DNA of 64,000 nt from Peltaster fructicola. Taxonomy: Eukaryota; Ascomycota; Dothideomycetes. Made by a program: the position numbers and the translations under genes. Shown piece by piece: positions 1-64,000 of the stretch (positions are counted from its first letter, which is position 1; each line of letters begins with the position of its first letter). The notes beneath the pieces were generated by a model. It ran no database searches. It saw nothing but the letters and a program-made list of their open reading frames with translations, and was not told the origin of the DNA. Location of the stretch: contig CP051139.1 in NCBI GenBank assembly GCA_001592805.2, forward strand, positions 930,001-994,000, in the 5' to 3' direction.

Positions 1-50
1 CCACAACAGTCATTCATACATTAATCTAACCGTGGACAAATGCTCGATCG

Positions 51-732
51 ATGAATGCTTTCAACCTCTCAGGCACTCTCAATGCATTTCGTGTCCTCTT
101 CAGCCCATCGCTGAGCATTCCACACGCTACAGTCTCGCACTTTAGCCATCTTCCTACACCTCTTGCGACAGCCTTCACAGCAGCGCGCAGCGGCAAGCAG
201 CCAGACATACGCGCTGTTGTGCTCGACAAGGACAATTGCTTTGCTGTACCATATACGAACGAGGTTGATGCATCATGTCGAGCGAAGTTTGATGAGCTGC
301 GAAAAGCATATCCTGGCGACCGGCTTTTGATCGTCTCGAACTCTGCTGGCGCGACTGCGAGCGCCAAAGCAGAAGAAGAAGCGCGCATCCTCGAGCAGCA
401 GACTCAGACAGCCGTGCTTCGACATGTGGTCAAGAAACCAGGCTGCGGCGATGAGATTATGAAGTTCTTCAGGTCGCGCCCAGATACTGGTGTCACTCAT
501 GCTAGTCAGGTTGCTGTTATTGGCGATCGTGTCTTCACAGATGTTGTGCTGGCCAATATGATGGGCGCCAATGCGATCTGGATCCGAGATGGTGTGGTCA
601 AAGATACCGGTCTGGTAGGTGAATCTGTCAACCAGGGTGGATGGTAATACTGACAATCAGCAGCTGCCACGCTTTGAAAAGCAACTCGTCCACTTCCTCT
701 TATCATACGGCTTTGAGCCGAGTCGACATTAG
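51..732 (+). CDS. GEP4: Mitochondrial phosphatidylglycerophosphatase Gep4 (HAD family)
   Basis: Two exons, 51-614 and 661-732, give 211 residues. The enzyme dephosphorylates phosphatidylglycerophosphate to phosphatidylglycerol in the mitochondrial inner membrane, a step of cardiolipin synthesis. The HAD motifs are visible: DKDNC near residue 60 (catalytic Asp), SNSAG near residue 100, and GDRVFTD near residue 165. Reading through the intron would end the protein at GESVNQGGW. Splicing at GTAGGT (615) and CAG (660), with branch site TACTGAC, instead adds a family-like tail, LPRFEKQLVHFLLSYGF. The acceptor is a NAGNAG (CAGCAG), so one Gln may be optional. The ATG at 51 precedes the usual N-terminal region, and the length is normal for the family. 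Confidence 0.88.
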
Positions 733-755
733 CGACTTAAGCCATAATAAAATCC

Positions 756-1619
756 TCATTCCTCGAGCTCGCCTTCTTCTCTTCCGTTCAGACCAGGCGA
801 GGGTGGGACGAGGTCTTTGTATATCGATTCCTCTACTTCCTGTGTAGGCGCATCCGGCTTGTTGGCCGCTGCCGCCCAACTCCTAGTGACATATACGATC
901 GCACGACGAAGCTCTGACACTTTGATGTGTTGAACAGCGTACCAAGGCCGCTCGCGATCGTCCAAGGGTATCGTGACATCGCAAAAGCGGCAAGCAGCGT
1001 AGAGTGCTGCGCCAGCTATGGTCCGACTGCTACAGAGCAGACATAGCTGTGTGTTGATCGAGTCTGTGACGAATGCCCATGCTGCGTTGCGCAAACGCTT
1101 GTTGTGCTCGAGCTTGTAGAACTTCAGCATCTCGAAGAGCTGTCTGTGTGCGCTGTCGATACTAAGGTCAAAGCACAGCACCTCCAGCAACACGTCCTCC
1201 GTATCGAGCAGTGTATCTCTCCAGCGCCAGTAGTCCTTACTCTGCTCATCAACAATCGCATTCGGACTCTTCGTAGCCACTCGACAGCAGCTTTGTACCA
1301 AATCTCTCATCTTCCGCGACGACTCTTCTACCTTTGTCGCAAGAAACAGCGCAGTCCCGGCGCTCTGATATGGGTGTAGTTTGGGTATGCCGTCTCGAGC
1401 TTTCTGCAGGCTGGCGCGCATGAGGAAGCGTTGAAAGAAGATGCATGCCGTGCTGAGTGTGAGCTGTGGCAGCGAAAGCAGTATGCCAACCTGCAGGATG
1501 AAATTCACACCTTTCGCTCGCTGCGCAGCTTCTTCCTCTGGAGGTAGTCCATCTTGTATGCTGGGTGTGTTCGCGAGTTCTGCTTCGCTGAAGATCCATT
1601 GGTTCTCGTTGCGCGACAT
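756..1619 (-). CDS. Cyclin of the transcriptional CDK type (cyclin K/T, Pch1/Ctk2-like)
   Basis: One exon of 287 residues. Such cyclins partner a CDK that phosphorylates the RNA polymerase II C-terminal domain. The N-terminus NQWIFSEAEL, followed by an AKGVNFI-type segment and a two-part cyclin box (about residues 35-250 with FLATKVEES and WRWRDTLL), matches the fungal Pch1/cyclin T-K group. The first ATG lies at 1637, but the ATG at 1619 (MSRNENQW) fits the family start better. The gene converges on GEP4 with only 23 bp between the stops. I cannot tell from sequence alone whether it is the P-TEFb cyclin (Pch1) or the CTDK-I cyclin (Ctk2). Pch1-like is my preference because the cyclin box is so well conserved. 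Confidence 0.82.
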   Translation of the reverse strand: MSRNENQWIFSEAELANTPSIQDGLPPEEEAAQRAKGVNFILQVGILLSLPQLTLSTACIFFQRFLMRASLQKARDGIPKLHPYQSAGTALFLATKVEESSRKMRDLVQSCCRVATKSPNAIVDEQSKDYWRWRDTLLDTEDVLLEVLCFDLSIDSAHRQLFEMLKFYKLEHNKRLRNAAWAFVTDSINTQLCLLCSSRTIAGAALYAACRFCDVTIPLDDRERPWYAVQHIKVSELRRAIVYVTRSWAAAANKPDAPTQEVEESIYKDLVPPSPGLNGREEGELEE

Positions 1620-1890
1620 ATTCGCTGATTGTCGCACGCGTTACACGTGTGTTCGCGGTCGCGGTGTATGCACTTTCATGCGGCGATGATCGACGGTCAG
1701 GGAGTTAGATGCAGGAGTGTGTAGCATTGTCACCGACAAGTGGTGGCTCCCGGTGTGATTTTCATGTGATTACGGAACTGGTGTCACATGGCACCTTTCA
1801 AAGTTGGACGATCTTGTGTGACGTAGGCAGTTCTGCTGCATTGACTACACACATGTACATGTACAACATCTGTTGTTGTGTCCGGAAGGA

Positions 1891-3834
1891 CTACGGCTGA
1901 GGTCTAGGTCCTATGATCTGCCGACGACCACCCATGGCTATGCCACTGCCACTGCTGCTTCCACGATTCTGACCATCACCACCCATGTAGCCATATTGAT
2001 TAACGTCCCAAGTTTGTGCAGGACCAGTACCTTGGGTTGTATCTCTGGGCGCATTCTTCAGAGCATCCTGACCTTCCTGCCATTCTCGCTGTCGTTCCCG
2101 TTCGCGCTCCATCTCGCGCTCCAGCAAAGACTTCGATGCCCAAGCTCCAGCTTGAGTCTTTTGCTGTGATGCCACCCGCTGATCTCGCAAGGACGACTGC
2201 TCTCTGGCGGTATCACCTGTCTCTGCGGCCGAAGAGATACGAGGTGCAGCTGCAACTGGCGCGGCGTTGGACGATAAGTATGTGTCTGTTCTGTTTGCTG
2301 GTCGTGCGAAAGGCGATCTGACCGATGAGAGTGGCCTCGTCGTCGTGGCTGGGACGTCTCTCTTGACAGGCAAAGGCGCTGCGACCTGCTCTGCTAGCGG
2401 CTCGATCGCAGTATCGACTGATGGCTGCGGCTGCGGCTGCTCAACTTCTGCAATTGTGGTCGATTCTGACAAGCGTGAAGGGATAGTGTCCTCAGATTGT
2501 TGTATGTGTTCCCTCTCATCCCGCGTCCAGCTGAGTCCGCTATCTCTACCACTTTGAGCCGTCTGTGGTCTTTCTGAGGCGACACTCTGAGGCCTGGCTT
2601 GGCGTTCTTTCTCGATCTTACTGCGCTCCTCTCGTTCTAGCTGATATTGCTTCTCTCGCTCACGAGCTTCAGCAAGCTGCTTCTCGAGCTCTCGTACACG
2701 CGCTTGCTCAGGAGTCTCAACTGGTGGCTGCTGTGAAGCCTGCTCTTTGTGATACTGTGAGAGTGTCTGTCCTCGTAAGATATTTCCGCTTGGTGTCCTG
2801 GGTTTCTCTGGCGGTCGTTTCACAGCCTGTAGAGATGCAGACTCCTCTCTTCGCCGTACTTCTTCATCCTCCTTCCACTTGCGTTCTTGCTCTTCCCAAT
2901 CTCGCTTCTGTTGTTCCAGATGGATGCGCTCCTGTTCTCTCAATCTACGAGACTCTTCTTCCCATCGTTGCTCTTCCGCCTGTTGCTCCTCCTGCTCTTG
3001 TCGCAAAGCCTCTGCCTCCCGTCTTCGACGTTCTGCGCCTTGCTCTTGGCGCAACCTCTCTTCTTCGATCTCCTTCTCCTTTCGTTTTCGCTCCTTTTCA
3101 GCAAGACTCGGCACTTGCGGCGACGCACTAGTAATTTGTCTCCTAGCACCAAAGCTCACACCTTGTTTCGCCTGGTCAGCACCTCCCATGAATCCGTACA
3201 TAACTGGATTCCATGCTGGTGCAGTCGACCCTTGATCCGCCTTTGTGCTCCAACTCGAGACTTGTGTTGGCGACTGCTTTGTGCTGTTTCGCGATCCTGT
3301 TGAGCCACCTGTTATGGAGGGTGACATGGCTCGGGTGCTTGACTGCAATGCTGCAGATGGCGACTGATATCCTTGACCTGTGGTTGTTGGTGAGACGACG
3401 CCCGCCTTCTTTGGTCCTATAGTGTGAGGAAACCTCGCAGGATTGACCGCATTTGCTCGTCGCGAGAATGCTCCAAGGCATTGTAGCACCTGTGCAGGAT
3501 CCTTAGACTCGTACAGATCGACTGTAAGGAATCTGTCGTGCGCTGGGAGACCAAGAGGTTGCGCCTCGCATGCTCTCAGGAAGTGTGAGATGTTCTCCAT
3601 CTGCACGAAGGGCATTGCAGACTTCTTGAACTTAATGCCAGGCGCAGGCAAGACCAGGTTCGCAAGCTCGCAGAGGGCGACGCCATCTTTGAGAGATTCC
3701 AGCAGGTCGCCAGCCGCAAGAGAGTGTCCTAGGGTATTCTCAATCCATGCGCGAGCTTCGTTGGCGGTCGTTTGTGTGTAACGTGATAGACGCAGCTTGC
3801 GCATATCCTGGTCTAGGGAAGACACCGACGCCAT
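1891..3834 (-). CDS. Transgelin-like protein: calponin-homology domain with calponin repeats
   Basis: One exon of 647 residues. A calponin-homology domain covers about residues 18-130 (RAWIENTLG, LKDGVALCELANL, FVQMENISHFL), the type that binds and bundles actin in fungal Scp1/Stg1. Two calponin-like motifs follow, WNPVMYGFMGG near residue 205 and WDVNQYGYMGG near the C-terminus, each ending in a GARRQI/GGRRQI segment. Between them is a long, very charged Glu/Arg/Gln region (about residues 245-420) predicted to be coiled coil, then a disordered Ser/Pro/Thr stretch. Yeast Scp1 is about 200 residues, so the insert makes this a filamentous-fungal extended form. Its start is divergent from the HAPSTR1-like gene, with 470 bp between them. 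Confidence 0.82.
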   Translation of the reverse strand: MASVSSLDQDMRKLRLSRYTQTTANEARAWIENTLGHSLAAGDLLESLKDGVALCELANLVLPAPGIKFKKSAMPFVQMENISHFLRACEAQPLGLPAHDRFLTVDLYESKDPAQVLQCLGAFSRRANAVNPARFPHTIGPKKAGVVSPTTTGQGYQSPSAALQSSTRAMSPSITGGSTGSRNSTKQSPTQVSSWSTKADQGSTAPAWNPVMYGFMGGADQAKQGVSFGARRQITSASPQVPSLAEKERKRKEKEIEEERLRQEQGAERRRREAEALRQEQEEQQAEEQRWEEESRRLREQERIHLEQQKRDWEEQERKWKEDEEVRRREESASLQAVKRPPEKPRTPSGNILRGQTLSQYHKEQASQQPPVETPEQARVRELEKQLAEAREREKQYQLEREERSKIEKERQARPQSVASERPQTAQSGRDSGLSWTRDEREHIQQSEDTIPSRLSESTTIAEVEQPQPQPSVDTAIEPLAEQVAAPLPVKRDVPATTTRPLSSVRSPFARPANRTDTYLSSNAAPVAAAPRISSAAETGDTAREQSSLRDQRVASQQKTQAGAWASKSLLEREMERERERQREWQEGQDALKNAPRDTTQGTGPAQTWDVNQYGYMGGDGQNRGSSSGSGIAMGGRRQIIGPRPQP

Positions 3835-4304
3835 TTTCCGTCGTTGGCTGCTGCAATCTCGACAAGGTCAACCTCTGCGCTGTTACATGGTTTGTTGTAC
3901 ATGTAATGTTGATGGTGGCTTCACATGTCGTCACGTAATCTTGAAGGCGCCACTGGTGATCCACGCCTAGAGCCCCCACCATGTTGCCTTGCGCCGTCAG
4001 GTTGTCAGCAGGTTCACCACTACTCTCACCTTTCGACTCGGAGAGGCAGATGCTACAGTACTCCACTGGACGTTTCAAGGCATCCATCAACAGAGATCGG
4101 ATACTCCTGGTGGTCTCGAACACTTTGCAGCAGCAGCGGGTCCGAAGACACTAGCCGCTGATTCTTCACAAAGAACACTGTCATTACGGCAAGGCAGCAC
4201 AATCTCCACCAAGACTTGGTCCTTGTCAGCAGTCAATACTGGACGCAGGTCGAGTCTTACGACAACTCATCTCTGCTTCTAGGAGCGAATACATCACAAG
4301 AAAC
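3835..4304. other. Intergenic, divergent promoter region
   Basis: These 470 bp separate the divergent starts of the transgelin-like and HAPSTR1-like genes and probably hold both promoters. I see no further gene or clear motif. Confidence 0.5.
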
Positions 4305-5069
4305 ATGGATTCCATGGGACGCTTATCAGTCTCACTACCTCGCACATCACAACGACGCAATGAATCAGACACTCTATCCTCCTTCAAAGCAGCAGCGCTA
4401 TCGGTCACGAATCTGTATAAGGCGGCTGCGGCTGATAGTGCCCAAGCACGAGAAGGTGGATATCAGGATGCACTCGAAGACTTATTGGCATACATGGATA
4501 GAGACAATCTTGGCATGGGCGATGGAGAAGGCTGGCAAGTGCGCAAATGGGTGCTCGAGAGGTTAGAAGACGCACCATCGTCGAAGCACACCGCCAGTGA
4601 GGACGATGAAGACACTGTCAAACATGAAGAAGCGGATACACGAGCCTCGTCGCCCGAAGCACAACGGAAAGGAGCTACACAACAACTAAGTACCGACCTT
4701 GAAAGTACAGATCGACGGACATCTTCTGAACCACCAGTGCCACAACATGCATCGGTCATGACCGTGCCATCTTTGGACGAATTCAGTTTCCGAACGTCGG
4801 CACAATTGCCACACGACAAGGAGAGCCAGTCTATGGACATGGATCCTGCCACACCATCAACAATACGCATATCGAAATCGAGTAGACCTCGACATAATCG
4901 ACGAGACGGACGAGGAAATACGTCTGCTATCAATCTTACCTTGGCATCTGGCACGAATGGCAAGCGGAAGTTCAACTATGGTGATTTCTTTGACATTGGC
5001 AACCTGAACTTTGACACGACAGACAAGAAGGATGGCAGCAGAGGAGGGAAACGCATAAGGCATGCTTGA
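4305..5069 (+). CDS. HAPSTR1/TAPR1-like (former DUF4588) stress-response protein
   Basis: One exon of 254 residues. The segment LSSFKAAALSVTNLYKAA (about residues 25-42), followed by a short helix with ALEDLLAYMDRDN, resembles the conserved core of C16orf72/HAPSTR1 (pattern FQNAATAVTNLYKES), a partner of the HUWE1 ubiquitin ligase in animals. The middle (residues 85-205) is acidic and Ser/Thr-rich and looks disordered. A basic C-terminus with KRKFNYGDFFDIGNLNF and GGKRIRHA suggests nuclear localisation, again like HAPSTR1. Function in fungi is inference from this resemblance. A different fungal family with a similar amphipathic helix is possible. Confidence 0.62.
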   Translation: MDSMGRLSVSLPRTSQRRNESDTLSSFKAAALSVTNLYKAAAADSAQAREGGYQDALEDLLAYMDRDNLGMGDGEGWQVRKWVLERLEDAPSSKHTASEDDEDTVKHEEADTRASSPEAQRKGATQQLSTDLESTDRRTSSEPPVPQHASVMTVPSLDEFSFRTSAQLPHDKESQSMDMDPATPSTIRISKSSRPRHNRRDGRGNTSAINLTLASGTNGKRKFNYGDFFDIGNLNFDTTDKKDGSRGGKRIRHA

Positions 5070-5446
5070 TGGGCCATGACGGGCGAGCATAATCGGCGTT
5101 TAGGGACACATTTGAGCATTCGTGGGCGTAGTGCTATACCAGTCGAAGATACCCAGGCACTCTTGATGATTACGTAGAAGCATATTCAGCATGTGAGCTG
5201 AAGAATATCATTTCGATCTGTATCTCTTTACCACTACCATGCCATCTGCATTTCTTCAGGAGTGTCGGTGGTTCTGGGTCTTGTCGCTGTTGTTGCAAGC
5301 AGGTTGTTTAAGATCGGAGCTAGTCGGCTTCTTCTGCCAAGCCAAAGCCGGCAGACCTCATTGCAAGCTCTCCCTACACGCATGAGCTCGCAAAAGCACA
5401 ATCGACAACACACAAACTCGACAAGCGCTTCTCCATTGCAGTCAAA
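5070..5446. other. Intergenic, upstream of COX9
   Basis: These 377 bp contain the presumed COX9 promoter and 5' leader. I see no conserved coding potential. Confidence 0.4.
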
Positions 5447-5805
5447 ATGGTGAAGCCAATTACCGGCATGCTGAGGCGCGGTCTCGTCCTCGATCTGTCG
5501 GTCGCTTTGGGTACGCGCTCCTCGTGCGCAGTTTTGTCTCAATGCATACATCATTGACGACAAGCCTGCTAGAATGCTTTAGGAGCTCACGCTGACAAGA
5601 CTACAGGACTCGGAATGACCAGCGGCTACCTCTGGTGGTATGGTATGTGAAACCACGTCAACCAACCTCTACGGACGCACGACATGCGACTGCCGACACA
5701 ACACTAACATTGCACCCTCTAGGTTTCCATGTTCCACGCACCAGGAACCGAGATTTGTTCTATGCCAAGCTGGAAGACGAGCGAGCAAAGGCTATGGAAT
5801 CGTAG
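5447..5805 (+). CDS. COX9: Cytochrome c oxidase subunit Cox9 (VIIa type)
   Basis: Three small exons, 5447-5510, 5607-5642 and 5723-5805, encode 60 residues, too short and too split to stand out as an open frame. Cox9 is a single-span subunit of mitochondrial complex IV. The spliced product begins MVKPITGMLRRGLVLDLSVALG and continues LGMTSGYLWWYGFHVPRTRNRD, close to yeast Cox9 (PITG, YWWWGFH, KFYAEL) in both length and order. Both introns have consensus borders: the first ends CTGAC...CTACAG and the second CTAAC...CTCTAG. Frame is kept at both junctions. The tail LFYAKLEDERAKAMES matches the matrix- or intermembrane-facing end of the family. The gene converges on APM3. Confidence 0.88.
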
Positions 5806-5954
5806 ATGTACGGGACAGTGCATGCAAGAGGAGCGTAAAGCGAGACGAAAGCTGCGACGAAGAGGCATTGAGCATCAGTGGGATTACAACATGTACAAAC
5901 CAAGTCAAATATGTACTCGTACGGACCTCAGCTGCAACAAGTCATGCATACAAT

Positions 5955-7644
5955 CTAGCATCTGGCTTCTACACCGTCTCTGCTGACTGTGAGGTACTTC
6001 ACACCTTTATATGGCTTGACATCAGCACCAACACCTCGACTGCTCTTGTGATCGAGCAGCAGCGATTCGACTTTCAGACCGCTTGCTAGCCAGCCTTTAG
6101 TCGAGAAGCTGAGCAATGCAGCTGTGGGCATCAACATGCGATACCGTTCTGCCCGAGGTATCTGAGGCTCGGTTACTGGCGACTTCACATCTTGCGCGCT
6201 GGTCTGATAGCTCTCGTCCTCGTCGTATTCGTATTGCGTCGATGTCATGCTATTCAGCACTGTGCCATTTCCTGCATCATCCTCGTCACTGAGTGGTCCT
6301 TGCAGTGTGCAGCGTAGCGTCGCCGAAGGACCAATGTCCTTGCTGGTCAACCTCCACTCAACGTAACCTTCAACTGGGCTCCAATGTGCTTCACCAGTGC
6401 TTGCTCGTAGCTCGCTGACGTTGCGGACCCGAGCAGGAATAGGCACACGTACTGCTAGTTTGTCGACTGCTGGAGACTTGCTGTCTCCACTTGAGCCTGT
6501 CCGAAAATTGCCAGGTCTCGAGCCCATGTGTGATTGTAGACTTGCTTGTGCTGCTGACTTGCCCGACAATGATGGTGCCAGTACCCTGACTTCAAACTCA
6601 TTGCCAGACTGCCCAAGACTGGTTGTGATCTCGACATTGACAGGCAAGTTGAGCTGGCGAGCTGGCTTGGACGTTGTCAGAGGTATATCTGGCCCGAGAA
6701 GATCAACTTCATATCCACATAGCATGAATCGACCATCTGGTGGCACAAACGACATAACGCCCTCGCTCTTCCACCTGCTCAATCTCACGCACGGATGAAA
6801 GACCACGTGTTCCATCACAGTGCGTAGTTGTTGACCTCGGTTGCCCATTCCTGCACCTTTACCTCCGGTCGACAGTGTCAACAACAGATCAGGTACTCCT
6901 GACACCTTGCTCGTGAAAGCGATACTGCCATTGGCAAACCCCGAGAGCGGCCTACCTGACGGCGCCAAGATGGCGTTGATTTCTTCTACAATGTCCACGT
7001 ACATCTCGTTGCTTGTGTGACGGACATTGCTTCGCCGCCAAGGCACTGCTGATCCTTGACTGCTCAACGACTGCAGCTGTGGATGTTGTAGCATAGACGG
7101 ACCAGACGAAAGACTTGGTGCCGAGCCTTGTATACCCAAGTTGCCCAGCAGATTGTTTAGGACGCCTGGTCCGGTCTCGACCACATCTCTCAAGGCGTTG
7201 GCCTCGCTTTGACAGGGCATTCCTCCATCTGCGATCTCCCCGACTACCTGCGCGACTATGTCATAGTTCGCTGTGATCTTCGCTGCCAGCAGCGGCGAGC
7301 CAACGAATTCTTCTAGAGCATCTGCCACGCGATGCAGGAACTCGAGTACAGCTAAGGGCTCTGTGTCTTGAGACGAGGGCGAGAGAAAGAGTAGGTTGTC
7401 CTGAACGGTTGAATGGACAATAGAAGGAGGTGAAAGGGTAGGTAGATACAGCAGACTCGGACGCGGCGCTGGGTGAGCAAGGTATAGGGCAAGAATGATC
7501 GAAGCAGGTGTAGCAGTCGAGATGTATTTGTGAGACACAATGAGATTACTGGTAATGTCAGCATTCTACCTGCTACGGGTTGCTGCATGACGTACGTACT
7601 TACTTATGCTCGTCAAAGATGTATAGTGCCTCTATTGCCGCCAT
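5955..7644 (-). CDS. APM3: AP-3 adaptor complex mu subunit
   Basis: Two exons on the minus strand, 7604-7644 and 5955-7548, give 544 residues. Mu subunits of AP-3 sort cargo from the Golgi to the vacuole. The spliced start MAAIEALYIFDEHNNLIVSHKY gives a longin-like N-terminal domain (about residues 1-150) continuing with PSLLYLPTL and EPLAVLEFLHRVADALEEF. The mu-homology domain follows from about residue 190 (SNEMYVDIVEEINAIL) to the C-terminus YKGVKYLTV, with the usual GVPDLLLTL element. The intron has branch TGCTGAC and acceptor CCAG. An open frame alone would start at a GTG inside exon 2, so the first exon matters. A disordered Ser-rich insert sits near residue 160. Confidence 0.88.
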
Positions 7645-7912
7645 GGAAGAGGTATATTCTGTGTCGTTGACGGTAAGGAGCTACAAGTGGAATGCGATGT
7701 GGTGAGCTCTTGAACGTGCATTCGATCATCAGAAGTGAACATGAGCCAATCAGCGTGCGCCGTTGCTGGCTTTCTATGATTTCGCAGTATGAATGTTTGA
7801 GAGCCCTCTCAACTGCTTCTGTCTGTCACTTCTAGACTCGTTGCAGTCGATAAGATCATCACAAGGGGCATATTGTCAATCCCAGATACAGCGACAGCAC
7901 CTAGCCGGTGTG

Positions 7913-8231
7913 ATGGCAACATCAACAGATTCACCTATGAAAGAAGCGCTTGCAGCTCAGAAGAAGGACAATGGACTCGACTGCTTACCATGCAGGCTGA
8001 TGGGTATGCAGGCAGAGGAAACATCAGAACTTGACTAAACCCTGCACAGGCAGTGCAGTGTTTGCAGGACTTGGCATATACTCTCTGAACACAGGCATGC
8101 GACAGATCAGGGAGCGTGAGCATGAGATCCTGAAGTCAGGCTCACGATTTGGCCTGGGTATGCGCAGGGCAAATGTCTTCCTTTTCTCTGGAGTGCTGGT
8201 TGGCCTGGGTGTTTACAGGCTGTACAATTAG
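7913..8231 (+). CDS. DMAC1/DUF4536-like small mitochondrial membrane protein
   Basis: Two exons, 7913-8003 and 8050-8231, give 90 residues. The motif GLDCLPCRLMG followed by SAVFAGLGIYS fits the DUF4536 family, whose human member DMAC1 (TMEM261) helps assemble the distal membrane arm of respiratory complex I. Two hydrophobic segments are seen, about residues 30-43 and 72-88 (VFLFSGVLVGLGVYRLY). The CxxC is conserved. An in-frame ATG at 7793 would add 40 residues that look unrelated to the family, so I prefer 7913. The intron runs 8004-8049 with GTATGC and CACAG borders. The assembly role in fungi is inferred. Confidence 0.72.
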
Positions 8232-8615
8232 ATGAACATGACAGAGATGGCATCGAAAGCGGCAGTCATTGCATCTGCAGACAGTCATCATCATTCGACA
8301 AGCAGACGAGGAACGAAACGTAGCGTCGCGATCACCTCGTCCTTCGACGTCTATCGCCACTTCGTCGTAGGAAGAGGCGACTTGTAGGACCACAACAAAA
8401 AGTCCTATACAGAGTCATGCTGGCACTGGTCACACAGCTTCAGCACCGCATGCTATGCAGCTCGAGGATCATTATGCGGTCGTCACACAGATCAACGCCG
8501 CAGGCAAGGACCCGGACACACAAATTCTCTCGACCGAGCGCTGTAACGCTCTATTGTACAATATGTAACATACACCGGTCCATGCTGGGTATATCTGCAA
8601 TGCAACTCAGACGAA
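8232..8615. other. Intergenic, converging 3' ends
   Basis: These 384 bp lie between the tail-to-tail DMAC1-like and mL58 genes. Nothing else recognised. Confidence 0.4.
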
Positions 8616-9254
8616 TCAATCCCGACCCCAGAGCTTCCCTCGCTCCGCCCGTTCTTCTCGAGCTTCTGTTCGTTTCCGTCCCCATCTTGCCTTGATTGCT
8701 TCCAGGGATGCGGCCTGCCGCTCGCCAGCAATCTTCGACTTGGCGCAGAGACCAATGAAGAAGGACGAGCAGTTGAACTTCTCTGCTAGCCGTACTCGCG
8801 TCCAATATATGGGATCTTCTGTCCTGAGCTTTCTTATCTCCTCTACCTGCTCTGGCGTAACATTGTATGCCTTGGTCGAGACATGGAGGGCTTTTGGCAG
8901 ACGGACGTTACGCTTCGGCTCGACTGCGATTGTGGTTTGAGTCGCTGTGGATGTACCTGATGCTAGATTCGTGGTAGATGCAAAGGCATGTGCTGCTCGT
9001 CGAGGGTCGTTCGGTGGGAGGAACTTGCTCGGTGTGTGATAGACGTTCGGTAAACTCGACGGAGGGTTGAAAATGATGTGATCTCGTGCCTCAGTCTTGG
9101 TGGGAGCGAATGATGGATCTGGTTTAATCTTGAAGGCTTTTCTCGTTCTCCGAAATGTAGATTGTTGTCTTTTGCATGCAGCGAGGATCCATTCCGATGC
9201 GATAGGACTGGAGGCGCAAGGTCGGATGACCGTGGTGAGATGCTGAAGAGCCAT
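8616..9254 (-). CDS. MRPL20: Mitochondrial large-subunit ribosomal protein mL58 (MRPL20 type)
   Basis: One exon, 212 residues from the ATG at 9254 (MALQHLTTVIRP). It is a structural protein of the fungal mitoribosome large subunit. The N-terminus is basic and Ser-containing, as expected for a mitochondrial presequence. The conserved part is FRRTRKAFKIKPDPSF (about residues 32-47), HIIFNPPSS, PNVYHTPSKFLPPNDPRR, and a C-terminal module with RLPKALHVSTKAYNVT, VRLAEKFNCSSFFIGL and KARWGRKRTEAREER. The frame is open for 36 codons upstream of this ATG, but those residues do not look like part of the family. Length is normal. Confidence 0.87.
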   Translation of the reverse strand: MALQHLTTVIRPCASSPIASEWILAACKRQQSTFRRTRKAFKIKPDPSFAPTKTEARDHIIFNPPSSLPNVYHTPSKFLPPNDPRRAAHAFASTTNLASGTSTATQTTIAVEPKRNVRLPKALHVSTKAYNVTPEQVEEIRKLRTEDPIYWTRVRLAEKFNCSSFFIGLCAKSKIAGERQAASLEAIKARWGRKRTEAREERAERGKLWGRD

Positions 9255-9810
9255 GGTGAAGGAGTGTAATTGGATTGTCGTTGTGTCGTCGGCCAGATGT
9301 CTCGTGAGAATGTATTTGGAGGGATGCTCCAATGGGGAAGGAGTCCGGACCACACGAGTCATGTGCTTCTCATGTCACAGCATAAGATCAACACGATCAG
9401 ATGAGAGCAGCACGGAAAGTAGGATCAATCATCGTTTGAAGGACTCGAAGTGCATATTATGTTATTATGTTCGCAGTATACTGCTATTGAACTACAGTAA
9501 AGCCTCGCTATGCTTTTAGAAGAAGCAGTAGCATGCGTTCATGCAATATCCACTCTGTCGTGGCAGATCTGCCGCCGCGCAGAAAGTAGTGTCGTTGAAA
9601 TCGACGCACCCAAGGCACACTCCGTAGAGACATTGCCAACGCCTTACTGAAATGCTCATTGCAAGATAGACCGCCCGAACGAAACCAGAACTTTTTTGCT
9701 TTTCGCCACTCAGGGCAGGTCGTAATTCATTATCGTAGACAAGCTCGTGACTGTCGATCGATTACAGTAGTGTTATTAGGTCGACATGAAGATGTTGCCG
9801 TGAGCAGTGT
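9255..9810. other. Intergenic region
   Basis: These 556 bp contain the mL58 promoter and the 3' side of the DUF3602 gene. I see a T-rich run near 9691 but no gene or RNA I can support. Confidence 0.4.
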
Positions 9811-10281
9811 TCAGGACTGACGGCTAAGGCCTCGCTGCAGTCTGCCGAATACGCCTTCGAGACTGCGTCGTATGCTGTCGTTGCTTGCAACGGAGTTGGT
9901 AGATGCGTTGCTGCCTTGTCGAGTAGTCTTTGGCTTGGTCTCATCGACGAAGTTGGCTGCGCCGCCCCGACCGATGTGGTAGACAGGTGCTTGCGACTCT
10001 CGTCGTGCAACCATCTCCTCGTCGAACTGAAAGATGGATTGCTCAGTCTCTGGTGCGATCCACTTGTTGTTTCCAGCACCACCACGGCCTATCGTGATGT
10101 TTCGTGGGTAGTGCTTGTTAAGTGGCATGCGTGATGCTGCACCAGTTGCGTTTGCACCAGATGTGAGCTCCTCTGCGTTGTAACGCTTGTAGTTGCCAGC
10201 GCCACCACGACCTCCTGCGAGGTATGCGCCTGACTTTGGAACTGATGGGTGTGGCTCAGCGATGGAGAACTTGCGGTCCAT
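9811..10281 (-). CDS. DUF3602 protein with GRGGAGN repeats
   Basis: One exon, 156 residues from the ATG at 10281 (MDRKFSIAEPH). The hallmark is the repeated Gly/Arg motif GRGGAGN, seen three times as GGRGGAGNYKRY, IGRGGAGNNKW and IGRGGAANFVDE, spaced about 40-45 residues apart. This matches the fungal DUF3602 family, short hydrophilic proteins of unknown function. No signal peptide or membrane segment is visible. The C-terminal 45 residues are Ser/Asn-rich, then basic. The frame stays open upstream to 10425, but those residues are hydrophobic and unlike the family. Two copies of a 15-bp direct repeat lie about 270-310 bp upstream of the start. Confidence 0.78.
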   Translation of the reverse strand: MDRKFSIAEPHPSVPKSGAYLAGGRGGAGNYKRYNAEELTSGANATGAASRMPLNKHYPRNITIGRGGAGNNKWIAPETEQSIFQFDEEMVARRESQAPVYHIGRGGAANFVDETKPKTTRQGSNASTNSVASNDSIRRSLEGVFGRLQRGLSRQS

Positions 10282-10545
10282 GTTGAGCGAGTGTGATGAA
10301 GATGAGATATGTGCTGGAGTGATGATTGATGGAGCTTTGATGCTGTTGTTATGATTGATGTTAAGATGAAGAGAGAGTACCCTACCAGGAGCGAACAGGC
10401 CTAATATAACCATCAGAGCAAGCATTCCAACATCGCAAGAGGGGTGTCCGATGCATCAGAGTGTGATCAGAGATTGCATGGCTAAGCTTGCGAGGCGATG
10501 AATCACACGCATGTCGAGTAGCACGCCTTCGTTGGCAACTATGCA

Positions 10546-10591
10546 GTTAACTGGAAAGCGCTTTGTAAGAGATTCCGTTAACTGGAAAGCG
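10546..10591. repeat. 15-bp direct repeat in the DUF3602 upstream region
   Basis: GTTAACTGGAAAGCG occurs at 10546-10560 and again at 10577-10591, exactly 31 bp apart (about three helical turns). Paired sites at helical spacing suggest a protein-binding pair, but no factor is recognised. Confidence 0.5.
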
Positions 10592-11314
10592 TGAGAGTGA
10601 CAGAGAGCACAGCTCACATCACGAGGTACAGTGCCCAGCACCAAAATTTCATACGTTACCTAACGAAATCGCCGCCAGTGGTTTGAGACTTTCAGGGCGG
10701 ATCTTCGACTCTCCGGTACGGTGCTTGGGAGCCGAAACGCCTTAGGAGTTGGCCGACTCGGTCCACTCTCCATTCGCGATTCAGACAACGTGTCGATGGA
10801 AAATCTCTTTGCATGTTTATTTTGGGTTGCTGCATGACGAACGACATCGAAGACTTGTCGTGACGACTGTTGAAAGTAAGCACGTCTCGCCACCACAGCT
10901 TCAGAATCATCTGGCATCATCGGACAGTGCGCTGACGCAAGCATCGGCTGACATATATGCTCTATTCTTGAGATGATGCGTACATTCAGCCTGAGTTGTG
11001 ATCGTCCATTACGGTTGATCTGCCGATGCATTGTTTTCCTTGGAGCCAGGCTTGAGCAGATGGTGCGCAACGGTGCGCTATGCTAAATGGTCCTCCACTT
11101 GCAGAGACTTTCTGGGGTACGGGTAGGGAGATGAGATCAAGGCCAAGCCGAGCCAAGCACATCCTTGATCGTTCTTCGACTTCAGCTCTGAGACATAGTG
11201 CTTCGGCTGTGTTACAGGTCAACAATCGTTCGCGATCGTAATTGACATCGCTCGTTGTCGTTGAAGTAGCACGATCATGCAGTCCCTTGTCTGCAAGCAG
11301 GGCTGTATCGTGTA

Positions 11315-11352
11315 CGGTAGTACTTCTCCGCATTCCTCTAGCAGTACTACCG
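11315..11352. repeat. Perfect 10-bp inverted repeat with CGG/CCG ends
   Basis: CGGTAGTACT at 11315-11324 is the exact reverse complement of AGTACTACCG at 11343-11352, with an 18-nt loop. The CGG...CCG ends recall zinc-cluster factor sites. It could instead fold as a hairpin in the 3' region of ARP1. Confidence 0.5.
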
Positions 11353-11547
11353 ACCAAGGATTGGGCGCAGCTATTGTTGTCACGCGTTGACGCATGTCGC
11401 GGAGGCGTCCCGGCAGACACGAGTGGCGTCTCGCTCAGGTGGCAGGGGTCATATATATGTACGCAGTCGGTGAGCACCACCTGACCATGATGGCGCGTGC
11501 ATGCAGCCCGATAATGTCGAGGCTGCAATGGCAGGGAGGTGGTTGAT

Positions 11548-12768
11548 CTAGGCAAACTTCTGGTGTATGATGTTTGGGTCTGGAAAGGGTCAGTCATGAT
11601 CAGCACACCTGTTACCGACTCACTCTCATGCCAATCGTCCACCGTCACATACATCTTGCGGAATGTGCTCAGTCCGGCAAGAATGCTTCCACCAATCCAT
11701 GTACTGTACAGTCGTTCAGGTGGCGCGAAGATCTTGATGCGCATGTCCTTGACAGCCAGCTTCTGTACCTCGTGGAGCAGGCGATCACCGAACCCTTTGA
11801 TCATAGTTGAGCCACCAGACAGCACGATGTTGCTGAAGAGATTCTTTCGTAGGTCCATGTCTGCACGATTGATTGAGTCAACCACTATCTGATGTAGGCC
11901 CGGCCATTCGAGTCCTATCAGCTCTGGGTCGAACAGGATCTCCGGTGCTCTGAATCGCTCGGCTCCAATCTTGAGCTTGTGGCCATCTGGCAGGACATAG
12001 TCTACCATCTTGTCGTTCTGTCGTATCGACCACTCCTTCTCTTCCTTTCTGGGATCGAGTGCGATGTATGCCGTCTGCTCCTTCATCTGCTTGACAATCT
12101 CCTTCTCAGCGCTTGTGTGGAATACGCTACCTGCCTTTCTGAGCAAGGTTTGAAGGTTCTCAGTGACATCACGACCTGCGACGTCTATCCTCCTGATGCT
12201 GCTGGGAATGGCAAAGCCTTCGTACACGGGCACAGCATGTGAGACCCCGTCGCCAGAGTCTAGAACCACACCAGTCGTCCTGCCTGATGCATACAGGGAC
12301 AACACTGCTTGTATCGATGTGTACAGTGCCGGTACATTAAACGTCTCGAATAGTATCTGTGCTGCAGTGTCGCGATTCGTTCGTGGGTTTAGTGGTGCCT
12401 CCGTCAACAATACTGGATGCTAGAAGAAGTCAGCATGCGCGTAGAGAAGCGTCAACCTCGCCTACATCTTCACTCAATGTCTTAAGCTCATCCGTGTAGA
12501 CATACTGCCAGATCTTCTCCATATCGTCCCAATTCGTGACAATGCCATGCTCGAGCGGATACCTTATCTTCAGCAGCCCACGAAGCTCTTGTGCCTTGTT
12601 GCCAATGAACAGGTTGCCCTCCAGACCACCTGCAAGCACTCTGGTGTGCTTTGGGTAGCCAACGAAGGAAGGAAAATAGCATGTCGGATGATCCTCGCCA
12701 GCGTAGCCTGCTCTAATCGTGCCACTACCGTTGTCGATGACGATTGGCGTATTATGAAGGTCTGACAT
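11548..12768 (-). CDS. ARP1: Actin-related protein Arp1 (centractin) of dynactin
   Basis: Three exons on the minus strand, 12466-12768, 11624-12419 and 11548-11579, give 376 residues, the same length as animal centractin. Arp1 forms the short filament of dynactin, which links dynein to cargo and nuclei. The actin fold is clear: [17 protein letters not shown] (about residues 9-25), [56 protein letters not shown] and [15 protein letters not shown]. Splicing restores [15 protein letters not shown] at the first junction and the C-terminus [14 protein letters not shown] at the second. Both introns carry CTGAC branch sites. Without the second intron the frame would run on for about 190 unrelated residues. 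Confidence 0.94.
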
Positions 12769-13110
12769 TCCTCAGAAGGTGTTGCCCTGAACTGCAGCGG
12801 TCGTCAGAGGTGTGCTGTCGCATAACGTCGCGAAGAATATCAACAAATGGACGTCACGACCCTGAATTGCATTCACACGCGCGGGATGCTTAAGCGCGTC
12901 GACTTAGCCGCCGCTACGGTGCACCGTATGTTCACTACCTCACTCCTCTTTGCTAGCGAAGCAACATGCTACAGCACACTCACGTCTCGAGCGACTCGTG
13001 ATACAATACATGTAAGTACTTGGCATGCAGTACGAGTCGTTCTGGTCTCTCTGGGCTCATATGTTGCACAACGCTATGCTCTTTCACAAGATAATAACCG
13101 TGAGTTTCGA
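12769..13110. other. Intergenic, ARP1 promoter side
   Basis: These 342 bp lie between the ARP1 start and the GT17 stop. Nothing beyond a presumed promoter is recognised. Confidence 0.4.
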
Positions 13111-14355
13111 CTAATCTATCTTGCTTGTAACATTCCCATGCAATACTGTCAACATGTCTTCGGCATCCTCGAACTCAGCATACTTCGTCGTTCGATCTAA
13201 GAGATATCCGAACCTCCCAGTAGCATTGAACTGGTCAGAGACGTACTCAGGCACATCTGTGACAGAAGTCTTGTCGTAAAGCTCATCTTCTCGACCAAAG
13301 AGATCCAGCCCGTTCTTGTAGCGATGTATTATGGTAGCTGGATCGCGATTCTCCTCAGTGTTCCAGTTGGTATGTGAGAAGCCGATAATCTTGCGCTGGA
13401 CCTGACCGATGGTTTTGTAGCAGCTGGAACAGTGCCAACCACCATCATGCAGCGATGCACTTGTGGATTGTACTGCTTGGAGCTTGGCCTCTGCGGTATT
13501 GGACCACGACCATGGATCGTTCCTATCGGGGCTAGCTGTGCGCAGAGCCTGAGGGAGTATGGTACCTCCAACACTGCCACCGTAGGTAGTGGCTTGAGGA
13601 TGGCTCCAGTCGCCATTGTGGTAACGCCATTGATAGGCGTAGTAGAAGAAGCGTGTCCTTATGGTCAGGCGGGCTGGATAATCGCAATGTCGCAGCAGTA
13701 TCGCGGTTTCGGGTCTGACAAGTTCGTCGAGGTCGCTGACGAGAATGACATCGCCCTTCTTAGCTTCTTTCTCCGAGCCGACCAGTTGTGGGAAAACATC
13801 TGTCAGCATGGCATTGCGCTGTGCTGCCTCGTGGTCCCATGCATCCCAGTCTTTTGAGGTGGCCGGCTTAGCCTCGACGATATGGTGAATGATCTTGTGA
13901 TGGAATTCCTTGAAGCGATCCCAGTTGTTCTGTAGGACCAGCTCTTTTTCAATGCCGGTGAAGGTTATTGTTGACTCGACGACCACAAAGTAGTCGACGT
14001 ATGGCGCGAGTGTATGTAGTCGAATTTCCAGCCAGTCCAGCTCGTTCGTGATCAAGACTAGGTCGTATACCTTGCGGCCAGGCTTGTGCCAAGCTGGAAA
14101 GTGATGTGCTTGGCATAGTGCGTCGACCGCTTCCTCAGAGATCGAGAGAGTCCGGCTCTGGCCTGGGTCGAGAGTGGTAAAGAGCGGAGAGTGTAACAGT
14201 ATGTCCCTGTCAGGAACAGGATGCACCAGATGCTGGAACGAGGAGGACCGAAGCACGAAAGTATGCGCGGGCCAGGCAATCAAGAGCAAGACAAGGAAGA
14301 CGAAGAGAACGATCCGGACTGAAGTGAGCTTCAGCAGGCCGCGAGCTCGAGACAT
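13111..14355 (-). CDS. GT17-family glycosyltransferase (beta-1,4-GlcNAc-transferase type)
   Basis: One exon of 414 residues. It looks like a type II Golgi membrane protein: basic start, then a hydrophobic anchor at about residues 12-32 (VRIVLFVFLVLLLIAW), then a lumenal catalytic domain. Family-like blocks include VYDLVLITNELDWLEIRLHTLAPYVDYFVVVES (about 95-127), ILVSDLDELVRPE with the DLD metal-binding motif near 205, a Tyr/Trp-rich block, and GGWHCSSCY near 300. Animal GT17 (MGAT3) adds bisecting GlcNAc. The sugar acceptor in fungi is unknown, so only the family call is firm. One N-glycosylation sequon (NAT) lies near the C-terminus. Confidence 0.83.
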   Translation of the reverse strand: MSRARGLLKLTSVRIVLFVFLVLLLIAWPAHTFVLRSSSFQHLVHPVPDRDILLHSPLFTTLDPGQSRTLSISEEAVDALCQAHHFPAWHKPGRKVYDLVLITNELDWLEIRLHTLAPYVDYFVVVESTITFTGIEKELVLQNNWDRFKEFHHKIIHHIVEAKPATSKDWDAWDHEAAQRNAMLTDVFPQLVGSEKEAKKGDVILVSDLDELVRPETAILLRHCDYPARLTIRTRFFYYAYQWRYHNGDWSHPQATTYGGSVGGTILPQALRTASPDRNDPWSWSNTAEAKLQAVQSTSASLHDGGWHCSSCYKTIGQVQRKIIGFSHTNWNTEENRDPATIIHRYKNGLDLFGREDELYDKTSVTDVPEYVSDQFNATGRFGYLLDRTTKYAEFEDAEDMLTVLHGNVTSKID

Positions 14356-15184
14356 GTTTGGATTGATCAGAGATCAAGAAAGGAAGTGTTCGAAAGGACA
14401 AATCGAGGAGCCGTCATTGTCAAACGCAGTGACCCTTACCATTCTACAACTGTGTCTCACAGTGCGTTCAGCCTGCAGTGAATGCTTCATTGGGTTGTTC
14501 TGGCCCCAAACCAATCAATGGATGCTAACACAAGATGATCATCAATAACAGGAGATTCTGACTTTTCGCCCCAAGCTCAGGCTGAACCACCACAGCCTCA
14601 GCAGCATCTTGTTCCAGGATGGCATTGTTAGCATCGGGATGAAACGTGATGTCAATTTAGCATGATCAGCCACGCCGATGACTGTGCTGACACTTAGACC
14701 TTACCTACTTGGTGCCATGCTCTAAATTCAGGATTGCTGAAGCTGGCAGGCAAAGACTTGGTAGCCACATGCAATCTCCAGGGCACTGGTATGTGCTTAA
14801 TGAGGTCGTGTCGTTGCGACCGACTTGCCTTATTCATATACACACACGAGGGCGTCCATTCTCATGCTCAACGACCGGCGCGAGAGAGCGTCAAAGAGGC
14901 TCGCCCAGCTGGCTGAGCGCTGCAGCTGCAACCTGTCCACGTTCGAGACGTGATAGCACTCGACGAAGGAGGGTACGGATGCAAAGACGACACACCATGT
15001 ATGATGGAGGAGGCTGCGTGCCACTTCGGACGAGGAAAAGGCTGAAGAATCAAGATCGACCACTAACGCCCGTAGACTACCATCCTGCCTCTCATTGGTT
15101 GGGACTAATCCTATAGGCGATGTCTCCTCCTCGATAACTGTAACAGCGACACACTCGGATTGTGTAGCTGTCCGTCATTGCAAC
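14356..15184. other. Intergenic, divergent promoters with CCAAT boxes
   Basis: These 829 bp separate the divergent GT17 and esterase genes. A CCAAT element lies near 14513, and an inverted one (ATTGG) at 15094-15098, about 87 bp before the esterase start. No gene seen. Confidence 0.45.
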
Positions 15185-16228
15185 ATGGCATACACGCAAG
15201 AGCAGCTTCTCGCTATGGCAAAGCCGTCACAGGCTCTTGTCGATGCAATGAGGGTGAAGCCGTTCAAGTCAGCATCCGGGCCCGACGTCACCATCGAGAA
15301 GATGCGTCAGGTCAGATCTGACCAGCTTGAAGAACAGCGGCCTCTCTATCCCATTCCTGGACCAATACCGGACGAAGTGAAGGAGGTGTTGCATAGTGTC
15401 AAGGCACGTGATGGATATGACATTCCCATTAAGATTTACACGCCAGTAAAGCAGTCCTCCAGTCCGTCGCCTCTCATTCTGCTCTATCATGAGGGAGGCT
15501 GGTGCCAAGGCGATCTGAACGACGAAGATCACGATGCTCGGCAGTTCAGTCGTTCGTTGAATGCTGTCTGCGTCAACATAGACTACCGTTTGGCACCGGA
15601 GCATGCTTTTCCTACTGGTCTCAACGACTGCTATGATGTGACGACCTGGGCAGCCAAGACCGCCACTCCAGGCCACGATCTTCTCCCAGCAGATCCCAAG
15701 GCAGGCTTCATCGTTGGTGGTGTGAGTGCGGGCGGCAACTTTGCAGCCGTAATGTGTCAGACGCTCCGAGACGAGAACTTCTCTCCTCCCATAACCGGCC
15801 AATATCTGAGCGTAGCAAGCTTGATGTGGCACACAGAAGTGCCAGAGAAGTGGCAAGCCGAATGCAGGTCTCGCACAACATCCGCCGAGGATCCAGTGCT
15901 TGGTAACTCCTTGACAGGAAGTGAGGCTTTCCTGCATATCCTGCAGGTCGATCCCAAGGATCCTCGTTTCTCACCGATGCTTCACAAGAATCTTGCAGGT
16001 CTGCCGCCTGCGTACTTCCAGCTGTGTGGACTTGATCCACTACGAGACGAGGGACTGCTCTATGCTCGAGTGCTGAGCGAAGAGCACAACACTCCAGTCA
16101 AAGTCGACATGTACGAAGGCCTCGGACATGCTGGATGGTTCAACTGGCCGGAACTGGAGCAGAGCAAGAAGTTCTTCGCTGATACCGTCGAAGGCGTACG
16201 CTGGCTCCTGCAGACCAGGAGATCATGA
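15185..16228 (+). CDS. Alpha/beta-hydrolase-3 (HSL-type) esterase or lipase
   Basis: One exon, 347 residues from the ATG at 15185 (MAYTQEQLLAM). It should hydrolyse short-chain or aryl esters; the natural substrate is unknown. The hormone-sensitive-lipase pattern is present: oxyanion-hole motif HEGGW near residue 98 (a variant of HGGG), DYRLAPEHAFP near 133, nucleophile GVSAGG near 178, the acid residue in CGLDPLRDEG near 280, and His in GLGHAGW near 315. There is no signal peptide, so it is probably cytosolic. The frame opens 30 codons earlier at 15095, but that extension is not family-like. Similar enzymes occur in secondary-metabolite clusters; nothing here suggests one. Confidence 0.85.
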   Translation: MAYTQEQLLAMAKPSQALVDAMRVKPFKSASGPDVTIEKMRQVRSDQLEEQRPLYPIPGPIPDEVKEVLHSVKARDGYDIPIKIYTPVKQSSSPSPLILLYHEGGWCQGDLNDEDHDARQFSRSLNAVCVNIDYRLAPEHAFPTGLNDCYDVTTWAAKTATPGHDLLPADPKAGFIVGGVSAGGNFAAVMCQTLRDENFSPPITGQYLSVASLMWHTEVPEKWQAECRSRTTSAEDPVLGNSLTGSEAFLHILQVDPKDPRFSPMLHKNLAGLPPAYFQLCGLDPLRDEGLLYARVLSEEHNTPVKVDMYEGLGHAGWFNWPELEQSKKFFADTVEGVRWLLQTRRS

Positions 16229-16538
16229 ATGGAATGAGTATCAAGCAGGTCTTCACTGACATAATTGCGGGTGCAGCACTGTCTACTCCTGAACGGACCA
16301 TCACGAATGAGATGCGGCACGAGTCACGATTGTTGATGTAGATGTGAAGTGGTAGATAAGCAAGATCTATACAGGCTAAGATCGTATCAGTCAGGCTAAC
16401 CGCCGCCTCCAGTAAACTGTGCCATGCTTCAATGCAGTGGGCTTTTGATGATAGAAATAGAGGACCTCCCTTGTTGTTCTATGCCAATAGTGAACTCCAG
16501 ACGCTATGCACGAAAGTCAATTTGTGATTGCTAAGATA
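16229..16538. other. Intergenic, converging 3' ends
   Basis: These 310 bp lie between the tail-to-tail esterase and reductase genes. Nothing recognised. Confidence 0.4.
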
Positions 16539-18644
16539 TCACCATGTCTCGGCGATGTACTGCCCAGCTTCCTTCTTCTGCTCCCAGAACTGCTTGGCAG
16601 TCTCATAGTCGAGATTGCCCTTATCCATTGCAACATCGATAAGTGCGGTCTCGACACCTTCGCCCATTCCTTTGGAGCTACCACAGACGAATATACGTCC
16701 GTCTGCAGCATTGATGACGAACCACACGATGTCTGCCTGCAACCGGACTTCGTCTTGGACGTATTTGGCGACTTGGTTTTGCTTGGTGGATGACCTGACG
16801 ACTGCAGGTCGAGCATCGTCTTTCGGGTTCTCGACACCATTGTCATCCTCATCTACAGGCGGAGGAGCGTGCACCCTCGACTGCACGACCTTCTTGATCT
16901 CATGCTCATGAGCACCAAGCTCGCCCTGGTATATCTCGTCGAGCATACTATCTCGCACACCCTGTACGAGCCAGATCTTGTTGGCACAATTGGCGTTCTT
17001 AAGGCGGTTAAGGATGAAGCCACGGAAGGGCGCCATTCCAACACCAGCTCCAATCAGCATCATTGGACCATCTGATGCGAACTCGCGACTGAGAGGATTC
17101 GCCATCAGTCCACGAAACATAGGCACTCGCAGATCGAGCTTGCGTCCGACTTCGCCAGGATGCAAGCAGTAGTTGCCAGCCTCAGCCTGCTTGGCAGCTT
17201 CATCCTCAGCGGCAACGAATTGCTTCGCAATGCGCTCCATGAAGCCCGAGCCAACGCCTGTGCGCTTGCCGCCGTCGTGTGATTGCGTCTCGTGGACTGT
17301 GACAGCCATCTCGATAAGTCGACGACCTGCCAGGCCTTCTCTGCTCGACGACACATGAGGATCGTTGCTGAGCGAGTAGAAACGTGGCATAAGCTGGCCG
17401 AGGACACTCAAGAGCGACTCAAATGGAGGCTTGGAAGATGGGAAGGCGTATAGAAGTTGTTGAAGAGTGATGTGAGGTCCGGTGCGTAGGTCGCAGAAGG
17501 CTGATTGACCTTGTGCGGAGCAAAGGAAGAGTAGGATCTTCTTCTCGTGCTCTGCATGGGCGTGCTCTGCAAGGACTCGTAGAAGAGGTCTTGTAGGTGC
17601 AACAGAGCTGATATCCACAGTCCAGGTGAGGATTTCCCGTCTGGTCGTCACCAGTTCACGAGGAATGTCGTCTCCCCATATCGTGGGCCACCTGCCACCA
17701 GCTGTGATCAAACGAACAGGCTTGTCACGAACGAAGCGTGGGATGCCAAGCTGGTTCATGATGTCGTCGACAATGACGGGATCATTTGAAGGACAGACAC
17801 CAATGGCGCCACCAACCTTGAAGTCGACACCGCCCTCCTCAGGATACTCCGTGACATCGATGTCGAAGTGAAAGGTTCGCTTCTCGGCACCAGGCTTGGT
17901 AAGCTCTCGAGCGTGGTAGATTGGAGCACTGAAGACGTCGTAGGGAGGGTGTGGTTTCATATACTCTGGTGGACGAACATTGACGGTGGCTGCATCATGC
18001 GGATGGGCCTCTGCTGGGAACTTGTGTGAGATGGACTCCTTACGGATGCTTGCCAGCGTGATCTTGGGTTCTGGTAGCTCAACGATCTTCGTCAATGGTG
18101 TATCGAGGACCAATATGCCGAGGTTAAGAGCCAGAAAGCGAAATGCATCGTTATCAGGCGTCTGTATTGGTTTGAAGTCCGGCTCATTCGACAATGCTGG
18201 TAGTGCCTCGTTCTTGCAGCAGCCTTTTCCACAGCAGAATCTCTGCAAGAACTTCGTGCCTGAGCCGTCTCCTAAGAGTCTCTTAACATCGTCGGCGCTC
18301 GAAGCGTATGTTGTGCTTGCTCGTCTCATTCTAGGCCGTACTGGGCTTTTCTGTAGTTCCGCCACCTTATCTGCGTTCTCTTCATGGTTGGATCGTTCTG
18401 TTGGTGGTGTGGACGGTGCATCTGAATCACTCGTCTCGTCCGTGATTCCGTTCAAGCTCTCGCCACTAGATCGAGGCGTTATCCTATTGAATTGCGCCCG
18501 GAGACTTGGCGAGATGTTGTATAGAGGAGCAGGTTCGACGGGTATGGGATCGTCTGGATGTGACGTTGCGCAATGAGGTATGTTCTTGTGTCGGAAGCCT
18601 GTGGTAGCAGGCGAAGCCGGGAGTGAGTGGCGTCGGGGAGCCAT
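16539..18644 (-). CDS. Cytochrome P450 reductase-like FAD/NADPH oxidoreductase lacking a flavodoxin domain
   Basis: One exon, 701 residues from the ATG at 18644 (MAPRRHSLP). From about residue 230 it resembles the FAD- and NADPH-binding half of diflavin reductases: FAD motif RFYSLSN, a second FAD-contact region near GNYCLHPGEVG, NADPH motif LIGAGVGMAPFRGF, the distal GSSKGMGEGVETAL, and a C-terminal aromatic YIAETW like the stacking Trp of P450 reductase. The FMN-binding flavodoxin domain is missing. In its place is a disordered Ser/Pro-rich segment with a Cys cluster, FCCGKGCCKNE, near residue 145. An acidic, Pro-rich insert (PPPVDEDDNG) interrupts the NADPH domain. The electron acceptor is unknown. 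The frame extends 17 codons upstream to another ATG at 18695. Confidence 0.78.
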   Translation of the reverse strand: MAPRRHSLPASPATTGFRHKNIPHCATSHPDDPIPVEPAPLYNISPSLRAQFNRITPRSSGESLNGITDETSDSDAPSTPPTERSNHEENADKVAELQKSPVRPRMRRASTTYASSADDVKRLLGDGSGTKFLQRFCCGKGCCKNEALPALSNEPDFKPIQTPDNDAFRFLALNLGILVLDTPLTKIVELPEPKITLASIRKESISHKFPAEAHPHDAATVNVRPPEYMKPHPPYDVFSAPIYHARELTKPGAEKRTFHFDIDVTEYPEEGGVDFKVGGAIGVCPSNDPVIVDDIMNQLGIPRFVRDKPVRLITAGGRWPTIWGDDIPRELVTTRREILTWTVDISSVAPTRPLLRVLAEHAHAEHEKKILLFLCSAQGQSAFCDLRTGPHITLQQLLYAFPSSKPPFESLLSVLGQLMPRFYSLSNDPHVSSSREGLAGRRLIEMAVTVHETQSHDGGKRTGVGSGFMERIAKQFVAAEDEAAKQAEAGNYCLHPGEVGRKLDLRVPMFRGLMANPLSREFASDGPMMLIGAGVGMAPFRGFILNRLKNANCANKIWLVQGVRDSMLDEIYQGELGAHEHEIKKVVQSRVHAPPPVDEDDNGVENPKDDARPAVVRSSTKQNQVAKYVQDEVRLQADIVWFVINAADGRIFVCGSSKGMGEGVETALIDVAMDKGNLDYETAKQFWEQKKEAGQYIAETW

Positions 18645-19190
18645 TGGAGATTCTGTATGAGGACAGATTGTGCAATTGAACTGAAAAGAATGCAATGGGA
18701 GTATGCTACATTGTCATCGTGAGAGATGTGTCGTGAGAGGACGCAACAGAGAGTAAAGGTTGAAGGGTGACTAATGCGGCCGTATGCAGAGGCAATCGGC
18801 GAATGTCGACTATGACGGCAGTTGTGCAGGGTGAGATAATGGAGGAGGGAGAAGAAGGTGATCGTAAGATCTGATAAGATGGTGGGCAGGGTTGAGACCC
18901 AGTAATTAGCAATGCCGACCTTCGGAGCTACAGGCTAATCGTCTTGCGGCCTTTACTCACTAGTGGTGAATAGGGAACAATTGATCGTTCGTTTGCATGG
19001 TTCAGTTATTGACACGAGCGCAGACGGGACTCTGGACGCTGCGTACACCAAAGCCTTGGCTGTGCAAGCATCGTTGCGCACGAGACAGTGCCTTTTTGCA
19101 GTCTCTACATGTGATACGTATATCGCTTATGAATGCTTTGTTGCGTGGTATTACCGCTAATAGAATGCTGGTCCCTAGGACGCCTTTGTC
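18645..19190. other. Intergenic region
   Basis: These 546 bp contain the reductase promoter and the 3' side of the IFRD gene. I see nothing else. Confidence 0.4.
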
Positions 19191-20522
19191 TCAATCGTCC
19201 TCAACAATGACAGGCAGGCTCTCGAACACTACTTCATTCTTCTCGTAATGCTCTAGGAAGCCTCCTTGTAGCAACCGCTTGAGCGCGTTGAGACGAAGAA
19301 GCTTCCACCATGTATCAATGGTCATCCTACCACCGCCATGGATGGCGATCTTGAGTCGTGAGCCGAACTCTCTACCATCTTCGTCCAGAGCTGTGCTGTA
19401 TCGTGGTCCTCTAGTGGGCTTCTCGACTGTGTTGAGGATGTCTGCGAAGGCTGTATGGATCGCCTTTCTATCCTTCTTCGACACTCGCTTCGATGAGCCC
19501 TTAGTGAGGTCCTCCAGCGACTGCTCTAGTTGCTCTTTCTGCCGATAGACAGTGTATCGCTTGATCATCCGCGGACCAGACGCCTCATCGTCATCATCTT
19601 CGTCAGAACTTGGTTCCTCGTCAGACTCGAGTTCAGTGTAGCTCTTCTCATACAACAGAGCGATGTTCTCGCCAGCAGCGATCTGTACACTGGCCTTGCT
19701 GCTGTCAATCTGGTCGACAAATGTATCCATGGCAGCTTCTGTAGCCTGCTCCATGTCATCCAGCTGTGTCGCCAAGAAGCCCCACTCCTCGAGAGAGGCG
19801 GTCACAATGTCGGCATTATCAGCCTCTTCGATCAGGGCGCCGTCGGACGAAGCGATCTCAAGGAGAAGATCCATAGTGGCTTCGACTTCCTCAGTGCTGG
19901 CGCCACCATAGAACGTGACGACACCTAGAGCGCGGATTGCCGCCAACTTCGCAGTCGGATGTTGTGCATCAGTGATGGTGTTCTTGATGATGTCCTGTGC
20001 GCTGTCGTAGATTGTTTCGTCAGGGATAGTGATGAGTATGAGTGCCAGTGCTTTCAGAGCTAGAACAACCTCGCGCTCGGTCTGTCCAGCCTTGACACAC
20101 TTGATGATGGCAGGTATCAGCTCAGTTGTTCGGCTCCTGATGAAGCTCTGCGCATAATGTCTCATGAGTATCAGGCTGAATGCATTGAGGCTTTCCTCGC
20201 GACCCTGTACCGAGCTCTTCTTTCGATCACAGATCTGCTCTATGCGGTCGTGAAGCTCAGCCATCCATGTGTCGCTGAATGGATCAGACTCGACGTCTGG
20301 ACTTGCAAGCATTTCGTCAATACTATTAGTCGCGCTCCACTGTGTGCCGTCGCTCAATTCTCCTTCATCGTCTGATGCATTCCGTGAGGCTACGCGGGAG
20401 CCACTTCTAGAGGCCAAGGGAGAGACATTCTTGCTGCTTGCTGGCGTGCCAGCCTTGGAACGTGCCTTTCGAGACACCGTCTTTCCACTCTCAAGGAGTG
20501 CTTGCTTTCGTAAGTCGTGCAT
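19191..20522 (-). CDS. IFRD-family (interferon-related developmental regulator) protein
   Basis: One exon of 443 residues. The start MHDLRKQALLESGKTVSRKARSK is characteristic of fungal IFRD proteins. An armadillo-like helical domain spans about residues 85-300 (FSLILMRHYAQSFIRSR, EVVLALKALALILITIPDE, AKLAAIRALGVVTFYGG). The family C-terminus follows with KKDRKAIHTAFADIL, FGSRLKIAIHGGGRM and TWWKLLRLNALKRLLQGGFLEHYEKNEVVF. Animal IFRD2 binds inactive ribosomes, so a ribosome-associated role is possible here but is inferred. An acidic run (DEEPSSDEDDDDEASG) splits the domain near residue 310. It starts divergently from SND2 with 267 bp between. Confidence 0.86.
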   Translation of the reverse strand: MHDLRKQALLESGKTVSRKARSKAGTPASSKNVSPLASRSGSRVASRNASDDEGELSDGTQWSATNSIDEMLASPDVESDPFSDTWMAELHDRIEQICDRKKSSVQGREESLNAFSLILMRHYAQSFIRSRTTELIPAIIKCVKAGQTEREVVLALKALALILITIPDETIYDSAQDIIKNTITDAQHPTAKLAAIRALGVVTFYGGASTEEVEATMDLLLEIASSDGALIEEADNADIVTASLEEWGFLATQLDDMEQATEAAMDTFVDQIDSSKASVQIAAGENIALLYEKSYTELESDEEPSSDEDDDDEASGPRMIKRYTVYRQKEQLEQSLEDLTKGSSKRVSKKDRKAIHTAFADILNTVEKPTRGPRYSTALDEDGREFGSRLKIAIHGGGRMTIDTWWKLLRLNALKRLLQGGFLEHYEKNEVVFESLPVIVEDD

Positions 20523-20789
20523 GGCTGTGATTCTGCCGAGTTGTGTCGAAGACGTCTGCCCAATCGTGCTATCCTATAGGTACGTGAGATCGATCGTTGT
20601 AACTCAGGTGAAAGCTGTAGATGGTGTTGAGTTCCATGAGGCGTATTTCTATGTGAGATAAGGCAAGGTGACAATATATTGCGAGGAAAAAGATTGGTGT
20701 GGGAGGTGAACTCGACAACAGGCAATGACTCGAAACTTGGACGTCATCTGACCACGGCTTCATGCATCTTCGCTCACACCCACCACAAC

Positions 20790-21366
20790 ATGGCGCAGGT
20801 GAGATAATTCGACTCACACTGAGCGATCATGCTGACGATCTACCTAGAAAGCACTCAAGACATTAGCGGCACGCAATGCTGCCATTCTCAACCGTACACA
20901 TCTGATTACTCTCGGGGTGAATGGTCTTTTCCTGCTCATCCACTTTCTGCTCTCACAGCGCAATGTCTACCAATGGGTCCTGTTCAGTCTACCTGCTCTT
21001 ACGATTGAGTTCTGGTTCGAACGAATTGCTCGGCCGACGTACGTGGACGCTGGCGCTGGCAAAGAGCTGAAGCGTGCTGGAGAGGATCTTGAAGCAAAAG
21101 GCTTGACTGAGTGGATGTGGGATGTGCTATACTGGTCTTGGGGCTGCACAGCTCTTGTCACACTATTCGGCAACCGTCTGTGGTGGGCGTACCTTGCAGT
21201 GCCATTGTACTCGGCGTATCTTGCGTTCACGACATTCTCTGGTGCACGTCAAGGCCTAGCTGGACTCGGTGGTGCTGGCGATGCCGGAGCAACGGGAGCA
21301 GCAGCGCAGAGCAAGAGACAAGCTAAGCTTGAGAAGCGTGGCGGACAGAGGGTGCAGTACAGATGA
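20790..21366 (+). CDS. SND2: Snd2/TMEM208, ER protein-targeting membrane protein
   Basis: Two exons, 20790-20798 (only M-A-Q) and 20848-21366, give 175 residues. Snd2 is a polytopic ER protein of the SRP-independent targeting route. The spliced start MAQKALKTLAARNAAILN matches the family, followed by hydrophobic spans at about 20-42 (LITLGVNGLFLLIHFLL), 46-60, and 105-140 (WMWDVLYWSWGCTALVTLFG, WWAYLAVPLYSAYLAF). The basic C-terminal tail (SKRQAKLEKRGGQRVQYR) is typical. The intron has branch TGCTGAC and acceptor CTAG. The 9-nt first coding exon is easily missed; the next in-frame ATG would lie inside the first membrane span. Confidence 0.85.
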
Positions 21367-21762
21367 GCAGTGGGCATTCACCAGTCGTCGATACAAGATG
21401 CTTGGGTATAATACCAAGTTCTGAGATGGCCACAAGATGGTGGTCTCAATGCTGTCAATGACGGCTCAGCGTCTTCAATACGATCTTGCTAGTAGGTACG
21501 AGATGGCAGTACCTCGAGCCTCGTTAGCTGGCCTACATCTCGGCGAGACTTTATGGCGAAGACTACAGGCCAAGCACTCCAAGCTCGATAGATCCTCACA
21601 GGCACACAGAGAAGCTGGATCTGATGAGACATAGTCTCAAATGACTTAACATCGTGTGCGATTGGACCAATGCTGCGTAGACATCTTTTGTGTACAGCGC
21701 AGCTTGCCAAATGCAATATACGCTCCTAGCAATACAATGTGTGCAGGTCTTTCGCACTCTCA
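21367..21762. other. Intergenic, converging 3' ends
   Basis: These 396 bp lie between the tail-to-tail SND2 and S53 peptidase genes. Nothing recognised. Confidence 0.4.
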
Positions 21763-23613
21763 TCACGCATACCCGCCAAGAGCGAGCGCCTTCAGCTTCA
21801 GGAAGTCTGGTGTGCCCCAGCCAGTGACTGGGTCCCAACCGACAGTCGCATTCCAAGAAGCATATGGCACCTTTGGCGCAGGTAATCCACTGTAGATATC
21901 CTTACCGGTGCAGCCAGTGCTACCGCCGTGTGTAATATCGTTCAAAGCCTTGTAGCCTTCGCTGTAGATCCATGGGTTGAGGAACCCGAGACCAGGCTGG
22001 CCAGCTTGTACACGCAGTCCGTTCAGAACAGAAACAATGCCTGCGAAAGTCGGAGAAGAAGCACTTGTACCTCCAACCAGTGTCGCCAAGCCCTTGTCGA
22101 TGACAACGAAGTTGCTGGATTGAGCTGCAACATCTGGAATGCCACGTCCCGATGAATTGTACAGTCCTTGCCATCTATCGCCGAGCTGTTGCAGGTAGTC
22201 ACCGACTGCAGACTTCTGGTAGTCGGGAGTGGGCCAGGTGTCGCTGAAACCACCAGACGAGAAGGATATGGCGGATTCCGGCTTGACATAGTGTGTGCCA
22301 CCGACTGAAGTGACATACGGGCAAGCAGCTGGGAAGGTAGGCAGGAAGCGAGTTGTGTTCTTGCCGTCGTTTGTCTGACAAGCAGAGCCGACGCCAGTGT
22401 CACCGGATGAGAAAATGACCGAAACGCCTCGAGCACCAAGTTGGCCGAATAGCTGGCAGACCTTCAACCGATAGGAAAGCGGTACGGACTGCTCGTCCTC
22501 TCCGTACGACGTGGACAGCGTGTGTGGCAGATCTGCATCGTCCTGGTCGAGGATGTAGTCCAAGAAGTCGAGATAGGGCTCATTAGCAGACATAGAGGCA
22601 TCTGGCTGATCGAGGTCGGGCACTAATGGAGCACGACCGGCAGTTGAATATGCGTTCATCGGTACTGGATAGCCCATGGAGATGATGTACTGCGCATCAA
22701 GATTGGCTTCGACGCTGTCGGAAGTCGAGGTCTGGTCGAGCTGACCGCCGTTCACACTAGTCCATGTAAAGGATTCGTTGAGAGCGTATGGAGCTGCCGC
22801 GATCTCAAAGAGGGCCAGGTCTGCGTAGCGAGGGTACTCCTCGAGGAAGTTGTTCTAGCGGGTGTTAGTTCTCGATCATGTAGCAAGGTAGAGACTTACA
22901 AAAGCGCCGAAACCAGCAGAGCTGTTCTTCAGGCCGTTGTTGACAGGCACGTTGTACAGATCGCGAAGACACTGGGGCGTAATGGTGTTGTTGCAGACGA
23001 CGTTGGTCAAGTTTAGAGGTGCTCCTGCAGCAAAGGCGTCGCCAATGATCTCAAAGTCGAGAACCTGAGATCCTTCTGGCTTGATTTGAGCGAAGCGAGT
23101 CGTTGGCTGAATCATGTCGATATGCTTGTGCAACTCTGATGGCACCGAGTATCGCAGTGTGCGCACTTTGTTGATCTTGCCGTGTCTGTTGTGATAGGTG
23201 TGGAACTTTGTGTCCATGAGCTCCTCAGCGTTGGCCACAGTCGTCCTGAAGTTGAGCCATTCGCCTCGTTCGGAGATGTGCTTGGCATCCACGCCATTAG
23301 ACTCCAACCATGATCTCACTGCCAGACTGGCATCCTTGCTTGGCCGGAGCAACTCTCTAAGCTCATCACGCTTGAGATGCTGGCCATAGCGTTCGTGGCT
23401 CGGGTCCGAGACCTCGTACAGTGTTCTCTCGAAGACTCCTGGGTCTCGTGCAGTTAAAGCTATGCGGAAGTCCAGCAGAGCGTCATCTGCAGGCTTGCCT
23501 ACAGATGTCCAGCCATACGGAACTTGACGTAAGGATTCGAAGAGTGTTGTGGTAGAAGCAGGCAATGCGTGCACAGCGGCAGTGAAGCACGCCACACCGA
23601 TGGTGATTCTCAT
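21763..23613 (-). CDS. Secreted S53 peptidase (sedolisin, tripeptidyl-peptidase type)
   Basis: Two exons on the minus strand, 22900-23613 and 21763-22854, give 601 residues. A signal peptide (MRITIGVACFTAAVHALPA) precedes a pro-domain (about residues 30-190, including YGQHLKRDELRELLRPS) and the S53 catalytic domain. The sedolisin triad is visible: Glu and Asp in SVEANLDAQY (about 287 and 291), and Ser in GGTSASSPTFAG (about 502). The oxyanion Asp region SSGDTGVGS lies near 390, and a calcium site DIxxGxxG-type stretch (DITHGGSTGC) near the end. The intron (22855-22899) has branch AACTAAC and acceptor GCTAG, and joins GFGAF to NNFLEEYPRYAD. It is expected to act outside the cell at acid pH. 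Confidence 0.92.
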
Positions 23614-26600
23614 GATGCTGTGATGGAGGAAGAGATGAAAACATGAAGTGCCTACCTCGACAGCCTATATATCACATATCAAGCCTGCTCGTATCCTAGT
23701 GGCGAGTTACTATCATGCCTATCGTTCCACGGTCGTGTGCCACAATCTAGCAGGGCGCAGGTGGACTCTTTGAAGATCTCGGCGAATCATGGCGCACGAC
23801 ATGGTGATTACCTGGACACTATCTCCTGAGGAGGTGCGCATCTTCTCGCTGCGATGTAACGTATCCAATGGTGAGTAGAAGAGACGATCCGTTCTCTCGT
23901 CGTGCGCTTGCAGGAGCCGGTTGAGCATTGCGCTATGATCTGCATGCGCCATACCTTTTTTGGAAGGAGACTGTAGATAGTAGCGTCAGATCGGCGTGTC
24001 AAATGACTAATTTACCGGTTGTGTCCACTGATTGGTAGTCTTAACCTCAGCCGAACATTGGTCTTGTCTCCCTTGGCCGCTCCTCATCATCTGCTTGGTG
24101 TGACAATGGTATGAATGCAATGGCAAATGGCTTGGCGCTTCTCGCTTAATATGCTTCTGGAAGATAAGAAGAACTGTGGCGCGATTAGACTTCAGAGCCA
24201 TCGTTGTACGTACCTGTGGTGTCGTACGGACCTCACCTATGTGTTGCTTGTATCAGATAACGTCTTCCCAGCTCTTTCGACACTGTGGGTGCTGCTTGCA
24301 TCGTCCTAGCCATTGGCGTCCGTCGTGTCACTGGCGCTTCTACTAAAGGATTCGAGACTCGAGCATGTTGTTCAGTAGGCTGAACGCTTCGAATGGCGTA
24401 CTGTGATGGTCTGCAGCTGCATGCCGCCGCCATTGCTGGCGTTGGAGATCATCACATTGCAGCAGACTTGGTGATCGTGAAGATTATAGCGAGCTCGAGT
24501 CCTGCAGTCTGAGACCTAGCTGTGTCAGCTCGAACATGCTTGATCTTCTTCATATCCTGGTTCAGCAGCACTCAAGTCTTCGCCATAGTCGAAGAGACCA
24601 GGAACGTGTAGAATCGACACTTTTGCGAGATCATGCTCTGTGCTTCTGCCGTGCTCCAACACATCGCCTTTCAAGCCTACTGTGTGAGGTCCGAGAGAAT
24701 CGTCTCCTGGTTTCTGTGAGTATACGTTGTCAGACTATCGCTGAGCGCCAGCTCGCTGTCGCTTTGTTGATATTGATCCTGGCGCGTTACTGCTCCTCAG
24801 ATCAATGGACTGACCTGTCGCATGTAGGGTGCAGTAGGTGTGACCGTGAGCACGCGTGTGCCAGTGACTGCTTGAGCTGCGCAGGAGTGTCCCTATGCAC
24901 TGCAGAATGATTGTCGCACGCGTAGATATGCTGCAAATAGAGGCTGATGCAGCATGCTGGCGTGCTACACTTCATGGCTGCTGTGCCTGCAATGTCGCGC
25001 TGCACACGATGCCTGTGGTGGTTGTGGAACAGTGTGCATGTACACTGGAGAGCTGATTCTTGCACAAAGGTGTGCTCTCAGCGAGGACCTACCAGGACCG
25101 ATGCTGCAAGTGCTCGATGAGCAACAACACAATGCGTTGGAGACAGAAAGTCCATGATGACCTTCAAAGTCGTTCTACACGACACAGCAAAGAGTTCGTG
25201 TGCCTCTTGCACCTGATATCTCTTCATCGTCGCCGCTACGTGCTCGAAAGCTGTGCACTGCCAATTTCACTTACATATACCGTGACACACCGGTTTCCTT
25301 CGCCCCCTCCATAGCACGGACGGAGGGGGCTTATGGTGTGGTGGAAATGGCTCAAGGTGCGTGCCCCTACACAGAAAGTCGGCGCGGCGGCGGCGGCTCC
25401 GGAACTCCTAAACATGGCAAGCCTAAGGGCGCTGGGTTCGAAACCGGCTCTTTCTTTTTTGAGATTTTGCCCTTGCTGCCCTCACTCCATGCCACTGACC
25501 TCTTCCGTGACTTTTTTTGGTATGACAAGATCCGCAACGACGAGCTCAGTGTTCGCGTTCTTTTATGGCGCGGCCACGTTGCGTGGTTGTTGAGTTATCG
25601 TGATGGACGTGATGCAGACTTGGTGCAAGTATCCAGCACCCAGAAGTCTTGGCGGGGACCAGCTCCAACAGATCTGGGCGGGTTGTACGAGGCTCTTTGA
25701 GCAGCTCAAACACCTTCACTCCTGGAGGAACCCATTCCTACGACCAGAAAACACCATCTCTCGTATCAGTCTCGACGTACAATCGCTGCAGCAAGTAGAC
25801 GCGCCTTGAGAACCTGGGCGACCTGCGATTCGAACAAAGCTGACCCTACGGCGATTCGAACCAAGCTGCGGAGTATCTCGACCGGTGCTATGCGATAGAA
25901 TTGATCGATATCGCGTAGAGAGGAGCATTCAACACTAGCTGCAGCAAGCAAACACGCCTCTGGTATGCTGATGTGCTCGTAACCACCAACACGCCTCGAG
26001 CAGAGCTGACCAGTGTGGACTGATCATCGAATGCCATACCGAACTAACAACGCGCAGATTGCAGTCTTCCGCGGCGCTGTAGCTGGCTGCCATATGTCAC
26101 GCCTGCTGCTTGGCTCCAAGATACCACTGAGCCGTCCACAGAGCTGACCGACATCAAGTAAGGACCGCACGATCACAGCATCGATAGCAACGCGTTTACA
26201 CCTCTCCTCGACCACGACTGACTAACAACAGCTGGACTGGTAGCTTACACTCTGGATGGTACACCCGGGACACCAGATCTCGTGCATAGCTGGCGAGGAC
26301 TATCAGCTGCTAACTCCTCAGCAGCAGGCACTCGCAGGATCGATACTGGTTGCCCTTATCACCATCTGTCGCCGCTGTGTTGACGACAGGCTTTTGGCGT
26401 GGCTGGCCAGCAGGGTTCAGCTACCAGCCCTCAATCACGTATGCGTGCCAGAGTTCCGGCTGAAGGGCTCCTCAACGAATGCATGGTTTGCTCAGGGCAC
26501 ATCGTCTAGGTCAAGGCTCACGCATAACGACCAGTTCCAGTCCTCTGATAGGATAAACTCCTGGCCTCGTGACAGGAAAGTTCAGAGGAGCTGTGCAGCA

Positions 26601-28139
26601 TTCTTCGAGCAGCATGAATTAACCAGCAATACACGTCGATAGCCAGCTTCTATCGTTGTTCACCAATGTGATCTAGGTTCGAGCACTGCCCAAGTAGCTC
26701 AGGAGCCCATCGAGGCACGTATGCCGTAGATATGGCTGAGCAAGATCGAGCAGCGGATGGCTGACTGTATGGGTCCATCCTTCTGCAATCGACCACGATA
26801 CTTGAATATCAGCGTTCAATCACAACGCCACACGGGTTCATCATGCTGGAAACACGACAAGGCCACGACGGCGAGCTCTGAGCAGACTTAGCAGATTGAA
26901 AACCGCCTTCGCTGCACATTCTTGATGCTGAGATCAGTGAGTCAACGCCATGGAATCTGAGAGCGTGCTGACTATCTTCACAGGTCCAGGCTCTTCCCCG
27001 TTGAGTGGTAAAGACTGCCAGCATTCAAGAACAAGAACGAGTCAAGGTCGAGATAACGTGTAAGAGCAAGGACATATTTGCTGCAGCATGGCTGGCGGAG
27101 CAGGAGGATGTTGTAGACATTATTGTCGTCCATGAAGGCCAGGAATACGATATCGCCCTGACCTGTGGCCGTATCAGTGCAGCTACTGAGCAACAGCACG
27201 CGAGGTCTATGATCTTCGAAGAAGGTTGGGAGCTAGGTCGCCCTGTTGTTCTAGAGAGGGTTGTACGGCAATGATGCACACATGCAGGCTGAGCTCTTGA
27301 TATCCTCGACTCATTGTGCCAACGTTGCTGAGATCAGCTTCACGCTTTGCTAGCCGTGGTGATCTGCATACTTAGGGTCGTCTTTCCGTGGGTGCTTCGT
27401 GCAGCTCTTCAGATGTAGCTGGAAACCAAGACTTGTCTCGGCAACCTCTGAGCGAGAGCACTGTGGTGAGAGAGAGCCATGTCTCAGTCTGCGATGCTTG
27501 GTCCACGACCATTGCTTGTCCACAGATCTTGTCGCCGGTTCTCGCGCCAGAGACATATGCCCTTGCATGTCCATTGAGCGTAGACTGAACGCTCGATACT
27601 GCTGAGTACCCGGTGGTCATGGATCCCGTGAACACGGCTACGTCTCAGCATGGCGCTGGAGGACACGCTCGCTTCACTGCCTCTCTGGTCGCTGCTGCAC
27701 AATGTGGCTGTACGGAGCCCGAGGCGATACATCTGTCTGGGACACGGACTCGTAGCAGTCCGGTAAGGCTCGTCGTAGACATGCTCTGAGCTGGCTGTAT
27801 ACTACACAAGTTGCAGCATGCAGCCACAGGTCTGGCCAGACTCATAGCAGCAACACGAGCTTACTCTCAAATCACTCGTGTGGCTTCTAGCTATCGATGG
27901 CCGGGCAAGATGTCCTCTGGTTGCCGTAGACATGCCTATTCTGGCTCGTAGCCGTTTTGCTCAGGCTTGGCGATCTCAGATCACCCAAACCGCGTCACTC
28001 GCCTACTGTCGGCTTGGTAACATGACGACAGGCCTGCATATAGGCAAGAGCACGCTGAAAGCTCATTGGTAGTTGCGCAGGCCCTTCATTCACTGCTGTG
28101 GCCAGTGCTGATATGAGTCATGCGCCCTTGGCGTGAGGG
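23614..28139. other. Gene-poor region, left part
   Basis: About 4.5 kb between the S53 peptidase start and the U2 snRNA promoter. All open frames are short (the longest, 25200-25700, has 166 codons), overlap on several strands and match nothing I know. I find no domain motif. Isolated splice-like signals occur (for example GTAAGG at 26160 followed by CTGACTAACAACAG at 26219-26232), so an unannotated spliced non-coding transcript is possible. A strong GC hairpin is at 25302-25330. Base composition is not AT-rich, so it does not look like RIP-degraded DNA. Confidence 0.45.
25302..25330. repeat. GC-rich inverted repeat, 9-bp perfect stem
   Basis: GCCCCCTCC at 25302-25310 pairs exactly with GGAGGGGGC at 25322-25330 around an 11-nt loop. 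About 100 nt downstream on the plus strand are a tRNA-like B box (GGTTCGAAACC, about 25435-25445) and a T-rich run (TTTCTTTTTT, about 25450-25460). Together these might mark a structured RNA polymerase III transcript, but no known RNA is recognised. Confidence 0.4.
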
Positions 28140-28145
28140 TATAAG
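28140..28145 (+). promoter_or_regulatory. TATA-like element of the U2 snRNA gene
   Basis: TATAAG about 44 nt upstream of the estimated U2 5' end, in a pyrimidine-rich context. The position suits a core promoter; I infer its role from placement only. Confidence 0.45.
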
Positions 28146-28183
28146 TATTTGTTTTTCTCGCTCTCTTCCTACTTCTTCTTTCT

Positions 28184-28380
28184 TCAGCTCTCTTTGCCTT
28201 TTTGGCTAAGATCAATTGCAGTATCTGTTCTCTAGAGTTTAAAACCTCTAAGGTGTCTATTGACACTAAGATTTTAATCTAATTTTTGGAACCCGTCCAG
28301 AGGCCGCTGGGCTGTGCCTATGTCTCTGGTCACTGTGTCGCTTGCTTTGCACTGCCGCTTGCTGACGCGAACTTCATCGC
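28184..28380 (+). ncRNA. U2 spliceosomal snRNA
   Basis: The sequence contains the conserved U2 5' half in order: CTCTTTGCC/GGC stem-loop I (28190-28206), AAGATCAA (U6-pairing region), GCAGTATCTGTTC at 28218-28230 (branch-point recognition region), stem IIa (TAGAG 28233-28237 with CTCTA 28246-28250), stem IIb (GTGTC 28253-28257 with GACAC 28262-28266) and the Sm site AATTTTTGG at 28281-28289. A further stem pairs CCAGAG (28297) with CTCTGG (28324). U2 base-pairs with intron branch sites in the spliceosome. The recognition hexamer is GCAGTA instead of the near-universal GTAGTA. Both ends are estimates: the 5' end by comparison with yeast U2, the 3' end by usual length. Intact stems and a TATA-like element argue against a pseudogene. 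Confidence 0.85.
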
Positions 28381-31300
28381 CCTTTTTCATCAATCCATCA
28401 GCTTTGCTGGTGCTTGGAGAAGAAGCTCTTATACATGGCGAGATCGACCATGTTGTAGTCCTCAAGCTGTTGGGATACGTCTGGGATGCAGTTCGTAGCA
28501 ACGCAGCGTGAAGACCCTGTGTAACAACAATGGGCTGGCAGCACGCGTAGCAGCGAAGGGTCGATGGCAGACAATGAGTCATCGAAGAGCTGATGCCAGG
28601 CGTGCTACGCAGACTGTGTCCTTGCCATGAGCAGTTGATCGTGCGTATCCGACTGATCTCACACAATTATGGCTGTGTAGCGCAGAGATTGACCTCAGCG
28701 AATGAGCCAAGGTGCTTCACGACTCCAACAACGACTTGAGCATCTTCGTTCACTCGGCGGTGACGATTTACACGTTCGACGAGTGTCATCGATGGTACAT
28801 ATTGCTTGTCGTCCTTCGTACATGTGAGGCGCGGGTCTTGAGGTACGACGCGTTCTCTGTCAAGCGTTCATTTGCTCACTCCCACAACATGGCAGGCCTG
28901 AGCAGACTCGACGACAATTGACAAATCTTCGCTGACGAGGACACAGAGCTCGTCGAACAGTTCGAATGTTGCAGCATTCGCGATTGCTAGCGCTGCAGTG
29001 GATCTGTTGCACTCTCGCTTCTGCAAATCGCCCTCGTGTGAGCATCGCCCGGTCAAAAAGGCTTCACGACGATCTCAGATGGCTCCTTCTCGGTCAAGCA
29101 TTGCAGCATAACGACGTGTAGCAGGTGGGTGCCCACGAAGGGCAGACGCAATGCACGCGACTGCTGGCCTCATCGTGACCGAAACACCACCGCGATCCCG
29201 AGCGAGCATTAGCAGTAGGAGATGGACAAGAACGTTTTGCCCTAGGTCAAGCAAGCGAGCCATGATACTGAGGAGGGCACAGCGATACAAGCAGCCAAAG
29301 GACCTCGTAAGGAGCAAGGTGATCCCATAAGTACAAGTGGGTTGAAAGAGCAATAAGCACAACAGGCTCTGAATTGCATTGTGGCCATCCAGATGCGGAG
29401 GTCCAGACAAAGCTCGACCCAGACAAAGGCATGAATGCCTGTCCTATTGCTGACACGGTGTAGGCACTTGGCAGAGCACACTCACGCACGTGTGCGGCAA
29501 GCTACACAACGCCACTGAGAGATCCTGCGCACAGTCTGTCTGCTAGCAATCGACCAGACTCGCAAGACGCGTCCTAGATCGTGAGTGTACTGTGCTGTCT
29601 AGGCCGCCGCAGCTATAGCGGTTACACCAGCATTATGTTATGGGTGACCTGTGTGCTCGTGCGAGTTCTGCTACAGCTCACACTATAGAGTGGAGCTCGA
29701 CTTGGTGCGCAGGACCGGTCCAGAGGCGAGCGCTTGGTGAGCAGCATGAGTATGTTGGACCAACGACTGACGTGAAGCAGCGAGACGGCATGTTCGAGTG
29801 TCCACTGCAAGCCTTGGGTCAAAGCTGGACACTGGACAAACGAGACCACGATGGTTGTCGAACAGCCATGCCTACCCCGAGTGGCGTGAGTGCTACAACA
29901 AGTCCAAGCTGTATCGAGCGAAACTTGCGCAGCTTATGAAGTTTCGAAGCCGACTGCGAGCATACAGCACCAGAGCACCAGCAAGAGCAGGGAGTTATCA
30001 GACACCATGGGAAGCAGTCAGGATATGGCTGTCTTGTAGCAGTATGGGAACTTGGCGGCGCATGCCGAATCATCCACTGTTGAAAGAGCTCGAGTGTTGA
30101 CAGTGGCTCAAGAGCACAAGGTGGTGCTGATCGACGAGCTGGGTCGCATATCCTTGACAAGGACTGCCATACAAGCAGTTAACAGCGAAGTGGCCAGCAC
30201 ACAAGCATGCTTGCGGAGCAAGATCTGTCCACTCACCGGTTCCAGATCCGGGTCCAGTAGTCCAGGGAATGGACGAGTACGCTGCCCGTCGTCCGTCATG
30301 CTTCCCAGCATTGAGCAACGCACTCGTCAGGGATCAGCTAGCGATTAGCTGGAGGGTACAGTCTCTGAAGGTCTTTGGCAGCTCATTTGCGTCTTATGCG
30401 CATGGAGACTACAAGCCGTCTGCTAAGAGCCGCAGACCTCGAAGCTCTCTGGCAGCTTGCGATCCTCCATGACCTTCAGATCCTATGGACAACATCTTGC
30501 AGCGCAGCGATGCGATGGGAAGGCTCTGGCCGACAACCACATCATTAGGGACACATCCTCAGCTTCGTGTCGAACACATGGCAGGGATGGAGGCTGAGTT
30601 GTCAATCGCAGCTCAGAGAATCGATGTCCGTGGCAGCAGGTCTGTGTTATTGTTGCTTCATTCCAGCGCCCAGCCACGAGACAATGCTTGACTGTAAGGA
30701 CCACTGTGTGGCTTCAGATCAATGAGTCAGAGGAGCCTCTTCGCCGACAACGATACAGAGACCATGATGAAGCAGTGGTACCATGTTGTCGAAAGGCAAA
30801 CAGTCCGTAGCTCTGATGCTGCAATTTTCAGCTATGGTCTCGACTCTGTGACACCATCGTGGTGTACAGCTGGCTGTTCGAGACACCATAGTCGTTGAGA
30901 GAATCCATAATGACTTGGCTGATGCCTACGGAGTCGCGATGACGAGTTGTCGATGGTCTTCGTGGTCTTCGATGACGCTGACTCGAGAAGAGACGATCCT
31001 CGGAGAGCGAGTGCAAGCAAGTACCATGACTCATGCTGGCAAGATTTGACACCTCTCAGCCGCGCGCAGACGGGATGAACGGTCATTCTAGACCAACAGG
31101 ATGAAAGCGAGATTGTCCGAAATCGCATGCTTGTATCCTTATTCATCTCTTCTCGTCAGAAGAGCCCCTAGCTACGGCTGGTCGGACCATCGTCTTCATC
31201 GGGACAAGCCATGCATCGTTCTCGAAGGGCTTGTCTGCTTGGTGGGATCTCTAGTGTGCGCCGCAGAGCCTCCATCTTGTGCCTGGCATCCACGTGCTAT

Positions 31301-31461
31301 CATTGCAACAACGCTGCTGGTTCGACCATGCCGACCGGGCACAAGCCATGAAAGCAGCGATGTATGCTTTTCCATGCATGATGAAGAGCCGCATGGCCAG
31401 GTGAGGTATCCAATTCTTTCTTCCTCCTCTTGTTTGCTACAGACCGACAGGATCATCAGCG
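28381..31461. other. Gene-poor region, right part
   Basis: About 3.1 kb downstream of U2 without a recognisable protein gene. Open frames are short and match nothing. A loose motif of the form TCTTCGCYGACRA...ACAGAG recurs near 28926 and 30738, hinting at old diverged repeats, but I cannot define a unit. The last few hundred bases should hold the metallophosphatase promoter. Confidence 0.4.
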
Positions 31462-33883
31462 ATGCATTGGACTACCCTCTTGAGCTTGCTTGCAAGCAGC
31501 GCTCTCGCCTGCGACACCTGCGCAGAGCCAGCCCGAGATGCCGTCCACGTCAGAAACGTCCGCAGGATGCAGCCTGACGCCCAGAATGCGAGTTATGGAC
31601 CCAAGGAGGCACTCAAATGGGGACAGCTGAACTTCCTGCACACCACTGACACCCATGGCTGGCTCGAGGGTCATGTACGTTGGAGGAGTCGATGAGGAGC
31701 TGCTGCTGATACAGAGTAGTTGAAAGAGAAGAACTATGGTGCAGACTGGGGAGATTTCGCAAGCTTCGTCAAGCGCATGCGCCAGCAGGCTGACGACTAC
31801 GGTGTTGATCTCCTGGTCGTGGACACTGGTGTAAGTGAGAGCGTGTTCGGTGCTTGCGGTTACTGATCACTTTGCAGGATCTGCACGATGGTGCTGGTGA
31901 GTATGGCGACATTGTCAAGGACTCGCGCTGAGGAGTTCAGGTTTGAGCGACGCAACAACACCTAATGGTGTCGTGTCAAATGCTCTCTTTGAGGTAAGTT
32001 GCACACATGCGATGTGAAGCCAAGCCGAGCCAAGCGTCACTTCGACTGATAGCTTCTCCTAATGCTCCCTATCCTTGCATCCACATGCATGACATGCATA
32101 CCATCAAGGTGTAGCAGATCATAGGGCTGACCATGTGATAGGAGATCGACTATGACCTGTTGTCCATCGGGTGAGTCTACTTTGACCTTTCACATTCGCC
32201 ACTGACATTTCACCTAGCAACCACGAGCTCTACGTTTCCAGCATCGCCTACGAACACTTCTACAACTTCAGCAGGGTTTTCGGTGAGCGCTACCTCACTT
32301 CCAACGTCCAGATCTTCTCGCCAGTGACCAACAAGTTCGAGTACATCGGACAGAAGTACCGCTACTTCACCACCAAGAACAATGGTTTCAACATCGTTGC
32401 TCTCGGAGTCCTGTACGACTTCAAGGGCAACAGCAACGTCAGCAAGGTCGAGACTGCTGCCAATATGGTCAAGGAACAATGGTTTATTGATCTCTTAAAC
32501 GACGAGCGACCAGTCGATGCATATGTGCTTATCGGCCACAACCCTGTCAGTCCAAAGGACTCTACAAGCACCTTCCCAATCATCTTCAACGCCATCCGTG
32601 CTGTGCACCCAGATATCCCAATCCAGATCTTCGGTGAGTAGCAGGGTAGCCACAAGGCCATGACTGACAACACGATAGGTGGTCACAGCCATATCAGAGA
32701 CCTAGCCGTCTACGACAATAAGGCCATCGCTCTTGAGAGTGGTCGCTACTGCGAGACCCTCGGTTTCCTTTCCATGTCTGGCTTCAACACCTGTGACGAC
32801 CCAGAAGACGAGGATGATGACAGCTGCGTGGACAGCTACCCACCTTGCGAGATCCCACAGCCAGAGCAGCCAGCAGTGCAGGTCGGCACCAAGAACTACA
32901 CTGGCACTGTTGCTCTGAAGAAATCGACTTCGGACTCCGACTTCCTCTACTTCCGCTCTTATCTTGACTGGAACAGGTTGACCTTCGAGTACCATGCCAA
33001 GGGTAGTCAGTCACGTTTCGACACTAGCAAGGGTCTGTCGATCACAAAGAACATCACCGCTGAGCGAAACGATCTCAAGCTCTCTACCCTCCTCGGCTGC
33101 GCACCACAGACCTGGTGTATCAGCTGCCAGCCTTTCGGCAACAGTGGCAACATCTTTACAGTTCTTAGCCAGGCTCTTGCTGCTACCGTGATCAACCAGA
33201 CCCGCTCAGCAAACGCTCGTATCATTCTCCTGAACACTGGCTCGGTCAGATTCGATCTGCCAAAGGGACCATTCACCTTTGACGACAGTTTCATTGTCTC
33301 GCCATTCTCCGACGCATTCGAGTACCTGCCAAACATCCCATACTCTGTGGCTTCTCAGGTCCTTGCACAGCTGAATGCAGGTCAGGCCTCCAAGCGTGAC
33401 CTCGACCAGCGTGACTTCAGCTTCTACAACCCTGGCCTCAACACTGCTGAGGACTGTGTCGACCCTGAGATCAAGTACGACGGCTTGAAGAAGCGATCAA
33501 TTGGCAAGAACATCCGTCGACAGGCAATCGTCAATACTCCAGGCTACACCACCACCGATGCCTTTGGCACTGACGGCGATGACACTGTCCACAGCAGCAT
33601 TCCATCTTACTCTATTCCAAACTACTTTGGCGCCAATGCCAACTTCCCAGCCTCTGGAAACCCAGACACTGTCGACCTCATCTTCCTCGACTACATCGTT
33701 CCAGACACAATTACTGCTCTGGGCAACCTGGGCTACAAGGCAGACAAGAGTCAAGTCACCTACTACCTTCCTCAGAACTATACCACCAACTCCTACCTCC
33801 CAGCATACGCCAAGATTGCTGCAGACTGGCAGAAGGATGTGCCAAACTGCCCAGTTGGTGCTGGCATTGGCTCAACAAACTAA
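31462..33883 (+). CDS. Secreted metallophosphatase / 5'-nucleotidase-like protein
   Basis: Seven exons: 31462-31674, 31720-31830, 31878-31896, 31941-31993, 32142-32170, 32218-32633 and 32679-33883. They give 681 residues with frame kept at every junction. A signal peptide ([16 protein letters not shown]) precedes a calcineurin-type metallophosphatase domain: [38 protein letters not shown] and GGHSHIRD supply the metal ligands. A 5'-nucleotidase-like C-terminal domain follows ([18 protein letters not shown]). It resembles fungal proteins of the yeast YHR202W type. The substrate is unknown, perhaps an extracellular or vacuolar nucleotide or phosphoester. The motifs GDLHDG and GNHE are each assembled across exon joints, with one exon only 19 nt long, so the structure is well constrained. 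Several N-glycosylation sequons are present. Confidence 0.9.
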
Positions 33884-34506
33884 TTGAACGATGACAAGAC
33901 GTGGAAGCTGTAATGATGTGGTATGGCGAAATGTACAGAGAGATGTAGTCTATGGAGAGACAAAAGCACACAGTATGTTTATCAGACTCAACTAAACTTA
34001 CCCTCAAGCACAGCATACGACAGGTGAGTTATGCTGTCGAGCCTGTGACGCTTGTCCTCACACCCGAGTTTGATGTTGGTCCTGACGCAATATCTTTCCC
34101 TTGACAAGACCGCGCTACAATTGACTGCTTACCTCACTTCTGAACTTTTCCAGCATCAACAGTGCTTCGTTCTACATATTTCGAATCTTCGAGGAACCCT
34201 CGCGACCTTCACACCTTTCCTGCATAGAGGTTCGTACGCGATCTTCGCACCTTCTGCCAGGCTGCTGATACTAACAAGCGTGCTTGGCAGCGTCTCGCGT
34301 CTTGCTGGCGTGAATCGAAGCATCACAACTCACTGCTCGGTGGTAAGTGATCAGGACAGCCTTGGCAAGGCTTGTACCACTCTCCTTTGTGCACAATACA
34401 TCATCCTGTACCTTATCAGCACCAGTCACAAAGGTATGTCTTGACACCGCTCTTCCGAGTATCATACATACTAGTCACCACTTCACAACAGGCACACATA
34501 CCCACA
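33884..34506. other. Intergenic region
   Basis: About 620 bp between the metallophosphatase stop and the gag-like element. Nothing recognised. Confidence 0.35.
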
Positions 34507-35261
34507 ATGGATCCAGCTACACCTGTTCGAGCTCGAGCTCGAAACACACCGATGTCACACCTGCTCGCCGAGCTCGACAGACACCAACAACACCTCTTCG
34601 CCGTCTAGCTCGAAAGACAGCAGGACCACAGAGAGACAATGTGCCAAGACTCGATATCTGGTCCGACTGGCACAGATGGGTCACCGCCATGCAGCATGAA
34701 CTCACAGCCTCTGGCCACTGGTCGCTCATCGACGGCACAGAAGAGATACTCGAACGACCTGAGAACGTAGCTCAGTCACCGTACAGTCCGTCTCAAGATA
34801 CCGTGTATGACATCCAACTTGAGCAGTTCCACGCTCAGCAGCTGCGCATGAGCCAGATCATGGACACCGTGGAACACACCACCACGCAACGATTCCGAAC
34901 TCAGCTACAAACGGACGCCGTAGCTGCAGATCGTAAGCCGTGGGAGGCAGCGAGACTGCTCTGCCAGGTTACATCAGAAAACGAGCAACGGTATCTGCAA
35001 GACACGGTCACCAACTCACGCTACAGAGGCAGTGTCCTAGAGCTCTACCTCGGCGTGCGAGACCGCCAGAAGCCTTCCAAGCTGCACGAGATGGGCATCG
35101 ATGATCGAACATTGATGGAACAACTGGTGCAGGAGTTGAAGCCTACCTTTCCAGACTTCTTCGCGGCATTCAGTACAGAGCAGCAGATGTATGAGAAAGG
35201 ACCCGAGTGGCTGGCGATGAAACTCATCGAGCATGAGCACGACAAGAACAAGGACGCTTGA
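34507..35261 (+). mobile_element. Ty1/Copia-type gag-like fossil (LTR retrotransposon kin)
   Basis: A solitary coding stretch contains a segment like the Copia gag/UBN2 domain: SDWHRWVTAMQHELTASGHW, then IDGTEE, and later a helical block ending ELKPTFPDFFAAF. No protease, integrase or reverse transcriptase and no clear long terminal repeats are seen nearby, so at most the gag part survives. It looks broken, with about one interruption, and its age is unknown. A host protein derived from gag is an alternative. Confidence 0.4.
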
Positions 35262-36047
35262 GAGGTGATCAAAGGTTCAGGAATGGACTTATCTGCTGGT
35301 AATATGACAAGTTTGAGCATTGCGAGTGACAACAAATCGAATCTCTGGTACGGCGATGTATGTCTATGGAGCCCGCCATGGTTAGTGTATGTGGGAAGGC
35401 TTCCATATGGTCGCGTGGCCGTCAGATATGCTTGCTTGAGATCTCCGATACGGCGGTAGGAGTCTGAAGTGGCTCCGTCGGTTGAACGATAGACACCTCT
35501 GTGTAGGCGAGTGATCGCAGTAGCCTGAACTCGTCATCCCCGATACGGTGAGAGGCATGTCCGGCGCTCTTCTTGCACGGAGGAGAGAGAGAGCGGTGAC
35601 ATAAGCCAACGACAATTGTACCCTTCATCTGACATCCCGGATGCATCGATAGGCCCTCTACAATGCTCTCATCGCTCGAGCAAAGGGGAGAGCTTCGGCA
35701 TGGGCGAGTGATTGTAGTACCTGAAGATCGACAACTCCATTGTACCGATGGAAGTGTATAACGATCTCCTTGCTCAAGCGCTGGGGACCTCCTGTGCTCT
35801 TGAGCCTGACATCTCCATCACGACGATGAATGGCTTCTTCGACAATACCTATTGTTGCTTCGGGAAGCCCTGCAGCTGGAGTCGATCATTGGGCGATTTC
35901 ATTGGTTGACTGCGCGTTTTGGCGGGACTAATTGTTTCTCGAAGCTTCACTCGAGCACCTACTTTCTTTCCTGCAGTACCTGCCAGCAACTAGACAGGAA
36001 CAGACTGAGCGCTCGACGTTCTGTGAAACGATCCAACAGTCTTCATC
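35262..36047. other. Intergenic, CDC37 upstream region
   Basis: These 786 bp hold the CDC37 promoter, including a heat-shock-element-like site at 35936-35948. A diverged 24-nt direct repeat (GGCGAGTGATYGYAGTA...CCTGAA) lies at 35506-35529 and 35703-35725. No gene seen. Confidence 0.5.
35936..35948. promoter_or_regulatory. Heat-shock element upstream of CDC37
   Basis: TTCTCGAAGCTTC has three perfectly phased inverted units (TTC-nn-GAA-nn-TTC), the minimal HSF1 site. It ends 99 bp before the CDC37 ATG. Cdc37 is an Hsp90 co-chaperone, so control by heat-shock factor is plausible. Confidence 0.6.
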
Positions 36048-37523
36048 ATGCCTGTCGACTACTCCAAGTGGGACGCTCTCGAGCTTTCTGACGACTCGGA
36101 TATCGAAGTCCACCCAAATGTCGACCACCGTTCATTCGTGAATGCCAAGCGAAATCAGATACACCAACAGAGAGCAGAGCGAAAGCATCGCATCACTACG
36201 CTCAAGTATGAGCGAGTCGTCAACGATGGCCTCCTTTCGAGAATCGACGCACTTTTGGCAAGCCTGGAGGCACACAAGGTCGAAATGCAGGGCAAGACGA
36301 AAGATGAGGTCGACGAGGCCATCTTCGACACTCTAGCGGATGTGTGTACAGATGGAAGCCACGGTGCCGATCAGCTCCCAGCACCGCCACAGGGCGTCCA
36401 CACTCAAGAGCCTCAGCAGAGCTATAGCAAGATGCTAGGAGTATTGGTGGATCAAGTCAAGGCCGAAGTGGACAAATCGAAGGAAGACCGATACTCGTCA
36501 TATATTAAGGAAGTACAAAGTCACAAGTCGCAGGTTGCAGGCCTGCAGAAGGACCTCCATGTAGAGTTGGCGCGGCTGGAGAAGGAAGAAACCAGCAAGA
36601 TCACTTCCGAATCCTATCACACAGGCTTCAGCTCGTCTCACGTATCGAAAGCCGAGCCAAAGTCGACCACGACAACGACGAAGACAACAACAGAGCCTGA
36701 ACTGCTCAATCCTGGTGCGATGACGAAGACGGAAGACCTAGACGCCGCAGTGGATGAGGACGACATGGAGGCATCTCCGACTGCCAAGCAGTTCTCTAGA
36801 CTCGGCCAGAACGACTTTCCAGCTTCGTTGGCATTCATCAGCACGCACCCGGAGATTCTGTCAGAGCGCGAGACAGATGGACTCCTCGTGGAAGCTTTCA
36901 ACGCTCAGTCTAATGCAAAGACGAAGAAGGACGAGGACCATGCCCGCCATTGTGTACACCAGGCGCTGTTATTGCAGTACTGCAGACAGCTGGGTAGGGA
37001 CGGTGTAGGACTCTTCTTCAAGCGCATCCAAACGCCAGGTCACCAAGCTAGGAAGCTGTTCCTCGATGATGTGAATAGCACATATGCTCGCATTCGTACA
37101 CGAACAGCAGAGCTCGCGAAGGTCAAAGACGAAGAAGGCGACCGCGAGCAGATCCAGCTCCATGCGGTCGATCCAGGCACAAGCATTAACATCATTACTC
37201 CTGCGCCCTTTGAGCAGTGCACAACAGACGATGAGCGTGCTGCTCGTGAGATATTCGAGTCTTTCACACCAGATCTACAGAAGGCTCTCGAAAGTGGATC
37301 TCTTGACCGGGTCAACGATGTCTTAGGCAAGATGTCAGTCGCTGAGGCAGAACAAGTAGTTGAGCAACTGGGCGACGGTGGCATGTTGAGTCTTGAGGGT
37401 GGTGTCATTGATGCGACTACGGAAGAGGGTCGCAAGCAGGTTGAAGCAATCGAACAGCAGCGTCATGTCCCTGCTGCTGAGGCCGATGCTGAGCCTGGTC
37501 TGTCCGTCGATGAAGTAGACTAA
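36048..37523 (+). CDS. CDC37: Hsp90 co-chaperone Cdc37
   Basis: One exon of 491 residues. Cdc37 loads protein kinases onto Hsp90 in the cytosol. The invariant N-terminus MPVDYSKWDALELSDDSDIEVHPNVD is present, including the Ser in LSDDSD (casein kinase 2 site, residue about 14), followed by the kinase-binding coiled coil (about residues 30-200; VNAKRNQIHQQRAERKHRI). The Hsp90-binding domain lies around 245-375 (FSRLGQNDFPASLAFISTHPEIL, HARHCVHQALLLQYCRQLG). The C-terminal domain follows with PAPFEQCTTDDERAAREIFESFTPDLQKALESGSLDRVNDVLGKM. A Thr/Lys-rich linker (residues 204-222) is low complexity. Length is normal for filamentous fungi. Confidence 0.96.
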   Translation: MPVDYSKWDALELSDDSDIEVHPNVDHRSFVNAKRNQIHQQRAERKHRITTLKYERVVNDGLLSRIDALLASLEAHKVEMQGKTKDEVDEAIFDTLADVCTDGSHGADQLPAPPQGVHTQEPQQSYSKMLGVLVDQVKAEVDKSKEDRYSSYIKEVQSHKSQVAGLQKDLHVELARLEKEETSKITSESYHTGFSSSHVSKAEPKSTTTTTKTTTEPELLNPGAMTKTEDLDAAVDEDDMEASPTAKQFSRLGQNDFPASLAFISTHPEILSERETDGLLVEAFNAQSNAKTKKDEDHARHCVHQALLLQYCRQLGRDGVGLFFKRIQTPGHQARKLFLDDVNSTYARIRTRTAELAKVKDEEGDREQIQLHAVDPGTSINIITPAPFEQCTTDDERAAREIFESFTPDLQKALESGSLDRVNDVLGKMSVAEAEQVVEQLGDGGMLSLEGGVIDATTEEGRKQVEAIEQQRHVPAAEADAEPGLSVDEVD

Positions 37524-37593
37524 TCAGCGCACTGCAAAGAACGCTGCATCAATGCAAGATGAGTCGCTAATTCAATATGTCCTTGATCCACCT

Positions 37594-38952
37594 CTAGTTC
37601 TGCTGGACGTAATTGCCTATGATTGTTAGTATAGACTCCGGACGATCGTGTGTAAGCTTACCAGGAAACTGTCCTTGCACACCACGGAGCTTGCCTGTCC
37701 ACCACTCGTTCTCACCACCCTTATGTATAACCTCTATATGGTCTCCAGCCTTGAAGCTGAGATCTCCCTGAGCTTGAGCATCGTAGTCGTATATCGCCGT
37801 CACAGTCAAATGCGAGCCACCCAGGAAACCAGGCTTGGGCTTTGGAGGTGGTGGTGCAGCTTTGCCTTTCGCCGCAGCTGACCATGGAGTGACAGGCGTC
37901 ACAGCACTGACAGGCGTGTGGCCGTAGGCTGGTGGTGCTTCATCTTCTTCCTCGTCCTCTTCTTGGTGAGGCTCGTATGCAATCTGTGCATGTCCTGATC
38001 CACCTGCCTTGCCGTTCTCGATTGCGAGCTGGTTTTGTCTGTACTTCGAGAGCGGTCGTTTGGCGGCTCCTTTCGTCTTGAACTTGACCATAGGGATAGA
38101 CTCGATCTGCTGCTGGATATCTCCTCGCTTCTCCTCGAAACCGGACTCAATATCGAGCTGTAGGTTGAAGTAGCCAATGTCAATGCCTTGCATCTTCTCG
38201 TGTAGTGTGTAGAAGACGTTCAGCTGCATGTAATAGAAGCTCTGGAAAAGTGGCTGGATGAATTCTCGCTCCAGTTTGAATAGCTGTGGCAGCTCTTCCT
38301 TGAGCAAGTTGTTGAAGTATTCGTACTCTTCTGTGGCGCCATCAACGTTGTTCTCAGCCTTATACAACGCTTTCTCGTCCTTCAAAGTCTTCTCTTTCTT
38401 GTCCTCGATCTTCTTTAGCGTGCCTCTGTGCCTGTCATAATCCAATTGCTTGTGGTCGCGCTTGACAGCTGTTTTTCGCACAGCCTTGATAATCTCAGTC
38501 AGCTCATCTGCTGGCTTGACGATGCGTTGTTCGATCATCTCCAGCTCAGGCGCGAGACTAGCCTTCAGCTCATGGACCAGGGCTTCGTACTCCTCGCAAG
38601 CTCGAATGCCTTCGGGATTGCCATCAACGACATAGGAGTCCGGGTCACTCATACGGCCTGATATGGGCTGATAGACCTGCGCACATGCCTTCGAGAATTC
38701 AATCTGATGATCCAGCATGCCATTGATCGCCTCGAAGTACTTCTTGCTCTCGTCGTGCAGTTTCTTCGTCTCTTTCTCGAGGTCGGCAAATCGGCGCTCG
38801 GCATCGATGTAGATATCGTCCTTGGTGATCTCTCCCATGTTGAACCTCGCCCGGACCTGCTGAGGTGCCTACAGCCTTCGTCAGCCGTGCTCCTTGTGTC
38901 CTCTCGTCATGCTTACCCGGGTGACGCTCTTGGAGAAACCTTTCCAACTCAT
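37594..38952 (-). CDS. RVS167: Amphiphysin-like BAR-SH3 protein Rvs167
   Basis: Three exons on the minus strand, 38917-38952, 37662-38868 and 37594-37616, give 421 residues. Rvs167 bends membranes at endocytic sites and links them to actin. The spliced N-terminus MSWKGFSKSVTRAPQQVRARF is the amphipathic start of the BAR domain (about residues 1-250; AERRFADLEKETKKLHDESKKY). A Pro/Ala-rich linker (APPPPKPKP) leads to the SH3 domain near 355-421 (VTAIYDYDAQAQGDLSFKAGD, EWWTGKLRGVQGQFPGNYVQ). The last intron (37617-37661, branch TACTAAC) splits the ...GQFPG|NYVQ motif; reading through would spoil it. The gene converges on CDC37 with 70 bp between the stops. Confidence 0.94.
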
Positions 38953-39590
38953 CTTAGCGGTGATCAAGCTCTTACTGGCTCGAAGACAGGTGATGCGACA
39001 GTAATTACAACTAGGCGTGCTTGTCGTGGTTGCGGCGAGATTCGCACGTAGTAATGAGCTGCCTGCGAACGACGATGTGGCTGAGCAAAGTGCGATTGCT
39101 TATGACGACAAGTCGGAGATCCTGTCTCCGCGAGGCGCTCCACCGATGATCCACGTGAACCAGCGACGACTGACACAGAAGTGATATGATGCACTCTGTG
39201 ACTGACACCAAAAGATCTATATGCAGGGTGTAGCAGCACGAGAACGGCATATTTGTTATGCTGCCGCATGCAATGACCACCCGCTTGCCATGACATCACC
39301 GAGATGTTGAGGCAATCCTTGGCATTCGACGAACACAGATAGAAGAGCATGTTCAGATGTATATGCTGCTATGTACAAACTGCTTGGAAGAGCCCGGACT
39401 GTCATAGGGAGTGCGAGTGCTTCTTTGGACGATTGACGACACGTAGATCACGTGACTCGCCTTCCGCCGCTGCAATCCCGCTGTGAATGAATCGCCATAA
39501 GACCCTTATCAATCTGGAGCTTTTGCTTCTATGCTACACACATTCGCCTCCTCAATACCGACTCATCTGCAACGTTATCGGCTCATCAAC
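38953..39590. other. Intergenic, divergent promoters with an E-box
   Basis: These 638 bp separate the divergent RVS167 and NFS1 genes. A palindromic CACGTG lies at 39449-39454, about 137 bp before the NFS1 start. It could bind a Cbf1-type factor. No gene seen. Confidence 0.45.
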
Positions 39591-41305
39591 ATGGCCAACG
39601 TAGCACCCACGACAGCACGTACAGTCGTCCAGCAGTGCGCGCGCCGCATCACGACCTCATCCGCATCCCTGTCATCTCGACGAGTGCGACAATGTATCGT
39701 TGCCAACCCCAGAAGAACATACGTCTCGGAGTCATCGCCTAGGAACGCGACAGTCAACGTTGACCAAGCGATACGAACGGAACACAAGGCATTCCTTGCA
39801 GAGACTGGTATTCAGCCTCGAGATGCACAACTTCCAGCTGCAGGCATCGCTGCTGATGCCGCCATGAGTCCGACTGCAGGTATTCTGAAGCAAGCCACCG
39901 TGATGGATGAAGGCACTCGACCGATCTACCTGGACATGCAGTCAACAACACCTACAGATCCTCGCGTACTTGATGCTATGCTTCCCTTCTTCACAGGCCT
40001 CTATGGTAACCCACATTCGCGAACACATGCATACGGTTGGGAGACGGACAAGGCTGTCGAGCAGGCTCGAACCCACATTGCAGACCTTATCGGTGCAGAC
40101 CCGAAGGAGATCATCTTCACAAGCGGCGCAACCGAAAGCAACAACATGAGCATAAAAGGTGTTGCAAGATTCTTCAAGCGATCAGGAAAGAAGAACCACA
40201 TCATAACCTGCCAGACAGAGCACAAATGTGTCCTCGACAGCTGTCGACATTTGCAAGACGAAGGCTTTGAGATCACATACCTGCCGGTGCAGTCAGACGG
40301 ACTTGTCAACATGGAAGAGCTGGAGAAGGCTATGCGACCTGAGACTGCCTTGGTGTCGATCATGACAGTGAACAACGAGATTGGTGTGGTACAGCCTATC
40401 GAAGAGATTGGCAAGCTCTGCCGAAGCAAGAAGATCTTCTTCCACACAGATGCAGCTCAGGCCGTCGGCAAGATTCCTCTTGACGTCAACAAAATGAACA
40501 TTGACCTCATGTCGATATCTGGACACAAAATCTACGGACCGAAGGGTATTGGCGCTTGCTACGTGCGAAGACGACCGCGAGTACGACTCGATCCCATCAT
40601 ATCTGGTGGAGGGCAAGAGCGAGGTCTCCGAAGCGGTACCCTTGCACCATCACTCGCTATTGGTTTTGGAGAAGCCGCAAGGATATGCAACGAAGAGATG
40701 GAGGTGAGTCAGTCCCTGTCGACCTTCCCTTCGTGCGATGATATGTTCAAACATGCATGGCTTTCTGAGTGCGCCTTGACCGGCGATCTGTGTGCTGCTC
40801 CTCAACATCTTCACTGACCTTGTTTCTGCTGCTGTCACTTACACAGTATTCAACTATCGAGACACAAGCTGACCATTCACAGTATGATACGAAGCGTGTG
40901 GCTGCACTCTCTGCAAAACTCCGAGATGGACTTCTTGCTATGGAGCACACTTCACTCAACGGACATCCTGACCGACACTACCCAGGTTGCGTCAATGTCT
41001 CATTCGCCTACGTCGAAGGAGAGTCGCTACTGATGGCGCTCAAGGACATCGCTCTATCGTCAGGATCGGCATGCACATCTGCCTCCCTGGAGCCTTCGTA
41101 TGTGCTCCGCGCATTGGGCAACAGTGATGAAAGCGCACACTCATCGATTCGTTTCGGCATTGGCCGATTCACATCAGACGCCGAGATCGACTACGTGCTT
41201 GATGCCGTACGAAATCGTGTCACTTTCTTGCGAGAACTCAGTCCGCTATGGGAGCTGGTTCAGGAGGGAGTTGACCTCAACACTATCGAGTGGTCGCAGC
41301 ACTGA
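39591..41305 (+). CDS. NFS1: Mitochondrial cysteine desulfurase Nfs1
   Basis: Two exons, 39591-40703 and 40883-41305, give 511 residues. Nfs1 takes sulfur from cysteine for iron-sulfur clusters and tRNA thiolation in the mitochondrial matrix. A basic, Ser/Arg-rich presequence (about residues 1-45) is followed by the class V aminotransferase fold: [38 protein letters not shown], the PLP lysine in [12 protein letters not shown], and the catalytic Cys in [22 protein letters not shown]. The intron is 179 nt, longer than most here, with branch AGCTGAC; it joins NEEME to YDTKRVAAL. The start at 39591 gives the usual N-terminus. The frame is open 20 codons upstream. Confidence 0.96.
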
Positions 41306-41444
41306 TCTAATCACCATTCTCACGATACCGTCCGCATGCGCTCGACCGAGCGACCTCTCCTCTATGATGCATCAAGCAGCACTCCGCTGCCTTCTTCTTG
41401 GGCGGAGTTGTTGTAGTACTACCTTATGATAGTGTATATACGGT

Positions 41445-43152
41445 CTACTTGCGTTCGAGACCATGCGCCTCGACTATTCTCTGTGCAACAGCTTCGCCAC
41501 TCCAATATGCTCCAGTTGTCGTGCCCATAGCAATGAAAGGAGCAGTGTGCTCACCTGCAAACCACAGTCCTTGCTCAGGCATGCCGTGACGCAGTGCTTT
41601 GATGTCTTCGTCCACACTCCTCGAGCCGATCTGGAAGTTGGTGTAAGACCCATAGCCTGCATATTCATCATTCGCCCAAGCACTAGCCAGGACTCCAGTT
41701 GGCGTACATTCCTTTGATCCTGCAACGTAGTGCGGTAGCAGAGAGTAGTATGGCTTGAAGAACTCGATGAGCGCGGTGTCAGCAGCTCCCTGAGATTGGC
41801 TCGACCGAATGATCGCTGCGATGTGCTTTGAGCATTCACCATATGTATAGAACATCAATGTCGGGTGACTACAGTCCTCTGGTAATGCTGCCAAGTTCAT
41901 GCCTGTCTGGCCCCAAGGCGCAGTATCATCAGGCTTTGTTGGTGATAACCATTGGAAGAAACCAGTGTGAGCAGAATCATGACTTGTGTTGTCCGGCTGA
42001 TGCACAGGTGCCGCAGTAGCTGTCACGTTCGGCGTCGCTCGCGTATCCACACTTGTGCCTGACGTTTGTTGCTTTCGGGCCACAGGTTGCCAGAAGGCTG
42101 TAGGAAACGAGACTAGGACCTTGTCCAATGTACCATAGCCCATATTGTCGATAGCGGTAGAGATTGACTTGGTAAGAGCTGGCTGAAAGGCTGCTTTGTT
42201 ACGCTTGAGCCAGCCCAGCGGTGTTGTAACTATGATGTCGTCAAACTCGTGACGCTTACCATCCTGCGTTTCAAGGCTTGACTTTCCCGGATCCTGCGCA
42301 CTGCCTCTAGGCCGGATTCCAGCCACTGGTGTGTTGAGACGGATATCAGCCTTCTCTTTGGCATGTGCAGCCACGGCCGTCAGTATCTTGCTATAGGTTC
42401 CAGCCACGAATGGATTCTCGCCCTCGATGACCTCCTCCAGCCAGAAGAACTTCAGGCTCTGCTTTGTGAACGAGCTACCAACATAGGCGCCCCAAACACT
42501 AGCGATCTGCAAGAGGGTTTCTCGTTTTCGCTTCGCCTCTTCGCCAGGCAGGTCGGTGAAAAGACCCTCCACCTTCTCGAGATAGAAGTCATACAGACTT
42601 CGCTCAGGATCGATTGAGTCATGCTGTTCGTTGCTGTGTTTGAAGGCAGCCGCAATCAGGCCGTCTTCCCACTGCAACGCTGCGTACTTGGCTACGTCTT
42701 CTTCGCTGAGACTCTGGCCTTTGGAGTCCCATATAGTGGATGATTCATCCCAACCATGTAGTCTAGTGCTTGTCTCTACTGCTAAGCGCATGATAGGATT
42801 ATCGTTAGTGCCGTGTATCCAGTTCGCGCCACTGATCTCATTAGTCGAACTTTGGCAGAGCTAGCTTAGCAGACTGTACTCACAGATCAACAAGGTGACC
42901 TGAAAGTTCCTTCTGGGCCACTCGTCCTCCAACTCGACTTCGAGCCTCAAAGATAGTTACACTGATCCCATGACTGAGCAGTATGTCTGCTGCGCGAAGA
43001 CCGGCAAAGCCAGCACCCACAATGCCTACACGTAGAGGGCTCGAGGAGAGGACAGTGCGAAACATGCTGCGAGAGGATCCAACGCTGAGGTCTTCTTTGA
43101 TCTTCGACCTACCAGCTCTATCCAGGTATGTGCTGTTCTCAAAGCATTCCAT
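41445..43152 (-). CDS. FAD-dependent amine oxidase (polyamine oxidase-like)
   Basis: Two exons on the minus strand, 42884-43152 and 41445-42831, give 551 residues. The protein has an N-terminal FAD-binding Rossmann motif, [17 protein letters not shown] and [10 protein letters not shown] (about residues 42-77), then GANWIHGT after the intron and the C-terminal FAD contact [25 protein letters not shown] near the end. This is the flavin amine oxidase layout of polyamine oxidases such as Fms1, which oxidise spermine or spermidine. A low-complexity insert (residues near 350-385) is unusual. The intron has donor GTGAGT and acceptor TCAG; frame is kept across VDL|GANW. The exact substrate cannot be told from sequence. 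Confidence 0.88.
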
Positions 43153-44019
43153 ACTGTCTCCCAGAGGCTAAGGATAGAAAAGGCAGAAAGGAGTAAGGAG
43201 ATGTCCTGCCTATGTCCCTCAGGCGCCTTTCATGATATCCTGGAAGCTTGTGACTCTCCCATCAGTGACACACATGTAGGCCTTATTGAATGAGTCCACT
43301 CAGTCAGTGCCTCGATGGGGTTGCCAGTCACAGACTGGACGATGGCAACGTGTCGAGTCTGAGGCAAAAGTGGATGTCGATAATGTGTCGTCACAACCGG
43401 GCACGGACCACATTCTACCCTTGACCACACCTGTTCACTATCGTTGTCACTATCATTCCTACTTGATCATCACCACGATCCATTGCCGTCGTTCCGTAGC
43501 TATCTTATGCACTTGAAGCACCTACCGCCTTGCTTGTCACGCAAGCGCCCAGGGGTTGTTGTGTCCCAAGTGTTGAGGAACGGTAATGCTGAGCCTCATC
43601 TGCGGTCATTCGCGGACTACGAAAGCTTACATTCCGTCTACCTGGGCGCTCCGCAGATCCTACAAGACCGTCACCAGGAACCTCCACGCCGGCAGCATCA
43701 CGGTCTTGGGCTATGGCCAACAGCTGCGGTCAGTGTGTCTGTGCTGACCGAGCAGTGTGGCGCTCGCGAAGAGTAGGCGCTGCAAGTACAACCTCACTTC
43801 TGACCCATGATAGAAGAGTGTTCAACAGTACAGAGTACCAATGGTGTGCTATTCTTACAACAAAGCTCTAGAATGAGTGTCCAATCCTCCTCATTGTGCC
43901 GCAATATTACACACACTGTGCCGTAACCAACAATGCCAAACGCCCTCGAATGTCTCCAATATGTCCCCAACCTGAATGCCAGTCCCGATGCCGGTTCGTC
44001 GCACGACGTCGCCGGACTA
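43153..44019. other. Intergenic region
   Basis: These 867 bp hold the amine oxidase promoter and the 3' side of the NmrA-like gene. The open frames seen are short and unlike known proteins. Confidence 0.4.
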
Positions 44020-45089
44020 TCACTCCAAATTCCACTTGCGCTTGAACCATTCCGAGAAGCGGACTGGCTGCACGCCGGGAAAGAGTGTGTTCATGTTGGA
44101 TGTTGCGTAAGCGTAGCGTCCTTCCGACGTGGCCAGTAGTGTATGCAGGACCACAGCTCGAGACCGATCGTTCTGCACCACGGCCAATTGGATGGCAGAT
44201 CGCAGTGTAGCTGGGCTATGCAACTCTCGTTGAAAGCTCTCGCCTAAACACATGTTAATCCTGGTCTGGCACTAACACATAACCATCGGACTTACCCTTC
44301 AGCCTCTCCACCACTGCCACAAGTGCAAGGACCGGCACCCTTTCGCCAGACATGCAGAGCTCTCTTGGCCAACGAGGCATGTCCACGGCCTTTGTAACGA
44401 ACCGAGCCACGTCCTGTAAGGAAGTCATACAGATGGCAACGTTAGCCTGGCCTTGGCCGTCCACGGCTGGTATCTGCGCGGTCATGTTGCGGACGTTCAT
44501 GATGTAGTCACCCTCCTCCGCAAAGCCAGATGTCTCGCCGACCAGTGCCTGCTTGAGACCTCCTGGTTGGAATCGTTCGTAGAAGACGCCGCAGACGAAA
44601 TTGGTCCATTCAATTCTGCCGTCAAGTTTGACCAGTATCTTCTGTATGTTGTTGCGATGTCTATCCAACGGCGATCCATCCGGTCGTAAGCTCGGAAGTC
44701 CTTCGAACTCGGCCGGTGCGAACCTTCTACAACGTTTCCGGAGTGCTGCCTTGAGCAGTGCCACTTGATTGGCTCCTGTGACGGTTGAGATCACGGTATC
44801 GATGCCGTTGAGTGCAAAGGCCAGATCTTCTTCATCCTCGTAATCGACAACAGCTACTTGGAAGCCCTTGGCAGCAAGTGATGGTTGCTCCTGCTTGCTC
44901 GTTAGTAACTGTATGCATGATGGTATGCTCTGCGATCCGAGGAGGAACACGTTAAAGGCCAATTGGGATTGCTCGACGTACTGTTCGGGAGAGAAGGACA
45001 ACGTAATGACTGGTCTCTTGATCGATGTAGTAAGCGATCAGTCGTGCAAGACCGCCACTACCAGCTACTGCTATTCGCATCATAGACAT
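44020..45089 (-). CDS. NmrA-like / isoflavone-reductase-like NAD(P)-binding protein
   Basis: Three exons on the minus strand, 44982-45089, 44296-44890 and 44020-44243, give 308 residues. The start MSMMRIAVAGSGGLARLIAYYI carries a glycine-rich NAD(P) motif. After the first intron (branch TACTAAC) comes EQPSLAAKGFQVAVVDYEDEEDLAFALNGIDTVISTVTG, typical of atypical short-chain dehydrogenases of the NmrA/CipA-like group. Later blocks are RFAPAEFEGLP, WTNFVCGVFYERF and SLQDVARFVTKAVD. Members act as redox sensors or as small-molecule reductases; this one has no clear substrate. Two more in-frame ATGs (45083 and 45080) are possible starts. The second junction joins VVERLKG to ESFQREL. Confidence 0.83.
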
Positions 45090-47045
45090 ATTTGTGACCA
45101 GCGATGAGAAGTGAGTGGCAAGCAATCATATATGATCGACGCTGAACAAACCGGAAGCTTAGATGGCTCAGCAGACCGCGTGACGGTCGACGGCTTATAT
45201 GCACTGCCAGTGTGAAAGGCGTCTCTTGAAGCCTGCTATGCAAGAGCAGGATCGATGGGGCAAGAAAGATGAGAGCCAGTGATACATCAAGTATACCTAG
45301 CGTCCGCGATCGAGGAGTGAGTCAAAGAGTGAGGAAAGGAGTATGGATTGTCGATCCGGACAGCAAGCACCCTGCCATACGAGATCTTGGCTGACTATAG
45401 CGAGAGGTCGGGCCATGGCGACCCCGTTGTGTAATGATCCTGATGAATGCTTGCAATGTATTGTAGGCATTTCCTGTCTAGCGTTCGCAATTGTAGGTCA
45501 AGCATAGACATAGATCTTGGTAGGAAGCAGTGGAGCCTGTCAGAAGAGCTTGACCAATCTCGAGGCTGAAGCTCTACTTCGCGATTAGCACTGACAGGTG
45601 AAACTTACCTGTTATAAGGCATTCAAAGCACCAATCAGGCATAAACAAACAACTATTTGGAGCAAGATGGCACTCGGTCCGACGTTGCAAGATCATCCCT
45701 AAGTCCTTGAGACCTCGCTGAGCTTCTGATCAGCCGCATCTGTCCGTCGTAGAATTCTCGAGATGCATATTCATTCATGTTACCACCTTCTGTATTAGAG
45801 GCGATGATGAGGCATTGGTGGACAATGGGCTGAGTCATTGTGCACAGTCATGCTCCATCAGGACTTGCGAATGACACTTCCCGGCGATGTCCAGAGGAGT
45901 GCTGTGAGTATGGTGGCGCTTAGTGAATTGTATCGCAATAAATGCGATGGTAACACGCCATCTCGTGATGGCCAAATGTTGATTAGTCGGACAGACCGAG
46001 CTTGTGGCTTGAGCTGATCTGGTGATTGCGACGAAGCATTGCGCCGACCAGCACATATCGTCATGAATGCTGCTGAGTTTAGGCTAGATCCTGCGGTCAG
46101 GATGCGACATCGAGGGAGTGGCTGCCAAGCTGTTGTGAGCGTTAGTCGAAGCGTCTAAATAAGATATTCGTCGAGCGAAGCCGTGGGGAAGCATAGCCAG
46201 CCTGCACGTTTCTGCCTAAGTGGCCCCAATGTCGAAGTCTGGCTGAACACACTCGTAGAGCGCACTAGACGCTTCATGTGGACCAGAGTAGAGCTCAACG
46301 TAGAGATGATTGGGAGGCCTGCACGGTTACGGGTAAAGCCTTCGACACGAAGGAGCTGGAGAGCTGTTGGAGCCACTTGGAAAGTTCGAAGGAACATAGT
46401 AGTATGCTTGAAATTGGCGGCTGAGATTGCAGATTCCTCATGTTCGTGTCCTTTCCGTAGCAACACTGCAAGTGTTAAAACACTTGCGGCACAGTCGATG
46501 ACACTGTCTTGCAGAGGTCACGGCTGAAAGACAATGAGTTACTGATCGGATGGTGCGGAAGGTCCGGGTTGGAGCTCCCGCATTGCCATGACATTGGCAG
46601 GATCCTCACTGCAGTGCTGACGAGGCAACATGGGCGTTGGCGTACGTAGTGCTACATTCGAATACTGCGCAGAAGTCCAGTTATTTGGGTTGCAGAGGAC
46701 GAGCATCACGTGACCAGGCGTCATGCTCGTGTCGCTCGTGAGCCGTGGTTGAAATCGGTGTTGCCGTAGTCGATGCTCTGTATGCCGACTGCAGGGCGAT
46801 CATCACCGTCATGGCCGCGATGGAGGAAGATGAAGGGAGATGTCAATGAATAGCGTATAAGTGAGAAAAAGAGACGATGCGGAGAAAGTCCTCGCGATCC
46901 AAGCACTGTTCTAAATTGCGGTGTACTGTCTGTGCGTCACCGACGCGTGCTATAGCGCGTCAAGGAATCGACAACATTGCTCGGTGCCGGTTCTTGAGTG
47001 TTCACAAGCCAGACCACCAGCATCACGACTACGTTGGTACAACTA
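45090..47045. other. Long intergenic region upstream of the homeobox gene
   Basis: Nearly 2 kb shared by the divergent NmrA-like and homeobox genes. It holds a CACGTG at 46707-46712 and an MCB-like ACGCGT at 46943-46948. Short open frames overlap on both strands and look like chance. Long upstream regions are common for regulatory genes. Confidence 0.45.
46943..46948. promoter_or_regulatory. MCB-like (MBF) site upstream of the homeobox gene
   Basis: ACGCGT, the core of the MluI cell-cycle box, lies 98 bp before the homeobox ATG; a near match (GCGCGTC) follows about 12 bp later. Yeast YOX1-type genes are cell-cycle regulated, so an MBF link fits but is inferred. Confidence 0.45.
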
Positions 47046-48580
47046 ATGGAGCAAGAGGCAGAGCACAGCGTGTCTTCGTCTCAGGAGGAGCCGGCCACAT
47101 ATGCCTTCCTGAACCACTCTACAGACACACTGGTCAACAAGCTGCCGCCTGAGGTTGACAACAAGCCATTGGCACGGCAGAAGAGGAAACGGACCAGGTT
47201 CGTGGTTCATCGAGCTGGCCTCTCAGCTCGTACTGACGACAGCATAGTCCTGAAGACCAAGCTGTGCTCGAAGCTGCCTACCTAAGAAATCCCAAGCCTG
47301 ACAAAGACGAGCGGCTTGCCCTGGTCAACCAGATCGCTCTCGGCGAGAAGGAGGTCCAGGTGAGTACACGGTCGGTCACATCAGAAACCATGCTAACACA
47401 GTAGTAGATATGGTTCCAGAACCGAAGACAAACCTCACGGCGAAAGTCCAGACCACTACTGCCACACGAGATAGCCCAGTTCCAGATGTCTCGCTACGGC
47501 TCTACTACGTTCGGTAGTGAAGACACCGATGCACAGCTCTCTGACGAGCATATCGACGCAGCTAGTGCGACCCAGTCGAATGAAGACTCAGACGTCTCTG
47601 CAGAGCAGCGAAGAAGCTCCCAAGTCGAAGCGATTGCCACTCAGGCGAGCACTCTACCGTCATTCAGCCAGACTTCACAGGAGTCTTCCACTTACCTCGC
47701 CAACAAACGTAGCCTGCCATCGTTGTCACAGGTACTGCAGAACCTTGACCGCAAGCAGGCACCATCCGACAGGGAGAGCCTGCGCAAGTCTGCATCGTTC
47801 ATCCGGTTGTCCATGACATCCGAGGGAGCTGCCAGAGTTGTCACTAAGGATAGTGTTACGCCCTCGCCACCACGTCCAGTTGCGACAGACAATCAGGAGC
47901 TGGCTCAGCCTGCAAGAGACGAGTCTCCTTCACGTCGACCAGAGCCACCTCGACAGAACAGCTTGAAGCGGTCTGCTAGTGGTCGATCTCGTGATTCTCG
48001 AGCTTGGGAGTTCTGGTGCGACAAAGACTGTCGATCGGAGCTGGAGGAGAAGGCTGAGAAGGACGGTAAAGGCTCTGCGGCTGATGCTATCGGACTGATG
48101 CGTGCGGCAAACAGTCGAAAGGCACTGCAACCGTTAGCTCACAAGCAAAACGCAGCTCTGGCGAGGCACCAGTCGTGGGCGATGAGACAAATGAAGCCAG
48201 ACATCAGGCGGCCCGGTCTGCAACGGTCGCAGACATCAGAGGGCAGGTTGCAGACTGCACATGGCCACGCGAAGAGGAAGCGTTTCGATAAGCCTGGTGC
48301 TCTGGACTCCTCCATGTCTGTGCACATCCCTGATAACGAGTCTGACAAGGAGAATTGGTCGCCTGGTGGTGCACACGAGAGGGGAGACACGTATTCTGCT
48401 GCTAAAGGCCGCATCCTCGGAAGCAAAGCAGATGCCGAGAACGTTGCGGTGGAGGACGATGCTGAGGTCGCAGCATTCATGAAGGGTGGCCGCAAGGCTC
48501 AACGGCTACCAGCAGGGGATGAAGAGCTTGACTGTGTCCATGGCTTGTTGTCCTTGAGCCAAGGAAATTGGGCATCATGA
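47046..48580 (+). CDS. Homeobox transcription factor (Yox1-like)
   Basis: Three exons, 47046-47197, 47248-47359 and 47408-48580, give 478 residues. The spliced homeodomain lies near residues 45-110: QKRKRTSPEDQAVLEAAYLRNPKPDKDERL, then EKEVQIWFQNRRQTSRRKSRP. The NPKPDK loop and WFQNRRQ recognition helix match fungal Yox1/Yhp1-type repressors of cell-cycle genes. The rest is Ser/Gln/Arg-rich and looks disordered, apart from a conserved-looking block, RAWEFWCDKDCRSELEEKAEKDG, near residue 275. The second intron ends CACAGTAGTAG; only the last AG avoids an immediate in-frame stop. An in-frame ATG at 46998 could add 16 residues. Confidence 0.85.
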
Positions 48581-49070
48581 ACGTCGATGGATTCCCGAAT
48601 GACGAGACCATATACCCAGTTGGTACTTGGTCATGACCAGGTTCAACCAGGACGATACCCTATACTCAGTAGCTGTGCACAATCTATATGAATGAGTCAT
48701 TGAAGTGTAGCAGTGAAGATACACCACTCGCATAGAGATGCTGCCAGTGAAGCGTCTGTGATCGGTTGTCCAACCAATCAGACACGAGCACCCGAGATTG
48801 GAATCTTCCCTCTGCTTGCCTGCAGCCGAACATCACACCTCGCATCCACTGTAAAACCCATCGAGATTAAGAACTATCAGCTGAGCTGTCGTGCGGCGAG
48901 GATAGCACTGATGCCTACGCAGTTGGTGGCGTTGGAGGATGCCAGGCGTCTTCGTCATTCGAAAGATGATGAGACCGCCTGCGTGAACGCCGCAAACACG
49001 AGTACATAAACGCCGCTCACGCTCACGACAACGAGCCTTCTTCTCCTTCCTTAGCATCCTCTTGAGAATC
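48581..49070. other. Intergenic region
   Basis: These 490 bp lie between two genes on the same strand and should hold the F-box gene promoter. Nothing else recognised. Confidence 0.4.
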
Positions 49071-50864
49071 ATGGACAGCTTGTCGTTCGAGCTTCTCGTC
49101 CTCGTTACCGAGCATCTTGATCATCGTGCTCATCTCAACTTCTCACTAATCAACAGACGATGCAGGTCTGCAGCACTACCTCGCATCTTGAGCACGATCA
49201 CCATCGCTTTCGACACATCTCAGGAGCTGGATGCTTCTGTCAGCCAGCTTACGAGCGTTCTCGCATCGACAGCTAATCATAATCATGTTCGGCATCTCAA
49301 AGTCATCGGCGCAGACCTTCAAATCTACTATGACCCGGAGTACGAGGGTCTGTTCGCTCGACCACCTGAGTATTGGAGCTACGCTCGTCCCTCTTACAGA
49401 CTCCCAGAGCTTTGGATAAGTGAGACACAGTGGCAGCCCCTAGGCTCTCTTGTTGAGGGTTTGCCAATGCTTAAAGACGTTACTTGGGCCACCCGGGAGC
49501 AGATACCCTTACGTATCTTAAGACACCTACACACCATGGTACCACGCTGCCGACTTCACATGCGCAGCTTCCATCTCCAGAGCCTCTCGCAGTCTGGTGA
49601 TGAGATACTTAAAATCAGTTCTCATGACCTAGAGCTGGCAACATCACCCTGTCTCTACAGTCTGGTTCGGTATCAAGAGTTCGACGGTCACAACGATCAT
49701 AACGAACAGGCCATATACGAGATGCTGGCTGGCGGTGCTCCGAATCTGAAGGAAGTGTTCTACCAATGGTTCGAGGGCGGTCAGTATCTGGCGAAATCGT
49801 TGGCTAGCCGAAAGCCACGTCAAGCCTGGCAACCGGGCACCATCGAACCGTCTGCAGATTCTGTCGGTCGTCTTGAATCTCTTGCATTCAAGGTACGTGG
49901 ATATGGGATTATGCGCATGCACAACATACGCACCGATCTATCTGCTTTGAGATCGCTGGAGTTGTTTCAATACCTTTCCAGAGAGAACTTCGACTGGCTT
50001 CTTGGGAAAAGCAGGGAGTTCTCAGGGCTTCAGCAGCTCACCATAGGGTGGCAAAGGAGACACTTCGACGTCTCGTTCTTCCTAGCGCTGCCGGCCTTGC
50101 GGTCTCTGTGTTTGTATGATCTCTACGATGTGGAAGCGATGTGCACCATCATCGAGCACTCCTCGCAGTGCCTACGGGTCCTCCAACTCAAATCAAACTT
50201 TTACAACCCGAAGCTCTTCTCCACGATACTGGATAACTGTCCTTATCTTGAGGAACTGGGCTTGAACATATCTCGGGACGCTGGTTCGCTGGAAGAAGTC
50301 GCAACTTACAGGAGCTTCGGAAAACTACCAGCACTCAGGACGGTAGCACTGCAACTTCACACTCGTCACGATTTCAGTGAGTACAGGTATCTCGAACCCG
50401 GCCAGCATCAGAATCTTGATCTCTCCGACAGGCACAGCAAGCTGCGTGGCATCCTAGTCGATCTAGCCGTGGACGAAGCCTTGGCTAGGTCAATATTCAA
50501 TGCGATAGCTTCAGCGAAAGAGGCCAAAGATTCTCCGCTCGAATCCTTGGAACTGAGTGTGCACGTACCAAAATACGAGGTCGATGAGGTGACACGCTTT
50601 TTGGAGTTCGTGGGTCGTTCCTGGCGCTGTACTCGATTGTTTGATGGCAGCAAGGACGCCTATAGCTGTTCTGTGGAGCTCTTGGATCCTCGAGAGGCAG
50701 GCACACGAGAAAGTATAGTAGAAGAAGAATGGCTGATTGGCCTGATGGAGAACGAAGATGCACCAGCAGTGCACGATGTCTGGCCCAAGAGTCGAGATAT
50801 TGCGGTGGAAGACGCTTGGCACAGCTTTCCACTGTCTGGAGGATCTTGCCCTACTCGAGAATGA
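49071..50864 (+). CDS. F-box protein with degenerate leucine-rich repeats
   Basis: One exon, 597 residues from the ATG at 49071 (MDSLSFELLVLVTEHLD). The N-terminal 40 residues fit an F-box (LSFELLVLVTEHLDHRAHLNFSLINRRCRSAALP), which binds Skp1 in SCF ubiquitin ligases. The rest has loosely repeated Leu-rich stretches (LRSLCLYDLYDVEAM, LRVLQLKSNFYN, LEELGLNI, LRTVALQLHT) likely to form an LRR-like substrate-binding solenoid. The substrate is unknown. Proteins of this layout are expanded and poorly conserved in filamentous ascomycetes. The frame extends 3 codons upstream to a non-ATG codon only. Confidence 0.75.
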   Translation: MDSLSFELLVLVTEHLDHRAHLNFSLINRRCRSAALPRILSTITIAFDTSQELDASVSQLTSVLASTANHNHVRHLKVIGADLQIYYDPEYEGLFARPPEYWSYARPSYRLPELWISETQWQPLGSLVEGLPMLKDVTWATREQIPLRILRHLHTMVPRCRLHMRSFHLQSLSQSGDEILKISSHDLELATSPCLYSLVRYQEFDGHNDHNEQAIYEMLAGGAPNLKEVFYQWFEGGQYLAKSLASRKPRQAWQPGTIEPSADSVGRLESLAFKVRGYGIMRMHNIRTDLSALRSLELFQYLSRENFDWLLGKSREFSGLQQLTIGWQRRHFDVSFFLALPALRSLCLYDLYDVEAMCTIIEHSSQCLRVLQLKSNFYNPKLFSTILDNCPYLEELGLNISRDAGSLEEVATYRSFGKLPALRTVALQLHTRHDFSEYRYLEPGQHQNLDLSDRHSKLRGILVDLAVDEALARSIFNAIASAKEAKDSPLESLELSVHVPKYEVDEVTRFLEFVGRSWRCTRLFDGSKDAYSCSVELLDPREAGTRESIVEEEWLIGLMENEDAPAVHDVWPKSRDIAVEDAWHSFPLSGGSCPTRE

Positions 50865-50978
50865 TCGAAGAATAGGCTCGATGGACAACAACGAGTTACA
50901 GTTGATATAGTAGTACAGGCACTGTTTCATATGCAGGCGGACCGTCGCTACTGTACACTACACCTAGCAGCATAACAC

Positions 50979-52407
50979 TCAAGGAACGTCGCCTGTTCTG
51001 ATGGCTTCCTCTGAAAACAATCGCCATTGCTTCTTGCCAGCACCATCGGAGTTTGGATCGTACTGAAAGAGGTGCAGTCCACGAGGATCTGTAGCTGTGG
51101 GAAACTGACCCTCCTCAAGTCTCTGATAGCCTCTGCTGATGAAAGTGATGTCTCTACCCAGGTACTCTCTCATCGCTTGCTCGACATAATCGACCCTAGG
51201 CCCGTATCGCAATTGGTCCACGGGTCCCTCGAAAGGTCTGTTGAATGGTGTTGCAACGTACACAAGTATGTCCCTACTGTCGCTGCCTCTGATGTAATCA
51301 GCTTCTTTGTTGAGGAAGCCATCTCCAGCTGTAGGCTCCAAGTACGGATGATGAGTTGTGGAGCCTAACGTTTCGCCATACTTCTTTTCATAGACGCCTT
51401 GAGAGGCTTCGGAGAGAAGTACCTTGTTCGTCAGTCACATAAAGCACGTACGCAAGTCTTGCACCTGCAGACCACCTACCTTTGTGCCGGTCAAGAACGA
51501 GACCATTCGCTCCCTGAAAGCTTTGAAGCTGGGCTGGCCTCGCGTGTTTCTCGGTACCACGCCCACCGGGGGCTTGCCCATCGTATACAGCTCCCAGAAG
51601 TGCGCCTAGAAAGAAGCAAGATCAGACACATGTTCTCTGGAGCTGTTAAGAGCGGATCTTCGCTTACCATCCAGACGCCTTTAGGACTTATCACGGTGAC
51701 GATCTGACACCCTGTTAACAATGTTTCCTTACGTGATGTCAGTTAATGTCTTTCTGATCAGGTACCAACTAACCTGCACGCCAATCTGGAAAGGCCGATC
51801 GCCGAAAACCCTGGCTGAGGAGAATGCCTGTTCATCTGACCCGAAGACCATCAGTAGTCCGACTTGCGTAGTCGCACCATGGAGTGCGTAGCTCTGGACT
51901 CACTTTGGCGGGTTAGGATTGGCAGTATGTCCCCGTATTGCGTGTCAATCAGCTGGCCTCTGTTCCATGTTTGCTCGTAGAGGTAAGATCCAACTTCGGC
52001 TATTGTCCAAGCGCCATGAGCAGGAACCAATCGACCATTGCCGACTACGGCAGCACGTTAGTACGGAAGAGTCAGAATCGAGATTGCTGAGACGACATAC
52101 TTTTCTGCCATTGTCGCTTTGAAAGGTTGCTGGTCGTTGACGGGGTCACATTCCAGTTCTCGAGCCAATCCTGTTGGTCAAGTACTGGTTGAATCGTGGA
52201 ACGCTTGTGCTTATTGGTATCGCTGAGGTAGCAATAAGACGGACAGTCGCTCTCGGGGTCGTATGCGACAACTTCATCTTGTCGAGCCTCAAGATTGCCA
52301 GCGTGAACAGGAGAGGGGCCTGCGTCGTGTCCTGCTGCGGTGCTTAAGAGCAGAAACGAGGCATATATGTGCAGTATGATAGAGAACAACCTCATGGTTC
52401 CAGCCAT
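50979..52407 (-). CDS. Secreted protein of unknown function, six exons
   Basis: Minus-strand exons 52101-52407, 51904-52044, 51774-51835, 51668-51727, 51480-51605 and 50979-51422 give 379 residues in one frame. An ATG at 52407 or 52395 precedes a signal peptide (FSIILHIYASFLLLSTAAG). Dibasic KR sites near residues 69 and 97 could be Kex2 cleavage points. The mature part contains VFGDRPFQIGVQ, LLTGCQIVTVISPKGVWMAHFWE and GQPSFKAFRERMVSFL, a pattern I associate with uncharacterised fungal secreted proteins. Two of the five introns need AAG acceptors (ends at 51728 and 51423); other acceptors lead to early stops. No enzymatic motif is visible. The gene lies in an accessory-looking stretch next to a large surface protein. 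Confidence 0.68.
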
Positions 52408-52923
52408 GTGGTGAAAGATGGGGCAGAGGTATGTGACGATAAGATCTTGTAGTCCTTACGGCTGTGATGAGCTTTTGTATTGCGCTACTACATCTCGACG
52501 GCACCTCCATATACACAGGACGTTGGTAGTCAGAGGCATTGCATCCTCCTACTGACGGTTATTGATAGACAGCTTGTACGTTTCAGTTGACAGCGCCGTA
52601 CAGACGACAAACATGTTTGATACATGCAAAAGGGCGGCGCGGTCGCTTATGTGCTTCATGGTTGGTTCGGTGAGGATACGATCAGTTGTAGAGATCTCGT
52701 TTAACCTGTTCGTAAGTGAGATCATTTGAGGCCAGCCAGACGGCGCATCTGCAAGAAGTCAGCAACAAGCAGTTACACCCGTGTCCGCTATACCAGCCAA
52801 GCGTGCGATGTGCGGCTTACGCTCGTATGAGGTATTGCCGCCTCTCATAGCTGTGCCGCAAAGCAGTGCTCTCATTACAGAGACCAACATGGCGGCAGCA
52901 TACCCAGGCTGTTGTTACTGTTA

Positions 52924-52924
<1 letters not shown>

Positions 52925-52954
<30 letters not shown>
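52925..52954 (+). repeat. (CGTTGT)5 microsatellite
   Basis: Five perfect tandem copies of CGTTGT, flanked by degenerate copies on the left (GTTGTTACTGTTAT). It lies in a non-coding stretch and may vary in length between strains. Confidence 0.85.
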
Positions 52955-52956
<2 letters not shown>

Positions 52957-54291
52957 CTGGAGTGCGGCACTTTGTACTCTAGACAGAGCTTGTCCATCAT
53001 CGCCTGCATACTGGCCTTGGCATGTCTACGCATCTCATTGTCGTCCAAGTTGCTCGACCCTTGTAAAACAGTGTTCGTCCATTGAGCTTGCAGTCCATGC
53101 ACGCAATTGCACCGTCATTGAGCTGTGTACTGTTCATGACTTGAGCTGCAGTACAAGTTGTAATGGAACGGTGCTCGAGAGAGCGAAGCTGACCTGTAGA
53201 TTGAACGCTGCTGGCACGCAGTATGATGTTACACGCCGATGAGCCAAGCTTCGCTGACTCTTCGTAGGCTATCATGCGATTGCATCGCGTTCGACCGAGC
53301 AGGACCAACATGCTTGAAGTTGTCGCCGCTTTGCATATGTGTAGCAGATCATATGCATGTAGTCAGGAGAAGAGTCGTCGTGATGTTCTAATCACAGCTC
53401 AGGACCCAGGCGGTTTCGACCGTCGTTTCAAGAAGGCAGGTCAGCCGATCCCGACCATCTCAGTCTCAACGACAGTCTACTTCTTTCAAAGGGCATCGTC
53501 CATCTCTCATCATCTTGCAAGCCCGGCAGCATCCTGAAGTCACGACGCAGGACCTCTCACCTACTGGCTACCATTGCGCGCCGCCGCAATCATGTGCAAC
53601 GACGATAGCCAGTCCAGATCGTTGGTTTCAGGGCTACTCAGACTCGTTTAATGCCATTCAGCGCCGCAAAGTAGCTCAGTGTGACTGGTTTGCACTCTTC
53701 TATCTGCATGCTGAAGACTTATCTAGTAGGAGGTTCGCACAGCAAGACTTCTCGATCGATCGGTACAGTGTTCGTGTACAAGCACGGAAAGCAGGTCTAC
53801 TGATTGTGCTATCTATTGCACCAGACCCTACGAGTCACTTCGCTCGACGTACGGCGCAGCACATCGTCCTCCAGCCATGTTGATCCTATCCTCGTCTAAT
53901 ATCGACCCACACATCGACTGATCTTTGCTTAGACCGCTACTGTGCACATCCAACAATGTTTCAACCGGGAGTCCACAGGTCCCTGGTACGATAAGATTAG
54001 GTGAGAAGGTTATCTAGACAAGAGGAAGGGATGTGGTGTATCAGAGTGAGTAGTTGGTACCCCATGTCCATACTCACTACGAGCCAGACCAAGAAGCACC
54101 ATGCTACAAGTGTTGGCAACATCTCCTTACCGTGGACTACATTCTCCTACGGCACAAGACCAACCAACAACACAAAAGATCACATCCATGATCTGCATTT
54201 GCTTGCGGCACCAGACTCATGGCCAACAACTGACCGCTTGAGCGTGTCTGCTACCATATACTTGAGGGCTACGATGGCATACATTGTAGGG

Positions 54292-54297
54292 TATAAA
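54292..54297 (+). promoter_or_regulatory. TATA box of the SGNH surface protein gene
   Basis: TATAAA lies 48 bp upstream of the ATG at 54345, which implies a very short 5' leader. A consensus TATA box is often linked to regulated genes in fungi. Confidence 0.5.
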
Positions 54298-54344
54298 GCT
54301 TACACACCTGGACCCAGCTATCTAAGCATATCATTTTGGACAGC

Positions 54345-57300
54345 ATGCATCTCTTCTGGCGGCTCTGCACAGCAGCCGTCGCTCTACACTACCACATATC
54401 CACAGTACTAGCTAGCCCATATCACTTAGCAACAACGAAATCCAACGCCGACTTTCCACTCGCTGCAGCCGATCTTTCAGCATTGTCAGAAAGAGCACTC
54501 AAGACACCGTTGAAAGTGTTATGCATCGGAGACTCGATCACAATTGGTGTTGGAGATGATTCTATCGGCACTGGTGCCAACAATGGCTATAGATTGCCTC
54601 TCTACAATCTTCTCAAAAAAGCCAACGTCAACGTCGAGTTCATCGGCACCCAATCAAGTGGGACGGGCAACCCTCAGCCGCATATGGAAGGATATGCAGA
54701 CCAAAAGATCAACAGTATCCTCGACAACATCAAACGGAACGGAATCATTCGACAACAACCGAACCTGGTTCTCATCTATGCTGGATCCAGCGACGTCGGT
54801 CAACTCCAGGCCGATGGCAAAACACCCTTAGACAATGCTCTCGTACGCCTAGGCAACCTCATCGATCATGTCCTGTGCAACGATCCACAAGCCGTTGTCC
54901 TCGTGGCTGTCCTGGTGCAGAACAAGGATCATCCGAAAGAGACTGTTACTTTCAATGCCGCGATACCTGCTGTGATCGCCGATCGGTCTAAAAGAGGGTA
55001 CAAGATACAGACTGTGGACATGTCTTCGCTCGGAGGCAACATGCTCAAGGATGGTCAGCATCCCAACACAGCCGGCTATCAAGACATGGCCAATCGATGG
55101 TACGGAGCTATAACGAATATTTCCGACAACTGGTGGTCGTTATCACAGGCTCCGAAGCCCTCGTCTGCAAGCCTACTGGAAACCTGCGATCGTGGACCTG
55201 TAGCCTCTGGATCAATGATAGATGGCAAGACCACCGCCATGGTACAGAGCAACGGAGCACTGCATACAAGTATCCCATCGTCAAGCACTAGCCCGAAAAT
55301 CCTCACTACAACAAATTCTGCAGGCCAGACTGTAGTGCAAGATCCGAGTGGAGTGCCTATTGTGCAATATTCGAGCGGCAATCGAGCCACAGTTCAACGC
55401 AGTCTGCCAACAGTCCTTACTACAACAAACTCTGCAGGCCAGACTGTAGTGCAAGCTTCAAATGGAGCTCAGGTCACCATCCCACGCAGCATTACGACTC
55501 CTATCACAATCTCAGCGTCTGGGAATCAAGTGTTGACTTTTAATCCATCTGCTTCTGGGCCAGTCACCTCGACAAATGCTGCAGGTCAGACAATCCTTTC
55601 CGGCAGTTTTGGAGCTGTCACTCTGAGATCGGGCATTTCTGTCCCTACAACGATCACGACTGACGGCCGCACATTTACATATAGCCCGGTCAAGGAGACA
55701 ACTTTGACGCAGCTGGTTGGCTCAACAGTGATCACAAGGTCAGATGTGGTCCTCACATTACCTAAGAGCATCACTACGCCGACGACCATCACCAGTAAGG
55801 GTATCGTCTTTACATTCCAGCCGGAGTTGAGCACAGCTACTACGAAGACCGCTGGCTCAGTGGTCACCTCCAAGTCCGGCGTAGGCATCACGCTATCATC
55901 TGACAGCTCTGTCCCCACAACGATCACCAGTAACGGGGTTGTGATCACATTCAGCCCGATCCGTCGAACGACCACTGTCAATTCTGCAGCCAATGGTGTA
56001 TCTTCGAAGTCCGGCGCAGGCATTACGCTACCATCTGACATCTCCGTTCCAACATCGATCACCAGTAATGGCGTCGTTATCACATTCAGCCCGATCCATC
56101 GAACAACCAACGTCAAGTCTGCGGGTACAGACGTAACTTCCAAGTCTGGTGCAGGCAGCGGCCAATCGTCCCCAAAGTCTGGTGAACACAACTCACTACA
56201 ATCTTCGAAATCTGGTGTAAGCTTCAAGCTACCTTCCGACATCTCAGTCCCGACGACAGTAACCAGCAGCGGTATCGCAATCACGATCAAGCCTCAATCT
56301 ACAACTACCACCAAGTCGGTGGGACCAACAGTCATTACGACATCCGGTGTGGCTATAACGCTACCACCAGGCATCACACAAACGATTACAACTACAGGAC
56401 CTAATGGCGTCCGGCTCACATTCCGTCCATCACGTCCAGACACTACAACAACATCAAGTTCGACTACTCAGCCCGCCGGGATCTACCCATACTTCAGACC
56501 TCCACCGCCAGCACCTACGCAGACTGACGATAGCAGCGTCTTCTCTTGTAAAGTATGGTTCTTCTTCATCTGCATCGATTGGATCGATATACATATCGGC
56601 GGCTGGACGATCAAGCTACCGCCAGGCATCCGTCCGCCTGGTCCCCTTCCTCCGATCAACTTCCCTAAAGGCATCACCGTCAATATCAAAGGCAATCCTC
56701 CAGACTGGCCTGAGATCACTGTTGGCCGTGATAACATACCAACGTACAGCTCCAAACCGGACAACTGCAAGACGCAGTCAGCTGAGATGTGCCTGACCAC
56801 TACGTCCTTTGGCGTTTCTGGAGACAAAACGACCGCCACACAGGTCCTTTCTACTTGTGCTACCATCTATGGTTGCGAAGCAACTGGCAAGAATAGTGCA
56901 ACAACGACAACGATGACAAAGTCCGCATGCACTTCTCAAATAACGACAAGCAACTGCCAAGTATCGTGTCGTGTAGTTAGCACTATCAGCCAAAGCTCAG
57001 CTACCACAAGATGTGAAACTGTAAGCTGCAGTACATTTTCAGGCTGTTCAGTGAGCTCTCTGGCTCACAGCACAACCACTACGACAGTGCCAGCCTGTCC
57101 CTTGCCTCCCAAGTATACTCCCTGGTGGACGGCAGGTACCCAACTTGCACCAATACTTGGTGATGGTCTACATGGTGGGACAGTGGCCCACGGTACTTTC
57201 AATTCACATGCCAGCTTACCGACCCAGACGGGCAAGTCTTCAACAGCTCAAAAGACAAGCGCGTCAGTGAGCCAAAGAAGCGTAGCTTCTACAAGCCAAC

Positions 57301-58217
57301 ACACGAACGATTTTGCATGGCTACATCAACCCTCAGACCGCGCAAAGTTGCTTTCACAGGCACTGCATTGTACTCAAACTCAATGTGATGGAAAGCAGGT
57401 GGTAGTACCAAAGACAGGCTCATCATGTGCACCTCAACCTACAGGCTGTCCCACGAAAGCAACATCCTCGACGAGTTCTGAAAAGAAGACATCCACCACC
57501 AGCGCCGAGAAGAAGACAACAACGACAACCACTTCCGAAAAGAGGACGACGACCACAACCACTTCCGAGAAGAAGACATCCACTACAAGCTACCCTAGCT
57601 ATCCTACAGCGACCGATATGCACCACGCTGTGCAGGCGTACTGCTACAATCCTTCTAATGGACCTTATGTGAAGTTCTCATCAAGGGACGCAGAAATTGT
57701 GGCTTCTGGCTTTTGCAACAGGAATTATGTGCTGCTACCATCAGAGGACTACCATGCAGATGCTGGCCCTAGTCCGGACAGTCCATACGATCTCTTCGTT
57801 GCTGCATCCTGGGCAAAGGACCAAAAGGGTTGTTGGCCCAAGGCTGCCTTCCACTTCAACTCTAATAGCCGGGATTGCTTAAATGTGTGGTCGCACGATT
57901 ACTATTGCGTTGACAAGCACGAGGATGAAGCACCTACGAGCTACGGTGGTGGCTACGTCCTGTCCACTCAACGAGGCTGTATCTTGTTCGAGATGTATGC
58001 CAAGTCTAAAGGCTCCAAACGTCGTGGCTCAGAGAACATCTCCATCGGAACAGCATTCAATGCTACCGGCGGAGTCTGGAACACGACAAACCTCCTTCAC
58101 GAGCATACAGCGCCGCTGCTCTATGGCACAGGACATCCCGAGCCGCCGTTGTTCAATGACGATCTGGTGAACAAGCTCCTGGACAGTGCAACTGTTGATG
58201 GTTTTCAGGTGGCATAA
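54345..58217 (+). CDS. SGNH/GDSL hydrolase fused to mucin-like repeats and a Cys-rich surface region
   Basis: One exon, 1290 residues from the ATG at 54345. A signal peptide (HLFWRLCTAAVALHYHISTVLA) is followed by an SGNH hydrolase domain (about residues 50-265): the GDSITIG nucleophile block, FIGTQSSG, YAGSSDVG, and the Asp/His block DGQHPNTAGYQDMA. Next come imperfect Thr/Ser-rich repeats of 35-45 residues (units like SVPTTITSNGVVITFSPI, residues 310-700), a Pro-rich segment, a Cys-rich domain (near 795-920) and low-complexity EKKTTTTT repeats. A C-terminal domain holds NPSNGPYVKFSSRDAEIVASGFCNRNY. The layout suggests a glycosylated wall or surface esterase. No GPI signal is clear. Two 39-bp near-identical DNA repeats occur near 55307 and 55421. 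Confidence 0.78.
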   Translation: MHLFWRLCTAAVALHYHISTVLASPYHLATTKSNADFPLAAADLSALSERALKTPLKVLCIGDSITIGVGDDSIGTGANNGYRLPLYNLLKKANVNVEFIGTQSSGTGNPQPHMEGYADQKINSILDNIKRNGIIRQQPNLVLIYAGSSDVGQLQADGKTPLDNALVRLGNLIDHVLCNDPQAVVLVAVLVQNKDHPKETVTFNAAIPAVIADRSKRGYKIQTVDMSSLGGNMLKDGQHPNTAGYQDMANRWYGAITNISDNWWSLSQAPKPSSASLLETCDRGPVASGSMIDGKTTAMVQSNGALHTSIPSSSTSPKILTTTNSAGQTVVQDPSGVPIVQYSSGNRATVQRSLPTVLTTTNSAGQTVVQASNGAQVTIPRSITTPITISASGNQVLTFNPSASGPVTSTNAAGQTILSGSFGAVTLRSGISVPTTITTDGRTFTYSPVKETTLTQLVGSTVITRSDVVLTLPKSITTPTTITSKGIVFTFQPELSTATTKTAGSVVTSKSGVGITLSSDSSVPTTITSNGVVITFSPIRRTTTVNSAANGVSSKSGAGITLPSDISVPTSITSNGVVITFSPIHRTTNVKSAGTDVTSKSGAGSGQSSPKSGEHNSLQSSKSGVSFKLPSDISVPTTVTSSGIAITIKPQSTTTTKSVGPTVITTSGVAITLPPGITQTITTTGPNGVRLTFRPSRPDTTTTSSSTTQPAGIYPYFRPPPPAPTQTDDSSVFSCKVWFFFICIDWIDIHIGGWTIKLPPGIRPPGPLPPINFPKGITVNIKGNPPDWPEITVGRDNIPTYSSKPDNCKTQSAEMCLTTTSFGVSGDKTTATQVLSTCATIYGCEATGKNSATTTTMTKSACTSQITTSNCQVSCRVVSTISQSSATTRCETVSCSTFSGCSVSSLAHSTTTTTVPACPLPPKYTPWWTAGTQLAPILGDGLHGGTVAHGTFNSHASLPTQTGKSSTAQKTSASVSQRSVASTSQHTNDFAWLHQPSDRAKLLSQALHCTQTQCDGKQVVVPKTGSSCAPQPTGCPTKATSSTSSEKKTSTTSAEKKTTTTTTSEKRTTTTTTSEKKTSTTSYPSYPTATDMHHAVQAYCYNPSNGPYVKFSSRDAEIVASGFCNRNYVLLPSEDYHADAGPSPDSPYDLFVAASWAKDQKGCWPKAAFHFNSNSRDCLNVWSHDYYCVDKHEDEAPTSYGGGYVLSTQRGCILFEMYAKSKGSKRRGSENISIGTAFNATGGVWNTTNLLHEHTAPLLYGTGHPEPPLFNDDLVNKLLDSATVDGFQVA

Positions 58218-58524
58218 GCTTAAGCATGAGTCGTACCCAGGTTGTCTTGTTTGTAGACGCTCACCTAGATATCACCTGTATGGACTGATGAGCTTTGCGT
58301 TGGACTTGTTATCATGCCTCCAATCTCCAAGTAGAACATATATGCTTGGCGAGATCTGTAGTTTGTCATCTGGAGTATGTAGCCAGGCTTTCTCTATCGT
58401 AACCGCTGACCACAGATGACGATCATCGCATAGCGATCAACTTGTGACGACCACATAGAGTCACTGACAAATCGGCCTATGGTCCATCAGCTCTGCTCCA
58501 TCTCCTTCGAACGACAGCTCCAAC
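58218..58524. other. Intergenic region
   Basis: These 307 bp lie between two genes on the same strand and should hold the FYV10 promoter. Nothing else seen. Confidence 0.4.
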
Positions 58525-59758
58525 ATGGCGGAAGTCGACAATATCAAGGTGGACCCAGATAATCATCTACTTCTCGAACAACCACTCCTCCGGCTACCTC
58601 ACGAGCTACTCAAACGGAACCTCAAATCTGCACAAAGACACATCGAATCCACCAACAAAGCAGTCACGACATCGATCAATCCAGGCGGCAAGTCGCATGC
58701 TGAGACCTTGGCCGCCCTCGATGCCACTCTAGCGAAAGCTCAGAACCTCAAACGGAAGCTAGAAGCACTGCATGCCGAAGAACGATTGATACAAGGCTCT
58801 CAGCGAGCTAGAGTGCAGCACCTACAAGAGCTGCACGAGATCAAGGACTTCACTGAGGTGCGGTACGACAGATGGTCACGCTTGAGATTGGACAGACTTC
58901 TGGTGGACTACCTACTACGACAAGGCTTCACCCAGTCTGCAAAAGCACTAGCGAAAGAGAAGAACATTGAAGCACTGGTGGACATAGAAGTCTTTCAGGA
59001 ATCTCGACAGATCGAGGCGGCTCTGAAGAAAGGAGAGCTCAAGGAAGCCCTCGCGTGGTGTGCTGAGAACAAGGGCTCACTCAAGAAGATCAATAATGAA
59101 TTGGAGATGGAGCTACGACTGCAGCAGTTCATCGAGATGAGACGTGCCGAGGAGCCTAGAAAGGATACCGAAGCGGTGTTGTATGCAAGAAAGTACTTCG
59201 CTGGAGAACAGAACACAGAGTATGGTCTCTGTGCGGCTGGACTGATGGTGTTCCCTGCTGACACAGAGGTTGAGCCATACCGGGTAAGCATGCAGCAACC
59301 TCTCCATATCATGCTGACTGTTGCAGACGTACTACTCTGCAGAACGCTACGATGAGCTCGCCAGCAAGTTTATCACGACCATGCGGACTATCATGGCACT
59401 GCCATCGTCGCCACTACTACACATTGCGCTCTCAGCTGGTCTTTCAGCACTCAAGACACCTTCCTGTCACTCCACTCACGCACTAGCCAACACAGCAAAC
59501 ACGGGAGCCTCTGTATGTCCGATTTGCTCCATCGAGCTCAACGAGCTTGCCAGAAATGTGCCGTACGCACATCAGACGAAGAGCTTCATCGAGGACGACC
59601 CGGTCATGCTCCCCAACGGCAGAGTCTTCGGACGAGAACGACTGAGGATGCTGAATGAGAAACTCGGCACAAGAGAAGGCTATGTCAGGGATCCTACGGA
59701 GCTCGAGCACGGTAAGGAGTGGGACACGGCTTCGATCAAAAAGGTCTTCATATCATAG
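58525..59758 (+). CDS. FYV10: GID/CTLH ubiquitin ligase subunit Fyv10 (Gid9/MAEA)
   Basis: Two exons, 58525-59283 and 59327-59758, give 396 residues. Fyv10 is a RING-like subunit of the GID complex, which marks gluconeogenic enzymes for degradation in yeast. A coiled N-terminus leads to LisH (RLRLDRLLVDYLLRQGFTQSAKAL, near 120), CTLH (VFQESRQIEAALKKGELKEALAWCAENKGSLKK) and CRA regions. The degenerate RING follows at the end: CPICSIELNELARNVPYAHQTKSFI, VMLPNGRVFGRERL and CTD-like VRDPTEL. The intron (branch TGCTGAC, acceptor GCAG) joins VEPYR to TYYSAERYDELA. Length is as expected. Confidence 0.93.
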
Positions 59759-59783
59759 TCATTATGTATGCAGGCAATGTCGC

Positions 59784-60407
59784 TCATGCTGAAGTGCTTC
59801 CTCCAAGAGCATCGTATGGAGTGTTGGTGTCCAGCTCCGTCTGACTCGGTCCAGTAGCACCTCCGGCAGCTCCAGCCTCATTGACGATCTTTTGCACTGC
59901 AACTCGCCCTGGGTCATTCTTGCCGCCGATATCATTGTTGAAGCTTGCGTTTGGCTCGCTTCCGGTAATCTCTCCTCCCTCTTGAAGGTTGTCGCCCTTT
60001 GGCTGAGAAGCTGGAGCAGCCTTCGATCGGACGCTGGCTGCATTGAAGGGACCACTGTTCAGCGACGGCACGCCTGCTCCGCCAAAGCCCTCTGCACGGT
60101 CGTGAGCCCTGATCCCATCTGCTCGATCTGCTCGACTGTGAGCCGGGTTCAGTTTTGTTGCGTTGCTGGTGTCTGTTGTGTTCGTGGTGGTCGAGCTTGA
60201 TGGCTGGTCGAGGACTCCGCGAGAGGAGCTATTCGCTGCGAATGAGCCACCGTCACGAATCGATTCGCCTGCAAGAGAGTCTGAAGTGACTGCTCCAGGG
60301 TTCTCGTGCTTGGGTTCTTGCTGAGATCGTGGATCGGTGGTGACCTAGATCACGTCAGAGGTCGGTCGACTTCAGCGGGATATGGGCCTTACTTTTGTGC
60401 CAGACAT
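59784..60407 (-). CDS. Small hydrophilic fungal protein of unknown function
   Basis: Two exons on the minus strand, 60393-60407 (MSGTK only) and 59784-60344, give 191 residues. The whole protein is hydrophilic and Gly/Ser/Asn-rich with no membrane segment or signal. The phrase FNNDIGGKNDPGRVAVQKIVNEAG near residue 145, and DRAEGFGGAGVPSLNSGPFNAA before it, resemble uncharacterised small proteins common in filamentous ascomycetes. Some of these are stress- or spore-related, but that is not shown here. The intron has donor GTAAGG, branch CTCTGAC and acceptor CTAG. The gene converges on FYV10 with 25 bp between the stops. Confidence 0.68.
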
Positions 60408-62284
60408 GATGGAGTTGATTTGAGTGGTAAGATGTGATCGAGTTCGTAGGGAGCAGTCGAATTCGTCTACGAGTAGGCAGGATATACAATGGCGGCGTTG
60501 ACTAAGGTGGTCACAATGGCGTGGATAGATGACGATCGTTGTTAGCGAACGTCATGCTCCACCTCACTCAAGCTCGACATGCAGGGCGCGTTCGCTAGAG
60601 CTTCGAAGCTCTAGCAGTTTTCTCGATGGTCTCATGCACGGCGAGTGTGCCAAAGGCCAGCATGCAGCGCTATCATGTCGAAGAATTGAAAACCGACAAC
60701 TGGTATGGTCTGAATGTTGGCGTTGAGGAAGAATGCCTTACTTGACGAGTGCATTGTTGCAGACTGGATTGCATGGTTCGACCAATCCAAACACTAGCTA
60801 ACCATAGGACGTTGATCATCTGATACAAAGCTTGGTTGATCGCAAAGTCTACACTCCTACAAGAGACTCTACGCTCGCTCTTCTGTATTAGAGACAAGGG
60901 CGGACATCAGACCTGTTCTTGATCTTCTACGAACTAGCCACAAGTCGCCAGTATCAAGGTAAGCATACGATCTCTTGCCAGCACGACAAGAAGGAGCTTG
61001 TGAGACTTGACAGCCGTCTTGATACAGTGTAGAGCTCTGTTCGCTCATGGAGCTCCTCAACCAGGACTGCAGGAGGTCGAGTCACTGCTCGCAGACAGCA
61101 CAACATCCTTGGCATTGAGCTCGGAACCGGACACGCCTCCAGAATAACATCACGTCTGAGAAGCAGTAATTCGACACGTCGATTTCAGACCCAACCACTC
61201 TGGCGATCGCCTCGACAACATCCCCGGCGAACACTCTGGTTGCGAGTCAGACTAGGAGCAATCGAGCATTGATGGTGCCCAGTATGCACGCTGCGAACGA
61301 GCGCGTCATGCTAATCGCAACGATACATACTTCTGGTCCGAGATCAGTCGAGTTCGAACTTACCAACCTGATGGTATCCGTCTGAACCTTCTGCACACAA
61401 CTTCATTCTTTGACCAGGATGTCCTGGTGGATTTTATGCGAAGGTCTTGCATGCTGCGACTCGGTGGATCACAATACGACTCGTTCTGTCTTCCTAGATC
61501 ATTGGCGATTGACTAACGAAGGTTGTTCAGATGAGCCTGCAAGCACTACATCTCAACCATCCGTGACACAACTGGCGGGCATGTGGTCGCAGTATTGTCT
61601 GCTGTATCAACACAGTCAGCCGCGAGCAGAACGATGATCGCATCAGTGATGATGGCGCTGTCTTCGGATTCAGCACAATCTGACACCAGTTCTGCGGCAC
61701 ATGTCTACATCCCGGCTCTAGCCAAGAGCCATGATCCCGGCCTCACGTTTCCCAACTTAGCTTCTCTCCTCACTTTCTCAAACTCGGGAAGCGCCACAAA
61801 CTCACTCGTCGATCCTCTGCAGTAGCAGCATCATCAGAGCCTCTGGTTGTGCTGCAAGAACCACTCTTCCAGCCCGTCTTCCTGGTTGGATCTGCCGTTG
61901 ATATGATCACACTCATCGCACTGGTCCTGCCAGCCGTCTCCATCTGCTTCCCGTGCCAGACTGGGGCTGAATCGACATCATCTCATTCATCGTCTCAGAT
62001 ATTCACCTAGTGGTTGGCCGCATTAGAGTGAACTGACAAGCTAACCCTACGTAAGTCTTGCATATCGCTCCAGGCTGTTGAACAGCCTGGATCGTTGGTA
62101 GTACAGCGCACGCTAGCGAGGAAGGAAACGATACTAGATGCAAGGTAATTACTGATTCCTTCAGTATGTAAACGGATTGGGTATGTTTTCGCTCTAAGCA
62201 CAAAAGGACGGCCATCCAGCAGAAGACCATGTTCATCAATCATCGTAACGAGGAGCTCAGCCTCGAAGTTTTGTCTGGTATGCA
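60408..62284. other. Intergenic region with a 22-bp palindrome
   Basis: About 1.9 kb between the small hydrophilic protein and the GRR1 3' end. It contains a perfect 22-bp palindrome at 60594-60615. Open frames are short and unlike known proteins. A spliced gene too diverged for me to see cannot be excluded. Confidence 0.4.
60594..60615. repeat. Perfect 22-bp palindrome
   Basis: GCTAGAGCTTC is followed directly by its exact reverse complement. As RNA it would form an 8-bp stem closed by a short loop containing UUCG, followed by AGUUUUC. Confidence 0.7.
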
Positions 62285-64000
62285 TCACTCCATCAATTCA
62301 CTCTCGTCTCCGAAAGCGTCATCTCCCTCCTCATCGACATCGTCAAGTGCCGTCGCGCCCATCATGCCTGTGACATGCTGAGCTGCCTGTGGCGGTGGTA
62401 CTGGATGGTTGCGTGGCACGGGAATCTGACCATCAGCCCACAGTGCTCCTCCTGTGGCCGCTGGCGCACTTTGGCTAAGGTTCAAGGCGTCTTGTGCCGC
62501 GAGAGCATTCCATGTTGGTCGGGGACCACGAGGACCAGCAATCGGAGTCATGCCTGGTGGGAATGTGCTTCCGACGTTGATAACGTTCGTGCCTGAGCCT
62601 GCTGCGTTGTCGTCCATCTCATCACCCATGTCACTACCGTCGTGTGCGGACGGTGTGGCCGAACCAGCTGCTTCGGCTGCCTCAATAGCCATCTGCTTCT
62701 GGCGAACGAGATGATCGCGTAGACGCGCCACGCCTATGCCTGAGAAGACGCAGAACACGTCTCGTTGGTGGTCGTTAAACTCCACTGGAGCATCGCGGCA
62801 GAAGTGAAGCAGTTCCTCCTGCAGGAAAGCTTGCACACCAGTCAAGCTCAGATGTGTCAGCTTCGGGCAGTGTATAAGCAGCATGTGAATTCCCTGAGCA
62901 TATTAGCAAGATCCCAATGCCTTCGTGACAAGCACTTACATCGAGGGTGAGATGGGTGCAGTAACTCAAGTGCACGCGTTCCAAGACGTTGACGCCATTC
63001 ACTCGTCTGCCGTTCCTCACCTCGCCCATAGCAAGACTGTAGATACTGCGATCAGTGATCCCGGCACACTTGACCAGGCCTATCCTCTTAAGCTTGGGCA
63101 ACCCCGCGAGTCTGGTGATACTATCATCTGTGAGGTTGCTGCAGCATGCGAGGTCGATGTAGCGAATGCGGTTACAAGCATTTGCTAAGGCCTTGACACT
63201 GGCATCTGTGATGTGACCACAATGGCCGAGGTGAATGTAGTGGAGGTTCTTACCCAGTCTAGTGATGGCAAAGACCGCTCTGTCCGTCAGCTGTCGACAT
63301 TTCGCAAGGATGAGATTTCGGAGTCTGGGACAGATCTGAATGATCTTCTCCACACCTTTGTCGGTAATCTCATTGCAGTCAGAGAGATCAAGAATGCGCA
63401 AAGCATCAAGATGAACAGTCGAGCTCAGGTCGAGGAAGGCAGAGTCATCGAGGCTGGTGCAGTGTGGGAGACGCAGCTCTCGGAGCTGATGGCATGACGA
63501 AAGCAGAGCTGTGACAGCTGGCGACTCGAGCAGTCTAAGCTCTTCGAGGTCGATCTCCAGAAGGTTGCTGCTGTGTGCAGCGATAGTGAGAATGGACGCG
63601 TCAGTGAGCTGGGCACACCCATTGAATTTGAGACGCTTGAGTTGTCTGCAGTTCCTTGCCACAGCCTGAATCGAGGCGTCGGTCAGCTTCTTGCAGCCCG
63701 ACACGTTAAGCCCTTGCAGACGCATACACCAATGTGCTACAGTCAGCATCGTCTCATCGGTAACTTGATCGACAGCGTGAATGTCAAGTGCCAACAGACT
63801 GCGATTTCTATTCAGCAGTGAGACTAGACCACGATCTGACAGCTTAGAGCAACTTGTGAGCGTCAGACGCTCGATACGCTTGCAATCTCGCATAGCGTAG
63901 AGAATACCGTCACTGATAGTGGCGTGTGAGGTCGACATGTTGAACCGCTTCACCAGATCCTGATATTCGAACATCTTTCCAGCCTTGTTGATCGTTCGCA
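62285..64000 (-). CDS. GRR1: F-box/LRR protein Grr1 (partial, 5' end outside the window)
   Basis: The two visible minus-strand exons are 62940-64000 (continuing past the right edge) and 62285-62893. Grr1 is the SCF substrate receptor for glucose signalling and G1 cyclins. At least ten cysteine-type leucine-rich repeats are visible (units such as LRILDLSDCNEITDKGVEKI and IRYIDLACCSNLTDDSI). The intron (donor GTAAGT, acceptor CTCAG) joins THLTLD to GIHMLLIHCPKLTHLSLTG. After the repeats comes EEL.HFCRDAP-type family sequence (FCRDAPVEFNDHQRDVFCVFSG), then a disordered acidic tail ending FGDESELME. The F-box itself lies to the right of the window. The frame is open to the edge (INKAGKMFEYQDLVKR). 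Confidence 0.93.

Follow-up and report, generated by a model that had tools for sequence, protein, structure and literature searches.

To our knowledge, the branch-recognition hexamer of U2 snRNA, GUAGUA, is close to invariant in eukaryotes. Laboratory yeast U2 mutants suppress branch-site mutations, and the U2 gene of Rhodotorula hasegawae is said to contain an mRNA-type intron. Introns in snRNA and U3 genes are already a known kind: the U6 gene of fission yeast carries one of the mRNA type (PMC10484740), and fungal U3 genes with introns are described, some genomes holding both intron-bearing and intronless copies (PMC5832005). In humans, n.35 variants of RNU2-2 are reported in a neurodevelopmental disorder (PMC12165836). 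For Ostreococcus lucimarinus, Irimia and Roy considered separate spliceosomes serving two intron classes with different branch motifs, noting, however, that no snRNA had been found in more than a single copy in O. tauri (PMC2483917).

We analyzed a 64,000-nucleotide window (C1:930001-994000) of the Peltaster fructicola genome, whose assembly is described as 18.99 Mb in five chromosomes with a median intron of 50 bp (PMC7181583); the genome as searched here comprised 18,987,130 bases in 5 contigs. For a Cdc37 homolog encoded in the window, the closest named relatives are in Baudoinia (69%), Neohortaea, Extremus and Acidomyces, with Zymoseptoria ranking lower. Across the window, the sole Rfam match at gathering score was to U2 (RF00004). 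This intronless snRNA gene, hereafter U2-A, lies at 28184-28376 on the plus strand (the extent of the match, so that the RNA ends are approximate) and aligns with model positions 1-192, that is, at full length, with 121.4 bits against a gathering score of 46 (E 4.5e-24). It has the fold of canonical U2, with the GAUCAA element, the Sm site and stems I-IV. In the Rfam alignment, stem-loop I occupies 28193-28209 (five of six standard pairs in the drawn helix, here and in the second copy described below) and is followed at 28210-28217 by GATCAATT, in which the GAUCAA element that pairs with U6 is intact (28210-28215) and is succeeded by a G-to-U change at 28216. The hexamer at 28218-28223 reads GCAGTA in DNA, with a U-to-C change at 28219, giving the order GATCAATT-GCAGTA-TCTGTTC and two changes relative to the Rfam consensus GAUCAAGUGUAGUAUCUGUUC. 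We take these to be G31U and U34C in human U2 numbering, the latter presumably falling at the position of the conserved pseudouridine. Downstream, on the same strand, are stem-loops IIa (28233-28250, five of five pairs) and IIb (28252-28267, six of six), a possible alternative stem IIc (28239-28277, pairing 28239-28244 with 28272-28277, six of six), the Sm site AATTTTTGG (28281-28289, placed by the alignment and the drawn fold), stem-loop III (28297-28329; outer helix six of six, inner five of five) and stem-loop IV (28334-28369, placed by the drawn fold and by alignment of the two U2 copies, which are identical there). A previous sequence-only reading of the window had described a coherent U2 with stems I, IIa and IIb, an Sm site and the hexamer GCAGUA; this description holds up, extends to stems III and IV, and gains the G-to-U, since only the U-to-C of the two changes had been named. 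Lacking GUAGUA, U2-A is classed as a U2 paralog and not as canonical U2, from which it differs by GCAGUA and by the G-to-U three bases ahead of the hexamer change.

The same reading had proposed searching the whole genome with the Rfam U2 model and inspecting the hexamer at each locus, and had named a second, expressed GUAGUA copy as evidence against its view. In such a search, with the best 45 of 200 candidates scored, we recovered one further U2, U2-B, on the same contig and 2.1 Mb from U2-A (C1:3075431-3075610, minus strand); a DNA search with U2-A as the query returned these two loci and no third. U2-B scores 76.2 bits, a low value because the Rfam model skips part of the gene. On its own strand it reads ...GGCTAAGATCAAGTGT, then 54 bases beginning GTTAGTATCC and ending CACTAATAACACTTCACAG, and then AGTATCTGTTC. 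The 54-nt insert is of the mRNA type (GUUAGU...CUAAU...CAG) and interrupts the hexamer itself, between its U and its A, which we take to be U34 and A35 of human U2. Excising it leaves exactly GAUCAAGUGUAGUAUCUGUUC, the consensus, with GUAGUA. The U2-B sequence has the features of an snRNA gene with an mRNA-type intron, namely GT-AG ends, a candidate branch site and a conserved sequence restored by removal, and the insert agrees with the other introns in length, in its GTNNGT donor and in its candidate branch CTAAT, located 12 nt before its end. The motif AGTATC occurs both near the 5' end of this intron and at the start of the second exon, a repeat that could be due to chance because AGT is expected in a donor. 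The second copy is thus present, and canonical once its intron is removed, while its expression is unproven. Like the intron-bearing snRNA and U3 genes, U2-B has a short GT-AG intron inside a conserved functional element, and intron-bearing and intronless copies coexist as described for U3 (PMC5832005); in P. fructicola, however, the intronless copy has a changed hexamer.

An intron-bearing copy beside an intronless one was found for U4 as well. The genome has two U4 matches, U4-A (C3:2819063-2819195, minus strand) and U4-B (C3:1355036-1355165, minus strand). U4-B contains an intron-like insert of 50 nt, about 12 nt from the 5' end, that reads GTAAGT...GCTGACTCTTACAG with CTGAC inside. After removal of the insert, U4-B has a C at the junction where U4-A has a G, within the stretch that pairs with U6, and the longest run of U4-U6 pairing is 10 in U4-B and 11 in U4-A. 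U6 gave one match, without an intron and with its ACAGAGAAGAUUAGC stretch intact. This bears on whether the U2 pair might be an artefact, through miscalled or misassembled bases at 28216 and 28219 or through a U2-B insert that is not an intron. Our data come from a single assembly; nevertheless, that assembly is of chromosome scale and the substitutions are two separate ones, the insert has a donor, branch candidate and acceptor at the spacing seen in the intron census below, and one of the two U4 genes has the same kind of insert, all of which makes an artefact highly improbable.

Both U2 genes share flanking signals with other snRNA genes. The promoter box GGTATAAGTATTT of U2-A lies at 28138-28150 (plus strand), and the same box precedes U2-B. 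Genome-wide, GGTATAAGTATTT with TCAGCTCT 20-45 bases further on occurs twice, at the two U2 genes, and the reversed control pattern is absent. A looser box, GGTATAAGTAYTY, occurs at eight sites (one for the reversed control), five of which belong to snRNA-type genes: U2-A, U2-B, U4-A, U1 and an unnamed snRNA-like gene. The box of U4-B is weaker, GGTATAATAACC. Genome-wide, the Rfam models for U1 and U5 yielded no match, and both are also silent in control genomes. U1 was located through its promoter box (at C1 1060583) and scores 44.1 bits, below the gathering score of 69.5; the gene bears the 5' AUACUUACCU, the shared box and a common 3' element. U5 was not found in the genome with its Rfam model. 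The unnamed gene, from C2:1926708 onward, combines the box and the common 3' element with an Sm-like AATCTTTGAA; Rfam gave it no match at E values up to 0.5. In U2-A, this 3' element lies at 28384-28423 on the plus strand and consists of TTTTCATCAA, a hairpin and TGGAGAAGA; its general form is TTTTCATCAR, hairpin, TGGAGARGA. It lies downstream of all six snRNA-type genes examined (U2-A, U2-B, U4-A, U4-B, U1 and the unnamed gene) and at none of the three remaining box sites, and a count over 250 kb gave one occurrence, that of the U1 gene. The element possibly has a role in 3'-end formation.

Comparing the two U2 genes revealed divergence with pairing preserved. Their first 46 nt are alike save for one U in the loop of stem I and two substitutions, both in or beside the hexamer and no more than 4 nt from the U2-B intron site. 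In arms IIa, IIb and outer III the sequences differ and pairing is kept within each copy: U2-B forms six of six pairs in IIa, five of six in IIb and eight of eight in outer III, and the longest runs in U2-A and U2-B, respectively, are 5 and 6 in IIa, 5 and 5 in IIb, and 6 and 8 in III. Pairing these arms across copies gives runs of only 2-3. The run of stem IIc was reached by 54 of 20,000 shuffles in U2-B and by 1779 of 20,000 in U2-A; this stem is supported in U2-B and weak by itself in U2-A. Helix boundaries in these comparisons were chosen by eye from the folds and the Rfam alignment. Since the helices have diverged yet still pair with themselves in each copy, neither gene looks dead, and the shared gene signals likewise make both look alive. 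These observations weigh against a reading close to the sequence-only one, in which U2-A alone works and U2-B is either silent or left unspliced. The U2-B donor, GTTAGT, belongs to a class (GTYNGT) with little branch-motif enrichment (CTGAC 13 against 9.0 expected), and U2-A fits the Rfam model better (121.4 against 76.2 bits), though the intron depresses the U2-B score. However, the promoter box and 3' element of U2-A recur at U2-B, the U2-B stems are preserved, and the U2-B intron is one whose excision returns the exact consensus, a feature not expected to persist in a dead gene; we regard a lone working U2-A as improbable.

The explanation we rank highest, at roughly even odds, is that P. 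fructicola has two working U2 genes that share one set of introns and differ in a graded, overlapping preference in branch pairing. U2-B would yield a canonical GUAGUA U2 after its own precursor is spliced, U2-A would yield an intronless U2 carrying GCAGUA, and both transcripts would assemble into U2 snRNPs. U2-A could form six Watson-Crick pairs with CUGAC-type sites and would pair more poorly with CUAAC-type sites, with the reverse for U2-B. Predicted duplex energies, computed for the free duplex with proteins and pseudouridine left out, are in line with such a preference: UACUGAC gives -4.4 kcal/mol with U2-A (GCAGUA) and -2.3 with U2-B (GUAGUA), and UACUAAC and UACUAAU each give -1.3 with U2-A and -2.6 with U2-B. 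UGCUAAC is an exception (-2.9 kcal/mol with U2-A in a shifted register, -2.6 with U2-B), and the energies thus do not all point the same way. Values from a forced bulge of the branch A, which were unusable, and structures scored with an A-C pair were set aside. On these energies, U2-A should favor CUGAY and U2-B mostly CUAAY, in agreement with the original proposal that the C forms a pair with G in CUGAC but a mismatch with A in CUAAC. The candidate branch of the U2-B intron, CUAAU, pairs less well with U2-A by the same energies, and splicing of U2-B possibly depends on U2-B itself.

To what extent do the introns offer both kinds of site? We conducted a census over 314 kb, both strands, taking stretches of the form GTRNGT...YAG that were 40-56 nt long, with seven decoy donors for comparison, and counting 5-mers that end 6-14 nt before the intron end, a range chosen after branch motifs had been seen near the ends of coding-supported introns. 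CTGAC, which had been proposed as the commonest intron motif, was indeed so (47 against 8.9 expected), with CTAAC at 14 (1.9), CTGAT at 14 (5.6) and CTAAT at 11 (1.7); CTCAN and CTTAN showed no clear excess in the census, the largest being CTCAA (10 against 7.9). The excess amounted to 46.5 for CTGAY, with a G before the branch A, and 21.4 for CTAAY, with an A there, so that about two-thirds of the branch sites in the 314 kb are CUGAY and about one-third CUAAY. Among 24 coding-supported introns, some of which hold two motifs, CTGAC was present in 13, CTAAC in 6, CTGAT in 4, CTAAT in 1 and none in 2; decoy donors gave 1-3 such introns and a decoy acceptor 16, which makes the 3' ends less sure. 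Other intron searches were uninformative: a first coding-potential search returned 0, GT-AG alone gave real counts not above decoys, a self-trained search drifted until decoys equalled or exceeded real calls, and a scan with relaxed signals, in which motifs could start 10-32 nt from the end, ranked AGCAAA above TACTGA. In the two-U2 explanation, U2-A would suit the roughly two-thirds of introns with G before the branch A, and U2-B the third with A.

U2 is not known to depart from the canonical form in Aspergillus fumigatus, Cryptococcus neoformans, Ustilago maydis and human. A comparative study gives ACTGAC or CTGACN as the top motif in these same species, with CTAACA leading in A. nidulans, G. 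zeae and N. crassa (PMC2483917). Because CTGAC-type motifs lead in these species as well, an excess of CTGAC alone is no proof of co-evolution. The sequence-only reading had proposed that branch sites co-evolved with a single, changed U2 of the organism; this is not supported, given U2-B, with GUAGUA once its intron is removed, in the same genome, and given the roughly one-third of the motif excess that is CTAAY. A second U2 and mixed branch sites point to two paralogs and not to a replaced U2 with co-evolved sites.

Next in rank, though unlikely, is that U2-A is transcribed and serves as an ordinary or minor U2 whose hexamer change is neutral or slightly harmful, with U2-B essential and no sorting of introns. 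In keeping with this, and against a preference between the two copies, CTGAC (n=41) and CTAAY (n=24) intron candidates showed no visible difference in donor, length or downstream bases, in a small sample with some background, and the base that would face the changed position 31 was A in 12 of the 41 and 6 of the 24. Mixtures of CTGAC and CTAAC are usual in intron-rich fungi (PMC2483917), and the clustering of both substitutions within 4 nt of the U2-B intron site is what a local accident might leave. Imprecise intron loss was considered as an origin of GCAGUA, UUGCAG resembling the end of an intron. Against a merely tolerated change, the functional parts of U2-A are kept elsewhere, as are the promoter box and the 3' element, and a change one base away in human RNU2-2 is reported in disease (PMC12165836). 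A stronger form of the two-U2 explanation, which we consider doubtful, holds that introns are divided, within a single nucleus, between the snRNPs of the two U2 paralogs according to the one base, G or A, before the branch adenosine. Canonical U2 would then be made only after excision of an intron in its own hexamer, and its supply would depend on the splicing it performs.

Outside P. fructicola, a genome-contig collection gave five matches, all GUGUAGUA, at four loci (two on one contig) in three bacterial records with eukaryotic contamination. All four loci carry an Rfam U2, and of the two matches in one contaminated record, one lies outside it. In a viral collection, the canonical U2 pattern was absent, and a single match to GATCAANTGCAGTATCTGTTC, on a contig that carries an array of tRNAs but lacks an Rfam U2, was taken as chance. 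Literature on introns of snRNA genes, variants of U2 and branch sites, searched with few subscription journals included, yielded no description of a natural changed-hexamer U2 beside a canonical paralog. Yeast suppressor U2 likewise places an altered hexamer beside the wild type; here, the two are a natural gene pair and not a construct. The human RNU2-2 n.35 variants similarly change the hexamer in one of several U2 genes, but they are rare variants that arise de novo in disease and affect the neighboring base, in contrast to the fixed gene U2-A (PMC12165836). The single snRNA copies noted for O. tauri differ from the two U2 and two U4 genes present here (PMC2483917).

In this small fungus of apple surfaces, the altered hexamer of U2-A is by prediction the better match for the more frequent type of branch site. 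A natural U2 that looks intact, carries a C in its hexamer and coexists with a canonical paralog would demonstrate that this sequence is able to vary, and the U2-A/U2-B pair would provide a natural system in which to test intron selection by branch sequence among U2 paralogs.
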